From Crossaster papposus (lineage: Eukaryota; Echinodermata; Asteroidea; Velatida; Solasteridae), in the NCBI GenBank assembly GCA_037893245.1, contig JBAIAA010000120.1, forward strand, positions 558,001-622,000: a DNA stretch of 64,000 nucleotides, read 5' to 3'. The translations under genes and the position numbers were made by a program. Under the pieces are notes generated by a model, which searched no databases, was not told the origin of the DNA, and saw only the letters and a program-made list of their open reading frames with translations. Shown here piece by piece: positions 1 through 64,000 of the stretch; positions within the stretch are counted from its first letter, which is position 1; each line of letters begins with the position of its first letter.

Positions 1-540
1 ACTTGAACCAGTGTATGCAATTACTATACCACAGATGAATTAACTTAATTGATCACAATTAAATACTAGTTCATCGAGTCTATCAACTCCTGTACATCAG
101 ATATTCTAAACCAAAACAATACTATTACTAATATTGAACACAAATAATTTGTTTATTCAAAAAGTATTTGTTTAAAAACAGTTTTTATACGTTTTGACTC
201 GGCAGAATGGCTTTAAAAATATAGTCAGTAGAATTTATAGAATTTATTCATCATAAAAAAATGAAATCTTGTTGGTTTGTTTTAATTTATGCAACACTCA
301 CAAGTAAAATGCAATGTTTGTGCTGGCGTTTTGTGTGTAATATTTGAGTGTACATACCTCAAGGATGCATGCATGAAACATATATTGTATGCAACTTGAA
401 AAGAGACTATCAAGAGGAAAATTGTATATGTATGAGAAAAACGATATAAAGATAGATATTGTAAACATTTCAAGGTTTGAATTGCATGTTTCTTTGACAT
501 GAGTGGTGTACATGCATTGTTTAAAAAAAAAGGGGGATTC
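1..540. other. AT-rich sequence with no recognisable feature
   Basis: No splice-bounded exon, RNA gene or repeat was recognised here. The only open frames are short and low-complexity. It borders the minisatellite that begins at about 550. Confidence 0.5.
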
Positions 541-589
541 GATGTTGGTCTACTGGGGATTGATACTGGGGATCGATGTCAATCTGCTG

Positions 590-800
590 TTGTCCCTATT
601 GCTCATTTTGCCCCTATTGCCCTTATTCATGCCCCTATTGCCCCGATTGCCCCTATTGCATCCAAGCATCCAAGCATCTAAGCTTCCAAGCATCCAAGCA
701 TCCAAGATGTCACTCTACTGGGGATCGATATGTCATTCTACTATTGCCCCTATTGCCCCTAATTGCGGCCCCTATTGCCCCTATTGCCCTTATTGCATGA
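590..800. repeat. GCCCCTATT-type microsatellite
   Basis: Degenerate 9-bp GCCCCTATT units occupy about 591-661 and 742-797, with a short ATCCAAGC repeat between them (661-706). It directly precedes the 21-bp minisatellite, and single units of that minisatellite are already present at 553-590 and 707-735. Confidence 0.8.
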
Positions 801-815
801 TCGCCGGCATCGACT

Positions 816-3371
816 CTTCAAAATAATGTCACTCTACTGGGGATCGATGTCACTCTACTGGGGATCGATGTCACTCTACTGGGGATCGATGGGGATGAAT
901 GTCACTCTACTGGGGATAGACGTCACTCTACTGGGGATAGATGTCACTCTACTGGGGATGGATGTCACTCTTCTGGGGATGGACGTCACTCTACTGGGGA
1001 TGAACGTCAGTCTACTGGGGATGGATGTCACTCTACTGGGGATGGACGTCACTCTACTGGGGATAGATGTTAGTCTACTGGGGATCGATGAATGTCGCTC
1101 TACTGGGGATGGACGTCGCTCTACTGGGGATGGATGTCACTCTACTGGGGATCGATGTCACTCTACTGGGGATGGATGTCAGTCTACTGGGGATGGACGT
1201 CACTCTACTGGGGATGGACGTCACTCTACTGGGGATGGAAGTCACTCTACTTGGGATGGACGTCACTCTACTGGGGATGGAAGTCACTCTACTTGGGATG
1301 GATGTCACTCTACTGGGGATGGACGTCACTGATCTACTGGGGATGGACGTCAGTCTGCTGGGGATGGATGTCACTCTACTGGGGATGGGTGTCACTCTAC
1401 TGGGGATGGATGTTAGTCTACTGGGGATGGATGTCACTCTACTGGGGATGGATGTCAGTCTACTGTGGATGGATGTCACTCTACTGGGGATGGACGTCAC
1501 TCTACTGGGGATGGATGTCAGTCTACTGTGGATGGATGTCAGTCTACTGGGGATGGATGTCACTCTACTGAGGATGGACGTCACTCTACTGGGGATGGAC
1601 GTCACTCTACTGGGGATGGACGTCAGTCTGCTGGGGATGGGTGTCACTCTACTGGGGATGGGTGTCACTCTACTGGGGATGGATGTTAGTCTACTGGGGA
1701 TGGATGTCACTCTACTGGGGATGGATGTCAGTCTACTGTGGATGGATGTCACTCTACTGGGGATGGATGTCACTCTACTGGGGATGGACGTCACTCTACT
1801 GGGGATGGATGTCAGTCTACTGTGGATGGATGTCAGTCGATCTACTGGGGATTGATGTCACTCTACTGGGGATGGACGTCACTCTACTGGGGATGGACGT
1901 CACTCTACTGGGGATGGATGTCACTCTACTGGGGATGGACGAGAGTCTAGTGGGGATGGGTGTCACTCTACTGGGGATGGGTGTCACTCTACTGGGGATG
2001 GGTGTCAGTCTACTGGGGATGGATGTCACTCTACTGGGGATGGACGTCACTCTACTTGGGGATGCGGACGTCACTCTACTGGGGATGGACGTCACTCTAC
2101 TGGATGGATGTCACTCTACTGTGGATGGGTGTCACTCTACTGGGGATGGACGTCACTCTATTGGGGATGGACGTCACTCTCCTGGGGATGGATGTCACTC
2201 TACTGGGGATAGACGTCACTCTACCGGGGATGAATGTCACTCTACTGGGGATGGATGTCAGTCTACTGGGGATCGATGTCAGTCTGCTGTGGATGAATGT
2301 CGCTCCACTGGGGATGGATCGCTCTACTGGGGATGGACGTCGCTCTACTGGGGATGGACGTCGCTCTACTAGGGATGGACGTCACTCTACTGGGGATCGA
2401 TGTCGCTCTACTGGGGATGGATGTCACTCTACTGGGGATGGATGTCACTCTACTGGGGATGGGTGTCGACTCTACTGGGGATGGATGTCACTCTACTGGG
2501 GATGGATGTCACTCTACTGGGGATGGACGTCACTCTACTGGGGATGGACGTCACTCTACTGGGGATGGACGTCACTCTACTTGGGATGCGGACGTCACTC
2601 TACTGGGGATGGACGTCACTCTACTGGGGATGGACGTCACTCTACTGGGGATGGATGTCACTCTACTGGGGATGGACGTCAGTCTACTGGGGATGGATAT
2701 GTCACTCTACTGGGGATGGATGTCAGTCTACTGGGGATGGACTTCACTCTCCTGGGGATGAATGTCACTCTACTGGGGATGGACGTCACTCTACTGGGGA
2801 TGGACGTCACTCTACTGGGGATGGATGTCACTCTACTGGGGATGGACGTCAGTCTACTGGGGATGGATGTCACTCTACTGGGGATGGATGTCAGTCTACT
2901 GGGGATGGATGAGGCTACTGGGGATGGATGTCACTCTACTGGGGATGGACGTCACTCTACTGGGGATGGACGTCACCTGGGGATGGATGTCACTCTACTG
3001 GGGATGGACATCACTCTACTGGGGATGGACGTCACTATACTGGGGATGGATGTCACTCTACTGGGGATGGATGTCAGTCTACTGGGGATGGATGTCACTC
3101 TACTGGGGATGGATGCCATTCTACTGGGGATGGACGTCACTCTACTGGGGATGGACGTCACTCTACTTGAGATGCGGACGTCACTCTACTGGGGATGGAC
3201 GTATCACTCTACTGGGGATGGATGTCACTCTACTGGGGATGGATGTCAGTCTACTGGGGATGAATGTCGCTCTACGTACTGGGGATGGACGTCGCTCTAC
3301 TGGGGATGGACGTCGCTCTACTGCAGGGGATGGACGTCGCTCTACTGGGGATGGACGTCGCTCTACTGGGG
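816..3371. repeat. 21-bp minisatellite, block 1
   Basis: Tandem units of TCACTCTACTGGGGATGGAC plus G (21 bp) vary mainly at GGACG/GGATG/CGATG and CACT/CAGT/CGCT. Because 21 bp is seven codons and the unit lacks stops in several frames, long peptide-periodic open frames run through it on + (GMDVTLL, WGWTSLY, GDGRHST heptads) and on - (SIPSRVT heptads). These look like by-products of the repeat: there are no splice sites, codon bias or conserved domain. Many units carry an AatII site (GACGTC). The block ends abruptly at an inserted element at 3,372. Confidence 0.95.
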
Positions 3372-4312
3372 CATAATGAAAACTTACGGTCATCTGCTCA
3401 ACCAAAACAATGCACGCGCGCTTCAACACGGGAAATGACCCAAAAATGCAGCATTTTTTTTACAAAACCGAACGTATCTTTAAAACTAAATGAGCTGTAC
3501 ATTTCTGGTGAACGGTTTCTAAAAATAGACACATTAAGCTTTTTTAAAATCTAACTCTCGATATCATGATACCTTCAGGGGTACCGCCAAATGTTAGGGA
3601 AGTGTGTGTTTCAAGCCACGTTTTCAATGGGACGCGATGACATTTCGCCCTTTTGGGTACACTTTTTTACGTTCAGCATGTCGTATATCAATAACCGCTT
3701 GTCGTACAGACTCCTGGTGAACGGATTTGTGTAGCCGATTTCAATAGCTTTCCAGTGATATAAGACATACATTGATTGGTGGTTTAGTTCGGCCGCCCAT
3801 TCATGATAAAAAATAGTGTCCAATCACGCATTTTCTACTTCGGCACCCGGCTTGGTGACCTTTTGAATCACGCTAGGACTACTGCATTCTCCCCGTAGGT
3901 TTATGAAAACATACACACGTATATGTACATGTACGTGCACACGTGCTGTTGATTTTACGATCGTGTATGTCAATGTTCATTTCTATCGCTTGTTTGTTTT
4001 ACATTACAAATTAGCATGTATTTCTTTCTGTTTACTGTAGTGAATTAAACATGTTATAGCCTAATGCCTAACAAGAAGTCCAAGGGTAATTGTTCGACTC
4101 TGTACAAATGTACATGATGTACTACATGTGTATTTGTCGTTTAAACTCCCCTATAAATCGTAATGGAATAACTCACGTGGGGAGATTTCCATGGTACGTC
4201 TGTGCGCGCTGCGGGTGTTATTATAATTAGGAAGGTCAATTCTCCCTGCTCACTGCACACACACAAACCAGTCAGAGCTTTTGCTTGAAATCGGGTTAAA
4301 GTTTTCATTATG
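3372..4312. mobile_element. 941-bp insert with short terminal inverted repeats inside the minisatellite
   Basis: The minisatellite is broken between GGGG and ATGG by 941 bp of unrelated sequence. Its ends are CATAATGAAAACTT and the exact complement AAGTTTTCATTATG. The uninterrupted paralogous site lies at 5,098/5,099, so both junctions are exact and show no target-site duplication. No transposase-like frame was recognised. The superfamily is unassigned; the ends faintly resemble P-element ends, which may be chance. Confidence 0.75.
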
Positions 4313-5776
4313 ATGGACGTCACTCTACTGGGGATGGACGTCAGTCTACTGTGGATGGATGTCAGTCTACTGGTGATGGACGTCACTCTACTGGGGATAG
4401 ATGTCAGTCTACGGGGGATGGATGTCACTCTACTGGGGATGGACGTCAGTCTACTGGGCATATCAGTCTACTGGGGATGGATGTCACTCTACTGGGGATG
4501 GACGTCACTCTGCTGGGAATGGACGTCACTCTACTGGGGATGGACGTCAGTTTACTGGGGATCGATGTCAGTCTACTGGGGATGGACGTCACTCTACTGG
4601 GGATGGACGTCAGTCTACTGGGGATCGATGTCAGTCTACTGGGGATGGATGTCACTCTACTGGGGATGGACGTCACTCTACTGGGGATGGACGTCACTCT
4701 ACTGGGGATGGACGTCATGTCTACTGGGGATCGATGTCAGTCTACTGGGGATGGACGTCACTCTACTGGGGATGGACGTCACTCTACTGGGGATGGACGT
4801 CACTCTACTGGGGATGGACGTCACTCTACTGGGGATGGACGTTAACTCTACTGGGGATGGACGTCACTCTACTGGGGATGGACGTCACTCTACTTGAGAT
4901 GCGGACGTCACTCTACTGGGGATGGACGTATCACTCTACTGGGGATGGATGTCACTCTACTGGGGATGGATGTCAGTCTACTGGGGATGAATGTCGCTCT
5001 ACGTACTGGGGATGGACGTCGCTCTACTGGGGATGGACGTCGCTCTACTGCAGGGGATGGACGTCGCTCTACTGGGGATGGACGTCGCTCTACTGGGGAT
5101 GGACGTCACTCTACTGGGGATGGACGTCAGTCTACTGTGGATGGATGTCAGTCTACTGGTGATGGACGTCACTCTACTGGGGATAGATGTCAGTCTACGG
5201 GGGATGGATGTCACTCTACTGGGGATGGACGTCAGTCTACTGGGCATATCAGTCTACTGGGGATGGATGTCACTCTACTGGGGATGGACGTCACTCTGCT
5301 GGGAATGGACGTCACTCTACTGGGGATGGACGTCAGTTTACTGGGGATCGATGTCAGTCTACTGGGGATGGACGTCACTCTACTGGGGATGGACGTCAGT
5401 CTACTGGGGATCGATGTCAGTCTACTGGGGATGGATGTCACTCTACTGGGGATGGACGTCACTCTACTGGGGATGGACGTCACTCTACTGGGGATGGACG
5501 TCATGTCTACTGGGGATCGATGTCAGTCTACTGGGGATGGACGTCACTCTACTGGGGATGGACGTCACTCTACTGGGGATGGACGTCACTCTACTGGGGA
5601 TGGACGTCACTCTACTGGGGATGGACGTTAACTCTACTGGGGATGGACGTCACTCTACTGGGGATGGACGTCAGTCTACTGGGGATCGATGTCAGTCTAC
5701 TGGGGATCGATGTCAGTCTACTGGGGTTCGATGTCGGTCTACTGAGGATGGATGTCAGTCTACTAGGGATGGATAT
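4313..5776. repeat. 21-bp minisatellite, block 2, with a 786-bp higher-order repeat
   Basis: Same 21-bp unit as block 1. Variant units (TTGAGATGCGG, CTGCAGGGG, CTACGTACTGG, GGGCATATCAG, GACGTTAAC) recur in the same order. The block from 3,169 (skipping the 941-bp insert) to about 4,895 is repeated from 4,896 to about 5,666, with a period of 786 bp. A large unit was therefore duplicated after the small repeats had diverged. Confidence 0.9.
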
Positions 5777-5872
5777 TTATTTATTTATTCCATTTCTTTA
5801 CTCAGTGTGTGCCAAAACAGTTTAAAACTGGTTTTCATTGGGGCCCTGCATACATCGTTAAATACAATAACA
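5777..5872. other. Non-repeat spacer inside the minisatellite
   Basis: About 95 bp of AT-rich sequence starting TTTATTTATTTATT separates two minisatellite blocks. No feature was recognised in it. Confidence 0.6.
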
Positions 5873-7669
5873 GTACATATACTGGGGATGGACGTCGCTC
5901 TACTGGGGATGGACGTCACTCTACTGGGGATGAACGTCGCTCTACTCGGGATGGACGTCGGTCTACTGGGGATGGACGTCGCTCTACTCAGTGGGGATGG
6001 ATGTCACTCTACTGGGGATGGATGTCACTCTACTGGGGATGGATGTCACTCTACTGGGGATCGATGTCACTCTACTGGGGATGGATGTCACTCTACTGGG
6101 GATCGATGCCAGTCTACTTGGGATCGATGTCAGTCTACTGGGGATGGACGTCACTCTACTGGGGATGGACGTCACTCTACTGGGGATGGACGTCAGTCTG
6201 CTGGGGATGGACGTCACTCTACTGGGGATGGATGTCACTCTACTTGGGATGGATGTCACTCTACTGGGGATGGATGTCACTCTACTGGGGATGGATGTCA
6301 CTCTACTGGGGATCGATGTCAGTCTACTTGGGATCGATGTCAGTCTACTGGGGATGGACGTCACTCTACTGGGGATGGACGTCACTCTAATGGGGACCGA
6401 CGTCAGTCGATCTACTGGGGATGGATGTCAGTCGACTGGGGATCGACGTCAATCTACTGCAGGGGATGGACGTCGCTCTACTGGGGATGGACGTCGCTCT
6501 ACTGGGGATGGACGTCACTCTACTGGGGATGAACGCGCTCTACTCGGGATGGACGTCGCTCTACTGGGGATGGACGTCGCTCTACTCAGTGGGGATGGAT
6601 GTCACTCTACTGGGGATGGATGTCACTCTACTTGGGATGGATGTCACTCTACTGGGGATGGATGTCAGTCTACTTGGGATGGATGTCACTCTACTGGGGA
6701 TGGATGTCACTCTACTGGGGATGGATGTCACTCTACTGGGGATGGATGTCACTCTACTGGGGATGGATGTCACTCTACTGGGGATCGATGTCAGTCTACT
6801 TGGGATCGAGGTCAGTCTACTGGGGATGGATGTCAGTCTACTGGGGATGGACGTCACTCTACTGGGGATGGACGTCACTCTACTGGGGACCGACGTACGT
6901 CAGTCTACTGGGGATGGATGTCAGTCTACTGGGGATCGACGTCACTCTACTGAGGATCGATGTCACTCTACTGGGGATGGACGTCACTCTACTGGGGATG
7001 GACGTCACTCTGGATGCGGACGTCACTGTACTGGGGATGGACGTATCACTCTACTGGGTGGATGTCACTCTACTGGGGATGGATGTCAGTCTACTGGGGA
7101 TGAATGTCGCTCTACTGGGGATGGACGTCGCTCTACTGGGGATGGACGTCGCTCTACTGCAGGGGATGGACGTCGCTCTACTGGGGATGGACGTCGCTCT
7201 ACTGGGGATGGACGTCACTCTACTGGGGATAAACGTCGCTCTACTCGGGATGGACGTCGCTCTACTGGGGATGGACGTCGCTCTACTCAGTGGGGATGGA
7301 TGTCACTCTACTGGGGATGGATGTCAGTCTACTGGGGATGGATGTCAGTCTACTTGGGATGGATGTCACTCTACTGGGGATGGATGTCACTCTACTGGGG
7401 ATGGATGTCACTCTACTGGGGATCGATGTCAGTCTACTTGGGATCGATGTCAGTCTACTGGGGATGGATGTCAGTCTACTGGGGATGGACGTCACTCTAC
7501 TAGTGGGGATGGACGTCACTCTACTGGGGACCGACGTCAGTCGATCTACTGGGGATGGATGTCAGTCTACTGGGGATCGACGTCACTCTACTGGGGATCA
7601 ATGTCACTCTACTGGGGACCGATGCCACTCCTCTACTGGGAATCGATGTTACTCTACTGGGGATCGATA
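5873..7669. repeat. 21-bp minisatellite, block 3, with 600-700-bp higher-order units
   Basis: Same 21-bp family. The marker CTCTACTCAGTGGGGATGG occurs at about 5,982, 6,579 and 7,282. It is preceded each time by a CTACTCGGGATGG variant and followed by a TACTTGGGATCG variant, so this block has its own higher-order repeat of about 600-700 bp. The longest incidental open frame in the whole array (513 codons) runs from block 2 into this block. It ends in degenerate units before 7,680. Confidence 0.9.
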
Positions 7670-8004
7670 TCTAAAAAAAATCTAGAAAAAGATCATAATG
7701 CCTGACATTAAAAATATTATACCCGGGCCGGGTCTCTCCACAATGTAGCAGTAGTTTGGGGACTGAACTCCCCATTACGCAACTTGTACAATTCATTTTG
7801 CGGTAGGCCAATTACTTTGTACAACCTTGGAGGACGGAAAGTGTGTGGGTGGGATGGGTATAGTTGCCCCCATCCCCTTCTTCCACCACCACCACCACTG
7901 ACAAGAGAACGTCGAAGATCCGATCGTGAATACAATTAGAATCCAACTTTTCATAATACGATATTCTCGCGGGTGGCATGACGTCACGAAGGTGTATGCC
8001 GTCG

Positions 8005-8435
8005 ATAGCTTACAGAAGACGGATATAGTGCCGGATACTAATAAATATATTTGTTGAAAACGCGCGAGAATATTGTTTTGTACAATTTATCTGGCGGCCG
8101 CCACATAATATCTGGCGGCCGCCACTTAATTATCTGGCGGCCGCCACATAATATCTGGCGGCCGCCACATAATTATATGGCGGCTGCCACATAGATAATT
8201 AAGTGGCGGCCGCCAGATAATTATGTGGCGGCCGCCAGATATTATGTGGCGGCCGCCAGATAATTATGTGGCGGCCGCCAGATAATTATGTGGCGGCCGC
8301 CAGATAATTATGTGGCGGCCGCCAGATAATTAAGTGGCGGCCGCCAGATAAATGGTACAAACAAATATTCTCGCGCGTTTGCAAAACAAATATATTCATC
8401 AGTATTCAGTGGCACTATCCGTCTTCCGTAGCTAG
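8005..8435. mobile_element. Foldback element with a core of NotI palindromes
   Basis: Two inverted arms of about 85 bp (8,005-8,090 and 8,350-8,435, both containing AACGCGCGAGAATAT-like sequence) flank an array at 8,091-8,352. The array consists of TGGCGGCCGCCA palindromes separated by CATAATTATC-type spacers. Eleven units keep a perfect GCGGCCGC and one has GCGGCTGC. Unit orientation flips near 8,195, so the whole element is a large palindrome. No protein is encoded. Confidence 0.8.
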
Positions 8436-8516
8436 AAAAATGCAATACATTCCTGAATTTCCCGCACCCGAACTCCTCCCCATACATTTTGTACAATGCG
8501 CGCATATGAAGCGCGA

Positions 8517-8672
8517 ATGTGGCAGAGAAAACCCCCCTCTTTTGTGTTGACCATTGTGTTCCCGGAATCTCAGGAATTCCTTTTAGGTTTCGGGGGGGGG
8601 GTGGGTTAGGTTACAATAGTGTTGAGTGCGTATAAAGTATAGGGATAAGAGGGGGGTACCCCTCTGCCACAT
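8517..8672. repeat. Inverted-repeat element upstream of RPS12
   Basis: Sequence near TGTGGCAGAG...CCCCCCTC is mirrored by GAGGGGGG...CTCTGCCACA about 150 bp later. A relative lies at 14,620-14,700 (CATTGTGTTCCCGGAATTTT in both), so this is a dispersed foldback repeat. It ends just before the RPS12 TATA box. Confidence 0.55.
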
Positions 8673-8683
8673 ATCGTGCTGGG

Positions 8684-8724
8684 TATAAATGCGCGGGGCC
8701 GGCCGGCCAAAGAATTAACCCCTG
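8684..8724 (+). promoter_or_regulatory. RPS12: RPS12 core promoter: TATA box and likely TOP start
   Basis: TATAAA lies at 8,684-8,689. About 30 bp downstream a C-starting pyrimidine run (CCCCT, 8,719-8,723) could be the transcription start, giving the 5'-terminal oligopyrimidine expected of ribosomal-protein mRNAs. The first, non-coding exon would then be about 8,719-8,779, ending at a consensus donor (ACG|gtgagt). The start site is inferred. Confidence 0.5.
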
Positions 8725-8994
8725 AATGACCCAGCGCACAGTGCCGCGTGCCGCACAATGTGAAGAGCTCCCTCATACGGTGAGTCTATGCCATGTTCAG
8801 TTTGTGTGTATAGCGCCCTCTTTCAACTTAATGAACAAGAACGGTTGTGCCATTGTAAGTGTGCTCGCAAGAAATCTTGCTAAATCGTCCCTTTTTAGAA
8901 TCCATCCTTGTATAATAATCCGCCTGATGGTGAATTATATCATAAAGATCGTGTTTGTGTGTTTATTTTTTCAGCGAGGACGTCCGCTGAAACC

Positions 8995-11900
8995 ATGTCT
9001 GACGCGGAAGGGTGAGTAGTTTCTTGTGTATTAAAATTGCAGTTTGACTGTATGTACGCACGCGCACACAACTAGAACTGGATCATGTGGATGGGGGTAA
9101 AAATAGTTCAAATGGTTGGTGTCTGTTAAACGATATTTACTATAAAACCTACCAGTACCACCCACCCCCCAAAACAAATCCACCCATTCCTGATAATTTA
9201 GGTACATGTAATCAATGGTAAGTTACTAAAATGGTAGTTAGATCATGTAGATGCAGTATTTTGCTGAAAAACACGAAAAATAAATGTAAATGCTTGTCAA
9301 AGGTTGTTTCACGTTCCGCGGCCATCTTGGATTCAGCGCAAAAAGAGGTACCCAACTTACCCGGATGATAGCGTGTTTATATGGGTGTTCCCCTCTTCCT
9401 ACATGTAGTAGGCCTACAGACATGACAGAGGGCGCTCTACTGAGCATGCGCAACTGGAACGTGAAACAACCTTATTGTTTAAGTTTTGCCTCGGCATCAC
9501 GTATCCTAAATGCATCGTTTCTAATGTTTAACCTCTGCAGAGATGGACCAACCGCTGCTGTTGCCGCTGCTGTTAGCAGCGGACCTATGGACGTGATCAC
9601 TGCCTTACAAGAAGTCTTGAAGACATCCCTCGTCCACGACGGCCTCGCGAGAGGTCTCCATGAAGCTGCCAAGGCCCTAGACAAGTAAGAGACATTAGGC
9701 CATTCCAACATATGACATTCCATGCCTGAGATGCCCTCTCGTCATTCTGAAGAATTGGCATTCTTAAAAATAGAGAATAACTTTTCGGAAAAAATGTTCC
9801 GTAGGTACTGACGACACTATTTGTCGTCATATTATCATCTCAAAGGGATCGTATACGTTCTGTAAATTGGAACCCACTGTTTTTTTCAATCCTATAAAAT
9901 TATAGATATATACCATTAAACTAACTTGTACAAATTTCATTCCAAAAGGTGGTAGCGATTTTGAGATATTGCCGAAAATCTGGAGCGGTTATGTCCGCGC
10001 AGAAAGAATAATTTGCATTGGAATACACAATCTGAGAAACGTCACTGCACGCAGTAACGCTTCTCAGATTCAAATTTTTGGGGCTAAAAAGTGATATCTT
10101 TTTCCATAACCGCAGTACTTCGAAGTGAAAAGTTTCTAAAAATGCATTATACATGTACTATCCAAAGCTGCTGTACTTCTTACCAAGTAATTTTTTATTG
10201 CCATAAATGTTTGGAGTAATTACCAAACGTATACGATCCCTTTAATGAAAGTCAATCAGTGTAAACATTTTTTAAAAGGCATGAATCTGGGACTGAGAAA
10301 ATTGTTCAATTGTGTACACTGAGTGAAAATGTTCTTGACTCTCTACTTTACAAATCCATGGTGATCATTTTTAGCATCAAACTTCAAAATCTGTCTGTTT
10401 TAAAACTTGCTGTCATTTTAAGGTACCTAGATGTATATTTTTGGTAGAATTCTCAGAAGTTTTGAGATGTCAGCTTCCAATGATGACAAACCCAAGCTCC
10501 TTCTACTGACCGGACTGGGTGAAGAAAACTCTTTAACAAGAACCCAAATGTTTGTCTGAGGTTGCAATATAAATTAGATTCAGAAAGTTTGAATAGTTAC
10601 TGTACCCGGTTAATTAATTCTAATTGGTTCTCATTAAACTGATTCAGGTGTAACTGGTCTAGTTGGGTTAAAACTAGTTTGGTTTTATAATCGGTCGGGT
10701 AATAACTGGTTGAGATATATTAACTTGGTTTGGCAGTTATAGTGAACATTTTGTTATTCTACCTATATTTCTTTAACCCTAACTCCCTACACAACAAAGG
10801 AAGTTGGAGGATTTTGGAGGAATTGTATTGTTCAATAACAATGGTGAGGAAGTTAGGGTTAAAGAATACATTTTTGATGGCAAATATTTTTTTCATGACC
10901 TACTCGGACGACCGTGCCAAATTCCATGCTTGTATCGTCAAAGCAAAATTCCCCCCAATAATTCCCCTATCCGCCCCACTAGTCATCAGGGGCCATTTTC
11001 ATAGAGCTGCTAAGCAAAAAAATTTGCTTAACACAAAAAAGTCTTGCTCATTAAAAACAAGTTACCAGCCAAAATTCTACTTGTTTTTCATGCTAAGCAA
11101 AAAAACAGCTGATTATCATTCCAGAACAATAAAGATCAGGTGAAAATTTGGTCTGTTTGGTCTGTAACCTTGTTTTTGCCAAGGACAAATTGTCATGCTA
11201 AGCAATTTTTTTGTGCTTAGCAGCTCTATGAAATTGGCCCCTGAAGTTGATCGGCCTTTTAATATTGGTTTTATTTTTGTCTTCGGGTTTTGCAGGCGTC
11301 AAGCCCATCTGTGTGTCTTGGCTAACAACTGTGACGAGGCCATGTACAAGAAACTTGTGGAGGCCCTCTGCGCCGAACACTCTATCAACCTGTATAAGGT
11401 AAAATTGTGACTAGACAAATTTTGAATAAAAAAAAGAAGGTAGTCCCGAGCCACTTTTGAAGAAATTGTAAAATGTCTTGCCTGTGGACACAACACGAGG
11501 CTAGCAGCTGGATTCTAACCCCTAACTCTCAAATCAGAGGTCATTTTATTTGCTTCAAACTCTGTCCGTTTTAAAACTTGCTCTCTCATTTTAATTAAGT
11601 TACCTAGATGTATATTTTTGGTAGAATTCTCAGAAATTTTGAAATGTCGGCATCCAATGATGACAAACCCAAGCTCCTTCTACTGACCGAAGTGGGTGAT
11701 GAAAACTCTTTAACAAGAACCCAAATGTTTGTCTGAGGTTGCAATCAATAATTAGGTTGAATTTGTGCCGAGCCATTTTTTGTTCCATCAGGTTTGTTTA
11801 TTTCTCACTGCCCTGCCAACTTAATAAAAAACCTCACCAGTTTCTTCTTAAACCTGAGCTTAATTATAGTAAAGATGCAAGAGATGGTAAAATGTCTTGC

Positions 11901-13166
11901 CTGTGGACACAACACAGGGCTAGCAGCTGGATTCTAACGCTGACCTCTCAAATCGGAGGTCACTAGCCCTGCCAACTTGATAAAACGATCAGTTTCTAAA
12001 ACCTGAGCTTAATTATTGGGGAGATGCAAGAGATGGTAAAATGTCTTGCCTGTGGTCACAACACAGGGCTAACTGCTGGATTCTAACCCCTGACCCTCAA
12101 ATCAGACTTAATTATTTTTGGCAGGGTAAGTTTTAGATATTTTGGTAATTTGGGTGTTTTTGTTTCTGTCTGTTCAGGTTGACGACAACAAGAAGTTAGG
12201 CGAGTGGTCCGGGCTCTGCAAGATCGACAGAGAAGGGAAGGCCAGAAAGGTGGTGGCATGCAGCTGCGTCGTGGTTAAGGTAAAACCGTGATGTTAACAA
12301 AACTCCCTCTAAAAAAAAAAAAATATTAAGGGGGAGGGGGCACTTAAGTGGACAGTGACTGAAAACCCAATTCACATTTTGGACCCAGGCGGGATTCGAA
12401 CGAGGGCCACTTTGGCCGAAGGCAGAGGTAAACCGATTTGGGAACGAGTCCTGTGATGATGAACTCAAGCACCCTCTTCTGACCGAAGTGGTTGAGGAAG
12501 ATTCGAACAGAACCTAAATGTTTGTCTGAGGACTGCGCCGCACACTTTAACCCTATCTGGTCGGGGTTAATGTAGTGTCCATTAATTTGCCACTTGTAAG
12601 CATATGAAGATTTTGCCACAAAACTAACTTAGATTTGTAGATTTGAACAAAGAAATTGACTAGAGCGGGGCATGAACCGTGACCACCAGATTGAAGTTCC
12701 AGTGCTCTACCAACTGAGCTATTTAGCCCTATGTTGTCAGTGACCAAAGTTTGTCTATCTTTGTTCAGGGGGTACTACGTCGGAAGCCTTAAACCTGTAA
12801 AAAAAACTTGTAGTTTGTGCTTTACTTAAAATTTGCGGTAACACCGTGTAAAAAGGATCTCTTTGAGAAGAGGTAGGGTGGTTCTGATAAGAACTGGTGG
12901 TTCAACACGACGTTTCCCCACCTGAGGACGACCAATGCATACAGGTCGAAACGTCGTGTTAAACCACCACCGGTTCTTATCAGAACTACCTCTTCTCAAA
13001 TGAGATCCTTTCACATGGTGTTACCGCAAATCTTTCTAAGTCTAGTTTCCACCATGCAAAGCTTTACATCTCTCATATAACTTGTTTTTACTCTGTTTTG
13101 TCGCAGGATTACGGCAAGGAGTCTGCAGCAGTGGATGTCTTGAACGACTACTTCAAAGGCCGCTAA
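8995..13166 (+). CDS. RPS12: 40S ribosomal protein S12 (eS12), 141 aa
   Basis: Structural protein of the small ribosomal subunit, acting in cytoplasmic translation. Coding exons: 8,995-9,011; 9,541-9,684; 11,296-11,398; 12,178-12,279; 13,107-13,166. All have GT-AG borders and sum to 426 nt in frame. A non-coding exon ends at 8,779, and exon 2 begins at 8,975 after TTTTTTCAG. The protein matches animal eS12 throughout: [12 protein letters not shown] near residue 22, HDGLARG, a CVLANNCDE segment, [23 protein letters not shown] and DYGKES near the C-terminus. It is slightly longer than the human protein (132 aa) because of an Ala/Ser-rich N-terminal stretch. Candidate poly(A) signals are AATAAA at 13,323 and 13,341. 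Introns 3, 4 and 5 each hold a C/D snoRNA copy. Confidence 0.97.
9118..9215. mobile_element. Fragment of the GATACACCATT MITE family
   Basis: GTTAAACGATATTTACTAT followed by an ACCCACCC / CATTCCTGATAATT segment matches the right-hand part of fuller copies at 13,529-13,855, 22,735-22,992 and 54,788-55,157. It lies in RPS12 intron 2 and is truncated. Confidence 0.55.
9299..9473. mobile_element. Small TIR element in RPS12 intron 2
   Basis: AAGGTTGTTTCACGTTCC at 9,300-9,317 is exactly mirrored by GGAACGTGAAACAACCTT at 9,456-9,473, giving a ~175-bp MITE-like unit. No coding capacity. Confidence 0.7.
9842..10243. mobile_element. Foldback MITE in RPS12 intron 3
   Basis: Termini AAAGGGATCGTATACGTT and AACGTATACGATCCCTTT are perfect inverted repeats about 400 bp apart. 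A second, inner inverted pair (AATCTGAGAAACGT / ACGCTTCTCAGATT) lies at 10,029-10,071. Non-autonomous element. Confidence 0.75.
10473..10565 (+). ncRNA. SNORD100: C/D-box snoRNA, copy 1 (SNORD100-like)
   Basis: In RPS12 intron 3. C box ATGATGA 10,480-10,486; D' box CTGA 10,506-10,509; C' box GTGAAGA 10,519-10,525; D box CTGA 10,556-10,559. Sequence 5' of C (GCTTCC) can pair with GGTTGC after D, except for two U-U mismatches. Upstream of D', nine contiguous nucleotides can pair with the conserved 18S segment GAGAGGGAGC, placing the position-5 nucleotide on human 18S G436. As I recall, G436 is the target of vertebrate SNORD100, which is also hosted by RPS12. The 18S sequence was recalled, not aligned. 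Confidence 0.8.
10773..10862. mobile_element. 90-bp TTAA-flanked MITE with telomere-like ends
   Basis: TTAACCCTAACTCCCTAC at the left and AAGTTAGGGTTAA at the right form terminal inverted repeats flanked by TTAA. A second copy starts at 29,290 in PRIM2 intron 1. The TTAA target suggests a piggyBac- or Kolobok-type mobiliser; the CCCTAA motifs are not a telomere array. Confidence 0.65.
10987..11243. mobile_element. CAGGGGCC MITE, copy 1 (RPS12 intron 3)
   Basis: Starts CAGGGGCC and ends GGCCCCTG, with subterminal AGCTGCTAAGCA and TGCTTAGCAGCT arms; it folds as a long hairpin. Further copies are at 50,159-50,403 and 51,775-52,001. CAGGG-type termini resemble hAT elements, but I could not find a convincing 8-bp duplication. 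Confidence 0.75.
11460..12115 (-). mobile_element. Three tRNA-type SINE fragments in RPS12 intron 4
   Basis: Fragments at about 11,462-11,550, 11,870-11,990 and 12,025-12,115 share TGGTAAAATGTCTTGCCTGT and GCTGGATTCTAAC. On the minus strand these read GTTAGAATCC (a decayed B box) then GGCAAGACATTTTACCA, the core motif also found in SINEs at 39,546, 44,930 and 51,262. They are tandemly arranged around the second snoRNA copy. Confidence 0.6.
11650..11742 (+). ncRNA. SNORD100: C/D-box snoRNA, copy 2 (SNORD100-like)
   Basis: In RPS12 intron 4. C box ATGATGA 11,657-11,663; D' CTGA 11,683-11,686; C' GTGATGA 11,696-11,702 (a better consensus than copy 1); D CTGA 11,733-11,736. The terminal stem GCATCC/GGTTGC has one U-U mismatch, better than copy 1. 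The guide upstream of D' is identical to copy 1, so the same 18S G436 target is predicted. About 100 bp of upstream flank (CTAGATGTATATTTTTGGTA...) is also shared with copy 1, so this is a recent duplication between introns. Confidence 0.8.
12447..12544 (+). ncRNA. SNORD100: C/D-box snoRNA, copy 3 (diverged SNORD100-like)
   Basis: In RPS12 intron 5. C box GTGATGA 12,453-12,459; D' CTGA 12,479-12,482; D CTGA 12,536-12,539; C' is weak (TGAGGAA). The terminal stem AGTCC/GGACT is fully paired although its sequence differs from the other copies, which is compensatory change. The D' guide (CAAGCACCCTCTT) pairs with the 18S G436 region with a true C-G at the target nucleotide but an A-A mismatch three positions further. 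The stretch before D (ACCTAAATGTTTGT) differs from copies 1 and 2 by one base. Confidence 0.72.
12545..12730 (-). mobile_element. tRNA-derived SINE with tRNA-Glu-like head
   Basis: Minus-strand 12,661-12,730 reads as a tRNA-like head with A box TAGCTCAGTTGGTAGAGC (12,705-12,722) and B box GGTTCATGCC. An anticodon-like loop ACTTCAA is closed by CTGGA/TCTGG. A non-tRNA tail follows. It is a pseudo-tRNA inside RPS12 intron 5, not a functional tRNA gene. Confidence 0.65.
12833..13029. mobile_element. Palindromic MITE in RPS12 intron 5
   Basis: A ~195-bp near-perfect hairpin: TTTGCGGTAACACC and GGTGTTACCGCAAA at the ends, AACACGACGTTTC and GAAACGTCGTGTT near the centre. A half copy lies at about 14,130-14,210 (CGGTTCTTTTCAGAAC ... 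GTGTTGCCGCAAA). Confidence 0.8.
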
Positions 13167-13322
13167 TAAAATAATGAACACCACCAAGAAATCGCTACTG
13201 GAAAAAGATGCACCATTTTGGAAATCACGACGCAGTGTAAAAACTGTTCACATTATAACAAGAATCAAATAATAACCGACAATGCATTGTAAACAACCGG
13301 TGTTTACGTCCATAGGGAAAAC

Positions 13323-13348
13323 AATAAAGTATAAAAAGCGAATAAAAA
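13323..13348 (+). terminator. RPS12: RPS12 poly(A) signals
   Basis: AATAAA at 13,323-13,328 and AATAAA at 13,341-13,346 lie about 160-180 bp after the stop. A minus-strand signal (TTTATT on +, about 13,376) may end the converging PRIM2 transcript, which would make the genes tail-to-tail. Confidence 0.5.
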
Positions 13349-13528
13349 CATGGAATGTTGTTAGCCCCTGTCATTTTTATTGGTTTTTAGTTTATTTAAA
13401 ACTTTACATAGGAAAGTTTGCCCTGAATACAATGTAGAAAACATGCGACATAAAGCGTGCGAAGGAGAGAGATGTCGCAAAGTAATTGAAAGATTATTTC
13501 ACTAGAAGACATGCCATGATGGATTCTT

Positions 13529-13855
13529 AAAAGTAGGATACACCATTTGCAGATATCAAACAAATTTTACTACCGAATTATTAAGAAATATGTTATTTGA
13601 AAGTAAATAATGATTCTAGGCATCCAGCAAAATGATTGCACTAGATATCCTGTAATTGTTAGGAAAAATTGAATTTTATATTTAAAAAAATCGCAAACTT
13701 GCTGCCCGACGCTGGTTTAAAACGAACGCCTTTTTTTCTAAGCATCGATGATTGTAAAACTTCGAAAAGGTTATTTGAACAAGATATACTATAAAATACA
13801 ACCCCCATTCCTGATAGTTGAAACAATTACCAATGGTGTATCTTGCCTTTAAAAA
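13529..13855. mobile_element. GATACACCATT MITE, best-preserved copy
   Basis: Left end AAAGTAGGATACACCATTTG and right end CAATGGTGTATCTTGCCTTT are inverted repeats. The interior shares TTACTACCGAATTATTAAG and GGCATCCAGCAAAATGATTG with other copies at 22,735, 36,743 and 54,788. Confidence 0.75.
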
Positions 13856-15007
13856 TTTATCTGGATCCGTTTAGAAAATATTTGTATACATGTACATAAC
13901 ATCGACTTGAATTAAAATCACACACTTGCTACCAGGGAACTATGGCATTGGTTACAAGTGCCTTAAAGACAAACGCAAGATATTTAAGATCATGAAGATT
14001 TGTCCATAGTAGTAAATACATTTGATTTTGAGAAGGTGCGCCCATTACCAAAAACAAATGCAGAATATGTGACTATCTGGTTTTATCCTTCAACGTTGGA
14101 ATCTCTGACGACAAGCAGAGCATAGTCTCCAAAACATCGAGTTCACTCCGGTTCTTTTCAGAACCACACATCTCACTAAAGAGTATTACCGTGGTGTTGC
14201 CGCAAACTACTTATCTTAATGGTTTTATACTGTCAACAACAAAAACACGTCAAAATACATGTACAACTTTTAAAAATGGATGAAGTGGCCAGTAAACTAT
14301 ACTTTTCCCATGTTAAATAACTTGCAGAAATCATACTAAGATTAGAAAAGGCATGCTGATATATACACGCATTTAACTTCCTTTTTAACCCAATTGGGAA
14401 AGAATGTACAATGTATGTAGTATCCTGCCTCATTTTGTCTCGATGGAGGACATTCGCGGCAAAAATGTTGGGAAAAAACATTAATAGGGGACTGAGAAAC
14501 ATATTAAATTTGTTGGAAAATACTGAGAAAATGTTCTCCAGAGCCTGCACGTAACCAAAAACATAGCGGCATACTACAGTAGATTCTTTCCCCAAACTTG
14601 ACTATGTGAAGCAAGATTTAGGGCAGAGAAAATACCTCCTTTTGAGTTGGTCATTGTGTTCCCGGAATTTTAGGAATTCTTTTCAGATATTTAGGGATTA
14701 GGGAACAATAGCCTGGAGCGTGTATAGGTACATGTGCACATGATTGTATAGACCATTATACAAATTCGGCGGCAGCCATTTTTTGCAACGGCACCGCGCG
14801 TGACGCGCTCAGTTGGTACGCACGCACTGCAAGCTCCTTCCGCCAATAGGGTTACCAAGATGCGCGCGCGCGCGCGTCGTCTGTAATTTAACACATGCGA
14901 GGAGCACGTGGGCGCGACACCACCGCAATTTTTGCTTCTAATTTCTGCAGAGGGACAAAGAAGAATCCTCTCTGAATCGGGCTAGGTCTATGGCCTTCAT
15001 CAGCCAT
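13856..15007. other. Spacer, possibly PRIM2 3' UTR
   Basis: No exon recognised. Contains a half copy of the 12,833 MITE (about 14,130-14,210) and a relative of the 8,517 repeat (14,620-14,700). It also has a GC-rich tract at 14,760-14,925 with a (CG)-rich run at 14,861-14,876. If the last PRIM2 exon is at 15,008-15,213, part of this is its 3' UTR. Confidence 0.4.
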
Positions 15008-18000
15008 TTATGCTGTAGTTGCGCTCGCCATGGCCTCTTTTTCCATGGCCTCCAATTCCTCGAACGACATGTTGAGGTCGTCGTCTGCGAACTGGTCTTG
15101 GCCGGACGACGGCTGGGTTTGGGAGGCCAGTGGTTCCGAGGACGTCTGGGGAGACACCCGAGGACTCGGGGCCGGCTGGCTCGTGGGACGGGACGAGGTG
15201 TATCGACTGGATTCTGTACAGAAGAAGAAGAGATGACGAAGAACTTAAGGGAACGAACAAAACCCGGTATTAAATTTGTATTTTGTCAGGTGTGCATTTT
15301 TATAGTTTGAAATTGAAGCAGGTTATCGATCTAGGTGCTTGACTAAGTGTTAATTATAGTCCGTAAATGCTGTATTTTCCGGGAAAATAATATTCCGAGA
15401 AAAATAAGATTTCGTTTTTAAACCAGCTACCAGATGGTTTAAACTATTAATGGGAAATTCAAAAAATGCGTCTCTGCGACTTATATTGCCAGAAGGAATC
15501 TAATTTGAAAGGTAAATTAGATTCAGTATAAAAAATATCTTGAACTAAATAAATTCAACCGAAATGTCATTTATCGACCAGGGAGGTATGATTTTAAAAA
15601 GCCATAGCTAATGGGGCAATCTTGTTGTTTTGTTTTGGCGAAGGTCTACAGCATGGCCGCATGCAGATACCATGATTGGGTTATATTGCCAAAGCTACAA
15701 TGAGTAATCGATTTTTGGACGGTGGTCTGGAAAACCGAGGGGCCCGGGGAAAACCCAAGCGCGTCACTCCCAATTCACGTCACCAACAACTAATTAATAA
15801 CTTCTCGTTTCTCAAGAAAGACCGTCTGGTGAGTTATGAATTTTACGAGCAAATAATGATTTAAGTAAGTATAATTGATGGAAATTAACAATTAGATGTA
15901 CATGTACAGTACACCGAAAGGCTCCAAGGATGTTCCGCTTGAAGAACAGCGCTCATCAGCCAAGCCACGTGCTTGACGTCACTGCGTTTAAGCACCGCCT
16001 ACGCATACGACACGAGGGCCAGGGTCACCCTATGGTCACACATTGTACATGCATTGCGCACGTACGTGCATACATGTACATTGTACAGTACGTATACGTA
16101 TACGCAATTGTACTCTCAGCAGTCAGCAGATAGACTTGCGGAAAATCCCACGTTCAGTGAAACGTGAACGACAGCACATTAGGGTGATTAACACCAAAGT
16201 CTGCTCTACAATTTGGGTGAGTTTATTTTTAAATTGTTCTCAGTCAGTAAAGGCGTATTGGCTGTATGTATGGCTAGTTTTGAATGTTTGACTCGTTGTA
16301 CGCTGTCGTACGGGCGGGTGTTTTGGTTATTATTGACAAAATCATCATAGAGCAAGGTTTTGTACATTCTCACAGGCTACATGCCCACGCATGTATGAAT
16401 GATTGTGCAACGGCATTGTCATGTATGTACATGTACATGTAGTACCATTTGTACAGTTTGCCAAATTGATCTGTATTTGTCTATTAAAATAATAAATGTG
16501 TGAATTTGGCACATTTCTAACTTAGTTGGCGTAGTTTATATGTTGATGACTTGAAAACAAAATTGTGATTCGTTTTACTAAAGACAAGTTAAATTGTTTA
16601 AACTTTTGTCAAAAGTTAAATTGTTAAAAAATTTGTCAAAAGTTAAATTGTTTAAACATTTGTTAAAAATATTTGCCCATGAAAGTATCCAGTAATGGCA
16701 GGATTTCCAGGTATTAAATGTTAGAAATAAAAATAAAATGTATATCGCTTGTTCAGTTGTTGTCATTTCGAAATTACACCAAAATCTAGACTGTGCTATT
16801 TTTTGTACAAACTGCATGATGATTTTTCTGGATTCTGTTTTTCCTTTTAGGCAATTTAAATTTGTGTCGACTTTGTAAAACTATCCTCCGACCATCATGG
16901 CTGAAGAACTGCAGAGAATTCTAGAATGCCCGATGTGCTTAGAACTGTTTGACTCCTCGGACAGATGGCCCAAGTTGTTGCCGTGCCAGCACACATTTTG
17001 TCGGTTGTGTCTGGTGCAGTTGGACAAACAGGGCGAGATAGCTTGCCCCCAGTGTCGCCAACAGCACAAAAGTCCACCTGGCGGTGCTCAGCAACTGCCG
17101 AATAATTTTACCATGCTCGCCTTGCTTGACGTTCACACAAAATCAGCTCCCTCCCCAATGTCAAGCGTGACATCTTCAGAGTCTGCTCGGGAAAAAGCTG
17201 CAGACGACAGTGTCCGGAAAGCGATTGCAGAACTGGCCCAGAGACTACATCAGAAGGCCGGAGACCTAGCCAGTATCGACACGAAGAGGCAGATAGTAGA
17301 GGAGAAATTTCTCGCCGTGAAGAGCCAGGTGGATGGTGCGTTCGAATCACGTGCTCGCGACCTGCAGATCCGTAAAGAGGCTCTCATTAAGCAACTTGCC
17401 GCGATGAGGCAGGAGGAGCTGAACCTGATGGACACACAGAAGGCCAGTGCTTATCAGTACCTTCAGAAGTTCCAAAGAGACTTTGCAGCAATGCGGGAAT
17501 CCATCTTGGCAAGTCAGCAACCCACACAGGACCAGTATAATCAACTGTTGACTGTCTGTCAACGGTACACCCAACAAATTGAGCAGTACGCTCTCACCAT
17601 CGATGAAAACCTGCGCGAAATTTCATTCAATGATCCAAACCGAACCCAACTGTCGATAAGCATTAATTCCTATGGAGTCCTACAAGCCACCAGCATGGAC
17701 AAAAATAAGAACAAGCCTAGCAATGCGATCATTCTCCAGCTGCAGAGCCCCTCAACTAGCACCACAACTGTCGCTGGAAGCACCCCTCCAGGAACACCCA
17801 CCACTTCATCAGGGACACCTCCAGCTTATACAAGGAAGAACTCAATGCCCGAGATCTCCATGGCAAATCTAAACAAATCCTTACCTCATGTCGCAAGCGC
17901 ACCTAATGTGCAACAACAGGAAGGAAGCCCTTCATCCTCCAGGGCTTCATCAAGATCTGCTTCCCCGCTGCTTTCCAGCAGAAATCGTACCCAAACTCTC

Positions 18001-21000
18001 CCGAACATGAATCCACTCCCAGAGGCTCAGACTTCAAATGCAACTCCATCATCATCAGCAGCCGGAACACCCATCCGTAAAGACAGCACCGGTAGCATGT
18101 TTGTTCTAAGTGGGAATCCATCACCGTCTCCAAGCTCAAGAGGCAGTGCAAGGGAACACTCGGAGAGCAGTCCAGCGACTGCAAGACAGCCAGGAGAAAC
18201 ATCGGTAAACAGAAACCCATTCTCACCAACAGCAGAATCACCAAACACAGGTGGACCTAACAGGTCACAAAATCCATCGGACAGTATTGTCCCTTTCAAA
18301 AGAAAACCCGTACCCATTCCAGTTCCCAGTAGCTCTGTTCCTGTGTCTCGAAGTCCTGCGGCGGGAGATGCTTCTCGTAACCCTGTCCTGACAAAGCATG
18401 CATCTCTGGACAAACCGGCACCTCCACCTAAACCAGCCCTGCCAACTAAACCAAACATGAGCAGCTACACCAGGCATGGATCTATTGATTTTGGCACAGC
18501 TCCTTCGACTGCCTCAGGAGATCTTAGTCCCAATCTAGCCTCGATAAGAGAGCAGAGCTCAGTACAGAGCAGGCCAACAAGTTTGGGTATTGGCTCAAAT
18601 AGTTCCAGGCAACCAAACGTGGTGTCCCCAGAGGGGCCCATTCCTCCACTGCCACCTCGCAGAGTGAAAAACACTCAGCTCAATCGTCCACATAGCATGA
18701 TTGCTGAGTGCAGTTCAAGTCTCGGTGGAAAGAATGCTTGGGTGAAGTTTGACACCATCGGGTCAAGATCCCGTAGGTTTGGCAAAGATCGTGCCAAGGA
18801 GGTTGCAGTTATTGGTAGTGGTTGGTTTGGGGGGTCGTTTTTTGAAAGGCCCACTGGAGTAGCTGTCCTCCCACAAAATCTCATGGCCGTCGTTGATGAA
18901 AGGAGCCACTGCATCACCATGGTAACCGAGGCCGGTCAGTTGGTAAAGACCATCGGGGCCCAAGGCAACGGACAGGGCCAGTTCCAATTTCCTAAATCTA
19001 TTTGTCTTAACAGCAGACGGCAGATGATCGTCTCGGACTGGTGGAACCACCGCATCCAGATCTGGGATGTGAATGGACAGTTCATCTCTCAGTTTGGAAC
19101 AAGAGGATCCCAGGCCAACCAGTTCAATGGTCCCTTGGGCGTGGCTTGCAACGCTTCTGACGACATCTTTGTCTGCGACACCAACAATCACAGCGTAAAG
19201 GTCTTCTCTCCAGAAGGAAACTACCTACGGCAAATCGGTAAGGAAGGTCACGCTGAGGGCAACTTCATTTGCCCGTCCCACCTAGTGGTGTCACCAGGTG
19301 GAGAGCTCCTGATCACAGATTCAGGCAAGCACTGTGTTCAAATGTTCAGCACTCACGGAACGTTCCTCTATCAGTTCGGGGAGTGGGGGACAGGTCCTGG
19401 TCAACTTAACTGCCCCTCGGGCATCATGATCGACCCGAGCGGGTACCTCTTTGTTTCCAGCAGTGGCAATCACCGGGTTGAAGTCTACAACCCTTCCGGA
19501 TCGTTCGCGGTTAGTCTTGGCACTCATGGGCAAGACAAGGGTCAATTTGATGAGCCAATTGGCATCGCATCTACCAGTGATGGACAAGTGGTCGTCTGTG
19601 ATTCGGGGAACAAAAGGGTGCAGATGATGTGGCCCTGAATCCAGGTAACGTGGGGGTAAAGACTAAAGAGCAGAACATGTAGTTTGCTTCTGTTTGTTGC
19701 GGTAAACTTTGAAATATTATAAACCTGCAATTTGTGGTAATTAGTAAAACATTGTGCAAACATAGGAAGAAAATCAACCAATTATGAAAAGGGATTTTGT
19801 CTTGCTCTACACTAATTATAATTGTAAATTAAATAGTATTGAATATTGTAACTAATATGACATTCCCTTTATTTTATAAATGAAAACATAATTTTACCCA
19901 TTGCACTCTAGATGTAAGGATTTTTACGTTGAAAATTTTTTTCCTGAAACATAATTTGTGTGTATCCGAAATGTTTATTGTTTAGGTTGACAATGCACTT
20001 CCTTTCAGTACAACAATATGGTTGCATAATTTTATTCATAGCCTTTGTATTCCACACACGAATGTTATGCACGACCGATTGACACTGTATCAAGCTTGCA
20101 AATTTCATGTTAATTCATTCGGGACAGAAACTCTAGAATTCATGGAGTGGGCCGATAATTTACAGTAAACAGGATTTCATCAAAGCGGATTGGGGAAACC
20201 ACTCGAATCGTGTTAGAAGTACTAAGCCTGCATACACGTACTTGTACGCGAGCCTTAATTTAATCTAGATAAAAAAATGTTAAAGTACGTGTACCTTAAT
20301 TCTCTACGATGTATGCTGCATGTAATTTTTCACCCACTGACATTTTTGCAGTAATCTTGTACAACTCAAAAAAGATTGTAAATTTAATGCTGGCGTAGCT
20401 GAACTGGAGACGCACAATCTTATCTTCATACAAAAATGTCCAGTTTACTTTTTGTTTTCCACACTGATCAAAACCTACACACGAGAAACAGTGTCCTAAA
20501 AAAACATGACCTTTTTAAGTTGGCTATATATTTTGCTGGTTTTTTTTCTTGTGGGGATGTACAGTATGAAGAATTCCTTTATCACTCTTGGGACGAGTTT
20601 TCTTTCATCGCTATCTAATAAAGCATCGTAAATTCCTGCAAAACGGGGAAAGGATGAACCCAGGATAATTTTAAGGACACTGACACTGAGTCACTAATAA
20701 GGTTACAATTGCTGTTAACGTTTTAGTCCTTGGAACAATTTCCTGTGTTCGGTTTTCTAGTTTACGAAACACGATCTTTTAGTGACCTCTAGTCTTGTGC
20801 ATTTTGAATCCCACCCACAACTCTTTGTATTAACCCCAAAAAATATTAATAAAAATACAAGCGAGATTTGATAAAATGTGAGATCAGATCGGAGATAAAT
20901 GTACAAAAAAAAATAACATGCCTTATTGTTTCTGATATGAATAATCTGAATTACATGTAATACTTTTAAAATTAATATGAACCTTCAGTTTTAACTGACT

Positions 21001-24000
21001 ATTTTGTCTCCAAATATTTGATTTTCTTAAATGTTGATCTTAAAAATGTTGCATTACTAATGCTAGGTACATGGTACTGCAGTCGAGACTTGATCAAGAT
21101 AGTTGTTGGCTTTTGCATATTTTGTTTAAGCTCTGTATAAAGTATTTTGTGTGTAATACCTAGCTAGATGTTTGTAAAAATTGACTGTTGGGCTTATATA
21201 TTTTGTATGATTCGGCCTGTGGAAAATGATCAAGTTTGGAATAAGTACTTTCGATACCAGCTGCGCAGGCTCTTACAGGGAGAAACCTTATATGCAAGTT
21301 CATCATTGATATGTTAAACCATGGAGGAAGGAAAACGACTGTTTTCCTTCCTCTATGGTTAAACATACTCAAATAGTTTTTAAAAATACAATGTACATGT
21401 AATTTAATTGTCAGGTTTTATTTCCTACTTTGTTTTAAAATGAAAAAATGTGTACTTTTAGCCAGTGGGCAGCATACTTCCAAAATGGCTGACTCCATTT
21501 TAAATAATTGGTTTTCATAGTGATTCTGTCAGAGTATTTTAAGCTATATTCTTTTAACAAAAAAAATATACAACTCTTTTGTGGGTTCCAGCGGTACCTG
21601 CAATGTCAGTAGCTTCAATTTACCGTGCTGCATTCAGGTAGTTTAATGACCTGTGAAACTTTGATTGAAGGAGGGCGGTCAACCATTTTGTTTGCTGGAT
21701 CCTCGCATATTTGTCCAAGTCAGGACTAACTTGTCAAAACAGGTGACCTTTTGATAGGCAAGGGAGTGGGGTGGTGGTGGTGTTTTTGGGTGAATTCTCT
21801 GAAATCAAAGTTTGAATTAAAGGTTTAAACTTTGGCCTTTCCCACAGTATCAATATTTGCCGATTATCATGCTTCTACGGTGTTCTCGTCCACAAAAATT
21901 AAAGAACACAAAAATCCAAAAAAAAAATGTTGACATGTACATACATGTATGTACACAAATATGCCATGAAATATTTGATAGAAATTATACCAAGGTTTTC
22001 AAACGAGGCTTTCAAACAAGGATCTTCCTTTTTTTCTCTTCACATCCAGCAAGAGTTTATGATATGGTTTATGAAGAACAATATATTTCCTGATAATTCT
22101 ACATCCTCATTAAGTTAGCGGTGACCTTGTCGAAGGGTCACTGTGCATCACCACAGGCTCATGTTGGGCAACAATGTTTAGATTGCTTGGTGGGAAAGAA
22201 TTCTTGACAGGTTCGGCATTGACCTTTTGTACATAAGTTTCTGCAAGATAGGCAAGGTTTATGCTTCACTCTGTTAGTATTTTAGTACTGTTATCACTGT
22301 TTGGGTTGGATGCTAGTACATGTATGTATTTTGACATTACAGAGTACATTTGTACCCTCACTAAAGTAAAATTATGCACATTATTTGCAATATATTTGGT
22401 AAAAATGTGACTTTTTGAGATTTTTTTCCATTTTCATTTTTATGGTGTTATAAATTAATCTAATTTTTACAACCGTACTCATGTTAAGTGTAAATAAAAT
22501 GGGCATAAGCTGTTTTATAAATTTCAGAAAAATCATCGTGCATTAAAATACAGTGTGTGGCTTTGTTTTGGGAGATTTTTAATAATATTGGAAGACGGCC
22601 AAATATGTAATGCGGTCTGAAAACTTAACTGCTTCCATTATATTTTCTTGTATTTATATATCTTCTTGACCACAACCTATCACAATTAAGTGTCATCGCT
22701 GATGATCAGATAACTTCCCAATCCAACTGGATGAAAACAATTTACTACCGAATTATTTATAAATACATGTATATACATCTTACTTTACATGTATTTGAAA
22801 GTAAATAATGATTCTAGGCATCCAGCGAAATGATTACACTAGATATCCTGTAATTGTTTTGAAAAAATTCAGTTTTTCTTGATTGTAAAACTTTGGACAG
22901 GTCAGTTAAACAATATTTACTATAAAATACACCCCTCCACCTAAATCCACCCATGCCTGATAATTCAAGCAATTGCCAATGGTGTATCTAAATATCAAGC
23001 CATGAAATGGACCCTTCATTTATTGGCTTGACCCTTCAATACGGAATCCCTTCGTTTCAGTGAAATTAATTTCAGAGCTGCTTGACTGTAATGTAAATAT
23101 CTTCAAGAATATAGGCCGGCAAATAAGACGTGGTGACCTTCACATACAGTAGGTTTTAATGAGCGCACTGCAATGGGCACCAGCTGTCAGTGTCATGCAC
23201 AATTAATTTACTTGACGATTGGGTCTCCACAGCGTTTATGTAGACGTGATTACCTATGTAGCTATGAATACTGTAATTCTTGGAACCGACAATGAACAAG
23301 TAGATGGTGAAACGGATATTTCTCAGTTGGGTCATTAGTACATGCATTTCAAAATGAAATTTACAAAAGACGAATAAATTAGCTTCAGGCATACATCAGT
23401 TTCAATCGATCCTGGAAACGTGATGCGCTGTAATTGCAAAATACACATTCTTGAAAATGACAGCAAAATCGGGCTCTCATATTTCAGACGCGAGCGTGAC
23501 TGCTGCCTACTATAATTATACCATCAATATGCTACAATTGGGAATTTGATATTTTTGTAATATACTTATCAACCAAGCTGTGCCAAATGAGTCTAAAATT
23601 GTATTTTTGTTTAGCCCTGCATATTTTACAAGTCTTGGAAACGGGAGTTTTTATAGCATTTGGGTGCGGCGCTTGGCAAAGACTCCCTTGAAATTAACAA
23701 AATAAAAATACTTTTTTTCAATTGCTTTGACGGCCATACGTTATATTTCAATGTACCCTTCCAATTTTCAAATGACTAGTGCAGAAGATGGTCTCTGGAA
23801 TTCTTGATAGTAGGCCTGACTAGCAAAGTGTAAGTGAGTTTGGGGTTAAGCGCCGTGCCGGCATCAGTGGCCATATTTACGGCGGAAATGTGTACAAATG
23901 TAATACAAAACAATCAAGTGAACTGTGGAGAATAAAACAACTTGGAGTCGGAACTCAGAAAGAACAATTATCACACAGGACAATAATGAAAAACATTTCC

Positions 24001-27000
24001 AAAGGATTGAAAAACCATAGTATAGAAGTATTACGATAGACTGATTCTGGGCAAGTTTTCCAAGAGAATCCCATGGGAGGTGGGATATGGAAGATCCCCC
24101 AGACACACGGCACCCTGTCTAAATGGGTCTCGCAAGACTAGCAAAGGCAATAATATTACAATAAATTTAGTTGATAAAGCCACATCATTAATTGTGATTA
24201 CTGTTATAATACAACTGTCTCACCCTCGTATTTCTTGTCTCCGCTCAATAGTTTCTGGCTCTCTTCGAAATACTGATTAGGATGCTGAATGGCAATATCT
24301 GTCTTGATGTTCTGTTGATTATGGTAAACAAATATTATGGTAAACAAATAATGGTAAACAAATATTATGGTAAACAAATATCAATTTTCTTATGATGGAA
24401 AGAAGGCAATATGGTGCGGTATCACTCTTTTTCTTATGAAAAAAACAGAACAGCAGATTGAAGAAAAAAAAAATTGCATTTTTGTTACAATATGCAATCA
24501 AGTTTCAGTTCTGGTAGAGTACAATTTTGTTGAGGTTCAGAAAATTTCTCAAATAATTCTCTTTCAAATGACAAATATTTTTTTTAATAATAATTAAAAT
24601 TTTTTTTAACAAATACAAATTCGTCAATATATGTTTCCCCTTCTGCTGCATTTCAATATTTTTAACCAGTTCGCGCCGGATGACGTATATAAACGCAAAA
24701 TTTTTCCATGATTCAAAACGGATGACGCATAAACACGCCAAGTTCAAGTTCGGAAATGTATGTCAGCAGCGGGCAAGGCCGGAAATGCGTGGGTGTGCTT
24801 CCCGGCACTATCAGCCTGAACACGCTTCGGATTGAGTTTCGTTAAAAATAATCCCGCCCGTGGGCTCGGCGATGTTAAAATAATCCCGGCGCGAACTGGT
24901 TAAAGAGATAAAGTTACGTTTTGGGGGAAATGAAGTTGAAAATGTCAAACTTACGCCGTGTGTCAGCATAAAGTATTTCGAGCAAGCGACCTGGTAGTGA
25001 GATTTGTTGACAAGATCAATAATCTGGGGAGAAAAAGAAAGAAGTAGTTTGGTTTGGCAAGGAATCAACAAATTGGTTTATAAACAGCAACAACTTGTAT
25101 GTCCAGTGAGTAGCATCTCAATTTAATAAGCATTCCACGGGAAATTCTACCAGATTTTTTAATTGCGAATGCACGACGCACCTCGTCAATTCCGGACTGG
25201 GTAACCTTGTACGCAGCAAGCCTCTGCTTCAGCAAATTGCTGTCGGTGTGACGGAACGGGCAACCTGTGGAGAATATAATTGAATATAATTTGTAATCCT
25301 CAAAAGAATGTACTGCCAGATTTGTGCACTTTTAATTATCTGCGTGTGTGTGTTGCTCGTTCTGTATAGTGTGCGTCACACGTCCATGCCCCGGGTTTGA
25401 TCCCTGCCCAGGTTCGATTCCTGTCGGGGTTTGAATCCTGCCCAGGTTCAATTCCTGCCTGGGTCTACATATAAATCGTGGTTTCAATCTCTACTTGATT
25501 TCGTGGGTTTCCTCCCAGAATATTCTTCTTGGGTTTTCCTCCCACCTCAAAAACTAATTTCTGTTGTTGTCTCTCTGCAGGTTTCTTCAGGCTTGCAAGC
25601 TACAGTGCCCATGGGCACTCTCTTGAGAAATTGTCGGCCAAAATTCCAAGAAGAAAACCCAAACCATCCAGAGAATTTGATGGTGGTTTTATAACTCACC
25701 ATGGTGATTTTATTTCTTACCATGGTGGTTTTATTTTTCACCATGGTGGTTTTATTTCTTACCACGGTGGTTTTATTCCTTACCACGGTGGTTTTATTCC
25801 TTACCATGGTGCTTTTATTTCTCACCATTGTGGTTTTATTCCTTACCATGGTGCTTTTATTTCTCACCATTGTGGTTTTATTCCTTACCATGGTGGTCCC
25901 CCGTAGCAGGAGCGTTTGTCATGATGATCTTCATACAGCTATACGGCGTGTAGTCGGTGCGCTTTCCTTCCTTACCATAACTATGGCGAACGTTGTAAGA
26001 GTACTGCTTCTCAAACTGTAAAAAAGAGAAAGAAGTAAACTTTGCAAAACCAAAGCAATATATTTCTGAAATATTTTTCATGTAAAAAAAAAATACTCAA
26101 AGGCTGACCTACTTGAGCCTTGAACTCGCGACCCCTCGCATAATAGTGCCGTTATCTAACTTGCTGGTGCTAGCATGACTGCACAGCAGCCTTTGTCTAG
26201 TAGCTGCACTGCACAATGGACACGAACGTGCAGCTGTGACACTGGCTGTGTTCTACAGCGTAACTGACAACAGGGTTCCGGACAGATTTGCGGGACGCGG
26301 CCATAACAGCTCCCAGGCGTCAAGGTGTTAAAGAATCTCATAAACTAAACACCCTACCTTATCTCCATCCATGATCTTGGAGAACTCGCTTCTCCAGAAT
26401 GTCAGAGCCTGTTCTAGGGTCAGGCCGATTCCCTTGAGGAACAGGCCGTACTGCATGCGGCCGTGGTGACGCAGGTGGTGGTTGTCGCGGAGAGCGGAGT
26501 GGAGCTGACGCATGCAGAGCGGAAAAGACTTTCTGGCATGCTGCGGATTTGAAAGAATTGGATAAAAAAAGCTCAAAATACTTGGTGAAACCATTAACTG
26601 GAATAGTTTCTACGATACCTAACGAAAGGACGTGCTTTAACCCTAACCCTCCAGGTTATTTTGGCTAGAAACCCTGCAAGACGCATCAGATTGCATACTT
26701 TGTCACATTGACTTGTGTGCAGAGTGCAGCAAGGTCAAGCAGTCACCACAGATGCACTGTGCTGGGTCTGGCAGGGTTAGGGTTAATAGGGGACAAGCGC
26801 AGAATTTGGGTTGCGAGTTCCGTAAGCACAAAAAGGCGATCGTAGGCACAAACTTCAAATGGTAACCAGAGCCACAACATTGGTGCCAGAATTTCTCCCA
26901 CAAACGTGTCAATCAATGGGAGGTATAAGTGTGTAAATCACTCGTCTCTGACCGATGTAACCCAGGTTCAATTCCCAGCTCGAATTAATTTGAGTAGAGT

Positions 27001-30000
27001 TTGTTGATTCTCTTCTGTGCCAAAAGGTTTTTCTCTGGGTTCTCTCCGGTTTTTCTTCCCTTCACGAAAAAAATCAAACATTCCCAATCTTTGGCTGTGC
27101 TCCGTGGTCAGATATGGGTTGGCAGAGGTGACAGAGGTGCCTCTGTGTGCCTTTGACTCGACCACGTTGTACCTGCGTCCTTTTGCAATGGAGCACCCCA
27201 GCTGCGAGTAAAGGCTGAATAGCCTCCCAAATTATAATCAAATGTCGATTCTCACCGTGTCCATGTCCTTGAGATCAATCTTGCCCATGTTGGACTTGGC
27301 ACTGCTGTAGTTCTGTCCCAGATACTGCTTACTGAGGTTGTTTAGCATCGGCAGAAGACGATCGTCTTCCTCAAGATGAGGGATGCTCCTGGCTGTCACC
27401 TGCAAATCAAAACCATTTAAAGAAAGACAATTTCTTAACCAGTTCGCGCCGGGATTATTTTTGGTCATCGACCTGGCCTAGGCGCGGGATTGTTTTTCAC
27501 GAATCTCGACCTGAGACGAGTTCAGGCCAGCATCTAGTGGGTAGCTCAACCCACGATATTTCTGGCCTCGCTTGCTGCAAGCCAGTCGCTGACAGATATT
27601 TCCGGCCTTGCTTGTGACGTGTTTATCTGTCATCCGTTTTGAATTCTGGACGCGAGCAAGCCCAGCAGAGCTAATTTGTTATAATTTACAAACTGAATTT
27701 TGTAGTCTTGTCTCACATCAACTGTCTGTTTTGTCCTTTATCATGCGACATTGTTTTTCGGTCATGTATGTTTAAAAGAAGACTACCACGCTGGCTTCCT
27801 CGGAAGCCACAACAAATACAACTTACTGCCAGAGCTTGTGACAGGTGGGACCTGAAAGCACTGAGTATAATGGAGACCAAGTCGTTGTGAGGGACGTAAG
27901 CCCAGCCTCTGTGAAGGTACACCTTCCGAGCTCTTACAAGGTCCAAGGCTTCTGTAAACGGCACCTGAGGAAAAATGTTAACATAATCATTAGAAACTAA
28001 TTGAAAAAAAAAAAAAATCATTTTATGAGAGCTAGCTTGTGATCATCTTGAAATTTGACTGACCAAAATATGAAATATATATTTAACTGTTGCTTTTAAG
28101 AATCTTTTTGTCAATTGTTTTCAGAATTGATTGTCAATTGTTTTCAGCAGTTGTCATAAATAAATATTTTTATATTGGAGTTTTTTATATTTTTTTATAT
28201 TATTCATGGAGTTTTAACACTTTGGAATTGCAGGATTTTTCAGGATTCCGGTTATGTGTAAGAAAAATAGGGTCGGGAGTTAGGGTTGAACAAAAATTGA
28301 AGAGTTGCACTTGATGACTACCTTGTAGAAATCTGTATGCTCAATTATGGCCATGGACATACTGTAGCTGCTGGCACACAGATATTTGGCTATCTGCTGT
28401 TTTTCTTCGTCTGGAATCTAAAGAAAAGAAAACAATTAATTGTGTAAAGCATATATCTTTAATTTGTAACAAACCTTTAGTCAACCAAAGTTATTTGAAG
28501 TACGCTGTCCTTCTTTGAAATTGAACTTACAGGAGTGAAGTGCAGATCGTTTTCTTGCAAGAAGCGAGCGACTTCCTTTTTGTCCGTCTCCTTCAAGAAG
28601 CGATAACGAAACAGATCCATCTCTTGAGAGATAAACCAACGTCTCAGATCCTCCCTGCATCAATATACACCAGGGAATAAACATCATATTGAACATCATA
28701 GGGTGAGAGAGAAGGGGGTGGGGGCATGGGGCAATGCTGGCATAATCTTTCTCTCTTTGACATTGTTGGAGATAATATTATTCATTAATACACTACTTGA
28801 TTTGGGCCATAAGGGAAATGTGAGGATGTGCCAAAATTAATTTTTATTTTAATATAAAGTGAGCTTCCGAAAGTAAACTTACGATTTGCAGTAAGCCAAC
28901 CTCAGGATGAAATGGGAAATGTGATCTTTTCTTCTTTCTTCGAAATCATCCTTCAAATCCTACAAGAAATAAATACCAGGACAAATTTAAAAGTTTGGGA
29001 GGGGGGGCTAAAAGCTATCGTCACCTATCTCTGGTTTGCCTAGGCAGGCGTAGGGCCCTAGTCGAAACTAGTGATACTTGATACTAGTAATATTACTAGG
29101 CCTATCTCTCTATGTACCTTTCTGACAGCCAATGGCATAAGATGACGCAGTTCCTTATCCACATATTCCTTGTACTTGTCCGTTCCCCTCACATAGCTCT
29201 GCCCTGCTTGCTCTAAATGACGCAGCACTGAACAAAATAAACAAATAAATTATGCGCCTATCAGTATCACTATCATTATAAATTTGACATTAACCCTAAC
29301 TCCCTCACCATTGTTATTAAACAATACAATTCCTTCAAAATCCTCCAACTTCCTTTGTTGTGTAGGGAGTTATAGGGTTGATGTTGAGCGCATTTTTCGA
29401 CGGCGCGCCTTTTTAAAAAATGCGCGTTGCGCAATTTTTAAACACGCAAACTTAGTTTGAGCGCACAAATTTTAAATTTGCGCATAAGAGTTGACGCGCA
29501 TTTTTTGAAAATCGCGCGATCTTTATTATTCAAACAGAATTCTGACCACCACCATGAATTACTTGCCGTAGAATTATATTTTATCTCTGAAGGTAAAAAG
29601 GGTAAGGCCAAAGTAGCGTTCTGCTGTTTGTTAATTTCTGTCTAAAGTGATATTTTTGTTCAAAACTTGAGTAAACCAGCGTTGCACACGAACTGTAAGT
29701 TCGAAATTCTTTTGTGACAAAGCGTGCGCTCAAGGGATGCTGGGATACAATCATTTGGCAAAAGTATGGAAAACCAGTAATTTAAACAAGAACAAATTAA
29801 AAAAACTTTGTAAAAATGCTAGAATTTGTTTAAACAGTGTTTAATCTATGAGCAATTAAATAAATAACATAATGCATTTGCCTTTTAAAAGATTTCAAAC
29901 ATTTTGCTTTGCATCACAATTTGTTAACAACAAATTGCTAGTGTTTGTAACTTTTGGCCACCATACCAAAAGGCTATTGCCTGTTGAACATGTGGGGCTC

Positions 30001-31465
30001 TATATGGCCAAATAAAAAATAAAAAACATGTTTAGGCCAAATAAAAAAAAACATGTTTAGCGTCATGACTTTTTTTTTTTAAAGGAAGGAGGAGGCCCTT
30101 TTTTCCCCTTTTTTTTCCAAAATGGCCGCCCGACACATCTTAATTCGAGTCGTGCAGTAAACATGTCACACCCTATCTTCTAATTTAAAATTAAAACATG
30201 GTTCACCCACGATTAGAAATTAAAATTCATGTGGGTCGATCAAATATGCACCGGACTACACGTCACACCCTAGCCTACAGGACAACACGTCACACCCTAG
30301 CCTTCCTATTGGAACAAAATATATTTCCAGAGCATGTGATGCTATAAAATACGATCTTAAAATTTTATTAGATTGAAAAAAAAGGGCCCAAATGGTTACA
30401 TTTATTATTTTTTTCAAAAAAGAAAAAAAATAAGATAATAAAAAGATAATTTTGAATGAAAAGTCCATGTGGCCTACACGAATAAAAATTATTTGTGGAG
30501 ATCGGGCATTTGAGACTTGCGTTCAACTCCAGGGATTTGGTTCTACAAAAATACTAATGTGCGTGTCTATTTTATATGGTGGCAGGAATTTATTTCAGGC
30601 CTGGGCGCGACCAAGGGATTGATGATCATTTTAGGGGTGGTTTGGGAGAGGGAATATAAAAAACAAAATCAACTCGTTCAACCCTATACATGTAGTAAAA
30701 TTGAAAGATAAATGTTGTAGGGGTCCTAATATTTAATTAATATTCTTAATATTTATTTTACAGTGGCTTAATACTCATATTTTTAGGAATCAATATATTT
30801 TTTGTTCAAATCTTAAACTGCCTGTTCCTTATGTTTTTGTCCTCTGCAAAACTCGTCAACATTTACTGTTGGTTCTACTGCCATGATGTTGCCGCCACGC
30901 ATCATCTACCGAGTGCTGAAAATGACGCGACGCGTAGATTCCGAGCGCTAGCGCTGAAGCCGATGTAAAACTCGTGTCTACCGTGTAGCTCGTGTCAGTA
31001 TTTGCCTTTGTTGTTGACCGCATCGCGCAATTTAAGTTTGTGCGCGCAAACTAAACCAAAATAAATCTCCGCCCGCAGTTTTTAAAATTTGTGCTCGCAA
31101 ATTTAAAAAATGCGCAAATTTAAAAAATGCGCTCAACATTAATAAATATTTTAACAAGATTGAACTTGAAGATGTTGATTTATGTGTGATTGTTGAATCT
31201 AAGTTCACGGTCAGATCATCTCTTTTGTTTCATCAGAGACGGCTAAACAGATGATGTACAACGTGTTTAACGGATAATACCAACTCCAACCTTTAACTCG
31301 AGAAATGGCAAACTCCTCGAATTCGTTCAGGGAGATGTTGTCGGTCGGCGGTAGCCGGTAGAACTGCAGCCGGTGCGAGTACTGCGCCGAGCCGGCCCCG
31401 TTGAGTTGGGTCTTGCCCCGCTGACGACGCTGGTGGGCATTTTTCCGATCTCCACCAAACTGCAT
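15008..31465 (-). CDS. PRIM2: DNA primase large subunit, 539 aa, 13 exons
   Basis: Regulatory subunit of primase in the DNA polymerase alpha-primase complex; it helps start RNA primers in the nucleus. Exons from the 5' end: 31,465-31,291; 29,227-29,118; 28,959-28,883; 28,654-28,531; 28,417-28,322; 27,964-27,827; 27,399-27,256; 26,540-26,358; 26,015-25,889; 25,264-25,182; 25,023-24,955; 24,311-24,224; 15,213-15,008. All have GT-AG borders and frame is kept. The four Fe-S cysteines are C297 (FPLCMRQLH), C376 (DYTPYSC), C393 (GCPFRH) and C433 (YQVAC), with spacing almost as in human. Other landmarks are [14 protein letters not shown]-like near residue 105, RARKVYL, and [19 protein letters not shown]. 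The last exon (acidic [15 protein letters not shown] tail) is assigned by phase and orientation and is less certain. Skipping that splice gives a stop at 24,204-24,206 (477 aa). Confidence 0.93.
15966..15981. promoter_or_regulatory. E-box plus CRE, candidate promoter of the RING-NHL gene
   Basis: CACGTG at 15,966-15,971 and a perfect palindromic CRE, TGACGTCA, at 15,974-15,981 lie about 235 bp before a consensus donor at 16,217. Their spacing and position suit a promoter. Inference only. Confidence 0.4.
16587..16665. repeat. Short AT-rich tandem repeat
   Basis: Units containing AAGTTAAATTGTTTAAAC and TTTGTCAAAAG are repeated about three times in the 5'-UTR intron of the RING-NHL gene. Confidence 0.7.
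16897..19638 (+). CDS. RING-NHL E3 ubiquitin ligase (NHL-1/TRIM32-like), 913 aa
   Basis: Predicted RING-type E3 ubiquitin ligase. The whole coding region is one exon. A 5'-UTR intron is likely (donor 16,217, acceptor TTCCTTTTAG ending 16,850). RING finger C3HC4: C11, C14, C30, H32, C35, C38, C50, C53. No B-box follows; residues about 100-245 look like a coiled coil. Residues about 275-620 are a long Ser/Pro/Thr-rich linker with SH3-type proline motifs ([20 protein letters not shown]). About 650-913 are NHL beta-propeller repeats ([54 protein letters not shown]). RING, coiled coil and NHL without a B-box matches nematode NHL-1-type proteins better than TRIM2/3/71. Substrate unknown. It lies, in opposite orientation, inside the proposed last intron of PRIM2. 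Confidence 0.93.
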   Translation: MAEELQRILECPMCLELFDSSDRWPKLLPCQHTFCRLCLVQLDKQGEIACPQCRQQHKSPPGGAQQLPNNFTMLALLDVHTKSAPSPMSSVTSSESAREKAADDSVRKAIAELAQRLHQKAGDLASIDTKRQIVEEKFLAVKSQVDGAFESRARDLQIRKEALIKQLAAMRQEELNLMDTQKASAYQYLQKFQRDFAAMRESILASQQPTQDQYNQLLTVCQRYTQQIEQYALTIDENLREISFNDPNRTQLSISINSYGVLQATSMDKNKNKPSNAIILQLQSPSTSTTTVAGSTPPGTPTTSSGTPPAYTRKNSMPEISMANLNKSLPHVASAPNVQQQEGSPSSSRASSRSASPLLSSRNRTQTLPNMNPLPEAQTSNATPSSSAAGTPIRKDSTGSMFVLSGNPSPSPSSRGSAREHSESSPATARQPGETSVNRNPFSPTAESPNTGGPNRSQNPSDSIVPFKRKPVPIPVPSSSVPVSRSPAAGDASRNPVLTKHASLDKPAPPPKPALPTKPNMSSYTRHGSIDFGTAPSTASGDLSPNLASIREQSSVQSRPTSLGIGSNSSRQPNVVSPEGPIPPLPPRRVKNTQLNRPHSMIAECSSSLGGKNAWVKFDTIGSRSRRFGKDRAKEVAVIGSGWFGGSFFERPTGVAVLPQNLMAVVDERSHCITMVTEAGQLVKTIGAQGNGQGQFQFPKSICLNSRRQMIVSDWWNHRIQIWDVNGQFISQFGTRGSQANQFNGPLGVACNASDDIFVCDTNNHSVKVFSPEGNYLRQIGKEGHAEGNFICPSHLVVSPGGELLITDSGKHCVQMFSTHGTFLYQFGEWGTGPGQLNCPSGIMIDPSGYLFVSSSGNHRVEVYNPSGSFAVSLGTHGQDKGQFDEPIGIASTSDGQVVVCDSGNKRVQMMWP
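19639..22500 (+). other. Long 3' UTR of the RING-NHL gene (probable)
   Basis: AT-rich, no exons. Poly(A) signals at 20,617, 20,848 and 22,493 (AATAAA) could give short and long transcripts. Contains the 38-bp TIR element at 21,320-21,357. UTR assignment is inference. Confidence 0.45.
21313..21364. mobile_element. 38-bp TIR-only element with 7-bp target duplication
   Basis: The element 21,320-21,357 consists of CATGGAGGAAGGAAAAC, four bases, and GTTTTCCTTCCTCTATG. It is flanked by GTTAAAC on both sides (21,313-21,319 and 21,358-21,364). Its ends match the 737-bp element at 47,780-48,516. It would fold as a perfect-looking hairpin in RNA. Confidence 0.8.
22735..22992. mobile_element. GATACACCATT MITE, left-truncated copy
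   Basis: Shares TTACTACCGAATTATT, GGCATCCAGCGAAATGATTA and the right end CAATGGTGTATCT with the 13,529 copy; the left terminal repeat is missing. Confidence 0.65.
22993..24203. other. Sequence with no recognised feature (within proposed PRIM2 intron 12)
   Basis: No exon, RNA or TIR element recognised. If PRIM2 terminates at the intron-retained stop (24,204-24,206), this would instead be 3' UTR and intergenic sequence. Confidence 0.4.
24310..24381. repeat. ATTATGGTAAACAAAT tandem repeat at a PRIM2 acceptor
   Basis: Four imperfect 16-bp units lie immediately upstream (on the minus strand) of the PRIM2 exon-12 acceptor, overlapping the likely branch-point and polypyrimidine region. Confidence 0.7.
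24662..24903. mobile_element. TTAA-CCAGTTCGCGCC MITE, copy 1
   Basis: TTAACCAGTTCGCGCCGG at the left and GGCGCGAACTGGTTAA at the right, with TTAA as the target duplication: a piggyBac-type signature. Lies in PRIM2 intron 11. Related copies: 27,435 (truncated) and 35,727-35,964. Confidence 0.8.
25375..25640 (+). mobile_element. SINE-like repeat with reiterated B-box motifs
   Basis: Four B-box-like motifs (GGTTTGATCCCTGCC, GGTTCGATTCCTG, GGTTTGAATCCTGCC, GGTTCAATTCCTGCC) follow one another from 25,396. A tail containing TGGGTTTCCTCCC and TTCTTGGGTTTTCCTCCCAC follows, typical of SINE bodies in this window. In PRIM2 intron 9. Confidence 0.55.
25680..25895. repeat. 21-bp minisatellite made of PRIM2 exon-9 splice donors
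   Basis: About ten units of TTACCATGGTGGTTTTATT-type sequence. On the minus strand each reads CCAYNATGGTAAG or ...GGTGAG, the same as the true exon-9 donor (CCATG|gtaagg at 25,889/25,888), which forms the first unit. Eight of the nine extra copies keep a good GTAAG or GTGAG core. Using a downstream copy would add in-frame TAA (GT AAG GAA TAA). Confidence 0.9.
26925..27230 (+). mobile_element. tRNA-derived SINE in PRIM2 intron 7
   Basis: A B-box-like GGTTCAATTCCCAGC at 26,965 is followed by a SINE body (TTGATTCTCTTCTGTGCC, TCTCTCCGGTTTTTCTTCCC, GTGGTCAGATATGGG). A minus-strand fragment of the same body is at about 50,985-51,030 (CATACGACCTTATATCTGAC). Confidence 0.55.
27435..27665. mobile_element. 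TTAA-CCAGTTCGCGCC MITE, right-truncated copy
   Basis: Begins TTAACCAGTTCGCGCCGGGA and keeps the internal TTCCGGCCTTGCTTGTGACG and CATCCGTTTTGAAT blocks, but lacks the right terminal GGCGCGAACTGG. In PRIM2 intron 6. Confidence 0.65.
29290..29379. mobile_element. TTAA MITE copy 2, right end interrupted
   Basis: TTAACCCTAACTCCCTCACC ... TAGGGAGTTATAGGGTT matches the 90-bp element at 10,773. Its last bases (TTAA) are cut off by the next insertion. Confidence 0.6.
29380..31140. mobile_element. ~1.76-kb TIR element in PRIM2 intron 1
   Basis: ATGTTGAGCGCATTTTT at the left is mirrored by AAAAAATGCGCTCAACAT at the right, with further GCGCA-rich subterminal repeats. No transposase recognised inside; the interior is AT-rich with poly-A/T tracts and short duplications (CGTCACACCCTAGCCT twice near 30,260-30,300). 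Confidence 0.6.
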
Positions 31466-31726
31466 GTTCAGCCTGAATGGATTCTTGTCATAGATCTGAT
31501 TTGGAAAAGTCGAGAAAATCTTAAGCTAAATAATGTTATTAACCAACTGTTGTTTATGAACTGTGTGTCACTGAGTTTTGGTGCAAAACAGTTCGCGCCA
31601 GATCTTCGGATCAGCTGTGGTGTCAAAGTGCTACTGAATATTCGGATTTTCATAAACAGAACTTGTGATTGGACAATTTTGCTGATTTGGTGGAGTATTT
31701 ATTGCAAACAAACGAGCAAATCCAAG
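31466..31726. promoter_or_regulatory. Bidirectional promoter between PRIM2 and MECR
   Basis: Only 261 bp separate the two start codons on opposite strands. It contains TTCGCGCC (31,592-31,599), a near-consensus E2F site expected for a replication gene, and an inverted CCAAT box (ATTGG, 31,668-31,672). The PRIM2 side may carry a short spliced leader, since an acceptor-like TTTTCCAAATCAG precedes the first ATG. Confidence 0.55.
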
Positions 31727-34700
31727 ATGTCTGCGCCCATGAGATTTTTTCGGCGTTTGCCTTCTCCGTTAAAAATGCCTAGATATTCTTCTTCAGACCT
31801 CGGTCAAACTAAAAGACGTTATTGTAACCATGGAAAAGTACGGTCTCTTGTGTACGCAGAATATGGAGATCCGAATAAGGTTATAAAGTGAGTATTTAAT
31901 TGTGTATTTGTTTACGTCTTGGCACGCGTTTAAAACTAGTCCAACGAGTATCCGTGGCCTACCCCTAGAACTCTGGGTCTCCCGACGCCCGTAGGGCGGA
32001 GCCCCATAGATAGAGAGGGTTTTTACAGGTTAACCGCCGTTAAACAATAGAAACCGTGCACAAATTTCGGGCAATAACTCCAAACTGCCGCACGGTCTAC
32101 CCCAACTAAAAATTTGTATGAGTACTTTATCAACTCACCCAGCTGTGGCCAACCAAAAACCGGTCGAATCTCGGCCAATTTCTGTAAAAAAGGTGAAAAC
32201 TATGCCCGTTCCGCAAACGCGACTGTTACAAGATGGTGGATAACATCGTTCAATGGGTGCTGTTTTCCAAACCCTGGTTTTGGTATATTGTGGCTGTGCC
32301 TCTGGCGCATTGCTAAACTGTATGATAAAGCCGCGCAAGATGAAGCTTGTGTTTCAAAAACGGCTAATGCGCATGCGGCTTGAAATTACGCACGAGTTAT
32401 CCGCCATCTTGTAACAGTCGCGTTTGCGGAACGGGCATAGTTTTCACCTTTTTTACAGAAATTGGCCGAGATTCGACCGGTTTTTGGTTGGCCGCAGCTG
32501 GGTGAGTTGATAAAGTACTCATACAAATTTTTAGTTGGGGTAGACCGTGCGGCAGTATAGAGTTATTGCCCGGAATTTGTGCACGGTTTCTATTGTTTAA
32601 CGGCGGTTAACCTGTAAAAACCCTCTCTATCTATGGGGCTCCGCCCTACGGGCGTCGGGAGACCCAGAGTTCTAGGGGTATCCGTGGCCCACGTCGTGGG
32701 AACGAAGTGTGTGAGGGCGCTGTTCGTTTGAAAACTTATTTTCTGCACTCAGATTTATGCAAAATAACCACGCTTTACTCTGCATTAATTGTAAACAATT
32801 AGGAACAAAACAAACCTTTTGTAGTTTTGTTTTCTCTAAAAGTAAAACATAAGTCGAAACACTTAAATTTTCGATTAATTTTAAAGACTTAAATTTTTAA
32901 TTCATTTTCAATTTTATTTTCAAATGTTTCTTCGGGCTTTCTCTTCAAGAATACTTCCAAAACGACTGTAGAAAATTAAGAGGCTACTTTTCATAATAAT
33001 AATTAATGATATCAATCAATATAAACATAAAAAACACAGAAAAACACATCATGGGTGATAATTAGTTCTGGTGTTTTGCTTTTTTTGTTTCTGGTGATTT
33101 CTGGTGTTTTAAAGTGATTTCTAGTAAATAGTAAATTAAATGCTGCTCTGTTTCATCATTCTACTACTAGGTTGTCGGAGAGTGATCTGCCACCTCTTGA
33201 TTGTAATTCTGTGAAGATTAAAATGCTTGCCTCGCCAATCAACCCGTCCGATATCAACACAATTCAAGGTGATCATAGATCTGAATTATACGGTAAAGTA
33301 AAAAAAACTGAAAGTACGGAGTAACTATAGAATGCAGGGCCACTTAACTACTCTCGGCTTTTTTTACCCTAGGACATAGAATGGAGTGGCCCTGTATTCT
33401 ATAGCTGTACCCCAATACCCATAGGGGTGCACCAGCCTAATTCAAGTCCCATAACAAACAGTGTAAAATCAACAATGTTCACGACCAAGTTTCATGCACA
33501 TCGACATCACTGGGGTTTCTCAAACAACAATCAGATTATTGTCTTGGTCTTTATCTTTCCATTTCTTTTCAATTTTTAGTAGGTTAGCCAATTACATTTT
33601 TTAATATTCACACCAAAAGAAACTCACCTCCCGAAAAGTGATACTTCCCGAGCCTGCAAGCAGCCATTTTACAAATGGCATCCCTCCACGTTCTAGGGCA
33701 ATTAGGACCCATTTTTCAACCGTAATTTTGTCAAGTCTGCCCTCAGATTGAAGCTCAAAAACCAGGGAGTTGATCCTATCCTATATTTACACAATCCCAC
33801 CATTTATTTCACTAAACGGAATCCTTTTTCAAAAGAAATTGTGGGGGCACATTTCATGCAGATGAGCTCGCGTAGAAATTCTCCTTTCAATTAGGGTGGT
33901 GCACCCATAGAATACAGGGCCACTCCATTCTATGTCCTAGGGTAAATAAAACCGAGAGTAGTTGAGTGGCCCTGCATTCTACAGTTGTACCGAAAGAAGG
34001 AGGAAAGGACTGTAAATTAAACTGTTGCACTCTACTACTGAAAGGATTGACAATCTACAATCCACAAATGATGAATTAAACGATTTCTGATTGGGTTTTA
34101 TTTTGCAGGTATTTACCCAATTAAACCTCAACTTCCTTGTGTCGGCGGGTTTGAAGGTGTGGGTGAGGTCACGGAGGTCGGAGGTCAAGTTACCGAGGTC
34201 AAGCCTGGAGACAAGGTCATTCCAGCCATCGGTACATTAGGTGAGCTGTGATAGTTAAATCTTGCTGGGTTTCATTTTGTTTCACATTGCATCAGACGAA
34301 AACGAAAGATGCTCGAGAGGAGAAGATAGGACAGTCGTCTATTTGTGCGGTGACCTGTGAAACACGATGACCTCATCAAATTGGGCCCATAAACATTTAA
34401 GTAAAACCTAGACGTGACTTAAGTTTTCAAAACTGTTCTGAAAATTGATCCGCGTATAGAATGTGCAAGTACGCGAAATGCTCATCGCGGGCGGGGAGGG
34501 CACACAGTCGCAATGCGCGTGTTTTCTGTGACGCGGTCTATTTTCAGAACAATGACTACAACGATAAAAGTATATACAGGTCGTGTCTAGGTTTTATTTT
34601 GATGTCTATGACTCCACCATGGTGAATGGCAAGAGCGCCCTCTGTTGAATGCTTAACAACTTCAGAAGCTTGTATGCAGGTGTCATATGAACATTCGACT

Positions 34701-37700
34701 CCTTGGGTAAACTTGCCACATGCATGACCGGTCACTCTCCTAATTTTGTCCATATTTCACGGAGGCCTAAATTCACGCTACTCCTGTTTGCAGGGACGTG
34801 GCGTAGTCACCTGGTCTGCCCTGTCAATCACGTGATGTCGGTGCCTCGAGACACGCCCCCTCTGATTGCTGCCACGTTGAAAGTCAACAACTGCACAGCG
34901 TATCGAATGCTGGCCGATTTTGTGGATCTACAACTCGGTAAATTTAAAACTAGATTCAATTTTTTTTCACTACAGTGTACAGAGTAATTCATCGGAACAG
35001 GAATAATATTTACCTATTTGTGACCTGTTCCAACGAAACCCGGACAAAGTCGCACAATGTGTTTTATTGCAATCTCTTGAAGTCATTTCGGGGTGGATTT
35101 TACCTTTTTTAGGTTTTTTTTTTTTTTAAATAACAAACTATTCATCTACAATCTCCCCAAATTTGAACATAATCCGTCACCCAGAAGTGTGTTTTTTGTT
35201 AATTTTGTGAAACAATTGTGAATGGAAATAATACGCTCTTCTTAACTTCAGAGCTGTTTATCTCATAATTAGGTCGTCGGGGTTTTGTCACTAAATCCCC
35301 CCCCCCCCCCCCTTCCCGGGGATATAGGGTTTCGGTACATATATAAATGATACATCATTTTAAAGCTTAGAACCTAGAGAATTAAAGAAAGAAAAAAAAT
35401 CAAAAAAAAAAAAAATTGTCAACTTTGTCTGACTTTCGTTGGAGCAGGTCACATTTATTTTTTTACTTTTTTTTATGACAAAAAATTTAGTAAACAAGTG
35501 TTTGCTTGTTTATTAAAATAAATTGAAAATGTTACTGTATGCAAATTAACTGATTTGAATACGATGATTTCTTTTTGTTTTTGTAGGCGACTGCGTGATC
35601 CAGAATGCCGCAAACAGCGGTGCAGGCCAGGCAGTTATTCAGATTGCGGCCGCACGAGGGCTCAAGACGATAAACATAGTCCGAGACAGGTGGGACTTTC
35701 TGGCAGTTGGAATCAAACTTTTTCTTTTAACCAGTTCGCGCCGGGATTATGTTAACATCACCGAGGCGAGGTGCGGGATTATTTTTAACGAAACTCGATC
35801 CGAGGCGCGTTCAGGCCGATGGTACCGGGAAGCACACCCACGCATTTCCGGCCTTGCTCACTGCTGACAGACATTTCCGGCCTTGCTTGTGACGTGTTTA
35901 TGCGTCATCCGTTTTGAATCTGGGGAAAACTTTGCGTGTATGTCCTCCGGCGCGAACTGGTTAATGTTAATATTTTTCTTCTTACCCCTAAACTCCGGTA
36001 TACTTTTTTCAATATTGTTCCAAGTTAATTTTAAAAAATAATGATTTTTTTTTTGGGGGGGGGGAAATGAATGCAGTATTTTGTCACCACTTGTTTTTCA
36101 TCATAAATTATCTCAACGAAGGTCAGTAATTGTTAAAAAAAATGTTGAAAAGACATGAATCGTGGACAGAGAAATATTTCCAGTTTTGTTTAAAAAAAAA
36201 AAAAATGCACTTGATTCTCCATTTACACAACCAATGAAGTTGCCGGAGGATGTTACATTCTCTCCTAAAACAAATAATATCCATCTGCATGCTAGGTTTA
36301 AACACAAAAAAATTACATACTCCTTTCTGAAGATTTTAGTCATCTTCTTGTTTCCTCTAAAATCCTGTAGACTAATTTGTTCAAGTAAATAAAAAAAATA
36401 TAAAAAAAATAAAAAATAATGGCTCTGTATTTTTTTTTTTCACCAGACCCAACCTGGATGATCTTAAATCTTACTTACGAGATCTTGGAGCTACAGCGGT
36501 CGTCACTGAAGAATCTCTAAGAGGAAACGATGCGATCGTCCTCAAAGTAAGATTCTAACGTCTATCATTTTCCTAGCTGATGTTATCATCAACAGGCTAA
36601 AAAATATACGTCAACTTCTTAAACAAAGAGAACGCTGTAACTACGCCAACGACATTTTGGACGACAATCAAAGATAATTTACATCAGTTTTCATTTTTCT
36701 ACAGCTCAAAAATTACATTTTGTTTAAATATTATTTTTAGATTTAAAGGTTGTTATACGACATTATATTTTGCTGTGAAATTGGGGGGGCGGTATTTGAA
36801 AACAGTTTTTTTTTCAAACGATGGTTAGGCCCAACCATTGTTAGAAATGGATACAAAAATAACAAATTTTGTAACAATTACAGTGCAATCATTTTGCTGG
36901 ATACCTAGAATCAATATTTACTTTCAAATAAGTAAGATATTTCTTAATAATTTCGGTAGTAACTAAGGCCGTCCCGGGTACCCGTAACCCGACCGCTGAT
37001 TGCGGGTACCCGGCTCCAATTTATCGATTTTATTACCCGAAACTGCCTTTGTAAATGTTGACACATTATTTCAGAAAGGCAAGCGTCTTTTATGTTCATT
37101 GCGTGCCGATAAATTGTTAGAAAACATCTGAGTAAAACGTCTTTACCGACAATTTCCCGATGTCTAGATAGCAGCCTAACGGGTGATTGTGCTTTCTTTG
37201 TAGTCATTGTGATAATAAAATGCCTTTGAAGTCTATTTACCGACAATTCTGACAGCTGCTATAACTTGCGGTTGACATTGTATTAGTGTTTTGTTACAGT
37301 TGTCCTTTGAGTAAGTTTTTCCGAGGTTTACTTTTTGGAAAATGTGCTGAATTAATTCACGATCCCACGGACCCGTACCTGGAATGTGGTTTTGAAACCT
37401 GATACTGCAGGAGAGGTATTTGCTTCTATTGTATCAACTCTGCGGCCAGCCAGGAGCATCTGCGGTCGGCTTTTTTGCTACATTTCGTGTCGGCTCACTC
37501 AAAGGATTTAGTTCATTGAACCTTATTTATTTTGGAAAAAGACGTGCCACTGTAGACGTGCAATTATGGGGAGCGGCAAGTCAATTCATTTACATACATT
37601 TATTACAAGCTGAGAGTAAACTCCACGCAATACGGGATCGCTGTTGACAATCTGACTCTGAAAACCGCGCACTTAACTTATCTTGTTTTGTTTTTTTCAC

Positions 37701-39287
37701 TGGACCGCCGGACTACTTAGAAAAGGTTTTTGACTAGTTGTTTTGAGTGACTAGAATTTGTTTGCGTCGAACCCCGAGTTGCAAAGTAGGCCCTGCATTT
37801 GTTTAGTTGCGGAATGCAGGGGAAGTAAGCACGCCATGCCAGCGCGCGCTGCAGCTTGCTAGTGGATGGAGCGGGGATGTACATGCACGTGCCGACGGGT
37901 GTATACTTCCGGGTTTTTGTTATGATTCTAATAATAGTCACGGGTACCCGGGTACCCGACCGTGACGGGAATAGGGTACCCGGGTCCCGTACTACCCGTA
38001 AACGCACACCCTTAGTAGTAAGCAATTTCGATATCAGCATATGGTGTATCCTACCTTCAAAGACACAACTATTGCCTTAATATCTGGAATTTCATTGAAG
38101 AGTGACGAGTTTTTAAGCTGACAGTAGGGTTTGTGGTTTTTGTGTTGTTTTTTTAGGAAATGCCCAAGCCCAAACTCGCCCTGAATGCCGTGGGCGGCAA
38201 AAGTGCTATCATCACGCTGGTCAAAGCTCTGGAGTAAGTTTTCATAATTTTGTAATTGTTTTGTGTAAATAGAAAAAAAAACAAAAAAAAACTACCATCT
38301 AGTATCAAAGTTAATATATGTGACCTGTTCCAACGAAACCCGGACAAAGTCGCACAATGTGTTTTATTACAATGTACTCGTAGTAATTTCGGGGTGGATT
38401 TTACCATTTTAATTTTTTTAATTGTTTTTGAATCACGAACTATTAATCTACTAACTTCCCAAATTTGAACATAATCCGTCACCCACAACCTTATTTTCTG
38501 TCGATTTCTGGGGTTTTTTCCTGAAGTTCAAAGCTGTTTAGCTCATAATTAGGTTGTCAGGGTTTTATCAGAGTGGAGATTATAAAAAAAAATGTTCTTG
38601 TAAATATCTGTGTTTAATAGTTGGAATAATTTACATTTGGCAGTAACTGCGGTACGGTCGTCACTTATGGAGGGATGTCAAAGCAGCCGGTCCTGGTCCC
38701 AACAGGCTCATTAATATTCAACGATCTCAAGTTTGTTGGCTATTGGATGACCAGATGGCATGAGAGGAATGCAGGAAGTAAGTGACCAATCACGGTTTCC
38801 TAATTTACAACCTCATGAATATGCATTGATTTTCATGCAGATGCCTATTGGATGACCAACTGGCTTGAGAACAATGGTGCATCAAGTAACCAATCTTAAA
38901 GCACAGTTATAGTCTCATGAATATTCAGTCCTCTTAGCCAGGTGCCTATTGGATGATAAGTTGGCAGATCAACAAATAAATGAACTTGTAGCCAGTGAGC
39001 TTTGGGCTTATAAAATAATTCATAAACATTCATTATTTTGTATACTATTCGTTATTTGCGCCAAAAAAATGGTTTAGTTTTCGTTCGCATTCTGACTTAA
39101 AAAAAATTGGACATCATCAGGTGAGGAAGCCGAGAGAATGATCATGCAGATCTGCCAGTGGGGTATCACTGGCCAACTGAGGGCGCCCCAGCATAGACTG
39201 GTACCCCTGTCGGAGTATGCCTCGGCCTTGAAAGTCGCTCAGCAGCCGTATAGTTCCCAGAAGCAAATTCTGACCTTCGAGGATTGA
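31727..39287 (+). CDS. MECR: Mitochondrial enoyl-[ACP]/CoA reductase, 371 aa, nine exons
   Basis: NADPH-dependent trans-2-enoyl-ACP reductase, the last step of mitochondrial fatty-acid synthesis (matrix). Exons: 31,727-31,887; 33,171-33,268; 34,109-34,240; 34,794-34,937; 35,587-35,689; 36,447-36,546; 38,157-38,233; 38,644-38,777; 39,121-39,287. GT-AG borders; 1,116 nt in frame. The N-terminus is basic and lacks acidic residues until residue 25, fitting a mitochondrial presequence. MDR-family motifs: [13 protein letters not shown] (80s) followed by IYPIKP, whose Tyr89 aligns with the catalytic tyrosine; a Rossmann motif [13 protein letters not shown] (188-200); NVVRDR-like [27 protein letters not shown]-terminal SSQKQILTF. 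Length matches human (373 aa). GAAAAG|gtaaat after the stop could start a 3'-UTR intron. Confidence 0.96.
31951..32689. mobile_element. 721-bp foldback element with 9-bp target duplication
   Basis: Long arms (TACCCCTAGAACTCTGGG ... CCCAGAGTTCTAGGGGTA, continuing for about 240 bp) make 31,960-32,680 a giant hairpin. TCCGTGGCC occurs directly on both sides (31,951-31,959 and 32,681-32,689). Long TIRs with a 9-bp duplication fit a Mutator-type non-autonomous element. In MECR intron 1. Confidence 0.85.
33317..33992. mobile_element. Foldback element in MECR intron 2
   Basis: Arms of about 95 bp at 33,317-33,414 and 33,898-33,992 (ATGCAGGGCCACT, ACTCTCGG, CCTAGGACATAGAATGGAG) are inverted copies. 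Each arm also contains its own GGGCCACT/AGTGGCCC palindrome. Confidence 0.75.
35018..35458. mobile_element. GTGACC-terminal MITE, copy 1 (MECR intron 4)
   Basis: TTGTGACCTGTTCCAACGAAA at the left is mirrored by TTTCGTTGGAGCAGGTCACA at the right. A left-half copy lies at 38,316-38,575 in MECR intron 7 (GTGACCTGTTCCAACGAAA, AATTAGGTTGTCAGGGTTTT). Confidence 0.7.
35727..35964. mobile_element. TTAA-CCAGTTCGCGCC MITE, copy 2
   Basis: TTAACCAGTTCGCGCCGGGA at the left and CCGGCGCGAACTGGTTAA at the right; both TTAA target copies present. In MECR intron 5, 37 bp after exon 5. Confidence 0.82.
36743..38064. mobile_element. GATACACCATT MITE split by a ~1.05-kb insertion
   Basis: Host MITE: left end AAAGGTTGTTATACGAC (36,745), interior TTGCTGGATACCTAGAATC and TTAATAATTTCGGTAGTAA up to 36,962, resuming at 38,022 and ending ATGGTGTATCCTACCTT. 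The insert (36,963-38,013) is rich in GGGTACCCG near both ends and is flanked by GGTAGTAA/AGTAGTAA, a near-perfect 8-bp duplication consistent with a hAT-type element. In MECR intron 6. Confidence 0.6.
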
Positions 39288-39545
39288 AAAGGTAAATACA
39301 AACTGCATAATTTGCATTAATGTTGTGCAAAATCGACCCGCCCCGACCCGACCCAAAACCAACTTTGGGTCGAGTCGGGTCGGTTAAGCTCGGTTAAGCT
39401 AAGTTGGAATGAGGGGGCTCAGTGTTTTAAGGAGGCTGTGAATCATTTTTTTGACAGGCCATACTTAGATCTCAGCTTCATGTATTAAAGTTCAGAGTAA
39501 CCCAAGCACGTTTATTTGGGTGGTTTTTTTTTTCTTAAAGGCTAA

Positions 39546-39907
39546 TAATGTGGAGTGCCGTGGTCTCGTGGTCTGGGGCATTGAATTTGTAATCTGTAGG
39601 TAAAGCCAGGTTGTGGGTTCGAGTCCTGCCTCGGATTACGGCTTGCGTGTGCCCTTGGGCAAGGCACTTTGTCACTCATTGCTTCTCTCCACCCAGGAGT
39701 GAATGGGTACCTGTGAGGGCAGAGATGGTTGATATTATTAGCTGCGTTGCGCCAAAATGGCAGCATCGAGCTGTATACTCCCCAGGGAGTTGAGATGGCA
39801 TTTGGAATGTTTGGTGGGCCCAGTGAGCAGGGGTAATAATTGTAGCGTCGCGAGCGCCAGTATTGGTGGATACGTGCGCTTTATACATATCCATTATTAT
39901 TATTAAT
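39546..39907 (+). mobile_element. Full-length tRNA-derived SINE
   Basis: tRNA-like head (39,555-39,632) with A-box-like TGGTCTCGTGGTCTGGGG and B box GGGTTCGAGTCCTGCC. The body contains CTTGGGCAAGGCACTTTGTC and CTCTCCACCCAGGAGTGAAT, and the 3' end is an (ATT)n tail at 39,891-39,905. The same body motif recurs at 44,930-45,290 and, inverted, at 51,262-51,571. Confidence 0.8.
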
Positions 39908-39927
39908 GTTGCTGTGCGTGCTTCTTA

Positions 39928-40434
39928 AGCCGTGTTCGCACTGGATAAACATTTTGACCATGACGCCGGGTAACATTCCGATGGGTTGATCTTCCCACCG
40001 TCCGCACTTGGATTTAATTGACGCGGGTAGAATTGCCGAGACGATGGGTAAACTAACCGAGCTGGCTCCAAAACAATAAAGAGGGCGCCCTACGTGACCT
40101 ATGACCGCGACTTGACGACCACCGGATCGTCTGTTCCCGACGCTAGCTATCAACATTATTTTCTTACATAATAGGTGATGGAAGATTTAACCTTCCGCAC
40201 TGGATTTTCTGGCTCGGTTAAATCTTCCTGGTCAATCTTCCTCGGCTCCTTTTGCTCGGTTTAACTACCCACGCGGCGTGGGTTAGTTACCTGTGAGGAA
40301 AGTTACCCAGGCTGTCCGCACTGGACTTGAAATGGGCAAGTTACCCAGGCTGTCCGCACTGGACTTGAAATGGGCAAGTTACCCATTGGCTCAGTTAGTT
40401 TGCCCAAATTAAGTCCAGTGCGGACAGGGCTTAA
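39928..40434. mobile_element. TIR element with GTCCGCACTGGA motifs
   Basis: CTTAAGCCGTGTTCGCACTGG at the left is mirrored by CCAGTGCGGACAGGGCTTAAG at the right. Several internal GTCCGCACTGGA copies occur, including a perfect 38-bp tandem duplication within 40,303-40,382. Confidence 0.7.
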
Positions 40435-40439
40435 GTCTG

Positions 40440-43400
40440 TTGTTCTCTTCATGAGATTATTTGATTGCCCACCGGCGTTGTTTGTCATGTTTGACTGCGG
40501 CTAGCGGGATTGGGTCGTGTATAAAACATATTTAAAAAACTCAATGTAAGCCAGATGTTTAATATCAACTTTTTCTTTTAATCTCAGTGACTTTACAATA
40601 ATAAACCCATGTTCAAATATCGAGTGAAATATCTTCTCAAAGAAATGTGCATAAGGTAATATATTAAATAAATAACGTGCCCAACTTCTACAGGTAAACC
40701 TATAAATAGAACGCCTCATTAAACAAATATTCACAAAAATTGGCTATATTCCAAGAAAGAAAAACAAAAAAACCAAACCAAAAATCACTTCTAATCTGTC
40801 TGTAATGCTACAACCTTCGGTAAACAATATCTTTGTAGAATTAATGCCTTAATCTTGTAGTAACTCTGTTTTAAAAAAATTTGTACAAAAACCCCCACAA
40901 AAGACGTAGCAAAATTGTCAAAAAAGTGGAAACGGTTAAAATGTTTTGAGAACATGCAAGGCTAACTTGTAATTTTTGTTTTAAATTTTTTTTTATTTTG
41001 AGTTAAACTCAGAATTTCAGAATTTGAGTTAATAAACAAACAGAACAAAACTTAACGGGATATAAAGATTTTCCGAAAAGAAAGAAAAAATTCCCTTTAA
41101 CATAAATCTTACAATCCGTGAAATAAATTTACAGTTTACAATACAATATTCAATATAGAGTTTGAACATCAAAAATCTACAGTGATTTACATATACAAGG
41201 AAAAATTTCACTTTTTTCTTTGGACTTAATTATAGAAACTGTAAATTGCCTTTGACAAATTTAATTTGATTCTCTTTTTTTCCCCCAACAACTTTTCTGC
41301 AATCATTAGATGGCCACACAAAACATTTTTCTTAATTATGTGACTTAGCATGAGTAACTGAGACACTTTAAGGCAAAAATAAAATTTGAGATTTTGATTT
41401 CATCATTTAAAGCTATTTGGCCAGACCCCTGCATACCAAGCTGTCTCAAGGTGATAAATTCTTTTAACCTTTAATTGGTTAAAAGTGGAAATGATGAAAT
41501 CGAAATCTCAATTTTTATTTTTGCCGCAAAGTGTCTCATTTACTCGTGCTGGGTCACATATGGTCACATAGTTATGGGAATTAAACAATTCTTCAAAATA
41601 TAATTATCCTATTATAACATAGTTCACAAATTTATTTCTCTTTTTAGAATAAATTTGTTACCATAAATAAAGAATGGTATAAACTTCACCGCTCATATCG
41701 GACAGTTAACAAGTAAATGTGAATTGAAATTTATCAGCAAAATGTTGGTGTTTCCAACTGTTTTTTTAGAGCTTAAATAATTCAAACACAGTTTTGAAGT
41801 CGCCGCCAACGGCCAACAAATGGATGTAACTATTAAAATCGGCACCTTTCGGGGAAATTATTGGAAAATGTTACCAAGACTTTGCAAGATTGATGTAACA
41901 TTTTTAAGGTATGCCAGTCACTTCATAAAGATTGTGAATTGGATACGTTCAAATAACATAAAAGCATCAACAACGAAAAACAACCTATTAACTTGTTTCT
42001 TTTTCTTTTTTTTCTTCTTTCTTTTTTATAAAATTGATAAATAGTCTCATGTTCTTCAAACATGCATCTCTACAGCGCACCGTACAAATTACTTTACAAA
42101 ATAGTGTCTTTGAAAACTAGCGTGATTCTCAAAGTGAACAAAACCACCCAAAAATCTGATATCAAAGTGGTTTTAATTTGTTTTAAGTCTTTATTATCTG
42201 TACAAATCTTTACAACTCCCTAAAAGTACCGCTCTCTCCGACAAAAAAAATAAGACAATCTTTCTTGTCGTCGAACAAAAAAATGTAAATGAGCTAAATC
42301 TACATATTTGAAATTGTTTAATCTAATAGCTGCCTCGAGGATCCTGGTAACGCTTATCGTTTTGTGGCATCGTCTTGCCCAGCTAAAACAGTTTTCCCTC
42401 ATTAATTTGACTGCATTTCCAAGTTCCAACACCAACCCAAAATAATAATAATATAAATGAAACGCGTATTTATACATGTTTCAGGAACTCAATTGGTAAA
42501 TGCTGTCAACTGTTGCACAAACTGCCGGCCCTGTAACATGGATAACTTCTTTCTATAGCGTTTCCATGACAACCCGTCACCTGAGACTATATAAAATATA
42601 TGTATTGCACTGAAGGAAAGAAAAATCAGCGACCAAAACAAAATAATACATTCTGGACGTTAATGCTATGTTAATACTGCAAGTAAAAAAAAGAAAAATA
42701 TGCAAGATTCGTCAATTTTTCTGGCTTTACTGATGAGATGTGCTGGAAGATTATTTTAATTTTAACAATAAATAATAAGAAATGAAATATTTAAAACTAT
42801 CAAGCATCTAAACGGTGAAATGTTTATGTAGGATCTGTGTGACATCATTTTTCCAGAAATTGTAATTGCGTGTACGAACGAAGGTGGTACAGTGCTATTA
42901 AAATAGTCACAAATCTAAGCGGACCCTTAAATTATGCTCTCCCCCCAAAAAAAAAAAAAAAAAAAAAAAAATATAGAATTTCAGAATTATACCCAAATGT
43001 ATTTGCGTGGAGTTGTTTAATGAATAAAGAAGTTATTCCAAATCCTAGTCGGGCCGAAAAATTGTGATTTATCATAATTTTCTTTGTATGAAAAGTTCAC
43101 CATGTTTTTTTGAAAATGAATAAAAACTGCTTACTGACTGGGATGACCTGAACTATAGCAATAGATGAAAATGTAAAAACCTTTCCAAATATCTGGGTTG
43201 TTTTTTTGTATAGAACACCTGGTAAATGATAAAAGTGCCCAATATTCTGTGTCTGTTCCGAATGTTAGTATAAGATACAACAATTCCCATGAGCAGTTTC
43301 AGTGAAAACCTTTTTGCCTTTTTGTATTCAGAAATACATCCACAATTCTTTGTCATTCATTCATTGGCTAAGAAACAATGGCGCTGATGTACTATAGAGA

Positions 43401-44500
43401 AGGTTTATTATGACTATTTCTTTGGTATTCCAATCAAGTCGCCCCTAGTGTAATTGCATTTCATTTCACCAGAATCATTCGCTTATTGCACTTGTGTAAA
43501 TTAATTTCTCGGTAAATGTTTAGCACACATTTTGTTTATCTATTATATGCAGTACTTTTGCAGCCGTGAAACGACAAAAGAACATTCGTTGAACTCAAAT
43601 CTCAACCCAACCCCCTTCTAAACAAAAAAATCTTGTCATATGCAATAAACATAAATAGTATCTCTATTTTAAAGAATAACTTTGAAAATTAAATGCTGCT
43701 AATTTTTCTTAGATCTTTGGGCAAGAAAGTGAAAATTCAAAAAAAGGCAATTTTTTGTTGTATTTTTTTTTCAAATAGTAAATATAATATTAATAGCTAT
43801 GTATTAACTTACTGTTTGTCACGCGGAATAACATTTCAAAATATTTAAACCTTTCTTATGAAAGTTGACCGAGTAACAGAAAGAAAACAAAAAATAAATA
43901 TAAACCCTGATTTGTAATTAGTCAGTCGTCCCAGATGATTGGAGCTCCCCAATTCTTCATGAACTCAAAACAGTGTCATTGCCAGTTTATAAACCAGTTT
44001 ATAAAATATCTTTCCCACCTCCAAAAGTGTCCTGTCCACTCGGAGACTCGCCCAATAACAATAATTGTAAGCTATTACTAGAAGGAGGGTTAATATGTTT
44101 GCATACAGGTGGTATGTGAGTATTTATAAGTGGTTCTTTCACCGATAGGGTTTTTATATGAACAGTGTCGCACCTCAAATGACAAAGGCAACTTGTGTGG
44201 AGCCCCTTCACTAAACCGACGGCAATTGCAGAATTAGTTTTTGTATACTCGTATAAATATGTCCGCTCCCAACGCAAAATCAAGTAAAACGGATACAAGT
44301 TAAACTTACAGGATGCAAAGTGAAACGTTAATAAGGCGTAACAGATCCAAACCTCAACTCCTTCCAAAATGGAATTCTCGGCTCGGCTCGGCTTGGCTTG
44401 GCTTGGGCTTCTTCCAACACGATCAGGCTCATTTGTTGTTTGGTTTTTTGTTTTTTTGTCCCATCCCTGTACTCCATCCTTTCTGCGGCTCTCGCCTAGA
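40440..44500. other. AT-rich tract, possibly NOL4-like 3' UTR
   Basis: No exon was recognised. The tract lies directly downstream (minus strand) of the NOL4-like stop and carries few repeats apart from the TATGTGAC element at 41,338-41,562 and poly-A at 42,949-42,971. A very long 3' UTR is plausible but unproven. Confidence 0.4.
41338..41562. mobile_element. TATGTGAC-terminal foldback MITE, copy 2
   Basis: TATGTGACTTAGCATGAGTA...GAGACACTTTAAGGC is mirrored by GCCGCAAAGTGTCTCATTTACTC...GGTCACATA. The inner arms (TTGAGATTTTGATTTCATCAT / TGATGAAATCGAAATCTCAA) also pair. Confidence 0.75.
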
Positions 44501-44501
44501 C

Positions 44502-47500
44502 TCAATTCAGCTGCAGGAGCATCTGTTCGAGTTCCTCGGCCGAGCGGTAGAGGAACGCCGCTGACTCGCGGTAGCTGGTGATCAGCTGTCGGATGTTGGC
44601 TATTTCCGTGGGGCTCATCTGGGGTTTTGAAGGCAACTTTTTCACGCTGAGGTCCGTCGGGCCTGAAAAAATGGTCACGGTGGATATTTTTCAAGTGAGC
44701 AACGTGGCTTTGTTTGGTAGAGAATGCAACGATGGAGAAGTTTTGTGGAATTAGTGTGAAGTGACTGTCTTGAAAACAAGAAGTGGTTCTAAGATTTTGA
44801 TAAGTATGCTTCGACCGTATTCAGGAGTCCATGACTTTTGCGAGGGAATCAATTTTGTTTGGGACATGCTGTATACATGTACTAGTGTTTACGGCATTCT
44901 GTGAGTTCGAACAACGACCGGAACATGGTGCTTGTGTTCTTGGGCAAGACACTTGACGACCATTGCCTCTCTCCACCCAGGAGTATAAAATGGGTATCTG
45001 TAAGGGGTACGGACCAGACGCGCTGCGTTCTAGTGTTTACGACATTCCGCAAGTTTGAACGACGAACGGAACAGTACTTGTGTTCTTGGGCAAGACACTT
45101 GACGACAATTGCCTCTCTCCACCCAGGAGTATAAAATGGGTATCTGTGAGGGGTACATGAGCAGACGCGCTGTGTTCCAGTGTTTACGGCATTCTGCAAG
45201 TTTAAACAACGACCAGAACATAGTGCTTGTGTTCTTGGGCAAGACACTTGAGGACAATTGCCTCTCTCCACCCAGAAGTATAAAATGGGTACCTGTGGGG
45301 GTAGGGACTAGACACGCTGATCTCGACCTGCTGCAAACTGGTCTCAAGGCCTGATGAACAGGGGATACTACATTGATTTTATTATTACTAAGCTTTCCAA
45401 AAAGCTGAGGAGCTTTTTCTCACTCACCGTTGGACATCTGTGCATGCTGAGAAGGCTGCATCATGTGTGGTTGGTGCGGGGCGATACTCCCGTAGTACGG
45501 GTCGTGCGAGGTGACGCCGTTTGCAAAACGGTAGTCTACTGGCCGCGGCGAGGCATGCTTGGGCGACTCCTCGTACGCGACGCGGGACGGCGGCGTTGGC
45601 TGCGACTGGTGTGGCGACGTCTCCATCCGTGTCTCAGTCTGCTAAAAAAAGAAGGAAAAAAAAGAGCAAATTACATTTCATAAATGGTGTCGTGGCAAAA
45701 ACACCAAGTTCAATCACGAACTTTGGTTAACCTTAAATAAGGCCGGTTTAAACGTGAAAGTGGAATGCGGTACAAAGGTTGACGTCGCAAAGCATTCGCT
45801 GCCAACCTTCGCCAGCAGAGTTGAAATGTGTTCAACATTTTTGCGAATTCGCAGCACGGAAACTTGCGGTAACATCACAAGTTCGCTGTCGTGCCGAATA
45901 TATGAACCAGGCTTTACCTTAATGTCCTTCATCCAACCAATGTTGGTCAACGCTAGTTGGACTATAATCTCACTGACGAATTGGGACCAGCCTTGTTGTG
46001 GTTACATTGCTAGTTACCAATAGCCGCAGATAATGCAACGTAGCGCAGTCAAATTTTATTTTGGAAAACGTTTGTCCGATTCTACCATGTTTGCGCTGCA
46101 ATATTGGGTTCAGTAACGGCAACAGCTGCGACTATAAAGTCTCTACCTTCAAACCTGTACCGCTCTCCTTTTTCTCCAAATCCTTTCCTCCAATTTCCAA
46201 ACCTGCGTAGGTCTTCATTTTCCACGGCTTTCACACAGTGTGCTCAGTCTAAATCAACCTGATCATGAATTATACACACGCTACATGTATAAATAAACTT
46301 CTGGGATTAATCAAGTGTGGTGTTTTTCCCCCGGCACCTCCCCAAAGCGACACGACCGCGATGCCTCAGCCAATCGCCCGGCTTTAATGACTGTGTGTGT
46401 ACATGGCTCACTCCCACTTAAAACCACCCACCGGCAGATGAGCTCGCCGTGATGATTAACATTTCCTCCTACGATGACTTTTTGTCTTAGTGTTTAGTCC
46501 CGGAGTTAACATTAGCTTACGACCACGTCCAATTGAGTCACGCCTCTAAGCAGACGGACAGCTTGTCATAATTGCTTAGCGTAAACTCAAGATCAGATTT
46601 ATAACTTATGTTGTCATCCTCGACAAAACGCCATCAAGAAACTAGTGCCAAAATAAAATGTAACATCTCTCACACAATGTGATCAATTCTCAGTTTCCAT
46701 TTTCTATTTGTGTAATTCTTGTCTGGTCGTCTTTATCATTTAACAAAGGTCCCCTGTAAATTAAAGCTATTGTTTCTAATAGTAATTCAAACTCTCTTTT
46801 TTCCAGGTACATGTACTGGGGATTAGGTAACGAAAGCTCTATCATTTTTTTTTCCCTCTGTTCAAAATATATATTTTTCCCTTCACCCTTCAACCTCACT
46901 ATAACAAATAATTATCTATTTCTAATTTTCAAAAACATTCCTTTAAAAAAACAGGTGTATTCATCCCTAATGGCTAGGCATTCATTTGGGGTACAGAACG
47001 CAGTACTACAAAATACTACTCAATTCTCATATATAGGCCAGTGTAGTAAGAGTACTGCAAACTGCAGTTTGCTCAAGCAGTATTTGTAGTATTGGGTAAG
47101 GGTAGGGTTAAGACAAATTAATTTACCCCCCCCCCCCCCCCCCCCCCAACAAAAACCCACCAATATCCAGGTTAGGGGCATTAGCTGTAAGGTTCTCAGC
47201 CTCCAACTGACCTCATTTGGTTTTGGGTGGGATTCTTTTCCTTTAGTTATCGTACCAAACCTTGAATTTCCTCTGTCTCATCATTTTTGATGGGTTCTTG
47301 GCAAGTACAATGGGGTTTATTTTTTCCCAACAAATCATTGGACCGATTACTAAAATATCCACATCCAAATTTTGGGAAAAGCTGAAACAGTCGGCAGAAT
47401 TCAGCGTACATCCTACTCAAATTGTTAAGAATTCTGTTCGTCAAAGAAGAAACTGAGTAGGTTAATAGCAGGCGTTTGACCTAGGTGAAAACTATTCAAT

Positions 47501-50500
47501 GAGATTTCTTCTTTTTTCAGAGTTGTGGGGCAAAAAGTAGGGAAAAGGTAGGAAAAGTAGGAGCAAGGTTAAAAAACTAGGAAAAAGTAGAAATACCTGG
47601 TCTGGAATACTTAGTCTGAAGTAGAAAGTCTGGAATCAGACTTTGTTGGTAGAGTTTTGTTATAATGCTCTTAGGTCCCAGAATCATTGTTTTTTGAAGG
47701 GAAAAAGTAGGAAAAGTTGGAGCAAGGTTAAAAAACTAGGAAAAAGTAGAAATACTTGGTCTGGAATACTTAGTCTGAACATGGAGGAAGGAAAACAGAA
47801 GGAGAGAGCACACACTGACTTCAAAGCCCATATGATGGTCGCCGCGCTTATAAACTCAACAATGGAAAACCGCAAATCCTAATTTGAGTTTCGCGCGGTC
47901 AGCGAGCCAGCAGTTGCCGCTTGGCATGATGGGAATGGTTTTGCCCGTGTATTCAGTCTTGAAAAAAACGAAAACAAAAACACATTTTCGATCGTTTTTT
48001 TGTGCAATTGTCTAGACGTGTCTCGTCCTAAAACTAAACTATTCAATTGAGTTTTTTCTTCGTCCCCATTTTAAAGTATTTTTCGGCTGTAGGAAACCGT
48101 CGGAAAAAATGTTATGGCGATAAAACTTTCATAGGTTCTCTATTTCAGGAAATAAATGTAACTTGCCGAGTTTTAGGCCGATTTTGTTCAGCGAACCACC
48201 AAAACGCGCACCGTTTTGCACCGAAGACAACGGGTTCCCGTGAGATTTTGCAGGGGCTACACAAACCAACTGCGCATGTGAACAGTGCTGTTGTTTACAC
48301 GTCTAAGTTTCATCGCTGCATCTTCCACAACTCGAGTGCGCCGATTACCAACGAAATCGCGGCGACCGTCATGCGCGCAAAAGGCCAGAATAGGTCGTAA
48401 AACTCCTGACCGCAGCGCTCGACCGCAGCGCTGAGTGTATGGGGGTAATCCGGTGATTATCGATTGGACTGATAAGGGGATTTCGTTCTCTCTCCTTCTG
48501 TTTTCCTTCCTCCATGGTCTGAAGTAGAAAGTCTGGAATCAGACTTTGTTGGTAGATTTTTGTTATAATGCTCTGAAGTCCCAGAATCATTGTTTTACCT
48601 GTTACTATAAGATAAGAACCCCCTACGATTGTTTTTCAGAGTTTCGTGGTGGTTTTTTGTTTAACTCTGTATCTGTTTATTCGAGGTTGATTGAACTCTA
48701 TTTGGCCTCTGAAATTGAAAAGAACCTGGATACAGGTGAACGACTGAATGTCCCAATTTGCGAGCAAAGGTCGATGCCTCTACGTCTTTGCTTGAAACAC
48801 GTCAAAGTACAGCGATGTGTATTCATTCAACAAGTCCAGTCACAGACTAGATCCCCCTCTTCCCCCCCTATTCACCCGCTTAGCCCGTCCCGACACCTCG
48901 AGCGGTACGAATCACAAGGGTTACGTCGACCCTGCGGTCCTTGCCCGTGTCAGGGCAGGAAATGCCCCTCAGTCTCGGGGAATCCGCGGCAGCCGCGTCA
49001 ATACCGGAAAGCGTTGGCAATTAGCACGGGAAGTGATGGTGCGGTGTGACCCAACGCCGCGGTTGCTTGCGCGGAGATAGGGGGACAGGTAAGGTGTCGG
49101 CGCGATGACTGGTATCCACCGCCAGACACCGGTGACTCTATAACCTAAAGGATGGTTGAGGTTGTTTTTGTTCCTGTCGCTGCTTGATTTTCAATTTTTT
49201 TTGTTTTTTTTATGCCTGCGGGTAAGGGCAATGTGACCGCACAGACTGGTGCCTGAATGCGACTTCCAACTCCCAACTGATTAGAGTGGGGAGATAAAGG
49301 AATCTGACGGGGAACAAAAGTTATAAGCCTCTTGCTAATAATCTTAGCCAACAAAATAAAATCTCACTTTTATTAAAAAGTGAGATCTCAACTTTCTCAA
49401 AAAAAATAAATCTCAACTTGTATTACTTTGTAGATCGAAACAATCTGCCACTGTTTTAACACAATAAGAACTTGCATTTTAATACCAGGTTTTTTAAAGT
49501 TACAAAAATATTGGCCACTTTTAACTTTCAAAACATGTCAGGTAGATTTCAAGGTATAATCGACTTCATTCGATACAAAACGACTAAATACACCGCAGTT
49601 GGCCAACTTACCGTGTGTCCAGCCTGCATGAGCTCCATCCTTAACCTCTTGGCGTTCTCGCTTTCACTCTCGCAAGCTGCCGCTAGGATCTGCTCCGCTC
49701 TGGCTGAGGTCAAATGAGGCGGTGTCGGGCGCTGCGTCTGAGAAGTGACGGGGAAACAAGATTCCTTTCATCAAAAAACGTAACATCTACAATTATTCTG
49801 ACATGATTTGTATCTACTTTTTCAAGCAAATTACAAAAAGGAACAACTGTTGCGACACCAGCAACAATTTGACACTTTAGAGATACCAAAGTGGATTAAG
49901 AAAAAAAAAAAAAAATCTCGAAGAATTAGGCTTGCAGGAACTTGTCAACTTTTAATAACAGGCAGTCAAGAAAGCTGGGAATGAATGAACACTGGAACAA
50001 GGAAAATCGACTGACGAGCAGATACTGTGCTGTGCACCGTTTGAAAGAGCGCCCTCGACGAGTTGCGCATGCAACAAACGCCCAACAACAGTGTTTATAT
50101 CGGTTTAGATTAAAACGGCAAAACTAGACGACCATAAAACACCATACACCATTCTGACCAGGGGCCAATTCCATGGAGCTGCTAAGCAAACAAATTGCTT
50201 AGCACAAAAAAGTCTTGCTCAGTAAAAGCAGGTTACCAGCCAAAACTCCATGTGTTTTTCATGTTAAGCAAAAACCAACTGATTACCAGTCACAAACGAT
50301 TTACATCACCTGAAAATTTGGTTCGTAACCCTGTTTTTGCCCAGGTAGAATTTTCATGCTAAGCAAATGTTTGTGCTTAGAAGCTCCATGAATTTGGCCC
50401 CTGACACCTTTACCAAGTGCGTACGCACAACAGAAAGAGAAGGTTTAGACAGGAAGTTAGATTTACGTTTTGGGAGCGTACCGAGTAAACCCCGTTCTGG

Positions 50501-53500
50501 TCTAAGCAAATGTTTGTGCTTAGCAGCTTCATGAATTTGGCCCTTGATGACACCTTCGCCAAAAAACCGCGTACGCACAACAGAAAGAGAAGGTTTAGAG
50601 AAGTTAGATTTACGTTTTGGGAGCGTACCGAGTCAACCCCGTTCTGGTCTCGATGGCGCTTCATGCGGCGGCAGGACTTGAGGTAGGTGCGGATGCGTTT
50701 GCGGGCTCGCTCGTGGAACTCTGGGAACTGTCGGTAGCAGGCCTCGATGATCGCTTGTATCTTCTCCTTGGGCTGCTTGGAGATGGGCACCATGCGGTCA
50801 AGATTCTCGTCAATGAAAAGGCGGACGAACATCTGTAGAAGACGATTGTAAGATTGTAAGATTTTGTTGGGAGGAGGGAGGAGGAAGGGGTGGATAAAGG
50901 GGGTTGGGGCTAATCATCCTTACTTGCAGCTGAGAAGCTGAATTGCGAAGGACGAGGCTTCGTGAAGGCATGTAGACACCCACCATACGACCTTATATCT
51001 GACCACGGAGCACAGCCAGAGCTCAATTGAATTTTGCTTAAATTTGTTATCCCTAATTCATAAAACGAGACCATTTCTGCAGCAGCTCGAGATCAGTGCA
51101 ATTTGGTCTCTACTTTCACAGGTACCCATTTATACTCCTAAGTGGAACAATACTGTTCAAATTTTCCCAGCCCTTATTCTTGTCCACAATTGTCCGTTTT
51201 TGTGGTAGCACGGTACTATGAAGAATCATCTTCAGTAGATTGGCAATGAGTATGTCATTCTAATAATAATAATAATGTTCGTTTTTTATATAGCGCTTTA
51301 GACTCCCACAATGTGGGTGTATCAAAGTGCTTAACAACTATCATCCCTGTTCACAAGGAACGAGACCATTTCTGCAGCAGCTCAAGATCAGCGCATGTGG
51401 TCTCTACCTTCACAGGTACCCATTTATACTCCTGGGTGGAGAGAGGCAATTGTAGCAAAGTGTCTTGCCCAAGAACACAAGCACCGTGTTCCCTGCCAGG
51501 GTTCGAACTCATGTACCATCGTACAGGAGTCAAACACGGTAACCACTGGACCACAGTGCCTTACAAGTGAAGAACTATTGCAACATCTTATAACCCTTGT
51601 GATTTTATCTTTATCTTCTTTTTCTTCTTCTTTTTTTTTTTTTTTTTTTTTTCTCCTCGTGTGTTTCATCACGGCTCCCGCCTTCTTCCTTAGGTGACAT
51701 CTGGATGTAATCTCTAGAGGAAATTGTATTCATTCACAACGGCAGGCAATCATTGAGCCGAGCAGTATCAGGACCTGGGGCCAATTTTAAAGAGCTGCTA
51801 AGCACACAACAAATTTGCTTAGCATGAACAATCTTCCTTGGTAAAAACAGGTTTAACAATTGTTTGTGACTGGAAGTCAGCTGATTTTTGCTTAGCATGA
51901 AAAACAGTTTTGGCTGGTCACCTGTTTTTTAATGAGCAAGACTTTCTTTTTTTTCGGAGCAAAATTGTGTGCTTAGCAGCTATATGTGGAATTGGCACCT
52001 GATTTCAACTGCTTAGATTCTTAGAGTTAGGGGAGGGGGAAGGGGGGAGGGGGAAGGGGTGGAGGGGTAATATAAAACTCAAACTTTCAAATTCAAACTT
52101 TTCTTTTAAATTCTGCAACTCTGTCATATTCAAGTAAATTTAACGTGTTTTTTTACAATTCTGTTCTAAAGAAAAGGGAAGGAGTTTAAATTGTAGGTGT
52201 TTTTTTTTCTTTCTTGGAAGGGAGAATCTTACGTTGAATGCCTTGAGTCGTTCCGGGTCGACTCCGGGCGTTGTCTCGTTGAGTTTATCACTATCGTCAT
52301 CGCCGTCGTCATCATCATCGTCATCTTTTGTCACTGAGAGATCCTCGGGCGTGTCTCGCGCCCCATCCGGTGGCGGGTGAACCGACGTGCCGACCAGGGA
52401 ACTGTAGCCAAACCCGTTGGACGAAGTCTGGAGTTGGTTAGGGGCAAACAGGAAAAGACGTGGGAATTTGATTTAGATAATGCAGAGGGAAGGATAGAGG
52501 TAAAGAAAGGGATAACAAAAAAATCTAGCCAGCAGGATCATCCGTGAGTAAACGGTGTCGGTGATAGCGATGATAAGTAATGGGTTCCAGGTGTTCCCGT
52601 TTAAGAGGTGAACGTGATTTCAGAAGGAGGGGTTCAGACTATTGCCACAGGGTCAAAGTTCAACAGGAGATACAATGTCACAATTCATTACGGGTCGGTG
52701 ATCGGGGTAGATTCACACAAAGTAGATCGATCGGGGTAGATTTAAAGCATCACTCCAACGAGATACATGTTGCGTCTTGACTGATGAGTGTGTTTAATTG
52801 GCGGTTGGATCTGGGTATATAATTGTGCATCAATCACTCCATCAAGGAAACGGAAACCGTTTCATCTGGCAGTTGAGGTACGACAGCTAGATAAATGCCC
52901 CGAAAATGTCTTCATGTACATGTAAGGCACAAGTCTTGGTTTAACAAGTCACACTTAAATGTGCCAGGTTGCATGCGCTCCAACCCAGTTTTTCTCACTT
53001 TTTTTTTAAAACAGAAATGTTGGTAAATTCGTTTTTTAGAATTGTTAACAATAACACTTATTGCGAAACTGTTGACAGAAACTGTTTATCAACTTTTATA
53101 GCAAATCTGTAATATGTGACCTGTCATCACAAAATGAGCGTAAAGTCGGCAAAATCAAAAATTGAGATATGGGTATTTCTAAATTCTGTGGAAACGGAGC
53201 TTTCCAATGGTATATAACACTTGGAGGTTTGATACTCAATATTTTTTTTATTTTTTATTTTTTAGTCTGGAGTCTTAATACAGAGATTATGAGAAAACGG
53301 GCATTTCTTACGAAAAATTGTGTGAAAGGCATAGAAAGGCATAGTCAAAATTGTCTCAAAAACTAGTTTTGTTTTATCTGATCGTCCTGAAAAATTGGGA
53401 ATTGATTGTTGGAGATTTAGTCTTTAAAAAAAACATATATTATCTCAAAATCGACCACCCCTTCAAATTTTGACTTTGACTGGCCGTACTGGGAAATCAC

Positions 53501-56049
53501 TCCATGCGACTTTACGCTCATTTTGTGATGACAGGTCACATATATACTCAAGATTTTGTTGAGATTGCGTTATATATGTATATTTAACTGGAATTAAATA
53601 ACCAATCATTGTAGAAATACCAAACAATTTGCGCCATACCTCAACTGCAATGTATCTAACATTACTAAAAGCAACACAAAAATAACAAAATGACAAAGCA
53701 AAAACACGCACACAAAATCAACCAAACAATTGGGAAACGACTAACAAATTAAAAGCATTTGGTTTTCGGCGGGCCAACGTAATACATCCATCCACAAAGC
53801 CACAAGCACTGCAGAGCTAGCCGCACACATAGACACACCGAGAAAGGTTTTCAGCCGAGTGTCGTCGGACTCACTGTGTAACGCTGCGGGTCAAAGCTGT
53901 AACCTTTGACCTCTGAACTATAACCCCGCTCATCCTCCTCATCCTCCTCGCCATCCTCGCCGGCCTGCGATTTGTCCTCCTGATTTAAATCAGGGGGTGC
54001 CCGGCCTAGGGCCGTGCGGGCGCGGGTCTCTGCTATTACCTGAGGGTCGGGTTCGCGCGGCAGGTTCCGTTGGCTTTCGTCCTGCGCGGCGGGCGACACC
54101 GGTCTCGTGTTGTTTTTCACCGAGCTCTCTTCTGTATTATAAAAGGAAAGACGAATATTCCACAGTTTAAAAAAACGGGTTAACGGAAATATTGCCTGTG
54201 TACTGTGATGAGGGGGGTGGGGGGGGTGTGTGATTACCAAAAACGCGTTTCTTACCCACAATACCATGCAGGCCAAGGGTTGATGGGATTGAATTTCGCA
54301 TTTAGGCTTTTTCAATTACTTCTTTTTTCTCTTCTTTTTCACCTTGTAAAACAAAATTAAAATCTTGAAATGCCTACTTTTTCCTACTTTTTATTTTTTC
54401 TCCAAAAATCCCATTGAATATTTTGGATAACATTGTTAAACACTGTCCGATGTAAATCACGCAATGAAGGATTTTGGGTGCAGGAGTACTGCAACTGTAC
54501 TTCTAAGAGCTTGGATGCAGACAAACTACAAAGTGTTGTGAGTACAGAACACGCCAAATGAGGCTAATGATGCTGTGGACATGGGTGAGTATAACTGGAA
54601 ACTTCTCCTGAAAGCCAGCAAAAGTCCTACTGTTATCCTGATTTTGTTGTTGAAAATTGAAAATTCTACTTTTCTCCTACTTTTTTTTTATCTGGGTCGT
54701 TTAAAAGCCTGAAAATGTATAGATGCTCTGAATGTGTGACGATGAGGTGCATGATGTATGTACTAAATGCAACAACTTCATTTTCATTAAAGGTAGTATA
54801 CACCATTGGTCATTGCTTGAATTATCATGAATGAGTAGATTTGGGGGGTTGTATTTTATAGTAAATAAAATATCGTTTAACTGAGCTGTCCGAAGTTTTA
54901 CAATCATAGATGCCGAGAAAAGCACGAAAAACAGCGGGGTTTTTCAACCGGCGTCGAGCAGTTATTCTTATGTTATCTTTGTTTTTTCGCGAATTTTTCA
55001 TTATAAAATTATATTTTCCGGAATAATTACAGAATATCTAACGCAATCCTTTTGCTGGATGCCTAGAATCAACATTTACTTTCAAATGAGTAAGATATTT
55101 CTTAATAATTCGGTAGTAAATATTTTTGATATCTGCAAATGATGTATCCTACCTTTAACCCTAACGTCACTGAATACTACATTCAAAATACTACTTGAGT
55201 AAACTGCAGTATGCAGTACTCCTATGAGAATTGAGTAGTATTTTGTAGTACTATGTACTGTACCCCAAATGAATGCCTAGGACTTTAGAGTTAATTATGT
55301 ATTCATAGTCTGTATATGTTTTGGTTAATATACCGTATTTTTAATAGTCTGTGTGGTATGGTCTATCATGGCCGGGCGAAATTAGCTTTTTACAAAATGG
55401 ATAATTCAGGATAAACTCAGGTTAATGCCGGGTTTTATAGATCGACTTCCTGTGTTCCGAGTACCGCTGATCTGTGGGCCACCGAGATGGCACAAATGCT
55501 TGTCCCACCGGATTAATCCCGACGGATTGACATTTACATATCAACCAATGCATAATCATTTTAACTGCCCTCACAACAGCACAGTCGGGTGAATATAAAA
55601 ATAATCTCAAACAGTTTTGTTTGATTTCCTATATGCCTGTTTGTTTGGTTTTTTCCTGACTCCAATTTAAAGAAAACTATAGGAAATGGGTGCGTAATTA
55701 ACGAGCATAATTTCCATAGTTTGGCACAAACATGTGTGCCGAGGGGGGCACGTTCTTCTGCGTAATCAATTTGTATGTCTCCTTACAACTTTGCAATTTG
55801 TATTCATGTTAAATTTTTACAGTAAAACTACCTTTTTGCATATATTCTGGGTAAAACCCACTATTTCAGTTGGAGTTGCTTTTGTCCCCACGTATGCAAA
55901 GCATTTTTGAATTATTGTCGGCAGAAAATATTTCTATAGTTTTACAAATAATTATTACATAACTAAATGTGGGCAGGTTTTTTTTATATTTTATGTCACA
56001 TTCAAAAGTGAATAAAATTTGTAATTCAAATTGTTGTTTTTGAAGAGGA

Positions 56050-56081
<32 letters not shown>

Positions 56082-59000
56082 GAAATTTGAATTACATGTT
56101 GAAGGACTCCATGTGGATTGTGGAAATTGAAAAAAAAAAAAACTAAATGGGTAATTTTAAAAGAATTTTTGACTCTACTTTGGCAACAAATTTGGACAGT
56201 ATGGCTTAGTTCTGAGGAGATATTTAGGCGTTTGTGTTTTGAGACGCGGTCGTCACTGGGACTTATAGGTAGGGGTGATCTGAAATTCGGTACCCTCTGG
56301 AGACCTGAACACAATGTGTATACAGTATAATGGAAACAAAAGGTCTCCGGAGGGTAAATTTCTATAGATGAATAGGTCTCCACTGGGAATTTCACGAATT
56401 AGATTTTTGGAGTGTACTCAAATTACTCAAAAACTAGGTTTAGGATGTGGGTTAGGGTTAGTGTTTGGGTATAATATAGGGTATATTGGGTCGAAATTTT
56501 AACCCAGGAAATTAATTGTGGTTGAAATAGGAGCATTTTTAAAAAGGTGCCCGACTTTTTAAGCAGTTTGTACACGAGAACAAAGAGATGTCTCCACTGG
56601 GATACAAATTTGAGAGTCAATGGTCGATAAAACCGAAAATCTAAAATAGTCTCACCGTGTATTTTACCTTTCTTAAGGTCTAGGGGTTGAGGTGTTATTC
56701 TTTCACTTTCCGGTCTACTGATGACTGTGTCTTCGTTACTGGGGGCGTGAAGCACCGATTCCGAGGCGTAACTTGGTTCACTGGCTTCTGTGTCTGCACT
56801 CGATAACGAAACATCGTCCTATATTCAAATAAAAGAAAGAAACAAATTGAAAGATTGACCATAAAATAATGAATGTACATGAAGCAAAAAATTGTTCTGA
56901 TTAACTGTAAAATACAGAATCACACATTTGTGTGATATTACAATTTTGAAGGAAAAATAATGGTGAGATGGGCCTATTTTATAATTATAACTAAATTAGT
57001 AATTAATATACCTCCAAATAGGCACTTGGGAAGACAATTCCATAGAGATGTACACAAACTTAAAACAGTCTTAACTTGTTTACCCTAACCCTTTTCTCTA
57101 AGATCTTCGAGATTTATGCTATTTAGACCAAAATCTGTCGTTCTAGGACAAAAATAACTCCCGTTCTAGGACAAAAATAACTCCCAAATATTGTTTTTTT
57201 AGGGTAGCTAGACACTTAGGGAGACACTGAAATGTCTCCCTAAGTGCCACTGTCTCCTTATTACCTAAAAACTTACGCTAATTTGTCTCCTCAAATGCCT
57301 ATTTGGAAGAATTACCTAGATTCTGTACACAGGTTGATAAATAATAAACTGAAAATAAATTGAAAATACACCAACTTTGCGCTTTCGGTCAGGGGAAAAA
57401 GGGAGAGTCCCTAAATTGTTGCCATGTTTGTTCGATTAATGGCAGGACAGGACAATAATATGAAGTGAAGCCACCAAGAAAAGAAAAACAAGGGGGTCTG
57501 GCTGGGGAACGTGTGGGGAAAAGACATTTTCCTCCAAAACAAAGTGGATTAAGGAGAATTCCCAGTTTGTCGGCGTGTATGGAATTTATTTCCTTGAGGA
57601 AAAAAAAATATGTAAGTTCTGTAGTGTAAAGAAAGTACATGTACATGTAGGTAGGCATACAAACACGATGAACCGTAACCAATGACATTGTCATTGTCAC
57701 TGTCACTGTCAGGCTGGCCTACTTTAGTTTAGAAATGATCGAGGTCAAGCTAGGCTAAAATTTGTTCTTACCACCAAACGTAAACAGATGTTTAAGTTAC
57801 AACTCCGATTCAACATGTTACGAGACATTGATGTAACAGGAATCCTAAGTGTGATTTTTGGTAACAGTTAACTTAGTTAAAGCCAGGGAAATGGCAATAA
57901 ACTTGACGATCAATGTTCAAGTTAGCCCGCGATTTTGTTATGGCCGGCCAAAACAAACCGATACCGCTCCAGCTCCTTATTGGTCGGTTTGGAAGCTAAA
58001 ACTTGCGACCAATCAACGACGAGGAGGTATTCCTTTTTTGTAAAATGACTAGAGAGGGCGCGTTTGATTATTAATTTTTATTAATTGGCTTCGTCTTCGT
58101 CTTTGGCTTAAGGCGATTTTTGACTCCCAACTGCAAGATCTCCAGCCACATTCTTACGCCTGTTGTACTTCAGAAACTTTCACTCGATTGATGTGAACCC
58201 AAAAGTTAGACTATTTCAATTTTCTTCCATTTCTATTTGCTTCTCAGTATTTCGGAATTCGGAGGCGAAGCCAAAGCCAAAGACGAAGCAACGGTTTCGA
58301 AAAGGCCCTATGTGCGCCTAAACGATCGTCGAATTAATTATCCAATGTTTAATAAAGTGCTTAGTTTTGGCCAATTGTGTAATAATTTCGCAGAACAATA
58401 CCAAAATGGTTGTTGGCTAAAGTTGTTTAATATTTTCAAGACGAATTCGCCTTGTAATTATAATTTTATTGGAAAACACCGGCGACAAAAGAAAGACAAA
58501 CAAAATGTCCAGATTTTGTACATGTACATGTAACGTAGACCTACATCATGTATTAACAAGACTAAGGAGAAAACAAGTATATTTTGTCTCAACGGTGCGT
58601 ATCCGCTATACCCAAGCCACCTTGGGTCGATTTAATGTAGAGAAATCCTTTAAACTATACATTTTTATTCCCCAGCTTGCGACAAGACTTTCGATTTTGT
58701 CCGTACATACCCTGCGGGTTTAGCATGCGGCGAACCCGAGAGTCAATCTTGTATTAATGCAAGCATTTACGAGTACGACGATCGTGATTTGGCGAGGTCC
58801 TTCAACCCGTGTACCGTACCGTGCCCGAATCGTCTCGGTGATGAGTTTTCTTGCGGCAGTAAACGCGCATGTGCACGTACATGTGTGTTCAGTCGCATTA
58901 CACGTAAAATCATGTACATCCACATGTTATTGTACACAATTTGTGCATCAATTCGCGTTTTTGTATCACTGTGGAGACATGGCTTTGTTCTCGTGTACAA

Positions 59001-62000
59001 CAATGGTTCGAAAGTAGAGCACGTTTTTCAAAATGCTCCCATTTTAACCACAATTATTTTCCTGGGTTGAAATGTCGACCCAATATAGCCTACCCTATAT
59101 TATACCCTAACCCAAACACTAACCCTAACCCACATTATAACCCTAGTTTTTGAGTAATTTAAGTACAATTCAAAAATCTAATTCGTGAAATTCCTAATGG
59201 AGACCTATTCATCTATAGAAATTACCCTTTGGAGACCTTTTCACTCCCATTGTCCCCATTGTGTTCAAGTCTCTAGAGGGTACCGTATTTCGCACCGCTG
59301 TGCTCGGAGGCATTCGAATCACGACGTGCAAACTGAGCACGGTAGTAATGCGAATCGAACGCTCATACTAGTACCACACGTCGAGCATGCCTGCACAAAC
59401 CATGACAAAATATTTTAACAAAAATCATCGCTGTAAGGCAAGATCGCCTATTCACGCACAATTCAGCTGACGACAGCTGCAAATAAGATTTGTATTCTTT
59501 AGGAATATTTCAACAAACGACCAGATCAATGGTGTAAATCATCGTCGTTATAGATGCAATGGCGTCATTACCCCAAGTGACTTATAGATAGAAGACCCCC
59601 CACGTATATCGTGAGCCCTCTGGCGTTCAAGTTGGTATTATTTGCATGTTGGTAAATAACAATTTTGTATAATAATCGAGACTGCTATTACTAGCGGTAG
59701 TTGAAGCCAGAAGCAGAATGATGCGCCTGTATGTTTTCAAATAAAGCTTTAACATTGACCATTTTGCGTCTGCAGTAAACTTAAGGTCACAATTATTATT
59801 ACAAATCGCTACAACTCGGCAAGATAGCTTATTATATATTTACGCAAAATACCAAACGCACTACAGACTGTCAATTATTTGCTTGACTTGTTTAAATGCG
59901 TATGCTAATGCAAGTGTGTGTGTGTGCTGTTCAATACAGCCGTGCTAATCGGCGCGACCTTCACGAACGCGCCGCTTGCTCGATCCATCTCCCCCCATTC
60001 ATCCATCTGTAACCGACCGGTTTTTGTGTTGGTGTCCGGGATGTGCAATTTTGCCGCCTCGCATAAGTAACGGGGGGGGGGGGGGAGAAAATGGACCTAC
60101 ATTTAGTGGAAACTACAGCTTGGTGACCCCCCCTTCCTCCGTCTCAAATTGGTTGTGGTTATTATTCCTTAATTTTCACCATTTTAACCACGCAAGGGCA
60201 AAATTGGTATAGACCATTTCAGATATAGACGCTGTGCCCGGGATACTCGTTAACGACGTAGTTCTTAACTTGCGAATGCGCGGGAGTGTTCGGTGGGTTT
60301 TCTGCGAATGTTATCGCGATTGAACGATAGGAATACGACATTATGAAACTAAAAAACAATGACAAATATTAATTATACTGTATGTCGATGTTTACTTTTG
60401 TTGTGGGATGAGTAAGTTTTATTTGGGTTTTTCATTTTAAAAAATGGTTCAAATAATTATATTTTGCGATTTCAATGTCGGGCTCATTTTTTTTGGAGTT
60501 ATTCTCGTACGTTGTTTTTATTTTTCTTCTATGATTGTCTTTATTTCTCAAAAAATACGATTCCCGAGAAGAACAACAAAAGTGGGACTTTCTATCGAGA
60601 AATCGATGAAACAAAATTCCGGATTTCGATAAGTCTGCTAGTATTAAACCGGCCCAAGCCTCAAAATCGAGTCGAGAAGTAAACAAAACAAAATCATGTA
60701 CAGGAAAAAAACGCTGTTATTATAAAAACTTAGTGAGCGTTAACTGTATTTTCTGAAGTATAATGTTTTTTATTGACTGTATATGTGACCCGCTCTGCAA
60801 AAATGAGTCTGATGTCGGAAAATACATTTTTTACGTAAAGGGCTGTTTATTGTCTCGGAGGTGATTTTTTTTTAACAAATAATATTTTAGTTTTAAGGCA
60901 TTTTGGTTTCTCCAACACATAGATTTTCAGATCTGATCGATTGAAAAGATTGTTTTGATCCCTAAATTAAAATTAATACAGGTTTTGTCATTCTCTTACC
61001 ATAGCATCTGAATGGTCTGATGAAGCACTACAATTGTAAATCTTCATTTCTCTCAAAGACATTTTTAGTATAACTGAGAAAAAGCAAATTTCCCATACTT
61101 TAAAAGACCAATGCTTTACACTACAGCTTTGTGCCATATATCAAATGAAAGCTTATTTCCTGCTTTTCCTGACCAACTGTACAATTGAAAAAAACATTTT
61201 TAACACATCAGACTCATTTTTGCAGAGTGGGTCACATATTACATGTACGTTCTGGGTCTTTCGTTTTACTGCAAGTCGAAAGTCCATAGTAAGTAGAGTT
61301 CGCTTGAATTATCCCCTCGATACGAGAAAAAAAAAAGTCACAAGCCAATTACAGCGTCGCATCGATTGATAAACCGCTCATTTAAATTAATTTGGTAGAT
61401 TTCATTTTTGTGTGTTTTTGATATCGCGATCTTTCGCGCGGAACCCACAGATGGCCTATTGTCTAGACTTCTCACAACCGTTGTATTTTATTCAAAGGTT
61501 TCAGGGAAAGAAAAAAAAGAGTTGTTCGGTCTTCCGAAAGTTCCCTATTTTTGCAGTAATTGACGTATTTAGGATGTCGCGCCTGGTGTCAGTCTAGTTT
61601 AGTCGTGCCAGGACTGCCTGCGTGCCGTGTTTTTCGGCTTCCGAAACGCACTTGCTATAAAAAAAAAGGGGGGGGGCGAGATTTGCGTTTGGCTAGTGGT
61701 TCTTTGACAATAGGTAGTTGAGACCAGGGTGATCTCTGCACGAAATCAGCTTTGTTTTACCGTATGGTTATCCTAGGGGTGGGGAGAGGAGTGGGGGGGG
61801 GGGGGGGGGGGGGAGGAGAGGAGGGGAGAGGGGGAGGGGGGAGGGGTAGGTGCTCAACCACTGAACACAAAGCCCGTGTATAAATAATGGCCTTGCAGAC
61901 AACACCATTCTATATAGGTCCATAGGTCCGGGACACCGTATGGTATCGCCATTAATTAAAAATGTCCAACTCTGAAGTTGAAGAAGCCGTTATCACATAA

Positions 62001-63564
62001 TTGCGGACTGGAGAATCACTTTCACCAAGACATCATCATTTTGGATGCTAAACCTATTCACCGTATGATAAAACCCGCATACCGGGACCGCGTACTATTA
62101 CTAGGCATTACCTCTATGCCTAGCGGTTCTGGGTAAAGACACGGTCCACGCGCGCCCTCTTAAATTATCTCTGCGTCACCAGAAACGGGGCCCGGTACGG
62201 GGGCAATAGGGTTTTGCATGGGACATGAAAGCAGCTTGAAAATGCAGCTTGCGGGGCAGAGAAGGTTGGTGATAGGGGTAACAGGCCCCGTGGCCGGCCC
62301 CACGAAGCCGAGGGAACACATGCACGACAAAAATGTGGCCCCGGACCCCGCCGTTAGAATCCTGCGGTCGCGTGCGGGGCACGGGGCACGCGGGGCCCGG
62401 GCCTTATATGGCGGCGTGCCAAATGACATGGGGTGCAAGATTTTTTTTTTTTCAATCTCTCTCTCTTTCGTTCTATCCTGCATCCGGCCGTGTTATATGT
62501 CCTGTATCACTACACCGTGTGATACAGTGGGCCTTCTGATCTGTAGGGTATGGGGGGAGGACTCTCGTTATTATATTTTCTTTGGCTGATATGATAAGTA
62601 CACGATAACAGGACGGCAGTTCGGCCGTTTGATAAATAGGTGGGTGTCATTGTGGTATGCGTGGATCCTATAGTCGACATATTTGTTGCAATTGAAACGG
62701 AATAACATTTATCAAACAGGAGAAGAAGAAAAAAATAAGAAAACCTTAGCACTGTAAATGAAAAGTCTATTTATTTTAAATCCAATACATTTACGTATAG
62801 ACATCCCCATCAAAGCGAAACAACTACAATCATGTATATTTGTAAAAATAAAAAAGGTTATGTAATTTGCACTAAAAGTTAATTTAATTTTTTAATTTTA
62901 ATTATTTTTTTTATTTAAAAAAAAGAAAGATTATTTTTTTCAAGGAAAACTGACGAAGCTTCCATTTAATGAAGGGGTAGACGGGTGTGACTTCTTTTAC
63001 GACACGACAAGTTTACTATTTTATGCAATTGTTTGTGTAAGATTTGCCTGTAAATTTGCACTTTATATCTGCATTTAGTGTCAACATAAATAGGTATTAC
63101 TGGTCGAATGATGTAAAGAAGTCTATAAATACTAACGCGGTACTGGCATTGTTAGCAAAATGACACCCCTAAGCAATGGGATCGGCCGCTAGTGTCTGTA
63201 GAAAATAAATGTAATAATAGTAGAATTCTATTGGGTTTCTTTAACAAGCTGTTATAAACTAGCAGACTAATGGTTGCTATGCAAACATTGTCTTATAGAG
63301 TTAGCGCCTTGTAGTCTACGATCGTTCTGTCTAATGCCATTTCCAGTTGCTACCGGGTACAAATTAAGGGTGGTAGTGTCCGAAACAAGCGGTTTGTTTT
63401 TTACCGTGTTCATTGAAGAGATACCCAGAGAAGGGTGTTTTAAATATCGGCCGCTGCGCCAAGCTGCATTCACTCACCTGGCGGACTCGCATGGCGTCGC
63501 GAATTGTGCCGACTTGGGACGCCATAGACGCCAAGAAATGCGACATGTCTTGCCCGTCAACCAT
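44502..63564 (-). CDS. NOL4: NOL4/NOL4L-family nuclear protein, 464 aa, eight coding exons
   Basis: Member of the NOL4/NOL4L family of nuclear proteins of poorly known function. Exons from the 5' end: 63,564-63,478; 56,818-56,668; 54,131-53,875; 52,427-52,233; 50,832-50,629; 49,737-49,612; 45,641-45,428; 44,662-44,502. GT-AG borders and 1,395 nt in frame. Diagnostic core, residues 225-298: [56 protein letters not shown] (probable NLS), preceded by an Asp-rich run (200-209). Then [20 protein letters not shown] and the C-terminal [21 protein letters not shown]. The first exon ([17 protein letters not shown]...) is not family-typical; it is joined by phase and a good donor, so the true start could lie outside the window. 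Size is close to human NOL4L (436 aa). Confidence 0.9.
44884..45350 (+). repeat. Three tandem copies of a SINE core
   Basis: The block with TTCTTGGGCAAGACACTTGA and CTCTCCACCCAGGAGTATAA occurs three times with starts about 146-152 bp apart, each with an AGTGTTTACGRCATTC lead. They lie in the last NOL4-like intron. Confidence 0.8.
45642..49611. other. NOL4-like intron 6 with repeats
   Basis: No exon on the coding strand was recognised. Holds a 22-C run (47,126-47,147), a 159-bp tandem duplication (47,546-47,760), the 737-bp element (47,780-48,516) and a GC-rich patch at 48,840-49,140. That patch carries an 87-codon + strand open frame of unknown meaning. Confidence 0.5.
47773..48523. mobile_element. 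737-bp TIR element with 7-bp target duplication and paralogous empty site
   Basis: The element 47,780-48,516 begins CATGGAGGAAGGAAAACAGA and ends with its complement; the TIRs extend about 29 bp. GTCTGAA flanks both ends (47,773-47,779 and 48,517-48,523). The surrounding sequence is tandemly duplicated, and the other copy (47,614-47,620) has a single GTCTGAA and no insert. The 117-codon open frame inside was not recognised as a transposase. Confidence 0.88.
50159..50403. mobile_element. CAGGGGCC MITE, copy 2
   Basis: CAGGGGCCAATTCCATGGAG ... CTCCATGAATTTGGCCCCTG hairpin in NOL4-like intron 5; a fragment of the right end recurs at 50,505-50,548. Confidence 0.75.
50410..50661. repeat. Tandem duplication that copied an exon edge and its splice donor
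   Basis: Sequence around the 3' edge of the NOL4-like core exon (GGGAGCGTACCGAGTCAACC, donor at 50,627-50,628) is repeated 147 bp downstream in the direction of transcription, at 50,473-50,505. The GTACGC donor is intact (50,480-50,481) and about 24 exon bases are retained. A MITE-end fragment sits between the copies. Confidence 0.75.
51262..51571 (-). mobile_element. tRNA-derived SINE, minus strand
   Basis: On the minus strand: head with TGGTCCAGTGGTTACCGTG (A-box region) and GAGTTCGAACCCTGGC (B box), body with TTGGGCAAGACACTTTGCTA and CCACCCAGGAGTATAAATGG, and an AAAGCGCTATATAAAA 3' domain. The (ATT)n tail is at 51,261-51,275. A partial copy lies at about 51,060-51,150. Confidence 0.8.
51775..52001. 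mobile_element. CAGGGGCC MITE, copy 3 (eroded ends)
   Basis: GGGGCCAATTTTAAAGAGCT ... AGCAGCTATATGTGGAATTG, with the same TTGCTTAGCATGA arms as copies 1 and 2. Confidence 0.7.
53113..53545. mobile_element. TATGTGACC foldback MITE, copy 3
   Basis: TATGTGACCTGTCATCACAA ... TTGTGATGACAGGTCACATA: perfect TIRs of more than 30 bp continuing into GAGCGTAAAGTCG / CGACTTTACGCTC. Ends in TA, suggesting a Tc1/mariner-like TA target. In NOL4-like intron 3. Confidence 0.85.
54788..55157. mobile_element. GATACACCATT MITE, copy in NOL4-like intron 2
   Basis: TTAAAGGTAGTATACACCAT at the left and ATGATGTATCCTACCTTTAA at the right; inner TTTGCTGGATGCCTAGAATC and CTTAATAATTCGGTAGTAAA shared with other copies. 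Confidence 0.75.
55195..55290. repeat. Dispersed repeat also present inverted at 46,960-47,095
   Basis: AAAATACTACTTGAGTAAAC, GAGAATTGAGTAGTATTTTG and CCCCAAATGAATGCCTAG match the complement of 46,965-47,060. A small mobile or palindromic repeat is likely. Confidence 0.55.
56051..56080 (+). repeat. Run of 30 G
   Basis: An uninterrupted G30 tract in NOL4-like intron 2; C-rich on the transcribed (minus) RNA strand. Comparable homopolymers are C22 at 47,126 and C20 at 63,673, and there is a G-rich tract at 61,792-61,850. Exact lengths may be affected by sequencing. Confidence 0.8.
56245..56550 (+). repeat. ~300-bp dispersed repeat, copy A
   Basis: Contains TCTATAGATGAATAGGTCTC, GTGGGTTAGGGTTAGTGTTT and AGGGTATATTGGGTCGAAAT. 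An inverted copy is at 58,985-59,305, so the pair flanks about 2.4 kb and NOL4-like exon 2. Confidence 0.8.
58985..59305 (-). repeat. ~300-bp dispersed repeat, inverted copy B
   Basis: Complement of copy A: TCTATAGAAATTACCCTTTG, AACCCAAACACTAACCCTAA, GACCCAATATAGCCTACCC. Differences are scattered substitutions and short indels. Confidence 0.8.
60781..61241. mobile_element. TATGTGACCC foldback MITE, copy 4
   Basis: TATGTGACCCGCTCTGCAAA ... TTTGCAGAGTGGGTCACATA with AATGAGTCTGAT / ATCAGACTCATT continuing the arms. Same end motif as copies at 35,018, 41,338 and 53,113 but unrelated interior. Confidence 0.82.
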
Positions 63565-63956
63565 GTTTGGAACCTCCCGATTCCCCCTTAAAATGCACTA
63601 CAAAATATACCACTCTAGCCCAAACACTAGAAAGGCTAGTAATTCCAGCACGATATGTTAGACCGAGAAACTCCCCCCCCCCCCCCCCCCCCACTTAGTC
63701 CCCCATCCCTTTACACTCTCTAGACTATATTGTTACCTAACGCACCCCATACAAACCTATAACGAATTCCTAAGAAACCACAACCTTCCACAAACCCAAT
63801 GACCACCACAATATCTCGCTTCATAATTATTATGACTCTATAGCCCCGACATGAAAAAGCTTCGAATACACGGTCGCGAAACCATTATGCATCTGTTTTT
63901 TTCTTTTCAAACCCAAAATTAACTTTTTGTTGCTATATTTTGCAGGCTTTCTGAGG

Positions 63957-64000
63957 AACCCGACACCATTTTTCGTTTCAGGTCAAAGGACGAGGATAAA
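63957..64000 (+). CDS. Possible exon start of an unidentified gene, cut by the window edge
   Basis: A good acceptor (GTTGCTATATTTTGCAG, with TTTTTTTCTTTTC upstream) is followed to the window end by an open frame, read LSEEPDTIFRFRSKDEDK after one phase base. I recognise no family. Short, so it could be chance. Confidence 0.25.

Follow-up and report, generated by a model that had tools for sequence, protein, structure and literature searches.

At the end of one exon of the gene for the DNA primase large subunit (PRIM2), the last exon bases and the adjoining splice donor have become the unit of a tandem repeat. The locus sets a natural test, as to how the spliceosome chooses one donor among ten that are nearly equal and lie 21 bases apart, and it raises the question whether the additional copies matter to the gene. 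The window analysed here, that is, the whole stretch of 64,000 nucleotides of Crossaster papposus DNA (41.6% G+C), contains the intron-bearing PRIM2 gene on its minus strand. The exon which borders the repeat (25889–26015, 127 nt, minus strand) ends by encoding GDHH and opens a Gly codon with its final base. Among PDB chains its peptide has 22 matches, every one named DNA primase large subunit (best E-value 8.7e-20); aligned to chain 4rr2_B (509 residues), which we take to be human, it extends to residue 383 and includes a cysteine opposite residue 367. The next exon (25182–25264, minus strand, GTTGCCCGTTCC...) supplies the rest of the Gly codon and, within the motif CPFRH, the conserved cysteine that comes next, presumably human C384; the cysteines aligned to positions 367 and 384 are assumed by us to hold the Fe-S cluster. 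Introns of 342 and 624 nt flank the 127-nt exon, the longer one (25265–25888, minus strand, phase 1) being the host of the array. The protein joined from nine exons can be aligned with PRIM2 chain 8g99_C along 343 of 347 residues (E-value 1.1e-139), two further exons seen upstream having been left out of the joined protein. A nine-residue gap in the alignment between the last two exons suggests that one more small exon is located there, and the gene, as far as its sequence can tell, looks intact.

Tandem Repeats Finder delimits the array to 25680–25897 (21-bp period, 10.4 copies, 85% matches, no indels). Read on the minus strand, it consists of ten full units (25895–25686) followed by a 6-bp stub, CACCAT, and each unit comprises seven exon-like and 14 intron-like bases. 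The first of them, unit 0, straddles the exon end with seven bases of the exon and 14 of the intron, confirming the first-pass annotation, which had described an array of about ten 21-bp units starting with the PRIM2 donor itself. The GT of unit 0 (25887–25888, minus strand, in the context ATG|GTAAGG) is inferred to be the donor actually used, as the conserved protein junction indicates. Units 1 to 9 provide nine decoys (25698–25867, minus strand), whose first intron-like bases are 25867, 25846, 25825, 25804, 25783, 25762, 25741, 25720 and 25699. All ten units have GT at the donor position, which is part of GTAAG in six units, GTGAG in three and GTGAA in one (25741), so that the GTRAG motif, claimed beforehand for most units, is indeed kept by nine of the ten; units 2 and 4, both decoys, equal the real unit 0 in all 21 bases. 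A side observation concerns the exon end, where the sequence reads GDHHG (25890–25898) and the PDB PRIM2 chains displayed in the alignment have GDYHG; with the altered codon, CAC, the repeat unit begins.

The mere contact of the array with a donor is not rare: judged by coverage only, a tandem array would touch one or more of nine PRIM2 donors with a probability of about 0.26, and one of 18 junctions with about 0.45. What distinguishes the array is that exon end plus donor recur in every unit. Donor strength was scored with a human donor matrix, and the U1 pairing energy was computed alongside. On this matrix the real donor reaches 9.32 and leads the ten PRIM2 donors scored, of which the tenth has 5.65, while the U1 energy of the real donor, –8.5 kcal/mol, ranks second of nine, behind that of the donor of the preceding exon (–9.7). 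Eight of the nine decoys score between 8.07 and 10.05 by the same matrix and are thus about as strong as the real donor, the remaining one 4.99; the computed U1 energies are –8.0 to –9.2 kcal/mol for the eight decoys and –5.4 for the weak one. Unit 9, the last and strongest decoy (25699), surpasses the real donor in both respects (10.05 versus 9.32; –9.2 versus –8.5 kcal/mol). The 64 kb hold 35 sites scoring at least 8 with this matrix on the minus strand and 33 on the plus strand, and the array, with the real donor counted, accounts for nine of the 35.

Another claim of the first-pass annotation, namely that use of any downstream donor adds an in-frame TAA which truncates primase between Fe-S cysteines, agrees with the prediction made here, in which the stop falls between the cysteines aligned to 367 and 384. 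The 21-bp period preserves the reading frame, and each of the ten units presents TAA in the frame of the exon; unit 0 reads GGT AAG GAA TAA, and the protein is predicted to end with ...GDHHGKE-stop after any later donor. However, this stop is no special device. It belongs to the intron start itself, that is, to unit 0, so any retention of the intron would meet it.

Repeats of this type have been described elsewhere. The "mirages" of amphioxus, found in Adh3, in the globin genes BflGb6 and BflGb9, in PGBD5 and in troponin C, are minisatellite-like repeats at exon–intron boundaries (PMC3087553, PMC3902484). Units of the Adh3 mirage are given as 10–72 bp, many mirage copies are said to keep splice signals, and the accounts of the Adh3 and globin mirages describe them as not interfering with regular splicing (PMC3087553, PMC3902484). 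Mirages occur in a cephalochordate, and instability of length among haplotypes or tissues is counted among their traits. The PRIM2 array resembles them in being a tandem repeat at such a boundary with splice signals in many copies, here GT in ten of ten, and differs in its unit of 21 bp, the presence of GT in every copy, the in-frame stop in each unit and the AATAAA near the donor in nine of ten. Another relative is the VNTR in intron 18 of human ABCA7 (PMC5954066); its 25-bp repeat opens with the two donor bases of exon 18, and as in PRIM2 the real donor lies in the first unit. According to that account, a usable donor lies one unit further on, and retention of one unit leads to an early stop and apparently makes up 2 ± 1% of isoforms, independent of array length (PMC5954066). 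The ABCA7 unit shifts the frame, lies in a C-rich region, starts at GT and recurs from about 12 to 427 times, whereas the A-rich PRIM2 unit of 21 bp keeps the frame and takes in seven bases of the exon. The dual-specific splice-site arrays described for UBC and VCX3A share the feature that splice sites recur once per tandem unit; however, UBC units are coding and their sites serve as both donor and acceptor, whereas the PRIM2 units are intronic and donor-like only. We consider the PRIM2 array a further example of the mirage or ABCA7-VNTR kind. Searches of the literature on boundary repeats, none of them directed at PRIM2 by name, showed no report of it, although one may exist.

The reading we favour, with a probability of roughly three in four, is that of a boundary-spanning minisatellite of the mirage or ABCA7-VNTR kind, in which splicing mostly uses the first donor and the decoys are mostly ignored. 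Exon definition would pair the upstream acceptor with the nearest of several equally strong donors, and leakage to the decoys, of perhaps a few per cent, would produce mRNAs with an early TAA, the level of which would be lowered by decay; the array would then be nearly neutral. When two identical donors were placed in each of five minigenes with flanking introns of 365 nt, to be compared with the 342 and 624 nt around the PRIM2 exon, splicing is reported to have used the upstream donor exclusively (PMC9225289). According to the survey in the same source, the stronger donor prevailed in 86% of events, while for pairs of nearly equal strength the upstream donor was favoured in only 60% (PMC9225289), figures which, together with the stronger unit 9, count against first-donor use. 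The ABCA7 precedent also carries cautions. Blocking decay is described as having raised the stop-containing isoforms (PMC5954066), so the 2% understates donor use, and longer arrays are reported to be associated with more skipping of exon 19 and lower expression (PMC5954066), so "near-neutral" may be too strong a term for PRIM2.

That the chain of decoys buffers or regulates PRIM2 splicing, as had been proposed from the letters of the sequence, would imply a contest for U1 in which the later donors draw part of the transcripts into a form that contains a stop and is decayed, thereby tuning the amount of primase. Strong donor motifs in nine of ten units, an in-frame TAA on every diversion and a last unit scoring above the real donor would suit such a device. 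Conservation gives it no support. When random mutations, two thirds of them transitions, were placed on the consensus of the seven distinct units, with the number per unit as observed, all seven variants kept GT in 26% of draws (P 0.26), and at least six of the seven kept a score of at least 8 in 11% (P 0.11); seven variants make this a weak test. Variable columns number 4 of 9 within the donor and 3 of 12 in the rest of the unit, the donor columns being no better conserved than the others. Neither the simulation nor the column comparison thus gave a sign of selection on the donors in these seven variants, and the persistence of GT and of strong donors is compatible with random mutation and drift. 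Moreover, in the precedents from amphioxus and ABCA7 the copies appear, from the accounts given, to be little used, and the TAA is already present in the intron start. Regulation by decoys is unlikely. The array might also mark the beginning of intron gain or of exon lengthening, with one of the later copies turning into the used donor or a new exon, as modelled for the amphioxus globin mirages (PMC3087553). A second boundary repeat of the window, in NOL4, would allow this, its second donor adding 49 stop-free codons, but every extension in PRIM2 hits TAA at most four codons past the real donor, so the array as it stands cannot lengthen the protein, and we regard this course as very improbable for PRIM2. 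Least probable is an assembly artefact that inflated or collapsed the copy number. The copy number of the lancelet PGBD5 repeat is reported to have differed between two assemblies (PMC3902484), but the repeats of that study were confirmed by re-sequencing according to the same source (PMC3902484), and ten units that comprise seven variants are not expected of simple stutter.

The array also contains poly(A) signals. Nine AATAAA hexamers (25709–25882, minus strand), one in each of units 0 to 8 and starting at donor position +7, represent nine of the 71 minus-strand AATAAA of the window; unit 9 has TATAAA instead. The most G/T-rich stretch of the host intron begins about 10 bases beyond the array (25645–25671, minus strand), where the eight most G/T-rich 20-mers among those listed for this intron are located. 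The two strands together hold 68 strong donor-like sites. An AATAAA starting between +3 and +15 accompanies only eight of them, none outside the array; each of these strong donors lies 6 nt before its hexamer, and no other such pair occurs in the window. At the other eight PRIM2 donors checked, AATAAA is absent within 60 nt, one of them having ATTAAA twice. At the level of sequence, the array shows strong U1 sites directly before poly(A) hexamers, and G/T-rich bases lie further downstream. It could conceivably constitute a U1-masked intronic poly(A) array, in which U1 bound to each donor would block cleavage at the adjoining AATAAA unless U1 is short. Under U1 shortage, transcripts would end within the intron, encode a PRIM2 cut at GDHHGKE and escape nonsense-mediated decay; intronic poly(A) mRNAs have been described as immune to decay (PMC3826338). 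The idea gains from the restriction of the strong donor–AATAAA pairs to the array (8 of 68), from the prediction that AATAAA is unpaired in units 0 to 8 (probability 0.86–1.0), and from the known inhibition of a poly(A) signal by U1 that binds a few bases before it (PMC3826338). On the other hand, the copies derive from a single ancestral AATAAA by duplication and so are not independent, and the retention of the hexamer fits drift (simulated P 0.09). A self-masking polyadenylation switch of nine modules of U1 site plus AAUAAA, eight of them with a strong donor, thus seems a remote prospect. If it did exist, each new copy would bring the hazard together with its antidote and the array could grow safely, an example of how a repeat may expand within a vital gene when the antidote travels with it; a fall of free U1 relative to transcription would then yield stable mRNAs for a primase large subunit devoid of the last two Fe-S cysteines. 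The U1 suppression of poly(A) sites known from BPV and from telescripting (PMC3826338) likewise involves a U1 site a few bases upstream, whereas the PRIM2 array would have this arrangement nine times, once with a weak donor, its function being putative. A literature search on U1-masked poly(A) repeats, judged by titles and the start of abstracts, found none described.

Returning to the boundary minisatellite, its origin may be sketched from the relations among the units. Units 0, 2 and 4 are identical, as are units 1 and 3, whereas units 7, 8 and 9 are each two to four bases away from any of the others, and the terminal stub CACCAT matches the PRIM2 exon end. A tandem duplication of seven exon and 14 intron bases would have come first, possibly seeded by the direct repeat ACCACCAT, the two occurrences of which, 21 bases apart, are visible at both array ends. 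Slippage or unequal exchange would then have enlarged the array. The identity of units 0, 2 and 4 and of units 1 and 3 points to a recent pair duplication, so that the latest growth would have proceeded in 42-bp steps at the exon side. This history is an inference from one sequence.

The RNA of the array is predicted to fold far better than shuffled sequences (z = –6.36), none of 200 shuffles equalling it; the reason is the self-complementarity of ACCAUGGU, through which the units pair with each other. In all ten units the donor GU is predicted to be mostly paired (unpaired probability 0–0.15), the real donor included. Structure as the feature that sets the first donor apart was therefore rejected, since the model treats real and decoy units alike in this respect. 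As an observation on the same stretch (25680–25897), six of the ten units contain a perfect palindrome of 8–12 bases around ACCATGGT, so DNA and RNA copies of the units can pair mutually; an 8-base palindrome was found in 11% of 5000 random 21-mers of the window taken as tandem units. Coding use of the array was dismissed as well. Open frames exist on both strands, but a stop-free 21-bp period gives them automatically; this argument was the sole ground on which the plus-strand repeat peptide was set aside.

Two other repeats touch the introns of PRIM2. In the intron that contains the 21-bp array, tandem copies of the motif GGTTCGATTCC occur at 25390–25464. This motif resembles a tRNA B box, and its copies are possibly a SINE remnant. 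The end of a 16-bp array of four copies (24318–24381) falls some 33 bases before the acceptor belonging to the last PRIM2 exon found, where the branch point would be expected.

The second boundary repeat lies in NOL4, where two copies of a 147-bp unit (50359–50650, minus strand) cover 22 bases of the inferred exon end and the inferred donor. The Pfam NOL4 helical domain matches until just before the repeat (E-value 2.3e-36), the inferred exon ends at 50629, and the copied site is at 50482; both copies read GACTCG or TACTCG, followed by GTACGC. By the human matrix the inferred donor scores low (4.26), another GT within the repeat reaching 4.24. Unlike in PRIM2, where a stop follows, splicing at the copied donor would lengthen the reading frame by 49 codons, none of them a stop. 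The NOL4 repeat is probably a further example of the mirage or ABCA7-VNTR kind, and PRIM2, probably along with NOL4, joins the short list of genes in which an exon boundary has turned into a tandem repeat. As it was found by inspecting arrays near coding frames, two boundary repeats are not an unbiased count for the window; if such repeats were frequent in the genome, they would offer raw material for intron change.

Further repeats and one gene were noted elsewhere in the window. An Rfam search gave a single, weak match to tRNA, and five repeat strings sought in the literature turned up nothing. A 21-bp satellite of about 320 copies of TGGGGATGGATGTCACTCTAC (890–7668) has the period of the PRIM2 array and, by eye, no likeness to it, and a 22-bp tandem repeat TTATGTGGCGGCCGCCAGATAA with the core palindrome GGCGGCCGCC is situated at 8087–8351. 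A single open frame at 16897–19635 encodes a TRIM-like protein with a RING domain and NHL repeats. At 44884–45319 a 146-bp unit is repeated three times, and similar translated motifs, recognized by eye near 39.5 kb and 51.4 kb, suggest a dispersed repeat family.
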